This document shows, piece after piece, positions 1 through 64,000 of a stretch of DNA of 64,000 nt. The notes beneath the pieces were generated by a model. It was not told the DNA's origin, made no database searches, and was given only the letters and a program-made list of their open reading frames with translations. How positions within the stretch are numbered: the first letter of the stretch is position 1; each line of letters starts with the position of its first letter. Position numbers and translations under genes: made by a program. This DNA is from Utricularia gibba. Taxonomy: Eukaryota > Streptophyta > Magnoliopsida > Lamiales > Lentibulariaceae. Where the stretch lies: the NCBI GenBank assembly GCA_002189035.1, contig NEEC01000017.1, positions 1,550,001-1,614,000 on the forward strand, in the 5' to 3' direction.

Positions 1-1722
1 CATCCTGAGTCATCTGGGTGCCTTGAAAGTTTGCAGAAGACAGGATATGTAGAAGAAGATGGTGCAGAGCATAGAGAAGGATTGAAGGCGAGAACAGAGC
101 TGGATGATGATGCCGTCGCGATGCTCTCAGTGCTTTCGAGTTTGACAGCTACTTTTTCCCCTTCCCTCATTCGCACCTTCAACAACTCATTCCCATTCAC
201 TCATTATATCCCATTCGGTTTCCTCTAATTCTTGAACTTAGAGAACTTTTCTGCAAGATGTTCTTGGAAGGCGAATCTGTGGTGATGAGTTCAAAAAAGG
301 TAATGGGAATCATCCAGTGTTTTCAAGAAGGCTTTCTGTTACTGCAGCGAAGGCAGCCACAATGCTGCCCCTTGATTCACCTCAGTTAACGAAGAACTCA
401 CCCCTTCCGGGAGCAATGCAGCTTTTCTTTCCGCCATTCTCATGAACCAGTGCACCAGAAACTGCGATGCGAATTGAAGCAATGGAATGGATGCTTGATT
501 TACAGACGAATACGAAGGAATGGGAAGCTTTCTTCTCCCAATCTCTAAGCTTTTACAGAGAATCTAGTCCCAGGGTTCCTACTCTTCTTTTCATCTTCTT
601 ATAATTCTAGATAAATTCTAGTTAAATTACGATTTTTTTAAATTATAAATAATTATACTTTTAAATAGTTAGTATTGCATTTAAATATTTTAATTTTAAA
701 TCTAAAATTTTAAATTTATTGTAATAATATAAAATATAATGCATAGATTATATAATATTTTTATAATATAAATACTTTACAAAAATATGATTTTTTTAAA
801 ATTTATTCCCATTTCTTTAATTTTAACATAAATTAATTTTATAGTAATCATTCTCAAAAAAATCATATAAAACATAAATTTGTCATGAGGAGACATTTAG
901 GCCGAATGGCCCAACACTATTGGGCTTTAATGATGCCGAGGGCCCAGTGTTGTGACCCATTCATAGAGGAATGCGGCAATGCCTGCTCGGAGAACTGACA
1001 TTTTCAGTTCTGAACCAGGAGTGGGATTCTGGAGTTGTTCGTTCTTTCCACCCATTTTCCATAACCGGGTTCATAGAACTTGGTAAGGAGTTGACTTTTT
1101 ACAAAGGAATAATAAATAATATTATTTTTGAACCAAATAGACAATCATCTTCATTAATAGTAAAGTGAACTGTAAGAAGAAACTTGGCAATGGCGGGGCG
1201 AAATGGGACTGGTTATCCCCTCCAGCGAAAAGCTACGCATAAAGAAAAGTGAAGGTCAGATATGTCTGGATTTTAAATTTTGTTATATATATATGTATAT
1301 ATACATATGTTTGTATGTAAAAGTTGGTATACGTTCAGCTCCGGAGGTGAAGAAACCGATCCCTTAATCGAACGTTGGAGTCTAGTTGTCTTGATTCCTT
1401 TTGCTTTGTGTTTGCTGAGTTGTAGGGCGTTTTTCAAAGAAGCCCAGTTCGTGTTTATGGGATTTTGCGGCCAGACGTATACTGCTGTTTCTTTGCCACC
1501 TTTTCTTCTTCGTGGTCGTGGGTGTTTTTCTTGTTTCGTTTTTTAAATGGGTCACTGTATTGAGTTTTGTTTGCTCTACGGGATGATTATCGACTGATTG
1601 GCAGTGATCTTGGATCTGGAATCAGGGCAATTGATGTTCTGGAAGAGGATCAACGCAGTGGTGAACGTTGATGAAGATCTGTTGAGATCAGTGTTTTTCT
1701 GGTTTAGAATAGTGGATTTCTC
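1..1722. other. Region upstream of the exostosin gene, with a possible terminal exon
   Basis: No gene is recognised with confidence. An open frame on the + strand ends at a TAA at 602-604. It includes an ATG at 482 and reads like coding sequence (MEWMLDLQTNTKEW...), so it could be the last exon of a gene starting left of the window. I cannot name a family. About 600-880 is AT-rich. A TA microsatellite lies near 1283-1308. The 1200-1720 stretch is probably promoter and 5' leader of the following GT47 gene; no clear TATA box was pinned down. Confidence 0.3.
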
Positions 1723-3211
1723 ATGTCTGGTAATTCCGAGAAGCGGAAACAGCCGCACCCACGGCGGCTAATAGCACTGTCGATCTTCGTCGTGATTTCA
1801 TTCTCAGTTTCCCTTCTGCAAACCCCGTTTCATCAATTATCTTCCACATCCAAATCAGGGATCCGGTAATTGTGATAAATGCTTCGTCCAATTCGCATCT
1901 GGAATCCCCTGTCACAATCCGTGGCTCATCTGCAGAAACCAGTTCAAAAGCAGAGACTGTACAGAGAAGAAACAACTGCAATGGACCTGAGCCTCTTCTT
2001 AGAGTGTATATGTATGATTTGCCATCTAAATTTCATTTTGGGTTGTTGGGGTGGGAAGGAGATGATGAAAACCAGACATGGCCTAGTTTAAGTGATCAAA
2101 ACTTGATACCTTCATATCCCGGTGGCTTGAATTTGCAGCACAGTGTAGAGTATTGGCTAACACTTGATCTTCTGGCATCATCATCATATACTGGAGATTT
2201 TTCTAGGCCTTGCGCTGCAGTCAGAGTCATGAATTCAAGTGAAGCAGATGTAATATTTGTACCATTCTTCTCATCTCTCAGCTACAATCGGCATTCAAAG
2301 AGCATCGGTAGACATAAAGCTAGTGTTGATAAGCTACTGCAGGAAGAACTGGTGAAATTCCTTGTACATAGAAAGGAATGGAAGAAATCCAGGGGAAGGG
2401 ATCATTTGATTGTAGCTCACCATCCCAACAGCTTGTTTTATGCAAGGAAAAAGCTGAGTTCCTCCATGTTCATTCTTGCTGATTTGGGCAGATACTCTAC
2501 TTCCATAGCTAACATTGAGAAGGATATCATTGCTCCCTACAAGCATCTGGTGAGATCAATCCCAGCAGCCAGTTCTGCAAGCTTCGATGAAAGACCAATT
2601 CTGGCTTACTTCCAAGGAGCAATACGTCGCAAAGATGTAAGCTTCATCGTCCCCTTTTCAACCCAACCTCAATCACCATAGCCTTTATTCTCTTTTTCCA
2701 GGATGGAGTCATCCGGCAGGAGATCTACAACCTTCTTAAAAACGAAGAAGATGCCCACTTCACAGGCGGAAGCGCTCATGCAAAGGGAGTAAGAGAAGCA
2801 GGGAAGGGGATGTCTTCTTCCAAATTCTGCCTACACATTGCCGGAGACACACCTTCCTCAAACCGTCTCTTCGATGCCATTGCGACTCACTGCGTCCCCG
2901 TGATAATATCTGATGAGATTGAGCTCCCATACGAGGACGTGCTCGATTATTCCAAGTTCTGCATCTTCATCTGGTTTGAGGACGCCGTGAAAAGAGGGCA
3001 CATTGTGAAGCTTCTGAGGAGCATCAAACGAGATAAGTGGAACCAAATGTGGGAGAGATTGAAGAGCATTAGTGGGTACTTTGAGTATCAGTTTCCTTCT
3101 CAGCCTAACGATGCCGTGGATATGATCTGGCGAGCTGTTCATCGCAAGAAAACAGTCAGATTCTTGGATTCTCACAGGAAGAACAGATACAATCGATCCC
3201 ACCTTCTCTAA
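1723..3211 (+). CDS. GT47 exostosin-family glycosyltransferase (one-base frameshift)
   Basis: Type II Golgi glycosyltransferase of the exostosin/GT47 family, closest in my recollection to Arabidopsis At5g16890/At1g67410; cell-wall polysaccharide synthesis is the likely role. Exons are 1723-2636 and 2702-3211, giving about 474 aa. A basic N-terminus is followed by one membrane anchor around residues 16-33, then a luminal domain opening LLRVYMYDLPSKFHFGLLGW. Exon 2 has the family block FCLHIAGDTPSSNRLFDAI and CVPVIISDEIELPYEDVLDY. The anchor and the luminal domain are in different frames: the frame breaks at the GGG at 1858-1860, and one more G there would join SG to DPVIVINAS. Probably a consensus error rather than a dead gene, because everything downstream is intact. 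The acceptor substrate cannot be told from the sequence. Confidence 0.85.
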
Positions 3212-3730
3212 CCCCTTAGAAAGGATCACATGGTTTTGATTTTGAAGATACAATATTTAGAGATTAATAAATTCAATAAAATAATTGTTTACTATTGTGA
3301 ATGGAAGATGATCATTGCAACTCCAAGATGACGTCATATTAACATAGATAAAAAATATATTTTGAACACTAATATTTGATTAATCAAAATTTTTATTTAT
3401 TTACAAAATTTGGGGTTTTGGGTACTATTTGTTGAAACCAAAAATTATTTAAATCTAAATTTATTGAATTTAAATATTCAAAATTTTGGTCATCTTCTCG
3501 AAATTAGGATTTTTTAGTGTAACGAAAATTATTATTTACTTTATATAATTTAGGGATTTAAAAATAATTTATTGATTGAAAATCTGGCGGGTGTGGACTT
3601 GTAATGATGGGTTAAATAGGCCGCGGCCCATGAATCAATTGATCTGCAACTGGGGCCCAAATTCATTCGGTTTAAAACTGGCGACTGAATAAAGAAGGAT
3701 GAAGAAAATATCTAGGTTTTAGGGAGAGCA
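3212..3730. other. AT-rich intergenic region
   Basis: Holds the 3' end of the GT47 gene and the promoter of the EMB514-like gene. The sequence at 3600-3660 contains GGCCCA/TGGGCC-type motifs, which resemble site II elements common upstream of plant housekeeping genes. No coding signal was seen. Confidence 0.5.
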
Positions 3731-4885
3731 ATGGCCGACGGTGAATCAGAAACCCTCGCTGGGACAGACCCGTCTCAGTGTCGCGATGAAGGTGGTTCCA
3801 AGCGGGCTAGGGAGGATGCGGAATTGGAGAGTAATGGGGAAAAAAGGGCGAAATTGGATAGCGAAAAGGTGGCCGCAGCGAAGGAGGAGCCGGGGAAGTC
3901 ACTAGAGCCTCCTCAGAATCTTGATGAGTGCGCGTCGAATAATGGCGAAGGAACGGCTAAAATCGATAGCGAGAAGGAGCCAGGGAAGTCTCCTTCAGAT
4001 GATGCGGAGATGGAACCGTCTGCTGCAGATGATGCGGAGACCGAACCCAAATCGGTGGCTGTGGGTCCGAAGAGTTTCATCACTTCGGTGGAGATGTTCG
4101 ATTACTTCTATAAGCTCCTCCACGCATGGCCACCAAATCTGGACGTAAATAAGGTGTGCTAAGATCACTGCTTTGTGTATTATTCTCGCAATGATTCTAT
4201 TACCCGTCTATTTTCGCTTCTGGGTATTCCTTTTCCGTGCGTGTATGTTTAGGAAGCCTAGTCCTTAGCTCCTCTCTTTAGTCAAACTGCATGTTTTCAA
4301 AATCATGAATTTACCCTTACTGGATTTCCGAAGTGTTTTTGGTGTTCCTGCCATTCCTTTCCGTGTCTCGATTTGAAATTTTGAGATCATAGCAGTGGAT
4401 CCATGTGTGTTTTCTGTATATCCTGAATGTAAGACTCTGGCAAGCTTTGGTAATTTGCAGGCATTGCAATGCACTACTACTTCGCTTGCTAGCTAGGGTT
4501 AAACTTCTGCATGCTAATGGCTATTTCATGTACTTACGCTAGCTGCATCCATGTTACCCGACTGACTGATGATGTGGTGCTACTTTCTCAGTACGAACAC
4601 ATGGCGCTGCTGGAACTTCTGAAGAAGGGGCATTCAGAGGCAGATAGAAAGATCGGCAAAGGGATCAAAGCATTTCAAGTGCGCTTCCATCCCCAGTTCA
4701 AAAGCCGCTGCTTCTTTCTCCTCCGCGTAGATGACTCCGAGGACGACTTCAGCTTCAGGAAATGCGTCAACCATATACTCCCTCTGCCGGAAAGCATGCA
4801 AATAAAGCATGACGCCAACAAAGCCTTGCGAGGGAAAGGCGGCGGTAGAGGCCGCGGCCGCGGCCGTGGGCGTGGTGGAAAATGA
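3731..4885 (+). CDS. EMB514-like DUF3223 (DCL family) nuclear protein
   Basis: Two exons, 3731-4153 and 4592-4885, joined in phase 0; about 238 aa. The first ~110 residues are acidic and low complexity with KRAREDAELE-type charged repeats and several Lys-rich patches. The DUF3223 domain follows: FITSVEMFDYFYKLLHAWPPN, then YEHMALLELLKKGHSEADRKIGKG, FQVRFHPQFKSRCFFLLRVD and FSFRKCVNHILPLPE. The C-terminus is an Arg/Gly tail (RGKGGGRGRGRGRGRGGK). The family includes Arabidopsis EMBRYO DEFECTIVE 514 and tomato DCL, which are linked to embryo/plastid development and rRNA processing. RG tails often bind RNA, so an RNA-associated role is a reasonable inference. No frame damage. Confidence 0.85.
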
Positions 4886-5266
4886 ATAAACTTTTCAGAT
4901 GGGTAGATGACATCAATCAATCTATCGCCTTCTCCCAAAGCTTGCAGCCGTTTTTGGGTGTTAGATTTTGAACCCTTTGGATATTCTTCTTGTCAGTATA
5001 ATATCATCATTATCAGCAAACCCAGTTCTTTATTCCGCTAATACATGATTCTGGATGATAATTAATACACTTATGAAACGAGGGGCGATCAGGGCAGAGC
5101 AACGTTGTCCTGATGGAGGTGTCCGGAAGTGATGCGAAGGCCGTGTCCGTGTCAATGTGGACACCCCGTCAGTGTTCAATAAACCACACTGGCTCAAAAT
5201 AACATCAATTCGTCTTCCCAAAGGAACCAACTTGCACAATTGCAGGTTTGAAACAGATGGATCAAT
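4886..5266. other. Tail-to-tail intergenic region
   Basis: Shared 3' flank between the EMB514-like gene (+) and the Rab gene (-). It presumably holds both 3' UTRs. Nothing else was seen. Confidence 0.5.
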
Positions 5267-6501
5267 CTAAGTGGAGCAGCAGGACAAGGATTTGGAAGTA
5301 CCCTTGTTGTCCAAGTCGATGCTGACGCGGTTGACGGACAAGTCGGCCTTGTAAGAGTCGGAGGAGAGCATTTTCCGGCTGACCTTGTCGTGGATTTCAC
5401 GAATCACCATGTTGAAGGCCTGGTTCACGTTGGTTGAGTTCAGAGCAGAGGTCTCCACGAAGAACAGGCCTTCTTCCTCCGCAAGGGCCTTCCCCTCCTC
5501 TACGGTCACCTCTCTGATGTCCACAAGATCACACTTGTTCCCCACCAGCATCCTCGCCACCGCCGTGTCGCAGTGAGCTGCAGCAGCATCGTTTGCTGTT
5601 ATTACTAAGCATGGAAAGCACAAAGCAATATAATGTACCTTCTTGGATCAGTTGATCCCACTCATGGAAAGACAAGGAAGAGCATATAGGAAAAGGACTC
5701 AAAACCATTTCCAACTTGAAGAAACCAGCCAACGGTGACATCAAAGAAAGCCAGTTCAAGCCTTAAAAATGATGGATTCAAGAAGACAAAAGCCTCCCAG
5801 AAGATAGAGCAAATCTTTTAAACGGTTCGAACGAGAAATGAATAGGCCATGTTGCAGACGGGATGTTTCCAGGGCTAGGACGGTTCTTAGAAACAAGAAT
5901 GGTAAGAACCCGTTGATTGCAATAGAAATCTTCCAAACTCTGAAAAAACAAATCGAACAGAACCCCAGATCCAAGAATGTTGATTTGGGATATCAGCCGA
6001 AACAAAAAGAAAACATCTTGGTGCATTCTGATGCTTTCCTACAGTTAAGACTTGAGTAGTAAATGGCAAACATCTGCTTGCTGAGTACTAAGCGCATCAT
6101 TATTAACAATTAGGTGTTGAAACAAAGAAAACCCTAGTGAAATCTAAGACGGAATTCAAACGAAGATACTCACTGTTAAGTTCCTCGAGCCATCGCTTGA
6201 CGCTCTCAAATGTCGATTTCCTGCTAATGTCGTAGACGATTAAAGCCCCCACTGCGCCGCGATAGTAAGCAGAAGTGACGGCGCGAAACCGCTCTTGTCC
6301 AGCGGTATCCCATACCTGGGCTTTGACCTCCTTTCCGTCAATATCGACCACCTGCGTCTGAAACTCGACGCCGATCGTGGCCTTAGAGTTGTGGTCGAAC
6401 TCATCGCGCGCGAATCGGGAAAGGAGATTAGATTTGCCGACGGCGGAGTCTCCGATGACCACGATCTTGAACAGGTACTCTTCGCCGGCTTCCTCCCCCA
6501 T
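5267..6501 (-). CDS. Rab GTPase, RABA5 (Rab11) subfamily
   Basis: Small GTPase of endosomal/trans-Golgi trafficking to the plasma membrane and cell plate. Exons are 6174-6501 and 5267-5577, about 212 aa. The start is the ATG at 6501 ([20 protein letters not shown]). All nucleotide-binding motifs are present: P-loop GDSAVGKS, G3 [10 protein letters not shown]4 NKCDL and G5 ETSAL. The effector region [11 protein letters not shown] is Rab11-like. The C-terminus ends CCST, a double-cysteine geranylgeranylation site. [12 protein letters not shown] plus the short C-terminus fits RABA5 (for example RABA5e) better than RABA1-4. A longer in-frame ATG lies upstream at 6555, but the family start fits 6501. 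The gene is intact. Confidence 0.9.
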
Positions 6502-8047
6502 ATTGTTGTAGCAGACGAAGTGGCGTTGTCGATATTTGAAGGAAGAAGAAGACAATACTGAAATGTCATTATCTGCGCCGCGTGATTTAAGTAAGATTGA
6601 GAAAATAGTCTCCGCGCCTTTTCATTTTCAAAAAAAAATTAATTCTTTTTTCTTTTCTGAAATATAATATTCCCTTTTTCGATACTCTCATTTATGTCAT
6701 ATACTTATTTAGGTTATTTTGATTTCATAATTTATTTTGTTCAAATAATTTAGTAATTGTATATCACATGGATACTAATACATATTTAAAATAGAGGAAT
6801 TATTTTAATCATGAATAATATATTTTTCTCAAAAGTAAAAATATAACATTATAAAATTTAGATATCTAATATTAATAATATCGTATCAGAGAAATATAGA
6901 TTTAGGTACGAGATCTGATCCGATGGGTTGTGGGTTGAAATTGCTGGGTCATAAATTAATTTTGTGACTCGACATATACGGGTCGATGGGTCATAAAGGT
7001 CGACTCATCCCGAGTCACAAGTTGACTCACAATAAAGTAAATTGAAGTTCTTTGATATCAAGATACAAATTGTACATTTGAGATGTCATGAAAATACACT
7101 GAGGTTGTGTTTGATAATAAGTATAACATGAGATATATAGCATCCAGTATAATAATAATATATTTGATAATTGCGGTTAAATTTTTTTGGGATATTTTTT
7201 TATTTTCTACAAAGCATAAAATTGTTCTCATCAACATACTTTATTTTTATAATTTCAATCAAAATAAATTTATATCAGAATAATCTATATCAATATACCT
7301 ACCAAACACAAACTGAAGTCATTTGATGTTCAAATACTGCAATATCATGTTTTCGGTGTTTGAAAGACACATTGCGTGTACTAACCCATACTCATTGAAA
7401 GACAATATATGCTTATGCATCTTAGAGTCGTTTCGTACCCATTTTTAACGATTACGGATAACGGGTTGCATCCATCACGGGTCAACCCGCAAGATATCCG
7501 GATCTATCCGTATCTGTGCCCAGCTCTAAGAGAAATGTGAATTTACTAATTTTTTACTTGGGTCATCTAATTTATATTGAATTAATTTCGGTTTAATTTG
7601 TCTATTATAGTTAAATATTAAATACTTTATAATTAATATTTTATTGAAATTTCATCGTCTGTCGTCTCGTTAGAGCCGACGGGTCGGCAGCTCTGCTGGG
7701 GGAATGCTTCAACCGCATCCGTCACGGTACCCGTTTGCTTGAAGACAGGGGAAGTAAATTTGGTTTCTTTTGGTTTTGGAATTCCAACAGGGCTGCCGCT
7801 GGGAAAGAATGATGCTTTATCGCGAAGGAGGATTTGGTTGCGTAGGGCGGGTATGAAGGAAACCCACCCGTTTATCTCTTTTTACTCGAGGATCAAACCC
7901 TTGTCTTCCGTAGTCTTCACATAATCACATCTACACCATTTGACACGTACACGCATTCTGTTGCCGCTTGCTGTGTTAGTTTTATATATGTGCGGGCGTC
8001 AGGGATTGGGTTTCATTTCGTTGATGCGAATTGAAGGGTTTTAGCTA
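6502..8047. other. AT-rich intergenic region, possible transposon relic
   Basis: Separates the divergent Rab (-) and NEN1-like (+) genes. Near 6900-7040 and 7430-7535 there are GGGT/ACCC-rich, partly inverted motifs (gggtcatgggtcgactc-like and acgggtcaacccgcaagat) around an AT-rich core. This resembles the ends of a non-autonomous hAT-type element, but I could not define terminal inverted repeats or target duplications. 7680-8047 is less AT-rich and probably contains the NEN1 promoter and 5' leader. Confidence 0.35.
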
Positions 8048-10160
8048 ATGATGGTGGAAGAGAGGTCAGAGATAGTATTCTTCGATGTGGAGACAACGGT
8101 TCCGACGAAACCGGGACAAGGTTTTGCGATTCTGGAATTTGGGGCGATTTTGGTTTGCCCCAAGAAGCTCGTGGAACTGCGGAGCTACTCCACGCTCGTC
8201 AAGCCCGCTGATCTATCCCATATATCATCTCTCTCCGTCAGGTGTAACGGGATTACCAAGGAGGCTGTTGTTTTAGCGCCTGCTTTTGCTGATATTGCAG
8301 ACGTTGTCTACGATCTCCTGCACGGTAAATTTGCAAACTTTCTGGGAATTGAAAGTTCGGGAAGATAAATTATGAACGATCCTTTTCTGATTGTGTATGG
8401 TTTATACAGGAAGAATATGGGCTGGGCATAATATACTGAAATTTGATTGTGCCCGAATTAGAGAGGCCTTCGCTGAGATAAACCGGCCGTCCCCCGAGCC
8501 AAAAGGAGCTATTGATTCGCTGGTGCTGTTAAGGCAGAAGTTTGGCAGGAGAGCTGGTGACATGAAGGTAAAAGCTCCGACCTTTGATGGCTAAGTATTT
8601 TTTTGAATTGGCTTTTTATCATTTAACTGCATTGTTCATCTTTGAATCCAAATTTGTGATGCACGTGCGTTATGGTTCCCATTCAACAGAGATACTCACT
8701 TCTGTTATGTCTTTTCTAGATGGCAAGTCTGGCAACATACTTTGGTCTTGGCCAGCAAACACACCGGTAAGTGCCTTTCTCCCTCTGTTGACAGCAGGAA
8801 TGTTTGGCTTGAAGCTGCTGAGTTTGCTACCTTGGCTTCATCTGAATATTGAAGAGAATCCTATAGCGGTCAAATTAAACTCTGTGTTGGTTTTTTCCAG
8901 GAGTTTGGATGATGTTCGCATGAATCTCGAAGTGCTCAAGTATTGTGCTACTGTTCTTTTCTTGGTAACTTTTTTACTTGTATCATTGTTATGATCAGTA
9001 CTAGAAATTTTGCCGTTGGCCGGTTGGCCTGCTACATTCTATATACCCGTAGAACTCTTGATTCACCTGGTTATGCCTGCTGTTTTTTTTGCTGGCAGGA
9101 ATCCAGTCTTCCTGATGTATTCACGGAAAACAGTTGGGTATTTCCCACTGCTGTTACCAGAAGTCGAAGAAATGGAAAAATTTCACCTGAAAGTACTGGG
9201 CAGAATGAAAGTAGGCCATCGTCTAGTGTCAATGCTGTTATTTGTTCAGCAGAATCTTCCACAACACCTTGTCCAGACAAAAATAATACGATATTTTCCC
9301 TAGTAATGCCTCCAACTGAAGATGTGGCTTCGCCCCTTGTTGAATCAACTTCAGCACAGATTGACCCTTTTGATATGTCAACTCTTTGTGATGAAATGGA
9401 AAAGGAGCAACCTGATGAAGATAGTATGGAAGAAGAGAAAAATAGCTTAGTGTCAGAGGAATCTTCCAGCTCAGTAGGTGATCGGAATCCCCATAGCAGT
9501 GATAACTCCTTGGAGCCTGATGATGTTTCTATACCTTCAATATCTGCGACTCTGGTACCAATTTACACTGGATACCGGAAAATACAGATACTGCATCAAG
9601 GCTCAGAGCTCCAACTCCGGTGTAAGTACCTGAAAGTTCGCTTTGGTGTTAGTACGAAGTTCGTTGATCATGCTGGCCGGCCGAAATTAAACTTCGTGGT
9701 GAATCCACCACCAAACCTTCTTCTGGTTTTGGAAAAAGCTGATAGCCTTGCCAAGGAACTATTTGATGATTCAGGAAGCTCATCCGACTGGCACCCAGTT
9801 GTGAACAAGAAGCCAGGCTACTACAACTATCCTACTATCAGATTGCAGTAAGTTCCTATCTTCAGTAACCTGTATGTACATGTTCTAATGTTATGAACTC
9901 ATGGCCTCATTGTAAACAATTTCAGCATTCCCACAGTAGCAAGTGGAGAGACTTCGAGACTGGAAACTGAGATCTTGGAGAAGGATGATACAGGCACGAG
10001 AAGAGTTGAGCTCAGTGGTGCTGATGTAGTAGAGCTGGATTCCCTGTTATCTCCTGGAAATTTGGTGGATGCCTCCTTCTCCCTCGACTCCTACGACTAT
10101 CAACAGAATGCTGGCCTCCGTTTAGTTGTAAAAAAACTGATAGTTCACTCAAGCAGATAG
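8048..10160 (+). CDS. NEN1-like DEDDh exonuclease-domain protein
   Basis: Six exons: 8048-8324, 8410-8567, 8720-8766, 8901-8964, 9099-9847 and 9926-10160; all phases agree, 509 aa. The N-terminal third is a DnaQ-like 3'-5' exonuclease: motif I FFDVETT, motif II AGHNILKFDCARI and motif III HRSLDDVRMNLEVLKYC, giving the D-E-D-D-h set. The central linker (about residues 190-330) is acidic and Ser-rich. The C-terminal part carries the plant-specific block YTGYRKIQILHQGSELQLRC. Known relatives NEN1-NEN4 act under NAC45/86 in nuclear degradation during sieve-element enucleation. NEN1 is At5g07710 as I recall. A phloem role is inferred by family only. Confidence 0.85.
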
Positions 10161-10478
10161 GTTGGCATAGACTGATTCCTCTAACTAGTTGATGGATTAG
10201 TTGCTCTTACATTGTCTTGCTTCTGTCCCCATAGATGTATTTGTTTCTGACTGCTGATTTATGGCTATGAAACCTGATGTGTTCACTTTATCAGTTCTTC
10301 TGTTAGCATAGAAACGAAACACAAGTTGTGATAACAAGCTTGAAACCAGTGTTCTACAACCTACATGAATGAATAGAGGTGCATCTCAGAATTAAGAGAC
10401 ACAGGCTTCAGCACTGCCATCAATGGAGGTGTATGAATCAACAGGATTCATGAAGGAGACAGTCATGGATGGATCATC
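10161..10478. other. Tail-to-tail intergenic region
   Basis: 3' flanks of the NEN1-like (+) and DUF538 (-) genes. No additional coding signal was seen. Confidence 0.45.
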
Positions 10479-11410
10479 TCAGTATTCATCTACCTTCACG
10501 GAATCACGAACGATGTCGTATGCATCTTTGGATCTGGGCTTCTTGACTGCGCTTCCGGCGGCAGTGAACCAAATTTTATCAGATTTGTAGCCTTCGGTAT
10601 GGATGGTGGTGACTCTGACCCACACCAGCACCTTTGTTTTGATCCCCTCGATGCCGGAGAGCTTTCCTCTGGTGAGTGTGGCCTTCACTCGGTTCGAGTA
10701 CCTTACCAGAGATGAGTCCTTGAAGCAAATCTCACCAGGAGATGGCAAGTAGACGATGAGTTTGCTCTTCGACTCGTCGAACTCATAGCATGTTATGTTC
10801 TGGGGAACAGGCCCGCTGGTAGATTGTATTCGCGGAGGAGGTCAGGTAGCGATTTCAGGGGCTTACCTGGAACAAAAAACAGAGGAATTGTGAAGAAGAG
10901 CACAGGACTGGACTCTCTAGAATGCTTGTTTCTATTCAGAATTCTCAGAGGCAAACGCAGAGTTCTCTGAAGAATCATCATACCTTTGAGCTTATTGAAA
11001 ATCCATTTGGCCTTCTCCTCCACAGTGTTTGACAGGGTCTGTGGAAAAAAAGGACTACATTACAAACAACTACAGACGATTAAGGCAGCCAAACAATGAA
11101 TCAGTCTGCGAAACACTGTCATTAGACTAAGGCTATAGCCTCGATAGGCATGAAAAACATAACCCAGATCTCAAAATCAGACGGCGCCATCAAAAAGACC
11201 ATAGCTTGCAACAAACAAAAAGAACGCAGGATCAATGGGGTGCAATATAGGACAACCCAAGTCGATTTCAGAAAGAAAGAGTAATCGAGAGGGAATGAAG
11301 GAGCGTACAGATAGATCTTGGGAAATGTTGGAGATTTCTTCCTTCGCTTTCTTGGACACCCAAAATGTACCTGCTTTGAAGCTCTCCACTTTCATCAGCG
11401 CTTTCTCCAT
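10479..11410 (-). CDS. DUF538 family protein (one-base frameshift)
   Basis: Three exons: 11309-11410, 10984-11038 and 10479-10866; about 181 aa. The start is ATG 11410 (MEKALMKVESFKAGTFWVSK). Family motifs are FNKLKGKPLKSLPDLLREYNLPAGLFP, then NITCYEFDESKSKLIVYLPS, SSLVRYSNRVKATLTRGKL and LVWVRVTTI. DUF538 proteins are small plant proteins with a BPI-like fold; some bind lipid or chlorophyll, and the exact function is unknown. The frame breaks between AGLFP and NITCYEF, at the GGGG run 10802-10805 (CCCC on the coding strand). One more base there restores the family sequence and makes the exon length fit its intron phases. I treat this as a likely consensus error. Confidence 0.8.
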
Positions 11411-11816
11411 CGCGATTCAAAGGAAAAAGGGAGATGCTTCTTCTTCCTCTTCTTCTTCTTCTTCACTCTCACAGACACACTACAACACACTTTTTGGGGA
11501 TGAGGGAATGAGAACCTGTTCTCTCTTTAACCCAGGCAGCATAGGAGGGGGAGGGGAGGGGGAGTAGAGGAGGACAGCTCATTCGGCGATGGCGCTTTGT
11601 CAACTAACTGAAATTGACTGCGCGCCATCACAAATGCTTGGGACTCGAGAATCTAACCACATCTCTCCCCATCGCTCTCTCTCTCACACACACACACGGT
11701 ACAGTAACTGGATGACAAATCTGCGAAAAATTATTTTGCAGTGAAGGGATCTTTAATCATAAGGATGACAAGGGAGGAGCTTTGCTGTGAAGGAAAATCT
11801 TTGCCTTGAGAGAGCA
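11411..11816. other. Promoter of DUF538 gene with microsatellites
   Basis: Upstream region of the DUF538 gene (-) and 3' flank of the UGT80 gene (-). Contains a CTT/TTC-rich microsatellite near 11438-11464, a GGGGA-rich tract near 11545-11566 and a short (CA)n near 11685-11697. CT-rich tracts like this are typical of plant core promoters and leaders. No other gene was seen. Confidence 0.45.
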
Positions 11817-14667
11817 CTAGCGATGGAATTTTTGCCTCCCAAAGCAACGTCTTAGCGAAAATCTGGAGGACTGGTATTCTTCTTCACTCGATCTCTGACG
11901 AGACAAGTGCTTGTAGAATGCCTCTACGGCTCCTGCGACTCCATCTTCTTCCCGTACCACTTTTGCTACTTCCTCCGCTTGCTGCTTCACCTGCACCGTT
12001 CAACCCAATCAGCACAAAGAGGGTGTTTCATGTTGCTTGAGCTGATGAAAAGTTGAGAACGTCAGCTTGCCTCCGGATCGAGCATGAAGCGTATGGCATC
12101 TACGAGCTTATCAAGGGAGAACTCATTGATGGGAATTGGTGCTGGGCCTACTCCTCTGGCGTACACACGCTCGCCCCAGAAGGGCTGATCTCCGAAAAAC
12201 GGTACAATGGTGGTCGGGCACTGGAGCATGGAAAGGTCGATGATGAACAGTGAGAAGACAAAAATATTGATGGAGATGGTTATACGAGAGAAGTGGTGAT
12301 TACTCCGGCCTTGAGACTGGCTGCTGTGGTCCCAGCTCCACCGTGATGAACCTGAAAGGATGGATCGGAACTCTGAAACCCAGAAAACAAGAAATCCTGA
12401 AGAACCATCAGCAAGCAAAGCAAAGTAGCATCATACCGCAGCTGCACATTGAGGGAAAAGCCAATCGTGGGGACAGTTATCCAGCAAGTATATGAAGTCC
12501 TTAGGCTCTGCCACTGAACAAATTTTAATGGGAAGCTATTGAAATATGGAATTTTGGATGAGTTTATGAAACAACATACATGCTCCCAGTCCACCCCAGC
12601 CTTGAGTAATGATGCCGCGGCATTCAGTTATCTCTAGAGCTTCAACGATGATTTTGGTCAATTTCTCAGGCTCTTCCACTGGCTGTAAAAAAGCAACAAA
12701 GTTGGCAAAAAAGACAGTGTTTTGATATGTACATGGCGTTTGGCCAATGAAAAAAATGGACTTACAAGACTTCCAAATCCGAAGTATATAGGCACTTTTC
12801 CAGAGTTTAGCCACTCAACAAGTGAAGCGGGCGGAACGTAACCCGAAGCAATATCCAGGAAACAGAATCCAACAACATCAATAAGCTTTCCCCAGTCTGA
12901 GGCCACAAAAGTTTAGCATGTATGACAAATATGTTACCATTCCAATGGTGGAAACATAGAAAAACCTACCCTTTGGTTTAGGAACAAGATGGGGACTCCA
13001 AATATATGTGTAAGGGACTTCAGGTGGAGAGCTGTAGAAACCACTTAAGTACTTAACAGGCTTTAGTCCAAGTTCTTTCTTCCTGAACTCGTTTATCATA
13101 TCACGTATCCCCAACCAGATAAATGAATCGACTATTTGATAAGATAACTGCAAAAGAAAAAGCCATGTCTGTTGTTCCTTATCTGGGTGCTTTAATGATT
13201 ACTGTATTATACTAACTTTATAGCCAACTTGCTGCCGCACGCGAGCAAGAGGATGTGGGAATTCACTTGTAGGCCTGCTTGAGAACAAACCAAATCATAA
13301 GCCATGTTCGGTAGAGCCAGCTGAGGAGAAAACAGAAGCTGAGGAAGAAAGCCTACGTCCAAGGCATAGTGAATATAATATGCAACGGCACGTTCAGTGC
13401 TTCAGCAACATCGGAATGCCCTGAAAATAGAATTCAAGATTCAGTCTTTCACGAAATGGGAACTTCCTGCAAAAATGGATGTATCAAGGAAGTTGTTATG
13501 CAAAGCACCCATTGTACCATATGCAGGTGGATTGGCAATTATTGCATCAACTTTGAATGGAACATTAGTATCTAGATCAGGGTCTTTGCACGCTGGAAGT
13601 AGAGAGGAAATAATGTCTTTGAGTTGCTTTCGTTGAACATGTATATCTGAAGTCCCAGAAGGTAGAAACCCTTTATTCTTCACCATGTCTGCAACAAAAT
13701 ATGAGATTAAATGATTCATTGAAGCTCTTAATTTTCATCAATGTAAGAGTTGGACTACAGAATCAAGAAGAAAATGGGAACTTACAGGCAGCTAGAACTT
13801 TTGGATCTCCACCCAGAGGGTAAAATTCCAAGCCAGCAGACAAGACAAATTCTTTGAAGTTTGAGTGAGTTGCAAGTCTGACTCTATGACCATCTGCCTG
13901 CCAGAAGACTAATTTTGATTTACATTGCTCTGGAAACTAGCTTATTCGATGAAGTGGAAACCACAGCGGTTGTTCACTAGTACATATAATGGGTTTCTTG
14001 CTAGTTGACTTGGAAAAACAAGTGCTTCTCTTGTTTTTAAACAATCGTTCAAATAAATGGCTACACACACCTGCTTACCTTCAAACGTTTTGCAATGGCA
14101 ACAAATGGCTGCACATCTCCCCTTGTTCCCACAATCAGTATCACGATCTGAAGTGGAGGCAACAACTGTTTCTCTTCTATTTCTGCAGTTTCTTCTTCAT
14201 TCTCTTTATGTACACTGGATGTTATTAGTCTGTTGCTAAAATCGAGAGATGGAAGTTTAAGATCTGGAGGAAGTTCAAATTTTACAGTTCCATCAAATTG
14301 AATCGTGGCAAAGCTCTTCAACCATTTTAGCTGTCACAATGCAAGTAAAAAACTCCTTACTCTTTATTCGAAAAAAAAAAACATCCCTTACTTTAAATAC
14401 TACTTTTCATAACTTAGAAGAACAGGCATTGAAAAATCAGATGCTGAAGCCAAACAGTGCACTAGCATATTTTTATAAAACCAATGATCTGCTTCATATA
14501 GGCGATTAGCTGTATGTAAACCCTCATAAGCTAACCTTCTTTCTGAACGAGATTTTTTCATCAAAGAGCTTTTTATCCCAATTAAAATGAAAGCGCTCTG
14601 ACTTGTTTCCCTCAGTCATGCTATGACTGGAGGGTGAGATTGCAATGCCTTCAGTCGGGTTGCTCAT
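11817..14667 (-). CDS. Sterol 3-beta-glucosyltransferase, UGT80 family
   Basis: Transfers glucose from UDP-glucose to membrane sterols. Thirteen coding exons were traced: 14536-14667, 14079-14330, 13786-13897, 13518-13688, 13357-13420, 13217-13274, 12970-13147, 12766-12896, 12580-12682, 12437-12513, 12304-12351, 12071-12220 and 11817-11990. All phases agree, for 549 aa. Landmarks in order: LQIVILIVGTRGDVQPFVAIAKRLK, ADGHRVRLATHSNFKEFV, IWLGIRDMIN, YIWSPHLVPKPKDWG, then the nucleotide-sugar site [20 protein letters not shown] and CPTTIVPFFGDQPFWGERV. The N-terminus is shorter than in Arabidopsis UGT80A2 as I recall it. The intron between 12071 and 11990 uses a GC donor (GAG then GCAAGC). A further 5' UTR intron probably lies upstream, with an acceptor near 14700. 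Confidence 0.92.
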
Positions 14668-15693
14668 GGAATACCTTTCTTTACGTTGAATCCTGTGAAC
14701 ACAGACACAAATGGGACATTCAACCATGGATCCCATGAACACAAGATATTAAAGTAATCTGAGGCAGAAAACACCATTTGTACTTATTGCACCAAATACA
14801 TTTGCTATGGAAAATGTTCAACAACGTACAAATAAAGGACTTTTCGAATGAAAAGGCCAGTCAAAAGTACATATGCAAGCCAACATTTTTGTGTTGAATT
14901 CTATTCTGATTTTCCATAAGATAACACCATGGCAATATCAAACACCAAGATGTTTGAATTCGTGAACAACATCAGCATTACACAAACATCGCATCCCAGT
15001 TGACTATCGAATCCCCTGCAAATCCTCTCCATATTTTTTCCATCTCTAGGCCAATTTGACAACCACATCATATGCACACAACATACAAAACAACGGCGGA
15101 AAATAAAAAAATGATGCCACACCAAAGAAATTACCTGAAGAACAAGATATCGATCCTTAGCGAAACCACACTAAGGCTCTCTCATTTTCCTACAAGAAAG
15201 TCAACATACCCTTTCATGACATCAGTACGCTTTGTTAAAAGATGAAACCTTTCTGCAGGTGTTCTTTGCAGAAACTTTAATTCCCTGCTTTCCCATTTCA
15301 ACACTCATAAAAGCAACGTGAAGGACAAGGAGATGGGTGGGTATAAGTTGACTTCTAGACTGAAAAAAGATGCCTTCCACATCTTTTTTCTCGACGTAGA
15401 TTAGCAGACTACATACTTGCTCCCAGTAGACAATAGAAAAAGAAAATAAGTCTTTCAACAGCGTAGTATTTTGAAAGTTCGTGGCACGGATGCCACCTTG
15501 ACGACATTCTTTCTGCGACAGCCCTTATATATCTTCACTTCAAGCCGCATGAAGAATTCAAAGCAATTCAAAAAAGCATTTTATTTTTAATTCGTATATC
15601 CTAAACACTAGGCAGTCGCAGCGTTACCTGTAGAGCTACTGACCACAACAACAATTTCAACTCAACGGAAAACAAAACAAAAGCGAAGATGGC
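14668..15693. other. Intergenic region upstream of UGT80
   Basis: Contains the 5' UTR and promoter of UGT80 (-) and the 3' flank of F3'H copy 1 (-). Moderately AT-rich. Frames here are short and unsupported by any family resemblance. No element was recognised. Confidence 0.45.
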
Positions 15694-17287
15694 TCAATAC
15701 ACATGGGCCTCGAGTCTGGGCTTAGGGTGCACCACCAACGGCTCCGCCCGCTGCAATGTCAGCCCATATGCTTCTTCCATATTCAACGCCTTCGCAGATT
15801 TACCACCCACGATGTCAAAATCGAACCCTTGGACCAACGTCGCTGTCAAAAGCTGCACCATTCGAATCCCTAGACTCATCCCGGCGCATATCCGCCGCCC
15901 AGCGCCGAACGGAATGATCTCAAAATCGTTGCCTCGTACATCAACTTCCGTCTTGTCGCCACCGGGAAGGAACCGTTCTGGACGGAACTCGAGCGGATCA
16001 CGCCACTGCTCCGCATCTCGAGAAATCGCCCAGACGTTCACGAGCAGCGTTGTTCCTTTTGGGATGAAGTAGCCGTTGATCTCGCAGTCCTTGTCCGCGA
16101 TTCTCGGCAGCGAGAGAGGTGTCGATGGATGGAGGCGGAAATTCTCCTTCACGATCGCTTGAAGATACGGCAGCTGCGGGAGATCTGATTCTTCGACGAG
16201 GCGATTCTTCCCGACGACGGAATCGATCTCTTTCTGCGCCTTGGATAAGATCTCCGGGTGGCGGAGGAGCTCGGCAACTGCCCATTCGACGGTGCTCGAG
16301 GTTGTGTCGGTACCGGCAGCGAAGAGATTCTGGGAAAATTATTATTAGTTGAAGTTGAATACTTTTTTTAACTGAAATAAATAATAAAGGTACCAGTAGT
16401 AACGCTTTGATTTCCGTGTCAGTAAGCTTTCCTCCCTCGGAATCATCGACATCCTTGAGGGAGATCAACGTCGAGAGAAGGTCCACGTGGCCTGTTGACG
16501 CATTAGAACCGTTGATCTTGTGATCCTCGAGAATCTTGCTCAGAAATGCATCGAAACGTCGATGAATGTTCTTCATCTTCGCTGCGACGCCCTGCAAATC
16601 TAGAGGCTCTAAGGGCGGGATGAAATCTCCGAGATTGAATATTCCGGCGGCTACCATCAGCTCCACCACCAGATTCTTGAACTCCTCAGCCTTCTTATCG
16701 CCGCCGCCGCTCTCGTGGCTCACCACGCGCCGCCCTAGCATCACGCGTGCGATCGCGTTAGTGGCGCAAACGTTCAGCATCTGGCCCAGCCTCACCGGCA
16801 CATTTCCAGCAGTAGCCAGATTCCTCGCCAGAACCCCAACCTCCTCCTGCCGGACATGGCGGAAGTCGTCGAGCGCCTTCGCGGAGAAAAGGTGGAGAGC
16901 ACAGATCTTCCGGAGGAGGCGCCACCGTGGGCCGTAAGGAGCGAAGACCAAGTCCTGGTAATTATAAGCAACGTATTTAGCTCCGGCGTTGGGCGGCCGG
17001 CTGGAGAAATTAGCATCATACGTCTTCAGAAACTGCTCCGCCACACTGCCGGAGGCAGCGACAACGACGTGTTGGAATCCCATCTTCAAGTGCATCAGCG
17101 GCCCATAAGTCTTAGCCAACTCCGCCATAGTCTGGTGGGGCTTCATCCCCAACTGCAGAATGTTCCCCAGTATCGGCCATGGCGTCGGCCCCGGGGGCAT
17201 CCGCTTTCCCCCGTGGCTGCGCCGGTTGAGGAAGGCGAATACTAGAAATATGAGCCCGACGACAACCGCAAAAGCATACATTGCCAT
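15694..17287 (-). CDS. CYP75B: Flavonoid 3'-hydroxylase (CYP75B), copy 1
   Basis: Endoplasmic-reticulum P450 that hydroxylates the B ring of flavonoids at 3', the branch to cyanidin and quercetin. Two exons, 16394-17287 and 15694-16329, with a phase-0 intron of 64 bp inside the I-helix region; 509 aa, normal for the family. An N-terminal anchor is followed by the hinge MPPGPTPWPILGNI. The I-helix is NLFAAGTDTTSSTVEWA, ExxR lies in KENFRLHP, and the haem loop is FGAGRRICAG. The F3'H hallmarks VVVAAS and VDVRG (usually VDVKG) are present, and GGDK replaces the usual GGEK. Copy 2 lies about 10 kb away in the same orientation. A CACGTG G-box at 17586-17591 lies about 300 bp upstream of the start. 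Intact. Confidence 0.93.
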
Positions 17288-18172
17288 TTGATCCACCGTG
17301 AAGTTGGAAGAGACTAGCCCATGAATTTATCACAGTGGGGGAGCCGCTGTGAGACTGAACAGCAGCTACCGTCTGTGGAATGGTAGCTGAGACCGCCTGG
17401 CGGCATCCCTTTTTCCCACATTATTGTACAATTTTTTATCGTAAACTTGGGGTATTTCAAGAAATAACAAAGTTGACAATAAGTAGTTACCGAGAATAGT
17501 AGGATTGTGCTCGGGAATTGGAATGTGGGAAATTGAGGGGTTAAAATTTCTGGATTCCCGATAAGGAAGCTGGGAGTTGAGTAAGCACGTGGAAGTTAGA
17601 TGGCGAGGAGCGTGCTGGATCCACAAGGTTGGATGTGTGGCGTATAGCTCCTAGCCGTACGACTTGCAAAAAGGTATGTATTATTTGGTGATGATTTGCT
17701 TGCATCACCTAATTAGATCGCGCTTGTTCCACGACATCAGCGGACGGACAAGGCGCCTCGTCGTCCTTGTGCTTGAATTAAGGCGTGGGTTTGGCTTCCA
17801 AAACGCAAACCAGATTCTACAGTAGATAGGTGGTCTAGTCCACTCGACAAATAAAGCATCTGGGATTTTGGATTATCGTTTTAAGAATTGCGCAGCCAGT
17901 TGAAATGGGAAAACAGTGGGGGGGATGTTACGGGTCACAAGATTACGGATCACAAGATGGAGGTGCACAGTGCAGGGCGGACAACCAGAGTGAGATCATT
18001 CTTGTGGTGCAAGTGCAGGGCGGCTCCAGAGTCGTGGCAACTAACCGCCACTCGCCTTCATGGCTCAATTACAAACATGGGCTGCGGAACACAGAGAGAG
18101 GCACTGGCCATCACACGCTCCTTGTCTTCAAAAAAACAATTGTCTTGATATGTAGTAGTAAATAGAACGTAC
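17288..18172. other. F3'H copy 1 promoter and BCCP 3' flank
   Basis: Promoter of F3'H copy 1 (-), with a G-box at 17586-17591. The expected last BCCP exon should lie here but could not be found. Short overlapping open frames near 17890-18165 have no recognisable product. No TIRs or LTRs were identified. Confidence 0.4.
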
Positions 18173-20029
18173 CGTATCCACACTGACGGGCTTCCCATCT
18201 TCCACGAGTATTTCGACAATGGTGCCGGACTGATCAGCCTGCAAACACGGAATAAACACCCCCAGAAGTTAATTGGTCATCAGAATCGGGCATTGCATGC
18301 AATATGGAGGGAGCTAAATTGATTTTCAGTCTCGGGGAATCACCGGAAAAGAACAGCCTTAACCTGGTATATTAAAGATTTGCAGCTGAGAGGAACCTAC
18401 CTACCCAAGTTGATAGTTTAAAGTTTCTCAGCCTAACAATAAGGTTCAGCAATACTCTAGTAGCACTGGTGATCCTAAACGTGAGTGGGAGGACGGTGGA
18501 TCCTGATATAGGTGTGTACGGTTTATAAGTTCAGATATTCCGGTGGTGTGAAGTTCTCGTATAGAAGATCTTCAGCAGAAACTAGCCACTAAAAAATGCC
18601 TTTGAACTTCTACTATGCTCAAGACAGCAGTAATTGCCTAGAAACACACCATGTAGAAACAAAAGGTGAAAAGAATACCCACTGTGAGATTGCAAGCATA
18701 CCTCGATTTCATTCATCAGTTTCATAGCCTCAACGATGCATAGTACTTGTCCCTTTTGAACCTTATCTCCAACCTAAAAAAGAAAAAAGATGCGAAAAGT
18801 GTATGGCAGTAAATCGGCAATTTTCTCAAAGAGGCATGAAGTTCTTTTGAAACAAACCAAGCTATCAACGCAGCTCAGTCTTAGTGCTGCATTGTAAAAG
18901 TAAAGAATCAATAAATCTTTTACCTTGACAAAGGGAGGGGTATTAGGTGCAGATGATCTATAAAAGTTTCCTGCCATTGGAGATTTGAATGGGGGATATG
19001 AGGATTTGGGTTTTATAGGTGCCGCCTGTTTTGGTGCAGGCTGCACCAGCGGAGCTGCGGCAGGAGCTGCAATTGCAGTAGTTATCTGAGGAGTTGGCAT
19101 AGCGTGATGAACCGAAGGGGGAGCAAACAGAACAGGGTTTGCAACTGAAGGCTGAGGCAATGCTTCTTTTTTCCTGATAACAACTTCAAAATCTAGTTGT
19201 TTCAATTCCAGTTCCACAATATCTTTTGCATCCACAAGCCTGCCATGCAACAAATCGTTTCGTCAACACAAAGTACGGAATGATCAGTCGTCGGACACTA
19301 AGCATGAATTTACTTGACAAGATTTGTCACTTGAGCCATAAAAGCTGAAAGAGAATTTTCTGAAACTGGGAGTTGTTGGTTTTCCGAAATCAGGGGAAAA
19401 GGTGCTTCGAGGGTGGCAGCGGCATTCGGCGCTTTGTCACCAGTGGCCTCATAAGAACAAAGTTACAGAAAAGCCTCAAGTCAAAAAAATCAAAATCAAT
19501 GATTGACATATCAGCATTGCATCAAACCCACATACATCTGGTTGAGCATGAACCCTGAAAACATCAGTTTGAACCCGGTTACACCCCTGCCCAAAAAGAA
19601 AAATTATTAGCACAAATCCTCAGATACACATGAAATATCTAAGACCTTTTCAGTCAGTTGGGACCTTTTCCTCAAAAGTTTCTTTCGTTGTTTTGAAAAC
19701 GATTTGAATGAATTAGCCTAGCTACCAGATTTCCGTTAGCTGCAGAAAGATGTGTTCAGACGAAAGAATAAAGATGCAAGGAGATATGGACATCATATTT
19801 CATCCACAGATCCAATAAGCAAAAATGGTGAGCTCTCTCCCGCAAAAAAACAATGCAATAAGCTCACACAACGAACATGTGAGTGTGGAGCCGCTGTCAG
19901 CGCCAATGCAGGCTTCGCCTTGGCTTCAGAAACTGAAAATGAAGAGAGAAAAAGAGGCTTCTGAATCGAGCGCGTCCCCACAGACAAGGGGGCCGAAATC
20001 TTGGGAAAGGAATTCCCGAAAGAAGCCAT
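18173..20029 (-). CDS. Plastid biotin carboxyl carrier protein of acetyl-CoA carboxylase (last exon not found)
   Basis: BCCP subunit of heteromeric plastid acetyl-CoA carboxylase, which supplies malonyl-CoA for fatty acids. Exons are 19868-20029 (transit peptide, start MASFGNSFPK), 19536-19586, 19314-19447, 18924-19239, 18702-18773 and 18173-18238; all phases agree. The visible product is about 267 aa. Landmarks: NLVKLVDAKDIVELELKQLD, a Pro/Ala-rich hinge, SPMAGNFYRS, then VGDKVQKGQVLCIVEAMKLM with the biotin lysine, and GTIVEILVEDGKPVSVDT. The family normally continues with PLFVI and a few residues. After 18173 there is a good donor (GTACGT), but no matching terminal exon was found down to the next gene. 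Reading through would add about 14 unrelated residues. The intact biotin site makes it a true BCCP, not a BADC protein. Confidence 0.88.
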
Positions 20030-20541
20030 TTGTGAACGTATCACAGCCTACAAAAACAGATCAAATGCGGGAAACTTGAGAAGCGGCCTGCAATTGCAAC
20101 TGAACTCGGAGGAAGAAAGATCCCGGAGGGTAGAGGCGATGAAACTGATGCAAAAGCGGGTAAGAGAAAGACGGCGGGCGAAAACTACGAGGATCTCAAG
20201 CGACGTCGTTTTAAGCTATCGCAGTTAACGGTCAGTTGATTTATCCGGCCCACGAAGTAGCAGAAGCCCCACCCATTTGCAAAAGATGGCCTGCAATTTT
20301 CTTCCGGGTGTGGGCTCTGTTTGTAATCATCAGGCATTTCCCGCGCTAGAAGTTCGACAGATTCCCGCCTCAAGTTTCAAGCAGGAGAATTTTCCCGGCG
20401 TTTCAATCTGTATAAATCAGTTGAGTTCAGCGATCCCTTCTCCTTCGCTTTTTAAATTGCCGCCGTTTTTATTGAAGTTTAGAGTGACTGGGCTGCTTCT
20501 TCTCTGGTGATTTGAAGTTGATAATCAATTGGGGTGGAGCA
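20030..20541. promoter_or_regulatory. Divergent promoter between BCCP and RPA70B
   Basis: About 510 bp between two start codons pointing away from each other (BCCP at 20029 on -, RPA70B at 20542 on +). It should hold both promoters and leaders. GGCCCA near 20248 and a GGGCT site near 20489 are site II-like. No unambiguous TATA box was assigned. Confidence 0.5.
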
Positions 20542-23411
20542 ATGGCAGAAGATAGTAACGGAAGAACGTTAACTCCAGATGCTATATCTCTCATTCTTGC
20601 AAACCCTTGTCCAGATTCGTCCTCAGATTTACCGGATATTATCGTTCAAGTCGTGGATCTGAAGCCGACGGGATCCAAGTACATGTGCGTGATTCTTACT
20701 TTCACTATATTGTTGCTTCAATGTTCTGTATTTTGTTGTGGTGATTTTATACAGTTTCTGCAAACCCATTTGCTTGGATGATCAATTCAGATCTAAGAAC
20801 TATCTGATTTCCTGTTTTTATTTTGTATTTTGTATTTTTAGGTTTTCTGCAAATGACGGAAAAATTAAAATGAAGGCTTTGCTTCAGTCTTCTTTGTCAT
20901 CTGAAGTGATGTCTGGGAAAATCCAAAATCTGGGTCTTGTCCGAGTTCTTGGCTATACTCTGAATGACATCCCTTCAAAGAATGAGAAGTAAGCCATCCC
21001 CATCACCTGTTTGAGTTTGGTAGCGACTCTAATTTTTTTTTTCTTCAGATATTTGATAGTGTCAAAGTGTGAACCTGTATCTCCTGCTCTTGCTGAGGAG
21101 TATGCTGCGGTGAAGACTGAGAAACAGGAACCAGCCATGAATAAAAATGAAGCTGGTAACATAATTCTGAAGCCAAAGCAAGAATTTGTGTCTAAATCAG
21201 CCGCTCAAATTTTCCATGAACAACATGGAAAGTAAGTTTTATGTACTTTTGCTTTTCATTTTTGTTTGTGATGTTTATATTCTGGTGCATTCTGTGAAGC
21301 TGATGTGTTTTGTACCAAATTGTCATTTCAGTATGGCACCAGCACGAATGGCAATGACTAGGCGAGTCCAACCACTTGTTTCTTTAAATCCTTATCAAGG
21401 GAACTGGACTATTAAGGTTAGGGTGACTGGGAAAGGAAATATGAGATCTTACAAGAATGCTAGGGTGAAGGCTGTGTTTTCAATGTTGAGCTGACCGATG
21501 AAGACGTAAGTAAAAATACAGTTTAGTGATATTCCTCAGCTTCTCACTTAGAAAAAAAACTTAATCCTTTAATTTCTTGCATCGTTTCAGGGAACTCAGA
21601 TACAGGCTACCATGTTCAATGAGGCTGCAAGAAAATTTTTTGACAGCTTCCAGCTGGGGAAAGTCTATTACATATCAAGGGGGACTCTGAAAGTGGCAAA
21701 CAAGCAATTCAGAACAGTGAAGAATGACTATGAAATGACCTTGAATGAAAATTCTGTTGTGGAAGAAGCACCCAGCGAGGCAGCCTTCATTCCTGAAACG
21801 AAGTTCAATTTTGTTCCTATTGATGAACTTGGTCCTTATGTCAATGGAAGAGAGCTCGTAGGTAAGAAACCCTCGTAAAATTTACTGCACTAGATTCCTC
21901 ACTCTTCATTGGATCAACAGCTGTAGATGCTGTGCAGATGTTATTGGTGTTGTTCAGAGTGTATCTCCTACAATGAGTATCAGAAGAAAAAGCAACAATG
22001 AGATGATACCCAAGCGTGAGATTACCATAGCTGACTCAACGTAAGTTAAGTTTCCTCAGCTGTATATAATCGTCTCAAAATTGTTTTTCATTACTTACAA
22101 GACGATTTACAGGAAGAAAAGTGTGGTGGTAACTCTATGGGGTGATCTTGCTACAAACACTGGACAAGAGCTACTTGATATAGCTAATGAATCCCCGTGG
22201 TGGCAATCAAATCACTTAGAGTGGGAGATTTTCAAGGTGATATAAGTTGGGCTTTCAGAGACGATTTTGCCAATACTAAACTGGCGCTACTTTTATTGGT
22301 GATTCAGGCGTATCTTTGTCTGCATTAAGTAAAAGTGTTGTAGCTGTCAACCCAGATACCCCTGAGGCGCAAAATTTGAGGACCTGGTTAGAATACTTAT
22401 TTTGCTCAGCTAACATATCATCTCTTCAAATATAACTTTCAATATATATATGACTTGGATATATTTACACAGGTACGACTCTGAAGGCAGGGACACTTCC
22501 CTGGCTCCCGTGGGTTCTGGTCATGTACCCAGTACCAAATCCGGAGGTCAATCTATGTATTCTGATCGAGTGGCATTGGGTTATATCCTTGGCAACCCAT
22601 CCCTTGGAGAGGGCAAGGTATTATGCAATATATGAATTCCTACTGTTCCTGTTTCAGTAAAATAAGGCTATTGTAGGTCAAAGACCGATTTTTTTAGTTC
22701 TGTCCATTACATCTTATGTCAAAATGGCTTTTAGTAGCTTTCTTAATCCATTTACAACTCACCTTTGTGGCAGGCTGAGTTTTTCTCCCTAAAAGCATGC
22801 ATCAACTACATCAAGCCTGATCAGACGATGTGGTATAGAGCTTGTAAGACGTGTAATAAGAAGGTGGTTTCTCAAGGGATGGATGGGTATTGGTGTGAAG
22901 GATGCCAGAAGAATGAAGAGGAATGCAGTTTGCGGTATGACATTGTCCAACAAAACGTTGTTAACACCGAAAGTTCTTGCGGAACATCTACTAATTCGGT
23001 TTTCATGTAATTTCTCAGATATATAATGGTGGTTAAGGTTACAGATTCAACTGGTGAAGCATTTCTATCCCTATTCAACGATGAAGCTGAGAAAATCATG
23101 GGATGTTCAGCTGACGAGCTAAATGAACTGAAATCTCAGGTTCATATTCTGAATTCTGTTTATTTTTCCTTCTGTAGTATTGGTGATTTTTCTTAACAGG
23201 CTTATAATCTATTCGCCAGGAAGATGGTTTCCAGATGAAAATGAAGGAAGCCATGTGGGTTCCCCACATTTTCCGAGTCAGTGTTGGTATACACGAATAC
23301 AACAATGAAAAGAGGCAACGGATCACAGTCAAGGCAGTTGCTTCAGTAGATTATGCTGCTGAATCCAAGTTCATGCTCGAAGATTTACTCAAAAATGTTA
23401 AACTAGATTAA
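20542..23411 (+). CDS. Replication protein A 70 kDa subunit, RPA70B type (two one-base frameshifts)
   Basis: Large subunit of the single-strand DNA-binding RPA complex, for replication and repair. Exons: 20542-20684, 20842-20988, 21049-21231, 21332-21505, 21591-21861, 21938-22040, 22113-22236, 22308-22386, 22473-22617, 22774-22934, 23019-23139 and 23220-23411; about 614 aa. Domains: N-terminal OB fold (VQVVDLKPTGSKYMFSANDG), DNA-binding OB A (LVSLNPYQGNWTIKVRVTGKG), OB B (VIGVVQSVSPTMSIRRKSNN) and OB C with a zinc ribbon (CKTC and CEGC). The frame breaks at GGG 21463-21465 (KNAR/GEGCVFNVEL) and CCCC 22193-22196 (ANESP/VVAIKSL). One base more at each site restores the family sequence and fits the exon phases, so both are probably consensus errors. 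It is a neighbour of the GDPD gene, as I recall for At5g08020/At5g08030. Confidence 0.9.
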
Positions 23412-23597
23412 CCTTAACCCGTTTCTCTCCCTAGAAACAGGAATTATGTTAAGCTCCAGGCTAACTCTTGACATATAAGTTTTTTCTGGAGTTGTGAAGA
23501 AGGTATTATTTTGCAACTTGCGGTTTCCTCTAAGAAGAAACCAACCAAAAAATGCACTCAAATGTCCTGTGTATCTCAACCATGTCACACAGGTTGT
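23412..23597. other. Short tail-to-tail gap
   Basis: 187 bp between the RPA70B and GDPD stop codons. On the minus strand a good acceptor (TTTCTTCTTAG) sits near 23511-23523, followed by an open frame. It could be an alternative final GDPD exon if the GTACGT at the end of the last GDPD exon is used as a donor. Confidence 0.35.
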
Positions 23598-25191
23598 TTA
23601 CGTACCTCGTCTTCTTGATGGGAAGCTGTTGCTCCATTCCAGGTACCTATGCAGGCTCCCGGTGAAGTCCGTGAAGAGTCCATCAACCTTCATCTCCTTG
23701 ATCCAGAAATCATATTCCAGGTATGGATCTTGACTGAAGTTGAAGTGCAAGAACTTATTCTCATTCCGGTACGTGTAAGGGTGCACCTGCAACCACTTGC
23801 TGTTTAACACGAATGCAGTAGCAGTAAGAAAGATGCATATGAACTGAACAAAACCTGGATACTACGAGCATGAGCTCTGGTTATGAGATCTGTGGGCTTC
23901 TGCAGATAGTTGTCTACTACAGGAGCAAGTGTATCCTTCCAGGGTCCGATCCCAACAACATAATCCTTGATGTAGTCCAGATATCCATCTGATGTGATCT
24001 CATAGAACGACTGATTCCTTGGTAATGGATTCACATCTCCTTGTTAGCATCCAGCATAACATAAGCAGAACCTAGAATTCATGCACCCACAGACAGAAAC
24101 AGCACCTGGTTTGTGTCTTGAGTTGAAATGATAATGTCGTCAATGAGGAAGATTTTGGGGAGATCAGTCAGCGTGGAAACATAAACCAGAGACGAGGGAG
24201 CAAAGGATTGGACGAAACAAGGCTGTTTCAGCCACTGCTTTGTCAAGTAAGCACCTTTGTATCCATACTTGGTGAGTGTCTCCACGAACTTATCCTCCAT
24301 TTTCTTCCCACCCGGCCATTTCACCTGCAACTTCCACCAGTCACCCGCACTGCCGCATTGTTACAGAAGGAATGAGAGACTCACATGCTGATTGATGAAC
24401 ACTGGATTCTTGATCTCTGGATAAATGCCCACAACTCGAGGAGCATCGAGAGCAATCAAGATGTACTCATCGAAGGTGATTAGAGGATACTTTCCTGCAG
24501 CAAAAACAGATCATCAGCTCCAACAGGGAGCAAGAAAGAGCATGGCCAAGCTCTGGTTTTCATCAATAAAAAAAAGTACCATTATATTGCTGATCCCGGA
24601 AAGAGTACCTCTGCTTCAGTCGCAGTGTTTTCAGTTCATCCAATGTGAAGTCAACTGCGATCAAATGCCAAACATACAGATCACAGAACATCCCTTGAGA
24701 GTCGGGAAGCAACAGAAGGTGGCAACCCACCTGTGAAAAAGCCGGTGATGTTTTCTCTTTCGACTTCATAAGTTCTTTTTCTGTCAGCAAACTCCTTGTG
24801 ATCGGCAATGTCCGTCATTGCATCAAGAGTGACATCATGGAAACATATAAGGAAGCCGTCTTTGGAGGCCAAAATATCAGACTCTATGAAATCAGCACCT
24901 TCTTCAATAGCTCTCTGCAATTCCACCCAAACACAAATGACGCTATCCACTCAAAAAGAAGAACTAAATTCGGCGTAAACAGGGATAATCACCCTGTAAG
25001 CAGGAGCTGACTCTTCAGGCATCTCCCCATTTGCACCACGGTGAGCAATGTTGTAAGGGCGAAGCGTTTGAAGCTGTTGTTTTTTACTATCGCTGGGCAG
25101 AGTGTAAGGAGCCCACAACACAACAAACAGCAGCAATAGCAGCGTCGCGAGGCCTACAGGAATTGATTTTTTCAGCTCAATCCACAATCAT
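23598..25191 (-). CDS. Glycerophosphodiester phosphodiesterase, GDPD5/6 type (start unclear)
   Basis: Hydrolyses glycerophosphodiesters to glycerol-3-phosphate and alcohol, useful in phosphate recycling; probably secretory pathway or vacuole. Exons: 24993 to about 25187, 24731-24914, 24580-24654, 24385-24494, 24106-24324, 23855-24010 and 23598-23786; phases agree, about 375 aa. A hydrophobic anchor (VGLATLLLLLFVVLW) is followed by the catalytic block NIAHRGANGEMPEESAPAY, EEGADFIESDI and DGFLICFHD. The barrel ends VDGLFTDFTGSLHRYLEW. No in-frame ATG precedes the anchor: the frame is blocked by a TGA just upstream. An ATG at 25191-25189 is one base out of frame, so an indel or an unseen first exon is likely. 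The C-terminus is shorter than in Arabidopsis GDPD6 as I recall it. Confidence 0.85.
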
Positions 25192-26398
25192 ACCAAATTT
25201 CCAAGCCGAGCTAACTTCCCCGTAAACCCAGATCAAACAAGCATATGCAAGATCAAAAGATACCGAATTTACGCAGTTTGTTCGACACCATAGATGTGCA
25301 CTCACGGTGGAAACCCATTATCGCAGAGCGAAGGCAGCAGCTCAAGAGCTTTTGTGATGCACCCCAACAGAGAAGCAAACCAAAATTTTTCGAAGTCCCT
25401 GAATCTTCAAACAAAGCGGAGGGGTTAATTTAAAAACCTGTACTTCGCAACAACAAAAGCCACCACATAGAGAGGAACATTCCCCAAAAGCCAACTGGGA
25501 ATATCCCCTTGCAAAATTCAGAAAGCATCCCAACATGTAGTAAATAATAACTAAGCTTCAGAACCAAATCAACCTCGGATCGGTTCAGTTCAAAAACCCG
25601 ATTTTAATGGATCAAATCCAATTTTAACGGAACAAACACGTGTTTTTTATTGTAATAAATCATTATTATTAAAAAATATATTAAATTTCAGTAAATTATC
25701 AATCAAAATTGATAATTTTTTAAAAATATAGTACTAGATTTTTGTAGTTATTTAACGAAAATTTTTTGAGTTCTTTTATGCGTATTTCAAAATTATTCTC
25801 TATATAATATCTATAAATAAATCATACACACTATCATCATTTACATAATTTTCATGTTTGAAAGTTTTTATTGTCCACAACTTGTGATTCCCGTGCACTG
25901 CGCACGTAGGCGCGGTAAATCTAGTGTGGATTTGCAGTAAGTTGTTGTTGTTTTTTTATATATAAAAATATATTAATATTTTTAATCATTAATTTTAATA
26001 ATAAATAGTTATTCATTTAATGAACTAGTCAAAATTTTAATTCATTTTATCTTTTCATGTCGTTCATCTCGAGTATTCGATAATCATTCATTGATTGTGC
26101 CGTTGTTCACCATTCAAAGTCTAATGATCATTATTTATTAGTTATTGTTTTAATTTTAATTTTTTTTTGTAATATTCAATTTGTGATTAAAAATAATTTT
26201 ATTTTGATATTTTCAAAAATAATTTAAATATTTATTAAATTGAAATTAATCCAACACACCCATAATTTTTCAAATCACGAATTGACACACTCAAAATGTG
26301 AATTGACGAATGTAGGCACCCAATCACACTCTACAAGCGCGTCAAAAGCAAGAACAAATTGGCACACTTCTTGGAAGATTGTAATACTAATATAAATA
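25192..26398. other. AT-rich intergenic region
   Basis: Upstream region of the GDPD gene and 3' flank of F3'H copy 2. 25580-26260 is strongly AT-rich with long T and A tracts. No gene or defined repeat was recognised. Confidence 0.45.
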
Positions 26399-28056
26399 TC
26401 ACAGTTTTAACATCTTATTTTTAACATAGAAGAAGCAAAAGGGGAGAAGGCTTACTGGGCATGGGCTGGACACATGGGCCTCGAGTCTGGGCTTTGGGTG
26501 CACCACCAACGGCTCGGCCCGGTGCAATCCTTGCCCATATGCTTCTTCCATGTTCAACTCCTTCGGTGACGTACCACCGACGATCTCAAAATTGAACCCT
26601 TGGACCAGCGTCGCCGTCAAAAACTGTACCATTCGAATCCCTAGACTCATCCCGGCGCATATCCGCCGCCCCGCGCCGAACGGAATGATCTCAAAATCGT
26701 TGCCTCGTACATCGACTTCCGCCTTGTTGCCACCGGGGAGGAACCGTTCTGGACGGAACTCGAGCGGATCGCGCCACTGCTCCGGATCTCGAGAAATCGC
26801 CCAGACGTTCACGAGCAGCGTTGTTCCTTTTGGGATGAAGTAGCCGTTGATTTCGCAGTCCTTGTCTGCGATTCTCGGTAGGGAAAGAGGTGTCGATGGA
26901 TGGAGGCGGAAATTCTCCTTCACGATCGCTTGAAGATACGGTAGTTGCGGGAGATCTGATTCTTCGACGAGGCGGTTCTTTCCGACGACGGAATCGATCT
27001 CTTTCTGCGCCTTCGATAAGATCTGCGGGTGGCGGAGGAGCTCGGAAACTGCCCACTCGACGGTGGTTGAGGTGGTGTCGGTACCGGCGACGAAGAGATT
27101 CTGAGCACATTTTTGGACTTAGTTGGCAAATACTGAAACAGGAAAATATTGAAACGTACCAGAAGCAATGCTTTGATTTGCGTGTCGGTGAGCTTTCCTC
27201 CCTCGGCATCATCAACATCTTTGAGGGAGATCAACGTCGAAAGCAGGTCCCCGTCTCGTCCCTCCGACGCATGAGAACCGGTGATCTTGTGATCTTCAAG
27301 AATCTTGCTCAGAAACGCATCGAAACGTCGATGAATGCTCTTCATCTTGGCTACGACGCCCTGCAAGTCCAGGGGCTCTAAGAGCGGGATGAAATCTCCG
27401 AGATTGAATACCCCGCCGGCTTCAAACAACTCTGTCACCAGGTTCTTGAACTCCTCGGCTTTCTTATCCCCGCCGCCACTCTCGTGGCTCACCACGCGCC
27501 GCCCTAGCATCACGCGCGCGATCCCGTTGGTGGTGCAAACGTTCAGCATCTGGCCCAGCCTCACCGGAACATTCCCAGCGGTTGCCAGGTTTCTCGCCAG
27601 AACCCCAACCTCCTCCTGCCGGACGTGGCGGAAGTCGTCGAGCGCCTTCGCGGAGAAAATGTGGAGAGCACAGATCTTCCGGAGCAGGCGCCACCGTGGA
27701 CCGTAAGGGGCGAAGACCATGTCCTGATAATTATAAGCGACGTATTTGGCTCCGGCATTGGGCGGCCGGCTGGAGAAATTGGCGTCATAGGTCTTCAAAA
27801 ACAGCTCCGCCACACTCCCAGAGGCGGCAACAACGACGTGTTGGAATCCCATCTTCAAGTGCATCAGCGGCCCGTAGGTTCTAGCCAACTCCGCCATTGT
27901 CTGGTGGGGCTTCATCCCCAGCTGCAGAATATTCCCCAGTATCGGCCATGGCGTCGGCCCCGGCGGCAGCCGCTTCCCGCCGTCGCTGCGCGGGAAGAGG
28001 AAGGCGAAGGCCACAAATATGAGCGCGAGGATGAGGGCAAAAGCTTGTGCTGTCAT
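26399..28056 (-). CDS. CYP75B: Flavonoid 3'-hydroxylase (CYP75B), copy 2
   Basis: Second CYP75B gene with the same two-exon structure (27160-28056 and 26399-27100; 59 bp intron), about 532 aa. The start is ATG 28056 (MTAQAFALILALIFV). An upstream in-frame ATG at 28260 would add a non-P450 leader and is unlikely. P450 motifs are intact: PPGPTPWPILGNI, AGTDTT, KENFRLHP and FGAGRRICAG, with F3'H motifs VVVAAS, VDVRG and GGNK. It is close to copy 1: about 12 replacements in the last ~150 shared residues by my count. Differences also fall in likely substrate-recognition segments, such as VTELFEAGGVFNLGDFIPLL. The stop codon of copy 1 (after EAHVY) is lost, giving a tail of about 22 extra residues ending FFYVKNKMLKL. 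A TATA-like TATAAATA lies about 190 bp upstream. Confidence 0.92.
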
Positions 28057-28487
28057 TTTTTCCAACGTGATGAAAGACTCGAGCCACCGAGATGTTAAAT
28101 TTATTGTTCCGACCCAACTGCCATGAGTAGGGGAGGCTGTAGAGATGAGCGGCAGTTGATACCTCAATTTTTTGTAGGTGTGAATAGAAGACGCCTTTCT
28201 TAAAATAGAGAATTTGCATTTTATGTGAAAGTTAATGCATTTATTTATAAAAGAACCCACCGAGGAGCCGACACCTAGGAAGCCGAAAATATGGGTAGAC
28301 GACCTATTTATATTTATTTCTCACTAATTAAAATTAAAAATTATATTTATTTCTCACAACCAAGTCCAAGTACAACATACTATGATTTTGGATTGTCCTG
28401 CCCTATATATTTTGTATTAAAATAGGAATGATTTTAGATAGTTAGATACACGTGTGCTCTTTGTATTGGCTATAATGTTCTTTTTTT
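28057..28487. promoter_or_regulatory. Promoter region of F3'H copy 2
   Basis: Upstream of F3'H copy 2 (-) and downstream of the PMEI gene (-). A TATAAATA-like box on the minus strand lies near 28241-28252. The stretch 28300-28380 is AT-rich. Nothing else was recognised. Confidence 0.4.
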
Positions 28488-29147
28488 TCAAGGCATTAAT
28501 TTATTTGAGAGAATTTGAATATTACTGAGGATTGCTAAGGTGTTGCTGAGGTACTCCTGCGACTTCTGCACCTCCGACTTGAGTGCACTCAGAGCCGTCG
28601 ATTTCGTCTCAGCCAATCCATCGACGCAAGTGTCCTGATCGGTCATCGCGGCGCTGATCCACGTCTTCAGATCGCCGATCTCCGCCTCCGAAGGCATCTT
28701 TTCCCCCCGGCCGACCAATTCCGCCGATTTCGCGAGGCTCTCCGCCGCGTCGTCGAGCAACTCCCTGCAATCTTGCATCGCCATCTCCGACGTCGGCGTG
28801 GATGAAATATTTTTAAGCCTGGAGACTTGGAGAGTGCCGGCGCGGAGAGAGAGCTTGAAGAAGCTCAGAGGAGTTTCAGCGGGGGGATCGTTGAGAGGAG
28901 CCATGGAGGAGAGGCAGGATTCTGGATAACGAGTGACGGCGCAGACAGTTCTGAGAGGTTCCGATTTCTCGGTCTTGGTTGCTGAATTGAAGGTTAGGGC
29001 CACGATCAGCGATACTAAGATGAGAACACTGATTGCCACGGCCAAAAACAGCCAGAAGCGGCGACGGCTCTCCGGCGGCTTCCGATCCGCGAGGTTTTCC
29101 GTTGGATTCAGTTTGCCGTAGCCTTTACCAATGTTGCGGGACTCCAT
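28488..29147 (-). CDS. Membrane-anchored pectin methylesterase inhibitor-domain protein
   Basis: Single-exon frame of 219 aa. A cytoplasmic Pro/Arg-rich start is followed by one membrane segment around residues 31-51 (LFLAVAISVLILVSLIVALTF), then a PMEI four-helix domain. The diagnostic cysteines are in TVCAVTRYPESC, MQDCRELLDDA and TDQDTCVDGL. This matches either a PMEI-related inhibitor or the PRO region of a type-I pectin methylesterase. No catalytic esterase domain follows before F3'H copy 2, so as seen it would act as an inhibitor or as a truncated PRO peptide. It would act in the cell wall or secretory pathway. The start is ATG 29147. No frame damage. Confidence 0.85.
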   Translation of the reverse strand: MESRNIGKGYGKLNPTENLADRKPPESRRRFWLFLAVAISVLILVSLIVALTFNSATKTEKSEPLRTVCAVTRYPESCLSSMAPLNDPPAETPLSFFKLSLRAGTLQVSRLKNISSTPTSEMAMQDCRELLDDAAESLAKSAELVGRGEKMPSEAEIGDLKTWISAAMTDQDTCVDGLAETKSTALSALKSEVQKSQEYLSNTLAILSNIQILSNKLMP

Positions 29148-29347
29148 TGTTGCAGTTGCGGAACTCCTCGAGAGGGCCGAGGGGAGAAGCTCTGAAAGTT
29201 CGTCAGAAAGTTCGTATTTTGCTATGTGCCAGTGTCGGTGGCCGCGTCATCGTTGATTATTCCATTTTATGGCTCTATGTGCATCTGTCGTTGAATCAGC
29301 TATAAAGATAGAATCTTTTCCAAGAGCCCTGAACCAAAAAGAATGGA

Positions 29348-30510
29348 CTAAGATGTACAACAGAGTCTAGCAAATGTTAAATAGCCAGTATGCCCTCTGG
29401 TTTCCCCGCATTTCCTAGCAACCACAGTATGAGTTTTCGAAGTTTCCTCACCATTCGTGGATCGCTGCCTCTTCTTGCAGGTTTTGAGGGTAGCCAAACC
29501 CCCATCACCATCTTCCCAGCTCCCCATACTGCTTTCTCTGACTTCATAATGGCTGAGTAGCACCTCGAACGTTCGAATGTCTGGGAAGAAGCAAAGGCAA
29601 GACATCAGGATTCGGTGTTTTGGGGATTTCGGATGAAAGGTCAGTGGAAGGAAGGCGAACAAACCTGTGAATGATGACCTTAGAGCTAAGCATGATTTCT
29701 GCACTTGCTCAATACATGGAGAGAAGGAGCAGATGACTCCATCTTGCTGCAGCATCCGTGCTGCTGAAGGAATGGCTAGCCATGGCTGTGGCAAGTCGAG
29801 GAAAACGGAGTCTGCTCGTCCTGAAAGTTCGTCTGGGAACCCCTCACCTTGTATGTCCCTCACACCTACGGTCACCAAACTGCTCAATCCACAGGTTTCG
29901 AAGTCCTCCCTGAAGAGAATGACATGAACTTGTATGATTAACATTCAACACGAATGCATAAAAACTATTTCTTTCACTTGATGAATTGTTAAAGGTGCAG
30001 CGTAACGACAATGTGATATCAGCAAGGAGCTAGAGCTGATGTCTAATTAACAAGCATCTCACCTGGCTGATGCAGCCCTTTGTTCATGGAAATCAAAAGT
30101 GTAGACATGGCCGTTTGGCGCAACGGCTCGGGCCACAGATGTAGTCAGGGATCCACTCCCAGTACCTGACTCGAGCACTACACAACCAGGAACCAATTCC
30201 AAGTACATGATAACAAAACTGATGTCGGCAATGTACAGAATCTGAGTCCTGTGGCTCAAAACAAGAGTCCACAGCTCAGGCGTGGGAGCCAATAAATACA
30301 CAAATCCACCTTTATTGCTCAAAACCTTTGATCCGAAAGGCTTCCCGATCCAATCCGAGTGCTTAAACGCACCAAATCTATTCTGCAAAACCCCATTAGC
30401 AGAAACCTTAACGGTTTCATGCAATCGTGTCTCTCGTATACTATGACCAAATCCCCCTCCGTTATTCGCCGATCAAATGACAGACACTTGGTAGGATCAC
30501 TAGGTAACAT
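29348..30510 (-). CDS. TRM61: tRNA (adenine-58-N1)-methyltransferase catalytic subunit TRM61 (one-base frameshift)
   Basis: Catalytic subunit of the TRM6/TRM61 complex that makes m1A58 in tRNA. Exons are 30063-30510, 29665-29909 and 29348-29580; about 308 aa. It starts MLPSDPTKCLSFDRRITEGD. The domain has FGAFKHSDWIGKPFGSKV, YLLAPTPELWTLVLSHRTQI, the AdoMet motif VVLESGTGSGSLTTSVAR with the acidic ribose-binding region FDFHEQ, and SVFLDLPQPWLAIPSA. The frame breaks near GG 30413-30414 (after YERHDCMK, before VKVSANGVLQNRF). Adding one base makes exon 1 fit its intron phase. This is probably another consensus error. The C-terminal tail after YEVRESS is Lys/Ser-rich and variable. Confidence 0.88.
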
Positions 30511-31146
30511 TGCAACACAACCAACCAAGTCCTACACAACATTGAATAAAGAGCTCAAATTGCCAACAGGAAAACAAATCTAACATCTTTACACAAGACG
30601 AGAATCATAAAAATGCAAAGCAAAAAAACAAATGAAAACAAGAGGATTTCGACTGCAAACTTCTGTAAAAAAAATTCCCGCCCTCACGGAAATAGTCAAT
30701 TGTAAACAAGACAAGAGAGAATAGCAGTCGGTTAGTTGTGCAAATTGAGATCCGCACAAAAACCTTATCTGAGATCACATGGCCTTACCCAGCGCCCGTT
30801 ACGACGAAACCCTAGAAAGCGGCGGGCCGGCGGCGGACGACGAAACGAGGACACATTACTGCGAATTTCCTATTTTAACTATTTCTTTTTTAGAATTAAT
30901 TTAAATTTGTATAAATATAATTACTAGTAATAATATTTTCGTGGCTTTTCAGTCTTACCCAAGAGATGGCCCCGGGGGCGGCCCATCCCGGAGGCCCGGT
31001 TACCAAACAAGCACCTCAACCACCGTCACCGCCCGTGATTCCCGTTCACAAAATCGGAACGGAGCTTTTATTTGATCTTATCCGAATCCCATTTTCCGCC
31101 GCTCTATATGTACTGATAAGATTCCAGCTCTCCGCAGTTTGCGAAG
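30511..31146. promoter_or_regulatory. Divergent promoter between TRM61 and galactose mutarotase
   Basis: About 640 bp between divergent start codons. Contains GGCCCAT and GGCCCGG near 30977-31000 and an AT-rich core at 30870-30940. No TATA box was assigned with confidence. Confidence 0.45.
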
Positions 31147-32471
31147 ATGAGGAAGCCGGCGTTTCTTCTCGGATCCCTGATCATTTTTTCATTCTTGTGG
31201 ACATCAGCCGCGACCTGCAACTGCAACCGTGGGATCTACGAGCTCCGCCGAGGAGATCTTACTCTCAGAATCACCAATTACGGCGCCACACTCCTCTCCG
31301 TCATCCTCCCTGATAAACACGGTCAGTCTCCCATTCCCGATCCCGCGAATGCGCTTTTATAACACCCGTTGAGAAATGGAACTATCAGTTCTTCGCTCCA
31401 TTGATCGGATTTCTTTCTGGGGTACCGGGTATAGGGAAGCTTGACGACGTCGTTCTGGGTTTCGCGAGCCTTGATCAGTACAAGGTGAGTGCTGGATGTG
31501 GTAAATGCGACGGTTATTATTTTATTTACTTGCTTATTTTTTTTAATATTTGCAGAATGATACGACTTATTTTGGTGGGGTTGTCGGCCGGGTTGCTAAT
31601 AGGATCGGCCACGCGACGTTCACCTTGAACGGCACTAGTTACCACCTCCCGCAGAACGATCACGGCAACACCCTCCACGGCGGCAGAGTCGGATTTAGCG
31701 ACGTCGTGTGGACCGTCGTCGAGCATGTTGCGGATTCCCACTTGGCTCTCTCCTATGATAGCTACGACGGCGATCAAGGTAGTTTAGGCTCTTGGGTGTT
31801 GTTTGAACGTTCGATCTCTTACGTTTTTTTTTATTATTCCGGCAGGATTTCCTGGCGAGGTATCGGTGACGGTGACGTACATAATCATGGACAAAAACAG
31901 GTTCGCCGTGAAAATGCAAGCGACGCCGATAAACATGGCGACTCCGATCAACATGGCCTCCCACTCGTATTGGAACCTCGGCGGTCACAGAAGTGGCAAC
32001 ATCTTCTCCCACACCCTTCAGCTCTACGCCTCGGCGATCACTCCCACCGACGACAGCCTCATCCCCACCGGCGAAATACTCCCGGTCCACAACTCCCCCT
32101 ACGATTTCCGGCAGCCGAGGACGATCGGAAGCAAATTCAACGAAACATCCAGCGGCTACGACATCAACTACGTCGTGGATGCCCCCCCGAATCACAAACA
32201 CTTGCTGAAGGTGGCCGCGGTGCGCGAGCCCAAATCCGGCCGGAAAATGGAGCTGTGGAGCAATCAGCCCGGTGTCCAGTTTTATACAGCGAATATGATG
32301 GGTGCGATCAAGCAGGGCAAAAACGGCGCCGTTTACGAGAATTATGCGGGCCTGTGCTTGGAAACCCAGGGCTTCCCAAATTCGGTTAACCAACCCAATT
32401 TCCCGTCGCAGATCGTGACCCCAGGATCCGAATATTTGCACGTCATGCTCTATAGGTTTACTGCTAATTAA
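31147..32471 (+). CDS. Secreted galactose mutarotase (aldose 1-epimerase)
   Basis: Interconverts alpha and beta anomers of galactose or glucose. Four exons: 31147-31321, 31435-31484, 31556-31778 and 31846-32471; all phases agree, 357 aa. The N-terminus is a cleavable signal peptide (MRKPAFLLGSLIIFSFLWTS), so the product enters the secretory pathway. Fold motifs: ITNYGATLLSVILPDKHG, TTYFGGVVGRVANRI, NDHGNTLHGG, the catalytic His region MASHSYWNLGG, GYDINYVVD and the catalytic Glu region CLETQGFPNSVNQPNFPSQI. The donors are short but canonical. The gene is intact. Many plants carry both cytosolic and secreted paralogues; this is the secreted kind. Confidence 0.9.
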
Positions 32472-34781
32472 TTTAAAATTCATATTTATTTTCCTTTTTA
32501 TTTTTTTTCCGTTTGCTTATTATCACTTTATATACACATTTTAAATAAATTCTACTAAATTAACGTATGAATTATGAAGTATTTTAAGTATGAAAGTTAA
32601 AATATCCCAAATTTCAATCAAAACTATTTTATTTCAAGATAGACCTAAATCCCGTCAAAAATACGAAATTTCGACGAAAACTTAAAACCTTGCTCAAAGT
32701 ATAGTATGAAATACTAGAATACATCTGTACGGACGTAAACTTAAAACCATTGCAAATTTTAACATGTGTGTCCATGGGTATGATATTGAGGCAAGGAGGA
32801 GTTACTTTGGGTCCTCCATCATGAACCATGTGCTTCATGATCATCATATTCCCTGTGAATAGGGGCTTGGGGACACTCTACTCTACTCTTGACTTCTCAA
32901 CCTCGTCTTCCTAATGCACTCTTCCATACCCTCCTCCATGCCACTTTTCAATAATTTCAAGTTTGTATCTATACGCTCTCATTGCATCTACTCCATAAAC
33001 TATATCAATTGAATACAATGATAGTATAAGTACGTGTTTGTTGGACTTATTTACGTATTCGAGCACATGTGTGTCGAATACTGTATTTATGTATTTATGT
33101 GATTTATAAAATATTTGTATGACGAATTTCAATTATTTTATCAAAATGTGTTTTATTAATGAAGTGAGTTTTAGTTATTTTAAATTTTTTAAATATAGTA
33201 ATATTTTATATGCATATCGAATAATTTAAATCTTATATAAGATAGTTTCCTCTCAAATGAATAGAACAAATTGGATTACAATTTCAAAATTAAATCTGCT
33301 TTCTTAAATTTATTTATTTATATCCAAAGTAGAGTGAACCTTTTGTTGTGTATATGGTTATATCCCTAATGCACTTATCCCCACCTCAATCCAAAAGCGA
33401 AGTCAAACCCTAACAAGGATTAAATGTATGTAGTGGAACTGTACCTAATTTGCAAATTCAAAGCACTTAAATAAATCCACCCCACAGTCCCCATCCTATG
33501 CATTCCCATGATTTTCAACTAGTAGATCAACACCACCCCTTCTAATTTCCTAATGATTCCCATACGTTTATCATCGTTGTTTTTACCCAAATGCTCTGTT
33601 AATCTCTGTTTTTCTAGTAAGCCAAATAGAATATCATGCTATTGACTTAAAAAGATCAATTCAAACCGCTAATCAGTTCGTGATGGACGAGATCTTGAAA
33701 TCTGTAATAATGAATTCGTATATGGATAAATTATATAAAGGATAAGAGAAATATATGACAATATAATTTTATCTCAATTCTTATTCTTTCATTATTTTAT
33801 TTCATATTCGAATAATTTATTTCATTTATCAAACATTATGTTTTACTTTTTTTCATTTAATTACTTCCCTTTATACTTTCTATCAAATATGATACCTCTA
33901 TTTCTTAGTTCTATCGGCTGGAGAACGAATTCACCAATGTGTGGCTGATAGGTGATTACAAGAACATTTAAAATATATATTTTTAGCAAACAGGTGAATC
34001 AATCGGGTGAACTGATTCATTCATTCGAAAACATTACAAAAATGATTCGGGTTATGCATCTACATTAAAAACGTAAGGTTACATGTTCGTCTTGTTTACT
34101 TGAGTTTCATATGCGCATGCATCCGAACCTAAATTTCAACGCCGCGCTTCCGGCTGTTTATGAGTTGATTAATCAAATTAGGAAGTGTTTCTTTCCAACT
34201 TATGAATTGACTTGTGTATTATGAAGAATTAAAGAATGAGTAACTAACAGAGACGCAAGGGCAAGTTAGAATCCCCACAATTAATAACATTAATTTCTTT
34301 ATATTTTCCTTTTTCTTTTGACTTTGAAACCGTAGATTAAAAAAACCAACCATATGATACATTATTTTTTTATACCATGCTCAATGGCCTTTATATTTTC
34401 TTTTTTATGCTATTATTTCGTATACTACAGTAATATTTTTATTTTGTTGTACAGATTAATTGTCCGGATTAAATAAATTTAAAAAATTGACAAATTCATT
34501 TGACATTTACCGATGTATCCATGGCGTGGCCCAGCCACATTTAAGAATAAAGAACGACATCTATTGTTGTAGGGAGATACGCATGCTGACCCATGGTATT
34601 CCCATTTTACCCTTAAAGAAAGTTGAAAAGATGTCTCAGTTCAGGGGCAGGAAGGTAATGCAGGATCTAAAGGGTTCGCGCGCATCTTAACGGCAACGAC
34701 ATTCGTGGTGAGGATTTGAGGGGCTATAAAACGAAATGGGTACCACGTGTTTGACAAAATGCAAGGGAAGCTTGGAAGAGT
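32472..34781. other. Long AT-rich intergenic region and ABCA promoter
   Basis: 2.3 kb without a supported gene. It is AT-rich throughout, with scattered short frames that resemble nothing I know. The right end holds the ABCA2-like promoter: a TATAAA at 34725-34730 sits about 52 bp before the ATG at 34782. An alternative upstream ATG at 34736 is out of frame with the transporter. No LTR, TIR or RNA gene was recognised. Confidence 0.45.
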
Positions 34782-37700
34782 ATGGAGTTGCAGGGAGGGT
34801 GGCGTTTAGTGTTGCAGCAGTACAGAGCTCTGGTGTACAAGAATTTGCTGCTTTCGTGGAGAAACAGACAGGCCACTTTCATCCAGCTCTTCTCTTCATT
34901 TTTCTTCATATTCCTTATTTTCTGTATCCAGAAGGCTGTTCAGGGGAGCTTCTTCTCCTCCTCTTCTTTCAAAGATATCTACGATCCTGAACCGCTGGTT
35001 GCGCCGCCGATCACCGCCTGTGAGGACAAGTTCACCATCGTATTACCATGCTTTGACTTTGTATGGAGCGGGAATGAAAGTGAGAGAGTGACGGAGATTG
35101 TTAGAAGGATTCGGGAGAACAATCCCGGCCGTCCCATTCCCGAGCAAAAGGTTTGGAGCTTGTTATTTTGATGATCGTGAAACGTTGATTAACAGTGGAA
35201 AATTGTTTTTTAAACTCCGTGATTTGACAGGTTAAAGGATTCAGAACGACGAGTGATACAGAGGATTGGCTTGCTAGTAATCCAATGAAATGCCCTGGTG
35301 CTCTTCATTTTTTTGATAGAAATGCTACAGTGATTAGCTATGGCGTGCAGACCAACTCTACCCCACTTGCTAGACAAGGAAGGTTTGAGGATCCTACTTT
35401 CAAGTTTCAAATTCCTCTTCAACTCGCCGCAGAAAGAGAAATAGCACGATTTTTAATTGGAGGTAAGGTCTCTGACACGGTACAAAATTCTTCAGTTCTT
35501 TAAGTAAAGTGACAGTTAAAAAATTATGCCTTCTTTTTCTTGTTGCAGACCCAAACTTTAGTTGGAGTGTCAGCTTTAAGGAATTTGCTCATCCTGCAAC
35601 CAACTTTTTTTCTGCTGTGCAACAGGCTGGCCCAACATTTTTCTTGGCGGCTGCCATGTTTTCTTTTGTATTCCAAATGAGTTCTTTGATTACAGAAAAA
35701 GAACTTAAACTTCGCCAGGTACTCAATTTTTTAGTGATATCCTAAGGGCTATGGAGAATTCACATCTTGATTGCTCTGTTCTTTTTTTTTTTTTTTTGTT
35801 GGACAGGCATTGACGATGATGGGACTGTATGATACTGCATATTGGTTATCATGGTTTACATGGGAGGGGATACTGACTCTTATTTCGTCACTGCTACTGG
35901 TTCTTTTTGGCATGATGTTCCGATTTGATTTCTTCCTTCGCAACAGTTTTGCAGTTCTCTTCCTCTTGTTTTTCTTATTCCAATTGAATATGGTATGTCA
36001 ACGGTCGATTAGGCGAATGTGTAGTGTATATGTAATTTTTTTTTGTTAAGGTTGTTGCTTCTTCTCACAGAGTGGACTTGCTTTCATGCTGTCTGCTTTT
36101 TCCCGCAAGTCTTCCTCATCTACCACAGTTGGTTACTGTGTATTCATCATTGGTTTTATATGTCAGGTTTGTTTCGGTGGATAAAGTTTACGATTTCATT
36201 GTAAGACAAATGATATCTCTACCGATGAGAATATTCTTTTCACAGGTAGTTACAGCCTTTGGATTTCCATATAGTGATAATTTCTCGAAGCCATTTCAAA
36301 TCGCATGGTCATTCTTTCCTCCGAATCTTCTCACGGAGGGCTTGAAGTTGTTAACTGGTGCAACTGAAACTCCTCAAGACCCAGGAGTCAGCTGGAAGGA
36401 CAGGAATACATGTGCACCAAATGATTCACAATGTATGATTACAGTTGTAAGTTCGATCTCATATTCTTTACATTTCAGATATATTTCTCCAAGAGTAGGC
36501 CAGTTTATTTCTCATCTTTCTATGCTTCATTCATTTCAGAATGAGATCTACATTTGGTTTGCGTCAACGTTCTTCCTGTGGCTCATACTGGCACTCTATT
36601 TTGACAATATTATTCCAAATGCTTCTGGTATGAGAAAGTCATTGCTATATTTTATGAGTCCGGGCTACTGGACAGGCAAAAATGGAAGCAACGGTAGATA
36701 TCGAAATTTATGCTTTATGAATCCGAGTCAGGTTAATTTTAACCCATCTATGAAGTCGTAATACTTCTCAAGTTTCAGAGGGGAGTTTCTGCAGAAGTAT
36801 GAATTCAAACCTACTGGTTGAAGATATGATTCCGGATGATGAGGATGTACTTGAAGAGGAGAGGGTAGTGAAACAGCAAGCTGCTGAAGGCCATGTTGAT
36901 CCGGACATTGCGGTTCAAATACGTGGCCTTGCGAAAATTTATGATGGTGCAACAGGGTGTGCTTGTTTTAGTTGCAGCGTAGCATCTTCTTACCATGCTC
37001 TAAGGGTAAACGTGCTTTTGAAAAATAATGGGTCTCTAGGCTTGAATATTGATTTACTAAAAGTTGAAAACTGCAGGGCCTCTGGCTTAACATTTCCAAG
37101 GATCAGCTATTTTGCCTTCTTGGTCCCAATGGAGCTGGAAAAACTACTGCAATTAACTGTTTGACTGGAATTGCAGAAGTTACAGCCGGAGATGGTATGT
37201 TGTTTTTCCAAAATATTCATTTGTCTATGAACACTGATAATATCTCAATGATAAATCCCCTGTTTTATAGCAATCATATACGGAAATTCCATCAGAAGCT
37301 CAGGCATGCCGAAGATTCGCAGGATGATAGGAGTTTGCCCTCAGGTTCATTTTCTGGTTATCCTTAAAATGCATGCTGATCTTATTATATTCGTGTATAA
37401 GGGGATGCAGACATATACTTTCTAATGATGATGTTACACAGTTTGACATCCTGTGGAATGAGCTTTCTGGTGAAGAACACCTTTTCCTGTTTGCTAGCAT
37501 AAAAGGCATAATCCCGGGTTTGATTAAATCAGTACGTATAAAAGACTGGTGCCATATTTGTTTACTGTACAGTGAAATATTGTATTCATCAGTTCCCTAC
37601 AACAACAGGCCATAGATAAATTATTGGCTGATGTCAAACTTACTGAAGCAGCAACAATGAGGTCCAGCAGCTACAGTGGGGGGATGAGGCGTCGACTTAG

Positions 37701-38875
37701 TGTTGCTATCGCACTAATTGGTGACCCGAAGCTCGTTTTCTTGGATGAACCGGTGCATATGAATCAACCCTGTTCTTGTGCACTCTGCATTTTGATCATG
37801 GTTACTTGTATCCTGATGAAGCTTTCTGTAAGTTGTAGACTACAGGCATGGATCCCATAACGAGAAGACATATCTGGGATTTGATCGATGCAGCTAAAAA
37901 AGGGCGTGCAATCATACTAACCACCCATTCCATGGAGGAAGCTGATATCTTAAGTGACAGGATTGGAATCATGGCCAAGGGCCGACTCAGATGCATCGGA
38001 ACTTCGATACATTTGAAAACCAAGTTTGGATCTGGTTTCGTTGCCAACATAAACTTTACCAAGGGTACAAACAGTGGTGATAATCACCACATAGCAGTCA
38101 AGAGCTTCTTTAAGTCAGTAAGTGAATGCCAGTCTCGTATATCTCTCAAATCTCCATCATTTTGAGTTGAACGCATCATTTTCATTGCTGCAGCGTCTGG
38201 ATATCATTCCAAGTAAGGAGAGCAAGTCGTTTCTCACCTTTGTTATCCCCCGTGAGAAGGAGAGACTGTTGAAGGTGGAGGGAGAACAATGTTCTCCCCT
38301 GTGTTTCAAGCTCATTTCTTTGGATGCCTGGATCTGAATTTCTAATGAAATGTTTTCCTTTTGGGACAGGATCTCTTCTCCGATCTGCAAAGGAGACAAA
38401 AACAGTTCGGCATTGCTGATATTCAGCTCGGTTTAACTACCTTGGAACAAGTATTCTTGAACATAGTGAAGCAGACAGAGTTGGAAAACGCTAGTTCTGT
38501 TACAACCATGGCATCTCTTACTCTCAACTCTGGATTCTTAATCCAAGTAAGTGATCAGCACCATCACAACTTACCTGTAGTCGGTAACTGACATCCATCT
38601 CTGTCTGTGGTAACCTGCAGATACCTCTAGGAGCCAGATTTGTCGGCATCCCGGGATCAGAAACACCTGAAAATCCAAGAGGCGTGATGGTTGAAGTGTA
38701 CTGGCAGCAAGATGATTTTGGGATGCTGTGCATCTCTGGGCACTCGGTTGAAATGCCAATACCATCTCACATCAAATTAGGAAGTGTTTCACAACCATGT
38801 TGCATCAAACTCTTCCACAGAAGGAAGCCCATCCGTGGTGTGGTCATTCATCCATCGGAGGTGATAGAAGAATGA
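34782..38875 (+). CDS. ABC transporter A family, ABCA2 (ATH1) type half-transporter
   Basis: One membrane domain plus one ATPase domain, as in plant ABCA2; the substrate is probably lipid. Sixteen exons: 34782-35150, 35231-35462, 35549-35718, 35807-35992, 36071-36166, 36246-36446, 36540-36693, 36779-37005, 37077-37194, 37271-37344, 37442-37531, 37609-37752, 37839-38117, 38194-38274, 38370-38546 and 38621-38875. All phases agree, 950 aa, near the ~980 aa usual for ABCA2. The first membrane helix is [13 protein letters not shown]; a helix cluster follows [20 protein letters not shown]. Walker A is [18 protein letters not shown], the Q-loop VCPQFDILW, the signature [12 protein letters not shown], Walker B LVFLDEPTTGMDP, and the H-loop [12 protein letters not shown]. 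The conserved C-terminal block [11 protein letters not shown] is present. No damage seen. Confidence 0.93.
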
Positions 38876-39790
38876 GAATGAAGTTTTAGAATGACAAGAT
38901 TGGAATCTCAGAACACTCACATCTTCAAAGTGTTTCAGAACTCTGATTTTTGGCATGAAGAAGCACACACTGCATGGTAAATGAGTGCTATTCATCAGAG
39001 ATAGTTTTGTTTATTGCATTTTGAAAGAATGTAGAAAATCCTACTTTCGCTGCACAGCACACTTGTCTTTTTTAACAGTCTGTTTGGTACAACTTATGTT
39101 TCAATAGAAACACTTCTAGAAGCGATTATCAGACAAAACACGTGTCGTTTCTGATTCATATGAAACTGAAATAATGAAGTGCTTCGATTTTTTTTAGAAG
39201 TGCTTCAAAAACAATTAAAGCGTTTATAGAATTAATTTTTTAAAATTGTTTTTTGAAACAGTAACAAACAGAGCCTAACTAAACACTCTGATAAGAAAAT
39301 AAGAAAGCAGAAGTGCACAGAGCAAAAACGCTAGTGATTCTCTTTAAGAAAAACATAGAAGAAAATGTGTGCTTTTAGCAAAGACACTTTATGTCAGGAA
39401 AGGATCAGATCCAAAACAGGTCCGCCAACTCAACAACTTGACTCCATGTGAACTAGAAACAAAGGCTAGACATGTCGTGAGGATATGGGAGAATAATAAC
39501 CTGAAAAACCAAGCCAGAAAGATTCGGAATGACGTGAAAAGATTGCTGCATAAAGAGATGAGGTGAGTTCCGCTCCATGTGTCGTATAGGAGGAATCCTT
39601 TTCTGGGAGGGGTGGCATTCTAAGGATCGCAGATTGTGAAGAAGGATTGGTGTATCACACCTTGGACGAGAAGAGTGTTGTGAATAGAAGCAGCAGCCAT
39701 GGCCGTCCCAGGAGCAGCGCAGCAGCACGCACCGGAGGGACTAGTGAGTGATGAAGAAACCCATGTGCAATAGCCCATCCTTCATCCTGG
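38876..39790. other. Intergenic region left of the foldback repeat
   Basis: 3' flank of the ABCA2-like gene. A 65-residue basic frame at 39369-39566 resembles no family I know and is probably chance. Nothing else was recognised. Confidence 0.4.
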
Positions 39791-40290
39791 CCCAGCTATC
39801 TATCACACAGCCTGGCCCAGCCCATTGCTCCAAGGTGCAGCCCAAAATAATCCTAGTCCAGCCCTCTATTCTGTGAACTGGCTCATAACAGATTTGGGTC
39901 ATAGATGACCGGGCTGAGCTAGAAGAGACATGGGCCAGTCCACAGAATAGCCCATTCTTCAGTTGTCTGGGCCAGCCCATTTTTCCAAGGTGAAGCCCAA
40001 AGTAATCTTAGTCCAGCCCTCTATTATGTGGACTGGCCCATAAAAGATTTGGGTCATAGAAGACCTAGATGGGCTAGAAACAAAATGAGCCAGTCCAAAA
40101 AATAGAGGGCTGGACTAGGACTAATTTGGGCTAAGGCTTGGAAAAATGGGCTGGACCAGGCTGTGTGATAGCCAAGTGGGCCAGGCAACTGAAGAATGGG
40201 CTATTCTGTGGACTGGACCATGTTTCTTCTAGCCCATGGGCCAGTCCACAGAATAGAGGGCTGGACTAGGATTACTTTGGGCTGCACGTT
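39791..40290. repeat. Palindromic foldback repeat rich in TGGGCC/GGGCT motifs
   Basis: About 500 bp with nested direct and inverted repeats. The segment 39800-39869 (from ctatcacacagcctggccca to gtccagccctctat) is nearly the reverse complement of 40102-40171. A second direct copy of the unit starts near 39962, at a period of about 155 bp. The right part (about 40172-40290) is the inverse of about 39836-39977. The transcript or single strand would fold into a long hairpin. Motifs such as TGGGCC, GGGCTGGACTA and CCAGCCCTCTAT recur many times. This looks like a non-autonomous foldback or MITE-like element. Its exact ends and target duplication were not defined. Confidence 0.75.
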
Positions 40291-41052
40291 TGTGCTTAAA
40301 TCATCATGAATCACGTTTTACTTACTTACACCACACTGAATATTTCCAAGGTTTAAACTGAAGTGAATGAGCGAACTCGCTTCCTTGCCTTGTTATGGAA
40401 AGGTGTGGTAGTGCACTTATTTCAGAAAAACCTCTTTGGAATGAATTCCCCTCATAATTGCCTGCTTGCTTGTATTGCCAATCAATTTCCTGTGTTCTTT
40501 CTTTGAGTCACTTAGATTATAATAATATCCCCTATTCTAATTGCACTTACCTCACCATTAATCAATGGAGGGTGAGTTGGCATTTGTTTTTTTAGCTCCA
40601 CATTATGGGGAAATACTAGGTGTGGAAAAAACTCAGTTTTTAAAAAAAATTAAAATGAGTTTTAGGTTTTTTTTTTAATTATAAAAATTTGCATTAGAAT
40701 CATATTAATATGTAATATTAAAATGGTTGATGTCACCATAAATTAGTTATACATCATATCATATTAATATATAATATTTCACATTATTAAAACTAATTTA
40801 TCATTATATTTTTAAAAAAAATCCAAAAAACTTAAATTGAAATGGATTTTTTCGAAAAAACCTACAAATTCCAAACTCAAAAAACCCACCCCTAGGAAAT
40901 ACGCGACATACCTTTTTCCCCAGCCATGACCTTTTCGATTCAAAACTGAAACTACCGCCGACGGTTTTGGATAGCATATATAGCAACTCCCCATACTCTT
41001 CTGAACTCGCTCGCCGGAGTTCCTCTCTCCGTCTGTATTCTGCTCTCGATCC
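40291..41052. other. Intergenic region upstream of the amino acid transporter
   Basis: AT-rich at 40610-40840, followed by the probable promoter and leader of the transporter. TATATA-type sequence near 40976-40983 lies about 75 bp before the ATG at 41053 and may be the TATA box. No other feature was seen. Confidence 0.4.
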
Positions 41053-42854
41053 ATGACGGGCGACGGAGTAGCGAGAAGATGCATCTGGACCAAGCACGAC
41101 TTCTTCCCGGAGGAGTCGTTTCAGAGCTGGGGAAACTACACCCGAGCGCTGAAGCAAATTCCGGCGCGCCTTGTGGATAGGGCGCTGACTCGGTCAAACT
41201 TGGAGTCAGAGGTGGAGATCAAGGTGCGAAGTGGAAATCAGATGAAGAGGACGCTTTCGTGGTGGGATTTGATGTGGTTTGGTATGGGCGCGGTCATCGG
41301 CGCTGGACTATTTGTTCTCACCGGCCAGGAGGCGCGTCGGTCCGCTGGGCCGGCGGTCATCATCTCCTACGTTGTTTCCGGTGTCTCCGCCTTGCTAGCC
41401 GTCTTCTGCTACACCGAATTCGCTGTTGAAATCCCAGTTGCCGGTGAGGATTTCGCTGTTCCTACAAATGATCATTGACAAACTTGAGATCTTACTCTGT
41501 TTCTGTTTGTCTGTTCAGGGGGTTCATTTGCGTACCTCCGGGTGGAACTCGGGGAATTCGTTGCCTTCATAGCCGCCGGAAATATTATCCTCGAATACAT
41601 GATCGGGGGAGCGGCGGTGGCGCGTGCTTGGACGTCCTACTTCGCCACCCTCTGCAACCACGAACCCAATCAATTCCGCATCTACGCGCACGGATTAGCA
41701 ACTGGTTACAACGAGCTGGATCCTATCGCCGTCGTGGTGATTCTAATCATCTGCATCATCGTCGTGAAGAGCACGAAAGCCACTTCCAGGCTCAACTACA
41801 TCGCCACCATTGTTCATATTTTGGTCATCCTCTTCATCATAATCGCGGGCCTGATCAAATCGAACACCAGAAACTACACCCCCTTCGCGCCGTACGGCAC
41901 CCGCGGCATATTCGCCGCTGCCGCCGTGCTGTTCTTCGCCTACCTCGGCTTCGACGCCGTATCCACCATGGCGGAAGAAACTAAAAACCCAGCCAGAGAT
42001 ATACCCATCGGGTTGGTCGGGTCGATGGTGATCGTCACCGGTATCTACTGCACCATGGCGGTAACTCTGTGCTTAATGCAACCTTACGGAGAAATCGATG
42101 TGAACGCTCCATTTTCCAAAGCCTTTAAGGCGGTGGGGTGGAATTGGGCGCAGTACCTTGTTGCCGCCGGCGCGCTCAAGGGAATGACCACCGTGATTCT
42201 CGTCGGCGCCGTCGGGCAATCCCGATACCTAACTCACATCGCCAGAACCCACATGCTCCCACCGTGGTTCGCCAAGGTGGACTCCAGAACCGGCACTCCA
42301 GTGATCGCAACCGTGACGATGATGGTCTCTACGGCGATAATCGCCTTCTTCACAAGCCTCGGAATCCTCTCAAATCTCCTCACCATCTCCACACTCTTCA
42401 TCTTCATGCTGGTTGCCCTCTCCGTAATCGTGAGACGTTACTACGTAACCGGCGAAACATCACCCAAGAACCGCTACACATTGATCGCCTTCATCGCCCT
42501 AATTCTAGGATCCTCCATAGCCACAGCTGCGTATTGGGGACTGAGCGCGAACGGGTGGATCGGGTACTGCTTCACGGTGCCGATTTGGTTCCTGTCGACT
42601 TTGGGGCTGCAGCTTCTTGTTCCGATGGCCCGCCGGCCGAAGCTGTGGGGGTGCCGCTGGTCCCATGGCTGCCGTCGGCATCAATCGCCATCAATATTTT
42701 CCTGCTGGGATCCATAGACAGGGATTCCTTTGCCCGGTTCGGGATCTGGACCGTCCTGCTTCTGGTTTATTACTTCTTGTTTGGACTCCATGCCTCCTAC
42801 GACACCGCCAGACAGACTGAAGCTGGAGTCTCTCAGGCCCAGGCCTATATTTAG
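41053..42854 (+). CDS. Cationic amino acid transporter, CAT5/CAT8-like (one-base frameshift near the end)
   Basis: APC-superfamily permease for basic amino acids at the plasma membrane or endomembranes. Exons are 41053-41443 and 41519-42854; about 575 aa. Landmarks: SFQSWGNYTRALKQIPARL, then MKRTLSWWDLMWFGMGAVIG, GAGLFVLTGQEAR, CYTEFAVEIPVAGGSFAYLR, FFAYLGFDAVSTMAEETKNP and LVGAVGQSRYLTHIARTHML, with about 14 hydrophobic segments. The frame breaks at the five-G run 42647-42651. A sixth G would continue KLWGVPLVPWLPSASIAINI through the last membrane segments to the TAG at 42852, as in relatives. Left unrepaired, the protein ends 22 codons later. This is probably a consensus error. Confidence 0.9.
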
Positions 42855-43153
42855 TACTTAGGTGTAATATATGTACTTAATCAATAATTTTTATTTAAAT
42901 TATAATTAAAATTTATTGTATAATTAGATATAGAATAAATAAAATCAATCTATAAAAGTTATTGTATAAATAGATATATAATAAATACAACATATCAATT
43001 CATGTTAATATATATAAATTATGTAATGATACACATCAACTCGTGATTCGAGACAAATCTAACATGTTATCCGTCAAGTTAGACTCATGGCTCATGCTCA
43101 ACTCCGCTGTTGTTTTAAAAAGGTAGTTGAAGCACATACATTGACAACGATCA
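42855..43153. other. Tail-to-tail AT-rich gap
   Basis: About 300 bp between the convergent transporter (+) and LRR-RLK (-) genes. It is AT-rich and presumably holds both 3' UTRs. Confidence 0.4.
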
Positions 43154-45878
43154 TCAAGATGATGAATCCGATTCATGCAATTCACTCAAACCAGGAGACA
43201 TCACTTCGTTCTCCAACCACATCAGAACTTGCTGCATCGACGGCCGCTCCGCCGGATTTCTATCTGTGCATCTCAACGCGATTTCCAGAAGCTCCTCCAC
43301 CGTCTCCGCATCTGCATCGCCGCATCGTCTGTCCGCCGCGTCCTGGAGCTGCTTCTCCCTCGACAGGACGCTCATCTGCGCGTGCTTTACTGTGTCAGTT
43401 TCATATGATGCAGTGTGTGGTTCATTTCAGGATAGCTTATGTTCTGCATACCCAGCCTACGATGTCCAGTCCCCTCTCAGAAAAGGCTGGATCGTCTGGT
43501 CGTTTACCGGTCACCAGTTCTAAGAGGACAACACCGAAGCTGTAGACATCAGACTTGTCACTTCCGCTCTGCAAGTGCTCTGGAACATTTTGAAGAGGAT
43601 GCAATCATCAGTTGATATGAACACATGTTTATATTTCCAGTCTCAGAGAAACAGGGGGATACCTGGAGCTCTCCTCACATGAGCTTCTTCATCCAGGAGT
43701 AGTTCAGCATGCCCGAAGTCAGAAACATGAGGTTCAAGGTTCTCATCCAGGAGAATATTTCTTGATGTTATGCCATGGTGAATGATTCTAGGAGAGCAAT
43801 CGTGGTGCAGATAAGCTAATCCTCTTGCAGACCCAATAGCTATTCTCAGACGAGCATCCCAGTTCAGCAAATGGTCTTCAGCTGCGTGCACAGCTCGCTG
43901 AAGATGCAGTAGTGCATGCAATAAAGGAAACTAGAGTTGGATCACAGCATACCATGCAAGAGATCCTCTAGGCTTCCCATTGGCAAGTAGTCATATATAA
44001 GAAGCTTTGCTGTGGGCAGCCTGCAGTAGCCTCTGAAAGTCACTAGATTTATATGCCTGATGCTAGCCAAGATCTCCAACTCTCTTTCGAAAACTTGATC
44101 TGAGCATTCCCTTGCTCCATCGATCTTCTTGACGGCAAAGGTTCTGCAATCGTTCATTACCATTCTGTACACTGTACCAAATCCTCCAACCCTGATGATA
44201 TCATCTTCACCAAGTGACTCGATTTTTTCGACAAGCTCGCAAAAGGTGTAAGGAAGATCGCCATGAAAGGTAGTAAGCTCTGTTTCTGGACAATAAGGAA
44301 AACAGTGTCAGTCATATTACCTTTTTATTTTTATCTCAAGGTATGTTACAAGATTTCAGGGGTGTCTGCCATACTTGATTCCTGATAAACTTGCTTCTTC
44401 ACCTCTGTGTATTGATGCGCACGTCGTTCCCTCTTCATGAGGATGTGTATACGGATGAAGCACAAGAGCATAACAACTGTGAATCCGAACGCAGAAATAG
44501 CACCAACTACAAGTAGTTTTGTGTAGTTCCAGGACTGCTTGTGCACTGCGGAGCAAACACATAACAATAAAAATAACGGAGAAACTTGAGCTGAAGGATC
44601 TCTATTAGACTGAGGATCAGTTGAGCTGGTGATACCTGTTGGTTCATCACTTTCAGCGTGAGGCAAAACAGCAGGGAAAGTCAATGAGCATGGCTTATTG
44701 ACTTGCTGTCCACAAAGGTGTACATTTCCATCAAACCTATGGATTAAGATAAAGGCTTAGATCTAGACATGACAGAAAATCTAAAACAACCTGTGGAAGA
44801 TCGAAAGACATACGACATGCTTCTGAAATTTCGTAGCGTTCCAACAACAGGGATTCCACCAGATAGGAAGTTTGTTGATAGATTTCTATGGACATTGAAA
44901 TGAACTATCAGTAAACAGTTGCTACACATTCATTGTCAAATTGAAGTGGCAAGACTTACAAGTATACAAGAAGTGATAAGTGGCCAAGAGAAGAAGGAAT
45001 GCTCCCTCGTAGCAAATTACTCGACAAATCCCTGATGGAAAGATCAACACATTTATTTACTCAGGTGGTAATGTCCAGAATTTCGGCTACTATTTGATGC
45101 TATCACATTTTTCTTACAGTATCCGAAGCATAGAAAGATTTCCAAGAGCTGAAGGAATTCCTCCTTGAAAGTAGTTGGCCCGGAGGTATCTAAATACAGA
45201 ATAAAGATGACTTCAAATCGCAAATAACAGAAATTTGTTCTTCGTTTACACTTACAGGGCTCTGAGTTCAGAGCATTGAGCAATCTCATTCGGGATGCAG
45301 CCATGTAAATTATTCTGGTGAAGAGCCCTGAAGTTGGCAAACGGCAAATCCACATGATTAGACAAAGTTGTCAAATCCATACATGAAAAAGTCAAGGAAC
45401 TTACAGTCTTCGCAATTTACTGAGTCTGCAAATGCTAGGAAACAAAACCCCTCCAAGCTCCATGTATGGCATGTTTCTGCAAAGCAATATCATATTGAAT
45501 GTAATTGCAGTAAAAAAAAAAAAAAAACACAGAAGAGACTCAACATACATCGAGATTACTCTATTTTCATGATGACTGCAAGAAATGCCAGTCCACTGAC
45601 ATGGAGTTTCATCTGTTTCTCTCCAGTTTCTAAGAAAGTTTTTGCTGTCATTCAAGCCGGCTTTTACTTCCAACAACACAATACCTGCAAAAAAGAAGAC
45701 AGTCAAAAAGTTCCACTCCATCAACGGTTGAGCCTGAAAGACACAAAATTTATTCAAAAATCTAAAATGATCGTGAATTTAACACTATACCATCAGGAGT
45801 GAGAGCCAGGGAATAAGTCCAGAAAAGGGTGATAGCCAGAGCTTGCAGACAGACGACACAATGGCCATTTTTCTGCAT
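43154..45878 (-). CDS. LRR receptor-like kinase of the FEI/At5g62710 clade with degraded kinase motifs
   Basis: Exons: 45791-45878 (signal peptide), 45549-45684, 45405-45476, five 72-bp LRR exons (45256-45327, 45118-45189, 44960-45031 and 44814-44885, plus the 45405-45476 one), 44636-44736, 44350-44545 (membrane helix [19 protein letters not shown]), 43953-44285, 43663-43897, 43452-43579 and 43154-43375. The kinase resembles FEI-type receptors ([29 protein letters not shown]). The HRDIK catalytic loop reads HHGITSRN, so the catalytic Asp is missing. The glycine loop starts RVGGFG instead of GSGGFG. About 11 residues of the activation segment between EEAHV and APE are absent. The splice phases 44350/44285 and 43953/43897 do not match. 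Either an expressed pseudokinase or a decaying gene. Confidence 0.75.
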
Positions 45879-46330
45879 TTTTTATTAAAGAATGGATTCT
45901 TCGCCTGTTGAAGCCGGATGAAATAGCTTCCTAGGGAAGAGTACGAACAATGAAATGAGTTAGGAACGTACTTATTAATGTTCTAAAAGGCGAAAACAAC
46001 ATGATTCTTTGGTGTCTTTTTTTCTTTTCTAGTTAGCAAGTTTTTTTTATTCTTTTATAGCCTCAATTTAATTCTTTATAAGCATTTATCAAGCAGGAGC
46101 TATTGCATTTAATGCTATTATTTTCAAAAGGCTGGTGTAGGTCGATCTTGTGGAGCTGATAGAACTGTCAGCCCCTTCATGCAAACAGACATAATAATGA
46201 ACAATCTTACACTGACAATTGTTCCATATCTTCATTATGTGCATTATTTGATACAACTCACATCGACATCCTAGATACCGTTGGTTCACTTCTAGGTTTT
46301 TGAATCGAAGTACCTGTCTGATAAGGCTCT
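45879..46330. other. Intergenic region upstream of the LRR-RLK
   Basis: Probable promoter of the LRR-RLK (-), with AT-rich tracts near 46010-46085. No further coding sequence was recognised between it and the H+-ATPase relic. Confidence 0.4.
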
Positions 46331-46339
46331 GTTTTCATA

Positions 46340-46720
46340 TGGCGTGCCACTGCCAATCGTGTGGATGTCCATGAACTTGAGCTTCCCACTAGTTCCACAT
46401 GACCTTCAGTCGTGTGGGTACCCTCTGCCAGTCTGCCTGTACGATGAACAGATCAAAGCTGATCAGCTTGTTACATCTCGTAGGTCTGTCTGTACCTTGC
46501 AAACAACTTGAGTTCAGAAAAGGTGTTCTTTTGTAAGTGGCCATTGTAACCCACGCTGCTCTGGTCTGAAATTTCCACCAGGTGAAAGCTATCTGCAAGA
46601 CAACAGCATGGTGACAGCAAGTAGGATATAGAAGATTATGTTGTAGAGTCAGAACCACACCTGCCCACCACCAGCAAATTCCTTCAATCGTAGTGAAACC
46701 CCTGTAAAAGCTATGGAGCA
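46340..46720 (-). pseudogene. Relic of plasma-membrane H+-ATPase C-terminal exons
   Basis: Minus-strand sequence recognisably related to the 3' exons of the intact H+-ATPase at 49130-49760, in the same order. One segment matches TTIEGICWWWAGV against [14 protein letters not shown] second matches the exon with [20 protein letters not shown]; the DNA shares ttgagttcagaaaag and cattgta-c-c-cgctgctct. A third, near 46350-46440, matches the last exon (gatgtcca...cttgagc, ttccacatg-cccttcag). Frames are broken and residues scrambled, so it cannot encode the regulatory domain. It lies just downstream of the PPR-DYW gene, implying an old segmental duplication that left only the 3' end. Confidence 0.7.
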
Positions 46721-46806
46721 ACTACCAAGAAGAAGTTGCTCTGAATTACTAGAAATTGCTGTGAATGGGATGTCTCAAGAAGGTAATGCACCATCTAATT
46801 CTTTCA

Positions 46807-48729
46807 TCACCAATAGTCTGCACAAGAACAAGAACCCACTTTAAAATGATGAAACCGATTCAAATCTCTCACAATGATCTCCCTGTGGTATAAGTTGGAT
46901 ATGAACTTCATCACAGTATGACAATCCACACATATCCTGAGGTTCTTTGTGATTCGAAGAACAGTTCCAGGAGGAGTATTCAACAGCCCAAAAGCAACAG
47001 CCAACTTCTCACTATGTGTGGTTAGAGAATGCTCCTTTTCCTCTTGGCTAACATCATGCAACGAGAAGCAAGTATCTGGGACATATCCTGCCGCCTTTAT
47101 TTTATCTGAAAGTTCCTTGAGGAATAGCTGAATATTCTCCACCAGAGCATAAGATGCATCTCCTCCATGAAAAAGATGGGATATTCCATTGATCTCAATC
47201 CAACTACACCCAGGGTTTTTCTTTACGCTATTTGATTTCTGCAGGGCTCTCAAATTGTTCACTTCCTCCCACATGTTAGCCTCAGCATACATGTTCGAAA
47301 GTATAGCATAGTTCCCACTGTTCTCTGGTTCGAGAATGAAAAGCTTCTCGGCTGCAAGTTCTGCAATTTCCAGGTTGTGGTGGCATCGGCTGGAAGCCAG
47401 GAGAGATCCCCAAACACTGGCCCCAGGTTGTATTGACATCTTCGAAATAAGTTCATATGCTTCCACCAGCCGTCCAGCACGACCCAAAAGATCGACCACA
47501 CAAGCATAATGTTCATGCTTCTTCTCCACCATATAAACAGAATCCATTGAATCAAAGTATCTTAATCCGATGTCAATGAGACCAGAATGACTACAACCTG
47601 ATAAAAGTCCAGTGAATGTAATGGCATCTGGAGAAACCCCTATTTGTAGCATTGATTCGAACATCTCAGCTGCATCCTTACCAAATCCATGAGAAGAATA
47701 AGCAGTGATCATTGCATTCCAGGCAACCAGATTCTTAGATTTCCCACTAAGCCTATCAAAGCAGCTCCGGGCATCATTTAGACTGCCGCATTTAGCATAC
47801 ATTCCAATAAGAGCAGTTATCACCGAGGGATGGGAGTCCAAGCCCTTCTCCCGAGCAAATCTATGTATCTTTCTACCACGTTCCAGAGCAGATGGACTCC
47901 CACACGCTGGCAAAACGCTCATAATGGTAACCCAATTGGGCTTCACCTCTGAATCTTCCCTTGATATGGCGTCAAACAATCGTAAAGCCTCGTCGTCTAC
48001 GCCATTTTGAGTGTACCCTGATATCATACTCGTCCATGAAACAATATTCTTCTGTGGCATCTGGTCAAACAATGTGCGAGCAAAAGCAATTGCCCCGTCT
48101 CTCATGTAACCCGAAATCATTGCATTCCAAGAGGCAACATCCTTCACTGGAATTTCGTCGAACATCTTACGAGCATCGCCCATCACACCACATTTGACAT
48201 ACATATCGACCAATGACGCCGATACATACATATAAAAAATCCATCCGTCCTTCATGCACAACCCATGAGTACATTTCCCCATGAAATCAAATTCCAAGTC
48301 AGCCACGGACTTCAGAACGAATGGATATGTGAAATGATCCCCACGACGATTCAAAGAATGCATTTTGACATAAACCAGCAACGCATCCTCAGAAAACCTG
48401 TACAGACTGTACGCACGGATGATAGAATTAAACAGAAGATGAGAAGGGTCGTCAACAGAACGATATATCAAGGAAGCTGAGCATAAATCGCCAGAGCTGG
48501 CGTACATGGCAACCATTTTGGCCGCCACGAACGCCTCAGGGCGGACGCCGCGCATAACCATGTGGGCATGCACCTGTTGGCCTAGTTTCACCAGAGGCTT
48601 TCCGGTGAATGACTGAAACGTGGCTGCATAGGAGGAGGGCTGAGGTGCAGCTCCCGGTGCCGATACGAAAAGTTGTTGCAGAAGACTGCTCACTGTCAAT
48701 CTGAAACAAGATTGGTTGCCACATTTCAT
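46807..48729 (-). CDS. PLS-class pentatricopeptide repeat protein with DYW domain
   Basis: Intronless, 640 aa, as usual for PPR-DYW genes. These are organelle-targeted RNA-binding proteins that direct C-to-U editing of transcripts. About ten PLS-type repeats run from residue ~55 to ~420 (for example [20 protein letters not shown] and [17 protein letters not shown]). E/E+ motifs follow ([38 protein letters not shown]). The C-terminal DYW deaminase carries the [12 protein letters not shown] zinc/Glu signature and CVDCH. The protein ends CSCADYW, where CSCGDYW is more common. The start is ATG 48729; a transit peptide is plausible but not obvious. The editing target cannot be read by eye. Intact. 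Confidence 0.92.
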
Positions 48730-49129
48730 TGATTCAGAAATCCTACGCAGTTTCTTGATTCAGCAAAAGAAATGGCGAGGAGCTCAGTGGAAGGCAACAT
48801 TCAAGCCGGCGACACGATTTATCGATTGCTTTTGTTTGAGTAACATATATATACAGTAGAAATCTAAGTGACAACAAGTAGCTTCAGAAAACTGAAATTC
48901 TCCTCATCTGTTCATAGGAAGAAGGATAGATCCATGGCTGATGGATGACAATGCATCCAAGACCTTAAACATTCAAAGGGGAAACGATTGCTGAGTCATA
49001 TCAGCTAGAGAAATCCGACAGCGCCATGACATCACATAGTGATGGAAGTACGAACCACAAACACAAACTCTCTTAAATTACAAATAACGTAGTATTCGTG
49101 ATGCTTTGAACCAAGGTGATCGGAAATGG
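48730..49129. other. PPR promoter and H+-ATPase 3' flank
   Basis: About 400 bp between the PPR-DYW start (-) and the H+-ATPase stop (-). TATATATA near 48846-48853 lies about 120 bp upstream of the PPR start and may be its TATA box. Nothing else was seen. Confidence 0.4.
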
Positions 49130-52100
49130 CTATACGGTGTACGATTGCTGAATTGTGTCGATGTCCAGACCCTTGAGCCTCACCACCGATTCCACATGGC
49201 CCTTCAGTGTGTGCAGCTCTCTCAGCCTGTATCATTCGTTAAGCCCACATCAACATATGCCTTCTTTAGTTGGAAGAAATCCGATGAATTTCACTACAGA
49301 AAGTTCAAGTTTGTACCTTGCGATTTCAGCTCGCCTTTTCGCTTCTTCAGCTAACTGGTTGAGTTCAGAAAAGTTGGTGGTCTCATTGAACAATTTGGTA
49401 TCAGGAACTTGCAGTCCATGGAGTGTTCTTTGTGCATGGGCCCATTGTAGCTCGCGCTGCTCTTTTCCGAAGTCCTTCTTCCTGGTAAAAGCAATCTGCA
49501 AAAAACAGAAGAGAAGTTGAGGAAGATTGATGATCCAATGCGACACATCTAAGAAAGTGAGTCCCAAAGCAAGAAGTTTTACCCTTTTCTCAAGAACAAG
49601 ATCCCAGGCCTTTCCACTGAGAGCATAACGGGTGAAGAACTTGATGATATCAAGTGGGATGTAGAAGATTATGTTGTAGAGCCAAATGACACCAGCCCAG
49701 CCCCAGCCAATTCCTTCGATCGCTGCAAAACTCCAGTTTGCATAGACAGCTATCAAGGTGGCAACCTGATGTGATGAAACATTGCACATCAAGGTTTCAA
49801 CTGGAGAAGAATTGCTAGGATGAACAGCAAAGAGATGAGGGTGCCAACCAGTTGGGCAATGATAAATGCTGCAACAAGCAACAAACCGGGGCGCTCAACG
49901 TAGGACCAGCTTCTTGATCTCGTGACAAATATCAGGGCCTGGCTTATTGTACTCACTTGAAGGTATATTGCTGAGGCAAGCTTTCTGAAGTCATCATTAG
50001 CAGTCTTCTCCAGGGTTGGCACCCCGAACGTTCTCTGTGAATTTCGAAGACTGTATCAGAAATTCTAAAGGAAAATCATTGATGACAAACGAAAAGAACT
50101 CAACAATTGGCCTACCGGAAAGAAGTCTGTTTGATATGCAGCCCAGAAGAAAATAACTGTCATCATTGCCAAGTAGCCTCCGAGGATGATTCCGGTGGCA
50201 AAAATCTCATCGAGCTTCCAGCTATCAGGTAGAGGAGACGGTTTAACTCTATCTTTTGAGATGGTCATTATGGTACCTTTATCATAAAAAGTAGAAAACA
50301 TTCCCAAGTAAGCAAGCCATAGATTAGATGGGATCACATTTCTTCTCCTGCATCCATAATGAGATTTTTGGAAAAAACTAACCATCATTCAGAATTGCAA
50401 TGATCAGAACCATGAAGGGTGGAAAGTCAAATTTCCATATGAGAGCAAGCAGCATGAAGCCAAGCTGAAAAAGTAGAGAAGACCAGGGAACCGAACACAG
50501 TTTAATATTCAGAAAGCGAGTATCATGAGAAATCCAATTTCACAAGGTAAAGTAGCTTACCACAATACGAATTGTGATAGAGACTGCATAAATCTGATGA
50601 AATCAAGAGAAACTAGTAAGTGGAAGCTTGGTCTTGAAATACTAAAAGAAGAAGAATGAAGACAAATAATAAATTACTGTGTAATTTTTCATCCGTTGGA
50701 AAATGGCTCGACTTGTCAAAACGGCACTGATTATAACACTGAGACCAGGTTCTGTTAGAACAATGTCTGAAGCACTACGAGCAGCATCAGTGGCATCAGC
50801 AACAGCAATTCCAATATCTGCTTTCTTCAGGGCAGGAGCATCATTTACCCCATCTCCGGTCATTCCACATATGTGCTTACTAGCTTGCAGGCGCTTAACA
50901 ATTTCATACTTATGCTCTGTTCAAATTATAGTATAATCCATCCATAAAATTTTTCATGTTAAGCATAGGACATTATGATATGAAGAAGAAAGCATGCTGA
51001 AGGGAGAGAATGGTGGTACCAGGGAAGACACCAGCAAATCCATCTGCCTTCTCTATGAGTTCATCAACTGGCAATGCAGCAATGGATTCGTCCTTGTTCT
51101 GCCCCAGCAAAGCAGAGGAGGGGTACATGTTGGTTCCCATTCCAAGTCTCCGGCCTGTTTCTTTTGCTATTGCAAGTTGATCTCCTGTTAAAAATAATCC
51201 ATCAGGAATGTGAATCTTGTTTTAGACAATACAATCATGCATATACTTGCAGACATCATTATCATCATGCCGATGCAGCCAATATTCTGAATTGCAAAAA
51301 TTTGATTCACCTGTAATCATTTTCACGTTCACTCCAAGATTTAGTGCTCTTCTTATAGTTTCCGCACTATCATGTCTTGGTGGATCGAAAAGAGGCATAA
51401 GACCAATGAACTGCCATGGCCCGCCAGGACTCTCTTTAGATCCTTCGGGAACTTCCTGCAATAAAATGCAAGACTAACGGCTTAAACTGCAGAAGCTTGG
51501 TGATAAGTCAAAATTAAGCGTATAACAGTATGCCGCAGGTGAGGGAGTGTAGCCAACAGTAGAAAATACCTGGTATGCCACAGCAAGTGACCTCAAACCT
51601 CTCTCTGCAAACTTGTCAATCACAGCATGAACACGTCTATCTATCTCCGATTTGTTGTGTGCAAGATTCAGAATCTATAGTTCATTTTGGAGTCAACAAT
51701 TAGGATGACAATGAAGAAAGAACGAAAATGGGTATAAAAAATAAACACCCATTGTTACCTGCTCTGGTGCTCCTTTTGTGACCCTGTGCCATTTTCCATC
51801 ACTGTCAATGTACGTCAATGCAGTTCGTTTGTCGGTTGGGTTAAAAGGAAGAAAATGCACTTCACGAATGCCAGCTCGAGCCTGTGCATGGGCAGCATAA
51901 GACAATTGGCAACCAAATTATACATACATCAGGAGGAAAATGAAAATGAAATACCTCCTTTGGATCAGCCAGCATCCCAACAATAGCAGTATCTATAGCA
52001 TCTTGATTTTCAGTTCTGGAGGCTCGGGCTGCCATTAGGACAACAGTGTCTGGATCAACACCTTTGGCAAAAACCTATTGAAAAAGAAACAAAATATATT

Positions 52101-53993
52101 AAGAATCCAACATTCACAGTATTACAGATGGATATCAGAAGATTGCCCTCTAACCTCAATGAGATTCTTATCAACAGTGAGTTTGTTTAGTGTCAAAGTT
52201 CCAGTCTTGTCACTACAAAGCACATCCATGCCAGCCATCTCTTCTATGGCGGTCATCCTCTTTGTAATAGCACCCTGAAAAATGAAGGGTTCAGCAGCTT
52301 CAACCCAGAGTTAGAGTACATGAGACGAGTAACCAACACTTTCCCAAAAACACAAACCTGTTGAGCCAAACGATGGGAGCCAATTGCCATTGTGACTGAA
52401 AGAACGGTAGGCATTGCAATCGGAATTCCCCCAATGAGAAGCACAAGAAGATTGTCAATACCAGGGCGGTACTGTCTATGTTGAATGGGGTACATTACAA
52501 CAATCTCAATCACCATCCCCAAAGCAATGGAGCAAATGCAGAAGTTACCAATCGCAGTTAAAACCTGATTATCATATGACGAAGGAAAAGCTTCAGAGAA
52601 ATGAATGAATCCATATTGTACAGAGATGATCAGATCAAAAGGTATAAAAGGTTAACCTTTTGGAAGTGCCCCACTTGATTTGTAGAATCAACAAGGTGAG
52701 CCGCTTTGCCAAAGAAGGTATGGACTCCAGTGGCAATCACAATAGCTTCAATTTCGCCCTGTTTGCATGTAGAACCAGAGTATACTCCATCTCCTGGACT
52801 CTTAGTCACTGGAAGAGACTCCCCAGTCAAAGCAGACTGCACAGATGTAATGCGTAATGTCATCATGTGAATTGATATATCTTTTTTCATTTCTCACCAA
52901 AAAAGATGAAAACCTGATCAATCTTCAAAGGGTCACCATCAAGCAATCGCGCATCAGCAGGAATTATGTCTCCTAGTTTAATGCTGATAATGTCACCCGG
53001 AACTAATATCGAAGCCTCTTCCTCACTCCACTTCCCATCTCTTAGTACCTGTGCATACAACCACAAGCGTTGAAGCTTTCAAAATGACTATTTTTCATCA
53101 TACTTCTCTAGTAAGAGTAGACAAGACCTTTGCTTTTGGAGCAAGACTAGCCATGAGAGCAGCAGCTGCGTTTCCAGCATTATTCTCCTCAATAAAACTG
53201 ATCGTGGAGTTTATCACAAGCAAAGTGATGATGCCCACAAAGTCTTGCCAATCTGGTGGCTTATTCTGCAAAATAGAATACCAAAAACTACTGAGTTTCC
53301 ACGAGGAAAGGAAAACAGAGTGCCATACAACAGAAACATCAACGCTTGGAAAAAAAAGGACACTTACTCCTCCATTAGCCAGAGCAATTGCCATGATAGC
53401 AGCAGCCTCCATAACCCATGATAAAGGATTCCACATAAAACCTAGGAACTTCAGGAACTTGCTCTCCTGAGGTGGCAAAGCATTCAGGAATCAGCATTTA
53501 CTATGGATTCTTAAGATAAATAGCAGAAACACACACCCATACTGGACACCACCCCATCCCACTTCTACAGCACCCACACCCACACTCACAAGTACACTCA
53601 CTCTAGCACTAGCACTACGTAAGCATGAGATAAAGTAGTTTTTGCACCGGAGCAACATCACTTCAAACCCATTAACTTCATAAAGCAAATCAAGTATCAC
53701 AGAATTGGGATAATCAGGTGAAATGAAATTTCAACCTTCTTCTCCTCAAGCTTGTTATGCCCAAATATGGCTAATCTATCCTCCGCAGATTCAGTAGAAA
53801 GCCCTCCTGAGGTACATCTTAAATTCTCAAACACCTCTTCAATGGGAATGTTCTCCTGTAAAGTAAAAAAAAAAAGTGCAAACCGAAATCAAAATGAATT
53901 CTAATCTGCGTCCCCGGAAGTAAGAACCAGATCCATTACCAAATCAACAGTTTCTTTCAGAACGGCATCCAAAGCTTCAGGTTTCTCATCCAT
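49130..53993 (-). CDS. Plasma-membrane H+-ATPase (P3A), AHA4/AHA11 type
   Basis: Proton pump that energises the plasma membrane. About 21 exons, starting 53940-53993 ([18 protein letters not shown]), 53736-53855, 53368-53466 and onward to the stop at 49130; about 950 aa. I checked these first exons and the main domain exons and saw no broken frame. Key motifs: [20 protein letters not shown] (actuator), PEGL-type membrane segment [20 protein letters not shown], phosphorylation site [15 protein letters not shown] site KGAPEQ, hinge [20 protein letters not shown]. The C-terminal autoinhibitory domain includes [32 protein letters not shown] and the 14-3-3 site IQQSYTV, whose penultimate Thr is phosphorylated in relatives. 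The N-terminus best fits AHA11. The intron after AAFIIAQL begins with a near copy of the next exon's start (VGTLI versus VATLI). Confidence 0.95.
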
Positions 53994-55902
53994 CTTCCCA
54001 AATCTTCCAACTTTCTTCCCGGAACGCCAATAATGTAGCTTACACAAGAACCACCATCAGCGACTCCTACACACAGATCACCAGATATGGTGTTTAAAGA
54101 AAACCAAAGGCAGAAAGCCTGAAATAATGCAACATGACCCACTGGGCACTGGTGAAATTGTTCAACTGTTTCGTAATTGCAGATAAAAAAATGTGTCTTT
54201 TCCACCCACACCGTAAATCTGTAACCTTTCAAGATATAAAAAGGCATTTCTAAGTAATGGGTATCAATGTTATGCATTTCCATTGTGTATTTACATCAGC
54301 AGTAACTTCCTTTCGCCCTTTCAGAAAAAGAAACAAAGACACTTGTAAAAAAATGTGTTCCTTTCACGTTTAGGCGCTGGAACAACGCACAATCAAGCTC
54401 GCAACTTGTGCAAAGATTCCACAAGCATTTATGCAATTACCTCCACCTTATAAAGAACCGAGAAAGTAGAGTTAGTGTTGACGATTCCTTGTCGACCTTC
54501 TTTCCTTGTTGACTTTGACACCCTCCTCCACTTGGACTTCACTAAAGCATGACTATGGGACTAAATGTCTGCATTTATGTGGACAAACGCAGCTGATTTG
54601 AGATCTGCGCCGAATTTAGATCCCTTCTTTCAGATGCTCACTCAGCTCACTCACGAATATATACAATAAAATTATTATAAAAATCTATAAATAATATTTT
54701 ATATCATTATAATTATTAAATAGATTAGTATTAAAATTAAAAATTAAAAAGTAAATATTTCAATAATTTATTTTAAAAGAATTACAATGATCATAATTAG
54801 TTATAAAAGGTATGGATAAAAATACATCCATACCTTATATTAATTTGATGTTAGAGAATTGATTTAATTTGAAATTATAATTGAGATTATGTGGAATATA
54901 ATCAGTTTTAGATTATATGAATAAAATAAGTTTTAGATTATAAAAATATTTTGTATGATAACATAAAATTATATTATAAAAGTTAATAAAATAAAATATA
55001 TAATGTAAAATTTAATATATTAAATTTTATATAATTTAAATTTTGATATAAATGTATTTTTAGAATATATAATAAGTGATTAGAATCTTTTATTTAATCA
55101 TGAGATTGATAAAATTTAATAATTTGTGAAGTTAATCACATAAAAGATTTTTAAATTTGATAAAAAAAAACGACTAAAGATTAGAATTTTCAAAAATTAA
55201 ACAGAATACTTTAAAAAAATTAAAAAAAAAACAGAACAAGCCTATCATCTCTCATAGAATTTATTTTTTTCAAATTTTAATATCATTAATAAAAAAGTAA
55301 TTTTCCAAACATAAATATAAAGAAACACCTTTTAAATAAAATGTATTGCATTTAAAAGATATCAGAAAAGGTTTAATTACTTAATGCAATTATGCATTTT
55401 TTTAAATGCACATGCATTAAAAAAACGTATTCAAAAGTTTCCATTTCATTTATAAAATTATTTATTCATTTAAATATGCCAAATTGAAGTAGACAGACCA
55501 CGTGTGCCGCCACGTGCTACCGTTCGCTTTTTCCAAACTTTTATTTTAATTTTAAATTTTTTTCTCTGTAGTATCAAAAATAGGGTGAACAGGTATCACT
55601 TTCTCGAATTGGAATGCGATAGTTATGAAGAACTGGAGACCATGTAACAGGGATATACTTCAAATTGGGCGATTTGATGATGTTGCAGTCCTGCTGACGG
55701 GCACCCCAGAATTTGTTAAGCTCGCCTGAAGAGGGGGGAGATAGATATCAGGTAAGTGACTGTTGTCTCCACCATTTCTAGATCATGGGGTGCTGCTAAA
55801 GAGGCCGAAAAAAGAAGGGAAAATGGGGAGCTTGCAAGTACTTGTACCTGGTTCCCTTGATTCGATAATGGATACAACACGATGCATTTAGTTCTGTTCA
55901 TC
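53994..55902. other. H+-ATPase promoter and AT-rich intergenic region
   Basis: 1.9 kb without a gene. 53994-54600 probably contains the H+-ATPase 5' UTR, perhaps with a leader intron, and its promoter. 54650-55480 is extremely AT-rich. A CACGTGTGCCGCCACGTG-like pair of G-box cores lies near 55500-55515. The right end is the 3' flank of the scramblase gene. Confidence 0.45.
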
Positions 55903-58536
55903 TCATTCTTCCATGAAGCCGAAGAAGGGAATGCCCCTGATGATCAAAAGAAGCAAAGCCGTTGTTCAGAGAGTTGAAAAGGGGGGTCTTAGGGGTGGTG
56001 AATGTTTAGCTCTGTGGTTACATGGAGGACAAACTGCTTGTGTAGTTTAGCTTTCGAATGGGAGATCATGTTAAAGGGAAACAGGGGAAAAAAAAGACAT
56101 AGTCTCACCAGCCGCCGTGCCTGGAGAAGTAGTCATTATCGAGCGAAACAGCAAGAGCTACTGCTACTGCTCTTTCGGAGAGTGTCAGGGAACGGATTAC
56201 ATCTAACTCTTGAACCTGCATTGCATAGAGAGGGATGATTCAGAAATTTATACCATTTGAGTAAAACATGCCACAAATCTCAGAAGGTACCCCAGGAGCA
56301 GATCCAACATGAGAATCTGTACTTCCAAATCGAATTACGTATTGACCAGCATCTGTGAAGAGCTGCATTGTGGGAATCGAACAAAATGTTCATGTTCACA
56401 GCCATGACAATGTGCTTATTTTTAATCTTTCAACAAGGCAGGACTGTTTTTCTCATGAATAAGTTTCCAAAAGGAGTTACCTCAAACCCAACACCCCTCC
56501 AGTCACGGTCAATTTCAGCCAATACATTTCCATCTACATCCTTCAAAGTGAATGTCCAGTTCCAAAATCCAGGATTTTCAACAATCGCAAACTGCACATT
56601 ACTAGAACAAGGACAACCGCAGTTTGAAGTCTGAAAAAATGGAACAGAAAGGACACTGCTATTTTCTTTTTAAGTGTCAAACTAGGAAGGAGAAAAAAGC
56701 AAGAATCAAACTCCAGTTGAAGTGAAAATCATGCCTCCGTCATTAGATATATAAAGTTAAAGATTTGTAGGAATGCCATGGAATAAGGGAACAGCGAGAT
56801 GTTGTATTCCACAAATGAGTAAAAATTATTTCAAAAAAGGATAGTCAGGGTCTAGGAATAGCATCGTTACCCCAGGTATAAATCATATATTCTTTTCCAC
56901 AGATGCCATCTTTGGTGAACAACACCAATCTCCTGAAAGAAAAGCAATAAAGCAGCGTCAAAGATCTATGAAATTCCATAACAGTAGTAAATAAGACCAT
57001 AAAATCCAACCACAAAAACGTCACAAACATAAAAAATGGCCCACCTTTCCATTTATTTCAGCATAGATAGAACTTGTGATCCACCAGAAGGGCCTCCTGA
57101 TCTACTTGACAGCATTCATCAAATAGGAAAGCACATAAGAACTCAACAGAAGCATGCAATTAAGGGCATCAATAAATTCAGAAGCAACAAAACTTCTTAC
57201 CCTGAAGAGCTCGTTACCTAATGCATCAGTTATCATCGCTATAAAAGGTCGCCTTAGCCTAAGCAACTGCAAAATAGTACAAGAGCACCAGTTCACAACC
57301 CAATAAAAGAAAGAAATTAAAAATAATTTTTTTTCTCAAAATAATCCCAGTAAAGCCCAATGATGAATCAGACGACCACTTACAACTGTCAAGAATGATG
57401 ATGCAATAATTACAACTGCATTCATGGTTTAGTATGCATAAAATCGAGCAGCCAGATTACAGTTGAACCTAGAGGAACAGTACCTGTCTTGAGATCACAT
57501 TGCTTTGCTCACGAATGAAACCTACAGGCTAAAAAGAAATTTATGGAGGAAATTAGCTGTCTTTGACCTAGTATCAATCAATTACAGTTCACGCTGACAG
57601 CAAATGACCAAAAGAAACACAAATACACGTACAGATTGGGGATAGCACGCATCAACAACTGCATAGCGGTTTTCCTGCAACCATTATATTATATGAGGCT
57701 GAATGCATCAAGGATTGTCACGTTAGTTGGAAAGCCGTAATACTTTTTTTCCCTTTTCAAGAATTAAAAGCAAGTTCAGTCACTCAGCAAAAGAAATGTA
57801 GCAACTAAAGGAGATAGTCATTCAAAAGGCCACCATACCTGCTCGAACCCAAGAACCAAATTTGCCCATTCAATGTCCCTGGTTATCAGAAGATTGGACC
57901 TTGCAAGAAGAGGAGCAACCTTGGCCTGAGGTAGGATTAAATCATGGAAGGTTATGATGCTTTTAGAATTGGATATTCCTATTCCACAGAGTCATACTTA
58001 GATGAATGGAACTACACCTCTTCCGAAGACGCAGGTTTTAATATCCCAGACATAGATTGACTGGTCGGTGGCTGATTTAATTTCATTTTATCATGTCCTT
58101 CATCTAAAAAGGATTCACCAGAGAAAGATCTCTCTAGAATCCCCGAGCCAAGAGCTTTCCTGGTGATAGAATTTTCACCATTGCCACCTGGTTTAAGAAC
58201 CTTATGCCCTCCACTCTTCAACTGCTTCAGCTTCTTTTTATCAGCAATCCAAAGTTTAGAGAAAAAATCTCTTCCCAGGTTCGTGTCATTTGCATCATTA
58301 TGTATATGGTGCAAAGTCGCAGTCTTGCAACTCAAAATAGTAGGTGTCAAATGACACTGCAGGACAGAATTCACTGATGAACTCCTCCGTAAAAGGCTTC
58401 CGCAGAGGGCTGAAGAAGAGAACTCGTTTTGAGGACAATGAGTAAAATTCAGACCCATTCCCCTCATCATGAAACCTTGTCTTCCGCCCCGTCTATATTG
58501 GTACGCACTATAAGCACAACGCGTTATCCTCTTCAT
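55903..58536 (-). CDS. Scramblase-family protein (plant PLSCR/AIM25-like)
   Basis: Eleven exons: 58018-58536, 57839-57925, 57633-57674, 57484-57528, 57201-57266, 57045-57101, 56871-56932, 56481-56601, 56291-56362, 56109-56215 and 55903-55936. All phases agree, 403 aa. The first ~170 residues are basic, Ser-rich and look like an organelle targeting region. The scramblase-like barrel follows: LARSNLLITRDIEWANLVLG, FEQENRYAVVDACYPQSPVG, RRPFWWITSSIYAEINGKEI, VENPGFWNWTFTLKD and DRDWRGVGFELFTDAGQY. The end is DNDYFSRHGGWGIPFFGFME. Arabidopsis At2g04940 is the relative I recall. The plant protein's activity is not established; relatives in animals are phospholipid scramblases and the yeast relative is mitochondrial. 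Intact. Confidence 0.88.
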
Positions 58537-59327
58537 CTACGCAAACGCACATGCAAAAAAACATCAATGCTGCAGGAATGTGCATATTATACCCTAAAGA
58601 ACGAAAACCAGTCTTCCTAAAAACATGAGCAACCCTCCATACGTAAATTTTATTCCTTCAGCCCAATAAACCCGCACACTCAAAAGATGCAACAAAAAGC
58701 TGTATCTTCCAATAGCAGATCAAGATTTTAGCACCCATCCACCATTTCCCTTTAATGAAAATCCCAAGCTACGGAGAACAAGCGCCCCAACTAAAAGAAA
58801 ATTCAACACTTCCAGAAATCAAAGTACCGTAAACTTCACCAGCCAAGGGAAAAGGGAACATCAATCCGTGATCCGAGGATGATTAAGGAAAAAAAAGGAA
58901 GTCGGCGCAATCTCTACCACTGCAAAACAAAAGTCTAAAAACCACGATCGCACAGCCTGATTTTCTTCATAGAAACACGGAGCGGCCACTGAAAGTACCC
59001 AGAAGAAATTCTTTACTAAATCCCAAATAAAAAATACAAATTTGACGTATAAATATTTATTTTTCTTCAGTGAAGATTTGGTCTATAAGATTAAAATACA
59101 AATATTTTAATTATTTGCATTTAGATAAAATATTTAAATGTTATATGATATTTAATTAATAACTATAACTAACTACCCTTCTCTTACAAAATATTGCCCG
59201 TTTGGAACGTAAAAACTTTAAATTAATTAAAAAAAGTAAACTTCAATAAAACGAGGATTAACATAATAATTAATTTATAACCCTAATCCAATCAATTAAC
59301 ACACAATTTGATGCGTAAAGAATTTCA
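58537..59327. other. Intergenic region upstream of the scramblase gene
   Basis: Promoter and leader of the scramblase gene (-), then an AT-rich block at 59030-59310. No gene was recognised. Confidence 0.4.
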
Positions 59328-60016
59328 ATGCCTGGAGTTCTTGGAGATGCTGTTGGGGCATTTGCTGGGGCTGCTTACCTTGACAGTGGAAGCGGAATGG
59401 AGGCTGTGTGGAAGGTTGGGTTTCTTCCAAGGTATTTAGTTCCCTGGCCCTCTGTAACTTCGCTTGGACGGCGGTGTTTCAATGGTTTGCATTTCGACAC
59501 TGTGCTCTGTTTAGGGGTTCCAGTCCCTGTTCAACCACTATGGCTACCCCAGTAACGCTTCTGTGTGAGAGAACTACAAGAAAGATGCGTAGGCCGAGCT
59601 GAGGGGCTAGGATACGATACAAATTGGCTACATTCGGGAACTTGATGATGTGCTGGTTGGAGTTGAAGCTCTTGAATGGTAGTCTGTGCGCGTTGAAATT
59701 GGCCATTGACCTCGTACGAGTGATATGCTCACCAGACACTGTAATTTCACAATGGAGTTACTGGTGGGATCCGAACGTTCACAATGGAGGAGGCCCTCCA
59801 ATTGCAAAGGGATCCATCTACTGTGTGTTCATTAATACTCCTGATAGGGGTTGGGCAGATGAATGCACCGGAGATTCACTTGGGACGTCTCGATCCATGG
59901 TGTTCTTGATTCAAATGTTCAATCTTTACAGAGCTTCAGAAGCATATTGGAACACTGACATTTCCAATGAAACTGCTACACGAAAAACACCATACATTTA
60001 TACTCAAAGTTCGTGA
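59328..60016 (+). pseudogene. Decayed coding relics, first part Dicer/RNase III-like
   Basis: The frame from 59328 reads VLGDAVGAFAGAAYLDSG followed by MEAVWKV. This resembles the second RNase III domain of plant Dicer-like proteins (pattern LGD-VES-AGA-xxDSG...VW). Downstream, at about 59530-59670, one frame reads FNHYGYPSNASV then ENYKKDA and IQIGYIRELDDVLVGVEALEW, interrupted by three stops. From about 59744 another frame reads WSYWWDPNVHNGGGPPIAKG and INTPDRGW. I do not recognise the later parts. The mixture of coding-like blocks and stops suggests one or more dead gene fragments or transposon-carried pieces. The Dicer resemblance rests on about 25 residues only. Confidence 0.35.
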
Positions 60017-61319
60017 TCATTTTGCATAACTTCCCTCAACTCCAACTCCCCAGATTTTCCCTCTAACTGAAGTGTCTTGTTGGCCTATTGGATCCCTTTT
60101 AACTTCTTACAACCCCCCTTTTTTTTCCGAGCTTTTATTTCCTTCTTTCACTTCTACAGGTTACTTTAGGGGGGAAAAAAAAGAGGGGAGGAATCCGTTC
60201 TTCTGTAAAGCTGAAGATGAATCATGGTACTGCCTTATCCTCTAATCGAACTTTATTACAAGTATGAGCCCCCCAGAAGACAAAGCTACAGTTGCTATGA
60301 CGCCTAGACTCTTAGCTGCATGTCGGGGCCATGTTGGAGTCTCTGTTGGACCGATTGGGGGTGGACTGGAGGGGTTCAGGCTTGCTTTGGGCAATCTTTT
60401 AGAGCAATGTCACTCTTGTACCGGTTCGTGTTTGGTTGAAATTGCTGGTCGGGGGGACCGGTTCGGTTTCAAAGTTCACGGTGGAACTCGATGCCACGCT
60501 CTGTAGAAAGGTATCATGAAATTTCATTGGGGAGGAAAATTGGAAAAAATAAAGAGAGAGAGGGGAGAGATTCCCAAGGGCAAGCCGGCAGTGCGGTGTA
60601 GAGAGAAAAAGATACGCACTTTCTCTCTCTATATCTCTGTACCACATCAAACCCAAGCTGCCCGGAGGGGAAAAGACTTCAGCTCAGCCGCCGCCTCGAG
60701 CGCTTCTGTGGTTTCTCTGTATTGGCCTCTTTTTTGTCAATGGATTTAGGTGAGACCCTTTGTCCCTTTTGAAATTTCTTTGGGTAAACGGGTTCCATTG
60801 TGAATTTGTGATGGATGCGACGATATCCGCGTTTTCGTTACAAGGCTCTCTTTTTACCTGTCGCCTAATGTGAAAGTTTCTGACTTTCCTTGGGATTCAT
60901 CAAGTTGAAATCGGTTCCCTGAGTTTCTTCCGTCGTGGGATTTGTTGGGATTGCTGTTGGATTGACTTCTTTGAAGCCAGTCGTGTAATTATTAGAAAAT
61001 TTATGCCCACTTTTCTTCAGTTGTTTCCTGAACCACAGAATCGGGTATGTGTTTTCGTAGTCCCCACGTTTTCTCAATTCTGCTTCGTGTTCACTTCTTC
61101 CGTTTTCTTAAAGTTCGCATTTTTATGCATCCGTTGTGCAATTTTTTTGCCGTATCAGTTCTGTGTAGGCTTACGCAGTCCTTCATAACTCTTTCCAGCT
61201 CTTCTTGTAGGTGGTAAGTTACTTCAGATGCTTCCTGCGTATGATGCATCAGCTGTCCACGACCTGAAGGATTTATAACCAGTGGTTTTGCAAGAGACAT
61301 CCTTGGAGCGCTCTGCGAC
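60017..61319. promoter_or_regulatory. Promoter and 5' leader region of the PPR-SMR gene
   Basis: CT-rich sequence near 60618-60637 (ctctctctatatctctgt) and a GT donor after ATGGATTTAG near 60740-60755 suggest a transcribed 5' leader with an intron before the ATG at 61320. An 80-residue frame at 60264-60506 resembles no family I know. These calls are inferred from composition only. Confidence 0.4.
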
Positions 61320-63845
61320 ATGATAAGAGCAAAGCACCTTGGTAGCTTGTCCCACTCTGCCAGATCCTTGCTGCTAAGTGGATCGAGATGCAGTCCCACA
61401 GATGGAAGTTCCTGCACCTGCTCTGATGATGAAGCTCATGCTTCTGAAAGGCCTCTCAGAGGCAATGCACAAAGCTTGAAGGCATCGCCCACGATATTAT
61501 CCAAGGCATCAGTCAGAGTAGGTTTGTTATCTTCTCTTGATTCGGAAAAAACAGAAACCTCCAAAAATCCAGGTGGTTGCTCTCCATTGCAAAAGTCAGA
61601 AACTGTCAAGGCTTCTTCAGAGCGAGTTTGCTCTGTTGGGTATTCTGATGATTCAGAGGACAGTGCTTTTTCATCTTCGCCTCATATAGCAGACCAATTC
61701 ATGAAAGCTGGCATGGCGACTGTAGGAATTTTATCTGATTTAGTGAATTATAGGATCCCATTGACAGAGGGCAGTGCATTAAGGACCACTCCTGTAACTG
61801 CGATGGTCAGCCATGCGAGGCCAGTATCCGCTGTCAAAGCAGTTGCTACAAGAAGCTCAAGGAAGGACAAAATTTCTGCAACATCAAGTTCTCCCTCAGC
61901 ATCAGAATCTGTTCATGAGCTTGGGGATGGTACTCAAGATGGATCTTGTAAATCAGTTTTAAATAAGGAAATGGCCAATTTTTCAAGCAATGTATCCGGT
62001 GATATCTCTACAAGAACTAGTGATAATAGAAGTTCAATCTTTCAAAAGCCAGAGGGGAAGTTTAGGGGAAGCAGGGGAGAAAGCTTCAGTGGATCAATAA
62101 GGAAGGTGAAAGCAGTTCCTGGAGCAGCAAATGGAAGTCGTCAATTTCTGCTTGCTAGTACTGTATGTGAGAAAGTTTCTCTCATATTGCATGGTGGCAA
62201 ATGGGGTCCTGCGGCTGAAATGGCCCTTTCAAAGCTAAACTGCTCATTAGACGCATACCAGGCAAATCAGATTCTTAAGCAGCTCCAAGATTATACAGTT
62301 GCTCTGAACTTTTTCTACTGGCTAAAACAACAACCAGGTTTCAAGCATGATGGTCATACGTACACCACCATGATTGGTATTCTTGGCCGTGCCAAGCAGT
62401 TTGAGTCCATCAACAGATTACTTAATCAGATGGTGAATGAAGGTTGTATGCCAAATGTGGTCACTTATAATCGTCTGATTCATAGTTATGGAAGAGCAAA
62501 TTTTTTGAATGAAGCTATTGGTGTTTTTGATCAGATGCAGAGATTAGGCTGCAATCCTGATCGTGTAACTTACTGTACACTGATTGATATTCATGCAAAA
62601 GCTGGTTATCTTGATGTTGCAATTGATATGTATCAGAGGATGCAAGAAGCTGGTCTTTCACCAGATACATTCACATACAGTGTAATTATCAATTGCCTTG
62701 GAAAAGCTGGACATTTGCCTATAGCACACAAGCTTTTCTGTGAGATGGTTAACCAGGGGTGTGTGCCTAACCTTGTGACTTACAATATTATGATTGCATT
62801 GCATGCAAAAGCTCGGAATTACGAGACATCATTACAGTTGTATCGAGATATGCAGAGTGCAGGATTTGAGCCAGACAGAGTAACTTACAGCATTGTAATG
62901 GAGGTTCTTGGTCATTGTGGCTATTTGGATGAAGCTGAGGGTGTTTTCCATGAAATGAAACGAAAGAACTGGGTGCCGGATGAGCCTGTTTATGGACTCC
63001 TTGTTGACCTTTGGGGGAAAGCAGGCAACGTGGAGAAAGCATGGGATTGGTACCATGCCATGCTTGATGCAGGTCTATGTCCCAATGTCCCGTCTTGTAA
63101 TTCACTTCTTAGTGCTTTCTTGAGAGTGCGCCGTCTACCTGATGCATACAATTTGCTGCGGAGCATGCTTAACCTTGGACTCAAGCCTTCTCTTCAAACT
63201 TACACTCTGCTACTTAGTTGCTGCACAGAATCGCAGTCACCGGCGGACAAGTCTTTTTGCTGTCAGCTGATGGCCACTACCAGTCATCCAGCCCATCTGT
63301 TTTTGCTGTCCATGCCAGCTCCATCTACGGACGGGCAGAATGTTAGAGACCATGTTAGCAGCTTCTTGGACATGATGCACAGTGAAGACAGGGAAAGCAA
63401 GCGCGGTCTCATGGATGCAGTCATCGACTTTTTCCACAAGACGGGTCTGAAAGAGGAAGCTGGCTCTGTCTGGGAAGTAGCAGCACTACGAAACGTCTAT
63501 CCAGACGTTGTGAGACAGAAGAGCTCATGCTACTGGCTCATAAACTTGCACGTTATGTCTGATGGAACTGCTGTCACTGCACTCTCGAGAACACTTGCCA
63601 GCTTCCGCCGTGAAATGCTGGCCTCCGGGATCTGCCCCAGCCGTATCGACATCATTACCGGTTGGGGCCGGAGGAGCCGCGTAACTGGAACCTCCCTTGT
63701 TAGACAGGCTGTACAACAACTTCTCAACGTTTTCAGGTTCCCATTCTTCGCCGAAAATGGCAATTCCGGATGTTTTGTTGGCTGTGGAGAGTCGCTGAGC
63801 GAGTGGCTGATGCACTCCTATGTTGAAAGAATGCATTTGCTCTAG
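61320..63845 (+). CDS. PPR-SMR protein (At1g18900/At1g74750 type)
   Basis: Intronless coding region of 841 aa. The first ~290 residues are Ser-rich and of low complexity, including a likely targeting region. About nine P-class PPR motifs follow (for example DGHTYTTMIGILGRAKQFES, NVVTYNRLIHSYGRANFLNE and DTFTYSVIINCLGKAGHLPI). The C-terminus is an SMR domain: the LHVMSDGTAV segment corresponds to the DLHG motif, and ITGWGRRSRVTG to the HGKG/TGWG motif, ending LVRQAVQQLL. SMR domains of this kind occur in organelle PPR-SMR proteins, some of which bind or cut RNA. The match to Arabidopsis At1g18900/At1g74750 is from memory. No frame damage. Confidence 0.93.
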   Translation: MIRAKHLGSLSHSARSLLLSGSRCSPTDGSSCTCSDDEAHASERPLRGNAQSLKASPTILSKASVRVGLLSSLDSEKTETSKNPGGCSPLQKSETVKASSERVCSVGYSDDSEDSAFSSSPHIADQFMKAGMATVGILSDLVNYRIPLTEGSALRTTPVTAMVSHARPVSAVKAVATRSSRKDKISATSSSPSASESVHELGDGTQDGSCKSVLNKEMANFSSNVSGDISTRTSDNRSSIFQKPEGKFRGSRGESFSGSIRKVKAVPGAANGSRQFLLASTVCEKVSLILHGGKWGPAAEMALSKLNCSLDAYQANQILKQLQDYTVALNFFYWLKQQPGFKHDGHTYTTMIGILGRAKQFESINRLLNQMVNEGCMPNVVTYNRLIHSYGRANFLNEAIGVFDQMQRLGCNPDRVTYCTLIDIHAKAGYLDVAIDMYQRMQEAGLSPDTFTYSVIINCLGKAGHLPIAHKLFCEMVNQGCVPNLVTYNIMIALHAKARNYETSLQLYRDMQSAGFEPDRVTYSIVMEVLGHCGYLDEAEGVFHEMKRKNWVPDEPVYGLLVDLWGKAGNVEKAWDWYHAMLDAGLCPNVPSCNSLLSAFLRVRRLPDAYNLLRSMLNLGLKPSLQTYTLLLSCCTESQSPADKSFCCQLMATTSHPAHLFLLSMPAPSTDGQNVRDHVSSFLDMMHSEDRESKRGLMDAVIDFFHKTGLKEEAGSVWEVAALRNVYPDVVRQKSSCYWLINLHVMSDGTAVTALSRTLASFRREMLASGICPSRIDIITGWGRRSRVTGTSLVRQAVQQLLNVFRFPFFAENGNSGCFVGCGESLSEWLMHSYVERMHLL

Positions 63846-64000
63846 AGATTTAGCCTTAGTACCAGGAAGATTGTTGTAAAGCTTCGCGGTAATCAGGAAC
63901 ATTGAGGCTTATTTTTTGAATCCATCAGAATGTCTGCTTAGCAGTCTCCATTTAGTTCTGTAACTAGCTCTTGGAGCTTTCATGAGTCATGATGTTTCAA
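63846..64000. other. 3' flank of the PPR-SMR gene at window end
   Basis: Presumed 3' UTR. Nothing else can be said in 155 bp. Confidence 0.4.

Follow-up and report, generated by a model that had tools for sequence, protein, structure and literature searches.

Gene content of the window

The window, a 64,000-nucleotide stretch of the Utricularia gibba genome, carries on its minus strand a whole gene for an LRR receptor-like kinase or pseudokinase (43154..45878), with 13 exons, a CDS of 1758 or 1770 nt and a product of 585-589 amino acids. We spliced the gene by hand, using as a guide a homologous gene of the same genome (C3:2341502-2344360, referred to here as the C3 paralogue or sister). In the spliced model the frame is open from ATG to stop, no stops or frameshifts were seen in any of the 13 exons, and all 12 introns can be read as GT-AG. 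The exon phases are those of the C3 paralogue, as are most exon lengths.

Exons 1-8 (44636..45878, minus strand) encode the ectodomain, which consists of a signal peptide, an LRRNT_2 domain, five LRRs of 24 residues, every one of them encoded by a separate 72-nt exon, and a Cys pair. On translation, exon 9 (44375..44545, minus) gives the transmembrane and juxtamembrane segment. With all of these elements found, the statement in the first-pass annotation that the LRR ectodomain is intact can be kept. The kinase domain follows on the same strand: exon 10 (43953..44285) encodes the N-lobe; exon 11 (43663..43893, with its start at 43893 or 43881) the catalytic loop, DFG and a shortened activation segment; exon 12 (43452..43579) the end of APE, a 6-nt in-frame deletion and a preserved helix F motif, DVYSFG; and exon 13 (43154..43375) the C-terminal part of the kinase and the stop, with the conserved C and RP of subdomain XI retained.

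The acceptor of intron 10 (43882..43952, minus) is ambiguous, as judged from sequence and intron lengths, with three candidate AGs. TTCAG, the first of them, also appears the best-looking; its use would start the exon at 43897 after a 55-nt intron, out of frame, and end the protein seven codons on. CGAG (43893) gives a 59-nt intron and GCAG (43881) a 71-nt intron, both in frame, and the latter length lies within those of the remaining introns in the window and C3 genes, 66-133 nt.

A cationic amino-acid transporter gene (41053-42854, plus strand) adjoins the receptor gene. Together with an upstream stretch (40348-42859) it is a recent copy of C3:2668752-2671222, with 91-92% nucleotide identity and no shared flanks, and the edge of this copy lies about 300 bp from the receptor stop codon. 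The transporter's C3 copy, 326 kb from the C3 receptor, arose separately: it is a recent duplicate of this single gene, with no receptor remnants. At 42647-42651 the transporter has G5 where its 91%-identical C3 copy has G6, and its frame shifts near the C-terminus; this may be either a real lesion or an assembly homopolymer error. Between the transporter and an ABC transporter gene, a motif around GGGCTGGACTAGGATTA recurs several times, in direct and inverted orientation, within a short stretch (39780-40290). The minus strand also carries two neighbouring, closely similar P450 genes (15998-17326 and 26399-28320) of the flavonoid 3'-hydroxylase type; in the first, the 3' part of the open frame runs into non-P450-like sequence.

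Catalytic motifs of the kinase domain

The glycine-rich loop (44176..44193, minus) is GAGGFG in the C3 paralogue and GVGGFG in two FEI-like copies of the genome. In the window copy, R-V-G-G-F-G is read at 44193-44176, and the change of the first ATP-loop Gly to Arg in the first-pass annotation is thus confirmed. The catalytic loop (43757..43780) has the codons CAC CAT GGC ATA ACA TCA AGA AAT (43780-43757, minus strand), giving HHGITSRN for HRDIKSSN. The catalytic Asp is gone, as had been noted, and so are the Arg and the loop Lys, while the Asn is kept. The same annotation had the kinase Lys, helix-C Glu and DFG remaining, and indeed the AVKK Lys and helix-C Glu are present in exon 10 and DFG is intact at 43720-43712 (minus strand), as is APE.

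Between DFG and APE, a net 27-nt in-frame deletion (43669..43678, minus) turns TTVVAGTFGYL into RR and removes the activation loop and P+1 loop, so that HVTTVVAGTFGYLAPE of the paralogue aligns to HVRRAPE. About 11 residues had been thought missing here; the shortening stands, but its size does not, the net loss against the paralogue being nine residues (27 nt). Two further residues are absent after APE, where the paralogue has SGIATEKSD and the window copy SGSDKSD. A search of the following intron did not find the missing activation-segment residues there. The C3 paralogue reads IIGAGGFGTVY, IIHSDIKSSNILLD, HSDIKSSN and VAGTFGYLAPE, and thus retains the Asp, Gly, Lys and activation loop that are missing from the window copy. 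It has HSD for HRD at C3:2343719-2343727; the two copies have lost the HRD arginine via different substitutions, and both FEI copies keep it.

The window kinase domain still matches kinase profiles (PF07714, 120.9 bits; PF00069, 111.5 bits). Compared with 31 other kinases of the same genome, it departs from seven columns conserved in at least 90%, and the C3 sister from one. These columns are the loop Gly, L83, the catalytic-loop Lys, the Leu after DFG, and a Gly, a Gly and a Tyr of the deleted segment; the HRD Arg and Asp are lost in addition, the Asp being absent in 6 of the 31 comparison kinases too. The structural invariants are kept, and the losses fall nearly all on catalytic positions (Fisher p ~0.009 without HRD Arg/Asp, 0.001 with them), a result that is a description more than a test because the positions were sorted into classes post hoc, by textbook role, and a single deletion accounts for several of the columns. 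Of the marks of an active kinase, the HRD Asp and loop Lys are absent and the DFG-APE segment is incomplete, lacking GTFGYL. With Asp and Lys gone, the P+1 loop deleted and the loop Gly replaced by Arg, the earlier pseudokinase call holds at the sequence level, and the loss of catalysis in the window copy is a robust expectation.

Family placement

Our search of the genome (100.09 Mb, 516 contigs) recovered two copies of this subfamily, those in the window and on C3, along with two FEI-like genes (C413:1129 kb and C412:2209 kb); no third copy of the subfamily was found in the 516 contigs. A tree built from 33 of the genome's kinases groups these four genes in a clade with support of 100/100, within which the window and C3 genes pair (99/98) as sister to the FEI pair. 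The kinase exon junctions are common to all four, and the window gene has the LRRNT_2 and LRR matches and five 72-nt LRR exons. The assignment to the FEI clade in the first-pass annotation is thus upheld, the gene belonging with the FEI/ARH1-type LRR-RLKs (subfamily XIII-like), with the refinement that the window gene pairs with an intact-looking paralogue.

Arabidopsis ARH1 (At5g62710) belongs to a group close to FEI1/FEI2, with 48-50% full-length identity to FEI1/2 (PMC10966064), and the kinase identity to FEI found here, 52-61%, accords with this. From that published identity and the position of the pair as sister to FEI, we infer that the window and C3 genes are ARH1-type. Within 30 kb around the C3 copy, no local synteny was found between the two copies beyond the gene itself.

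Selection on the two copies

Pairwise dN/dS between the window and C3 genes is 0.17 overall, 0.155 in the kinase and 0.19 in the ectodomain, at a dS of about 1. In our branch models the two FEI genes served as outgroup, and both copies were given the same time since their duplication, a constraint justified because both paralogues are in one genome; free-rate models cannot tell a window omega of 0.4 from 1 because the outgroup is saturated at silent sites. Under equal time, the kinase of the window copy has an omega of 0.27 and that of the sister 0.09 (LRT 10.6), whereas the ectodomain values, 0.21 and 0.14, do not differ significantly (LRT 0.6). Fixing the window branch at omega = 1 costs about 24 lnL units for the kinase and 18 for the ectodomain and is rejected for both, all omega values being averages over the whole branch. 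The relaxation extends outside the catalytic motifs, with scaffold positions at 0.26 against 0.10 in the sister (LRT 5.5), and in the kinase tree the amino-acid branch of the window copy is 0.28 against 0.067, about four times faster. The within-genome evidence for a functional pseudokinase is therefore mixed: the gene is open and constrained, but its kinase is relaxed.

These patterns raise the possibility of early decay, in which the window copy, redundant with its sister and recently freed from constraint, is becoming a pseudogene and the kinase lesions are the hits so far. The fourfold faster kinase evolution also fits a loss of use, scaffold positions are relaxed as well, and the best-looking AG of the ambiguous intron 10 acceptor is out of frame. 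ARH1/FEI genes have been studied as root-tip genes (PMC10966064) and Utricularia is rootless and has lost root-associated genes (PMC4358910), so a weaker need for such a gene would be unsurprising. Codon data alone lack the power to split kinase-only relaxation from a short, recent neutral spell of the whole gene, and a spell over 8-15% of the branch matches them almost equally; at f = 0.15 the deficit is 0.64. That same spell, however, predicts 4.6 stops where none is seen, and a neutral spell that explains the kinase excess predicts about 3-6. Under early decay, about 2.5-6 stops and several frameshifts would be expected, and the exons have neither. When stops are counted, the best whole-gene decay model (8% of the branch) falls 4.5 lnL units behind a model that relaxes the kinase separately. 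Splice sites elsewhere in the gene are all canonical, ectodomain constraint persists, and the losses cluster in catalytic rather than structural invariant positions. The stop-free frame disfavours simple neutral decay. We regard early decay as the less likely reading though still the most serious competitor, and given the predicted stops and the poorer fit the data favour, but do not prove, that the gene is maintained and its kinase relaxed.

Splicing of intron 10 at TTCAG offers another reading, one that we think improbable. The resulting frame shift would cut the receptor short after the N-lobe, with nothing but the ectodomain and membrane segment before it, and the product would serve as a decoy or be subject to nonsense-mediated decay. 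TTCAG is the first AG and follows a pyrimidine-rich stretch, and the in-frame alternatives are poorer, CGAG being weaker and GCAG having no pyrimidine tract. Against this, a 55-nt intron would be shorter than any other in these two genes (66-133 nt), and TTCAG splicing leaves the constraint on the downstream kinase exons unexplained.

We give still less credence to residual or atypical catalysis, by which the domain would bind nucleotide and keep some kinase activity, or another that depends on ATP. The AVK Lys, helix-C Glu, loop Asn and DFG are kept, and the plant pseudokinase ILK1 is reported as active (PMC9403797); yet the catalytic loop has lost its Asp and Lys, the P+1 loop is missing, and the first loop Gly has given way to a charged Arg. 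Finally, an assembly or sequencing artefact is extremely improbable: the one-base homopolymer difference in the adjacent transporter gene suggests that single-base indel errors may remain here, but the lesions of the receptor are several separate substitutions and in-frame deletions of 27 and 6 nt, not homopolymer indels, in a 13-exon gene that is otherwise open, which makes errors in the motifs unlikely.

A candidate receptor pseudokinase

We propose that the window copy is probably a lineage-specific, retained receptor pseudokinase that would act without phosphotransfer in FEI/ARH1-type cell-wall signalling. Duplication would have left two ARH1-type LRR receptor kinase genes in the small genome of U. 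gibba. One, the sister, would have retained the catalytic Asp, glycine loop and activation segment, and the other may have lost catalysis stepwise (loop Gly, HRD Arg and Asp, loop Lys, activation and P+1 loops) while its open frame, ectodomain, transmembrane segment and kinase scaffold were preserved. Most likely the window gene yields a membrane protein that serves as a co-receptor, scaffold or competitive partner; we infer that this protein is produced, lacks kinase activity and has a non-catalytic role.

LRR-RLKs with short ectodomains are regarded as co-receptors or scaffolds, and LRR receptor pseudokinases, a known class to which the window copy would add a member, are common in plants. 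A scaffold or decoy role would be plausible. The kinase activity of FEI1 is not essential in Arabidopsis (PMC7912651; PMC3095605), and this dispensability makes a non-catalytic member of the group plausible. In literature on pseudokinases together with FEI1, we found no report of an FEI-group pseudokinase. More speculatively, the window receptor might have specialized as a non-catalytic partner or antagonist, both of its active-looking sister and of the FEI receptors, with the shift accompanying the loss of roots or the rise of the trap in bladderworts, although we consider this specific form unlikely. If the window copy has been retained, it would be a naturally kinase-dead FEI/ARH1 member and a natural experiment that could show where in the receptor its function resides; if it is decaying, it would represent ordinary duplicate loss in a small genome.

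Comparison with known systems

The architecture of the window gene, a short ectodomain of five LRRs with an FEI-type kinase, is that of ARH1, FEI1 and FEI2 of Arabidopsis. At5g62710 is listed as phosphorylating AtGPA1 in vitro (PMC9224535) and is therefore an active kinase, whereas the catalytic residues are absent in the window copy, ARH1 being compared here by its published descriptions.

BIR2 (PDB 4l68) is likewise an LRR receptor with a non-catalytic kinase fold; it regulates a co-receptor via competition for BAK1 (PMC10868138). Among receptor pseudokinases that work by competing for a partner, it is the best-known precedent. BIR2 belongs, however, to another LRR subfamily, and its reported block lies at the ATP pocket and P-loop; the window copy has lost the catalytic loop and activation segment and kept the Lys and DFG. 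STRUBBELIG, maize MARK, ZmDRIK1 and other atypical RLKs work, or are thought to work, without phosphotransfer (PMC3095605; PMC7158045). STRUBBELIG, MARK and ZmDRIK1 also differ from the window gene in subfamily, and the function of SUB has been shown by genetics, whereas the window gene is known from its sequence. Closer to hand, several LRR-RLKs of the same genome have HYN, HRN, HLN or HQN for HRD and lack the Asp as the window copy does. These belong to other clades, and among the four FEI/ARH1-type copies it is only the window copy that is without the Asp.
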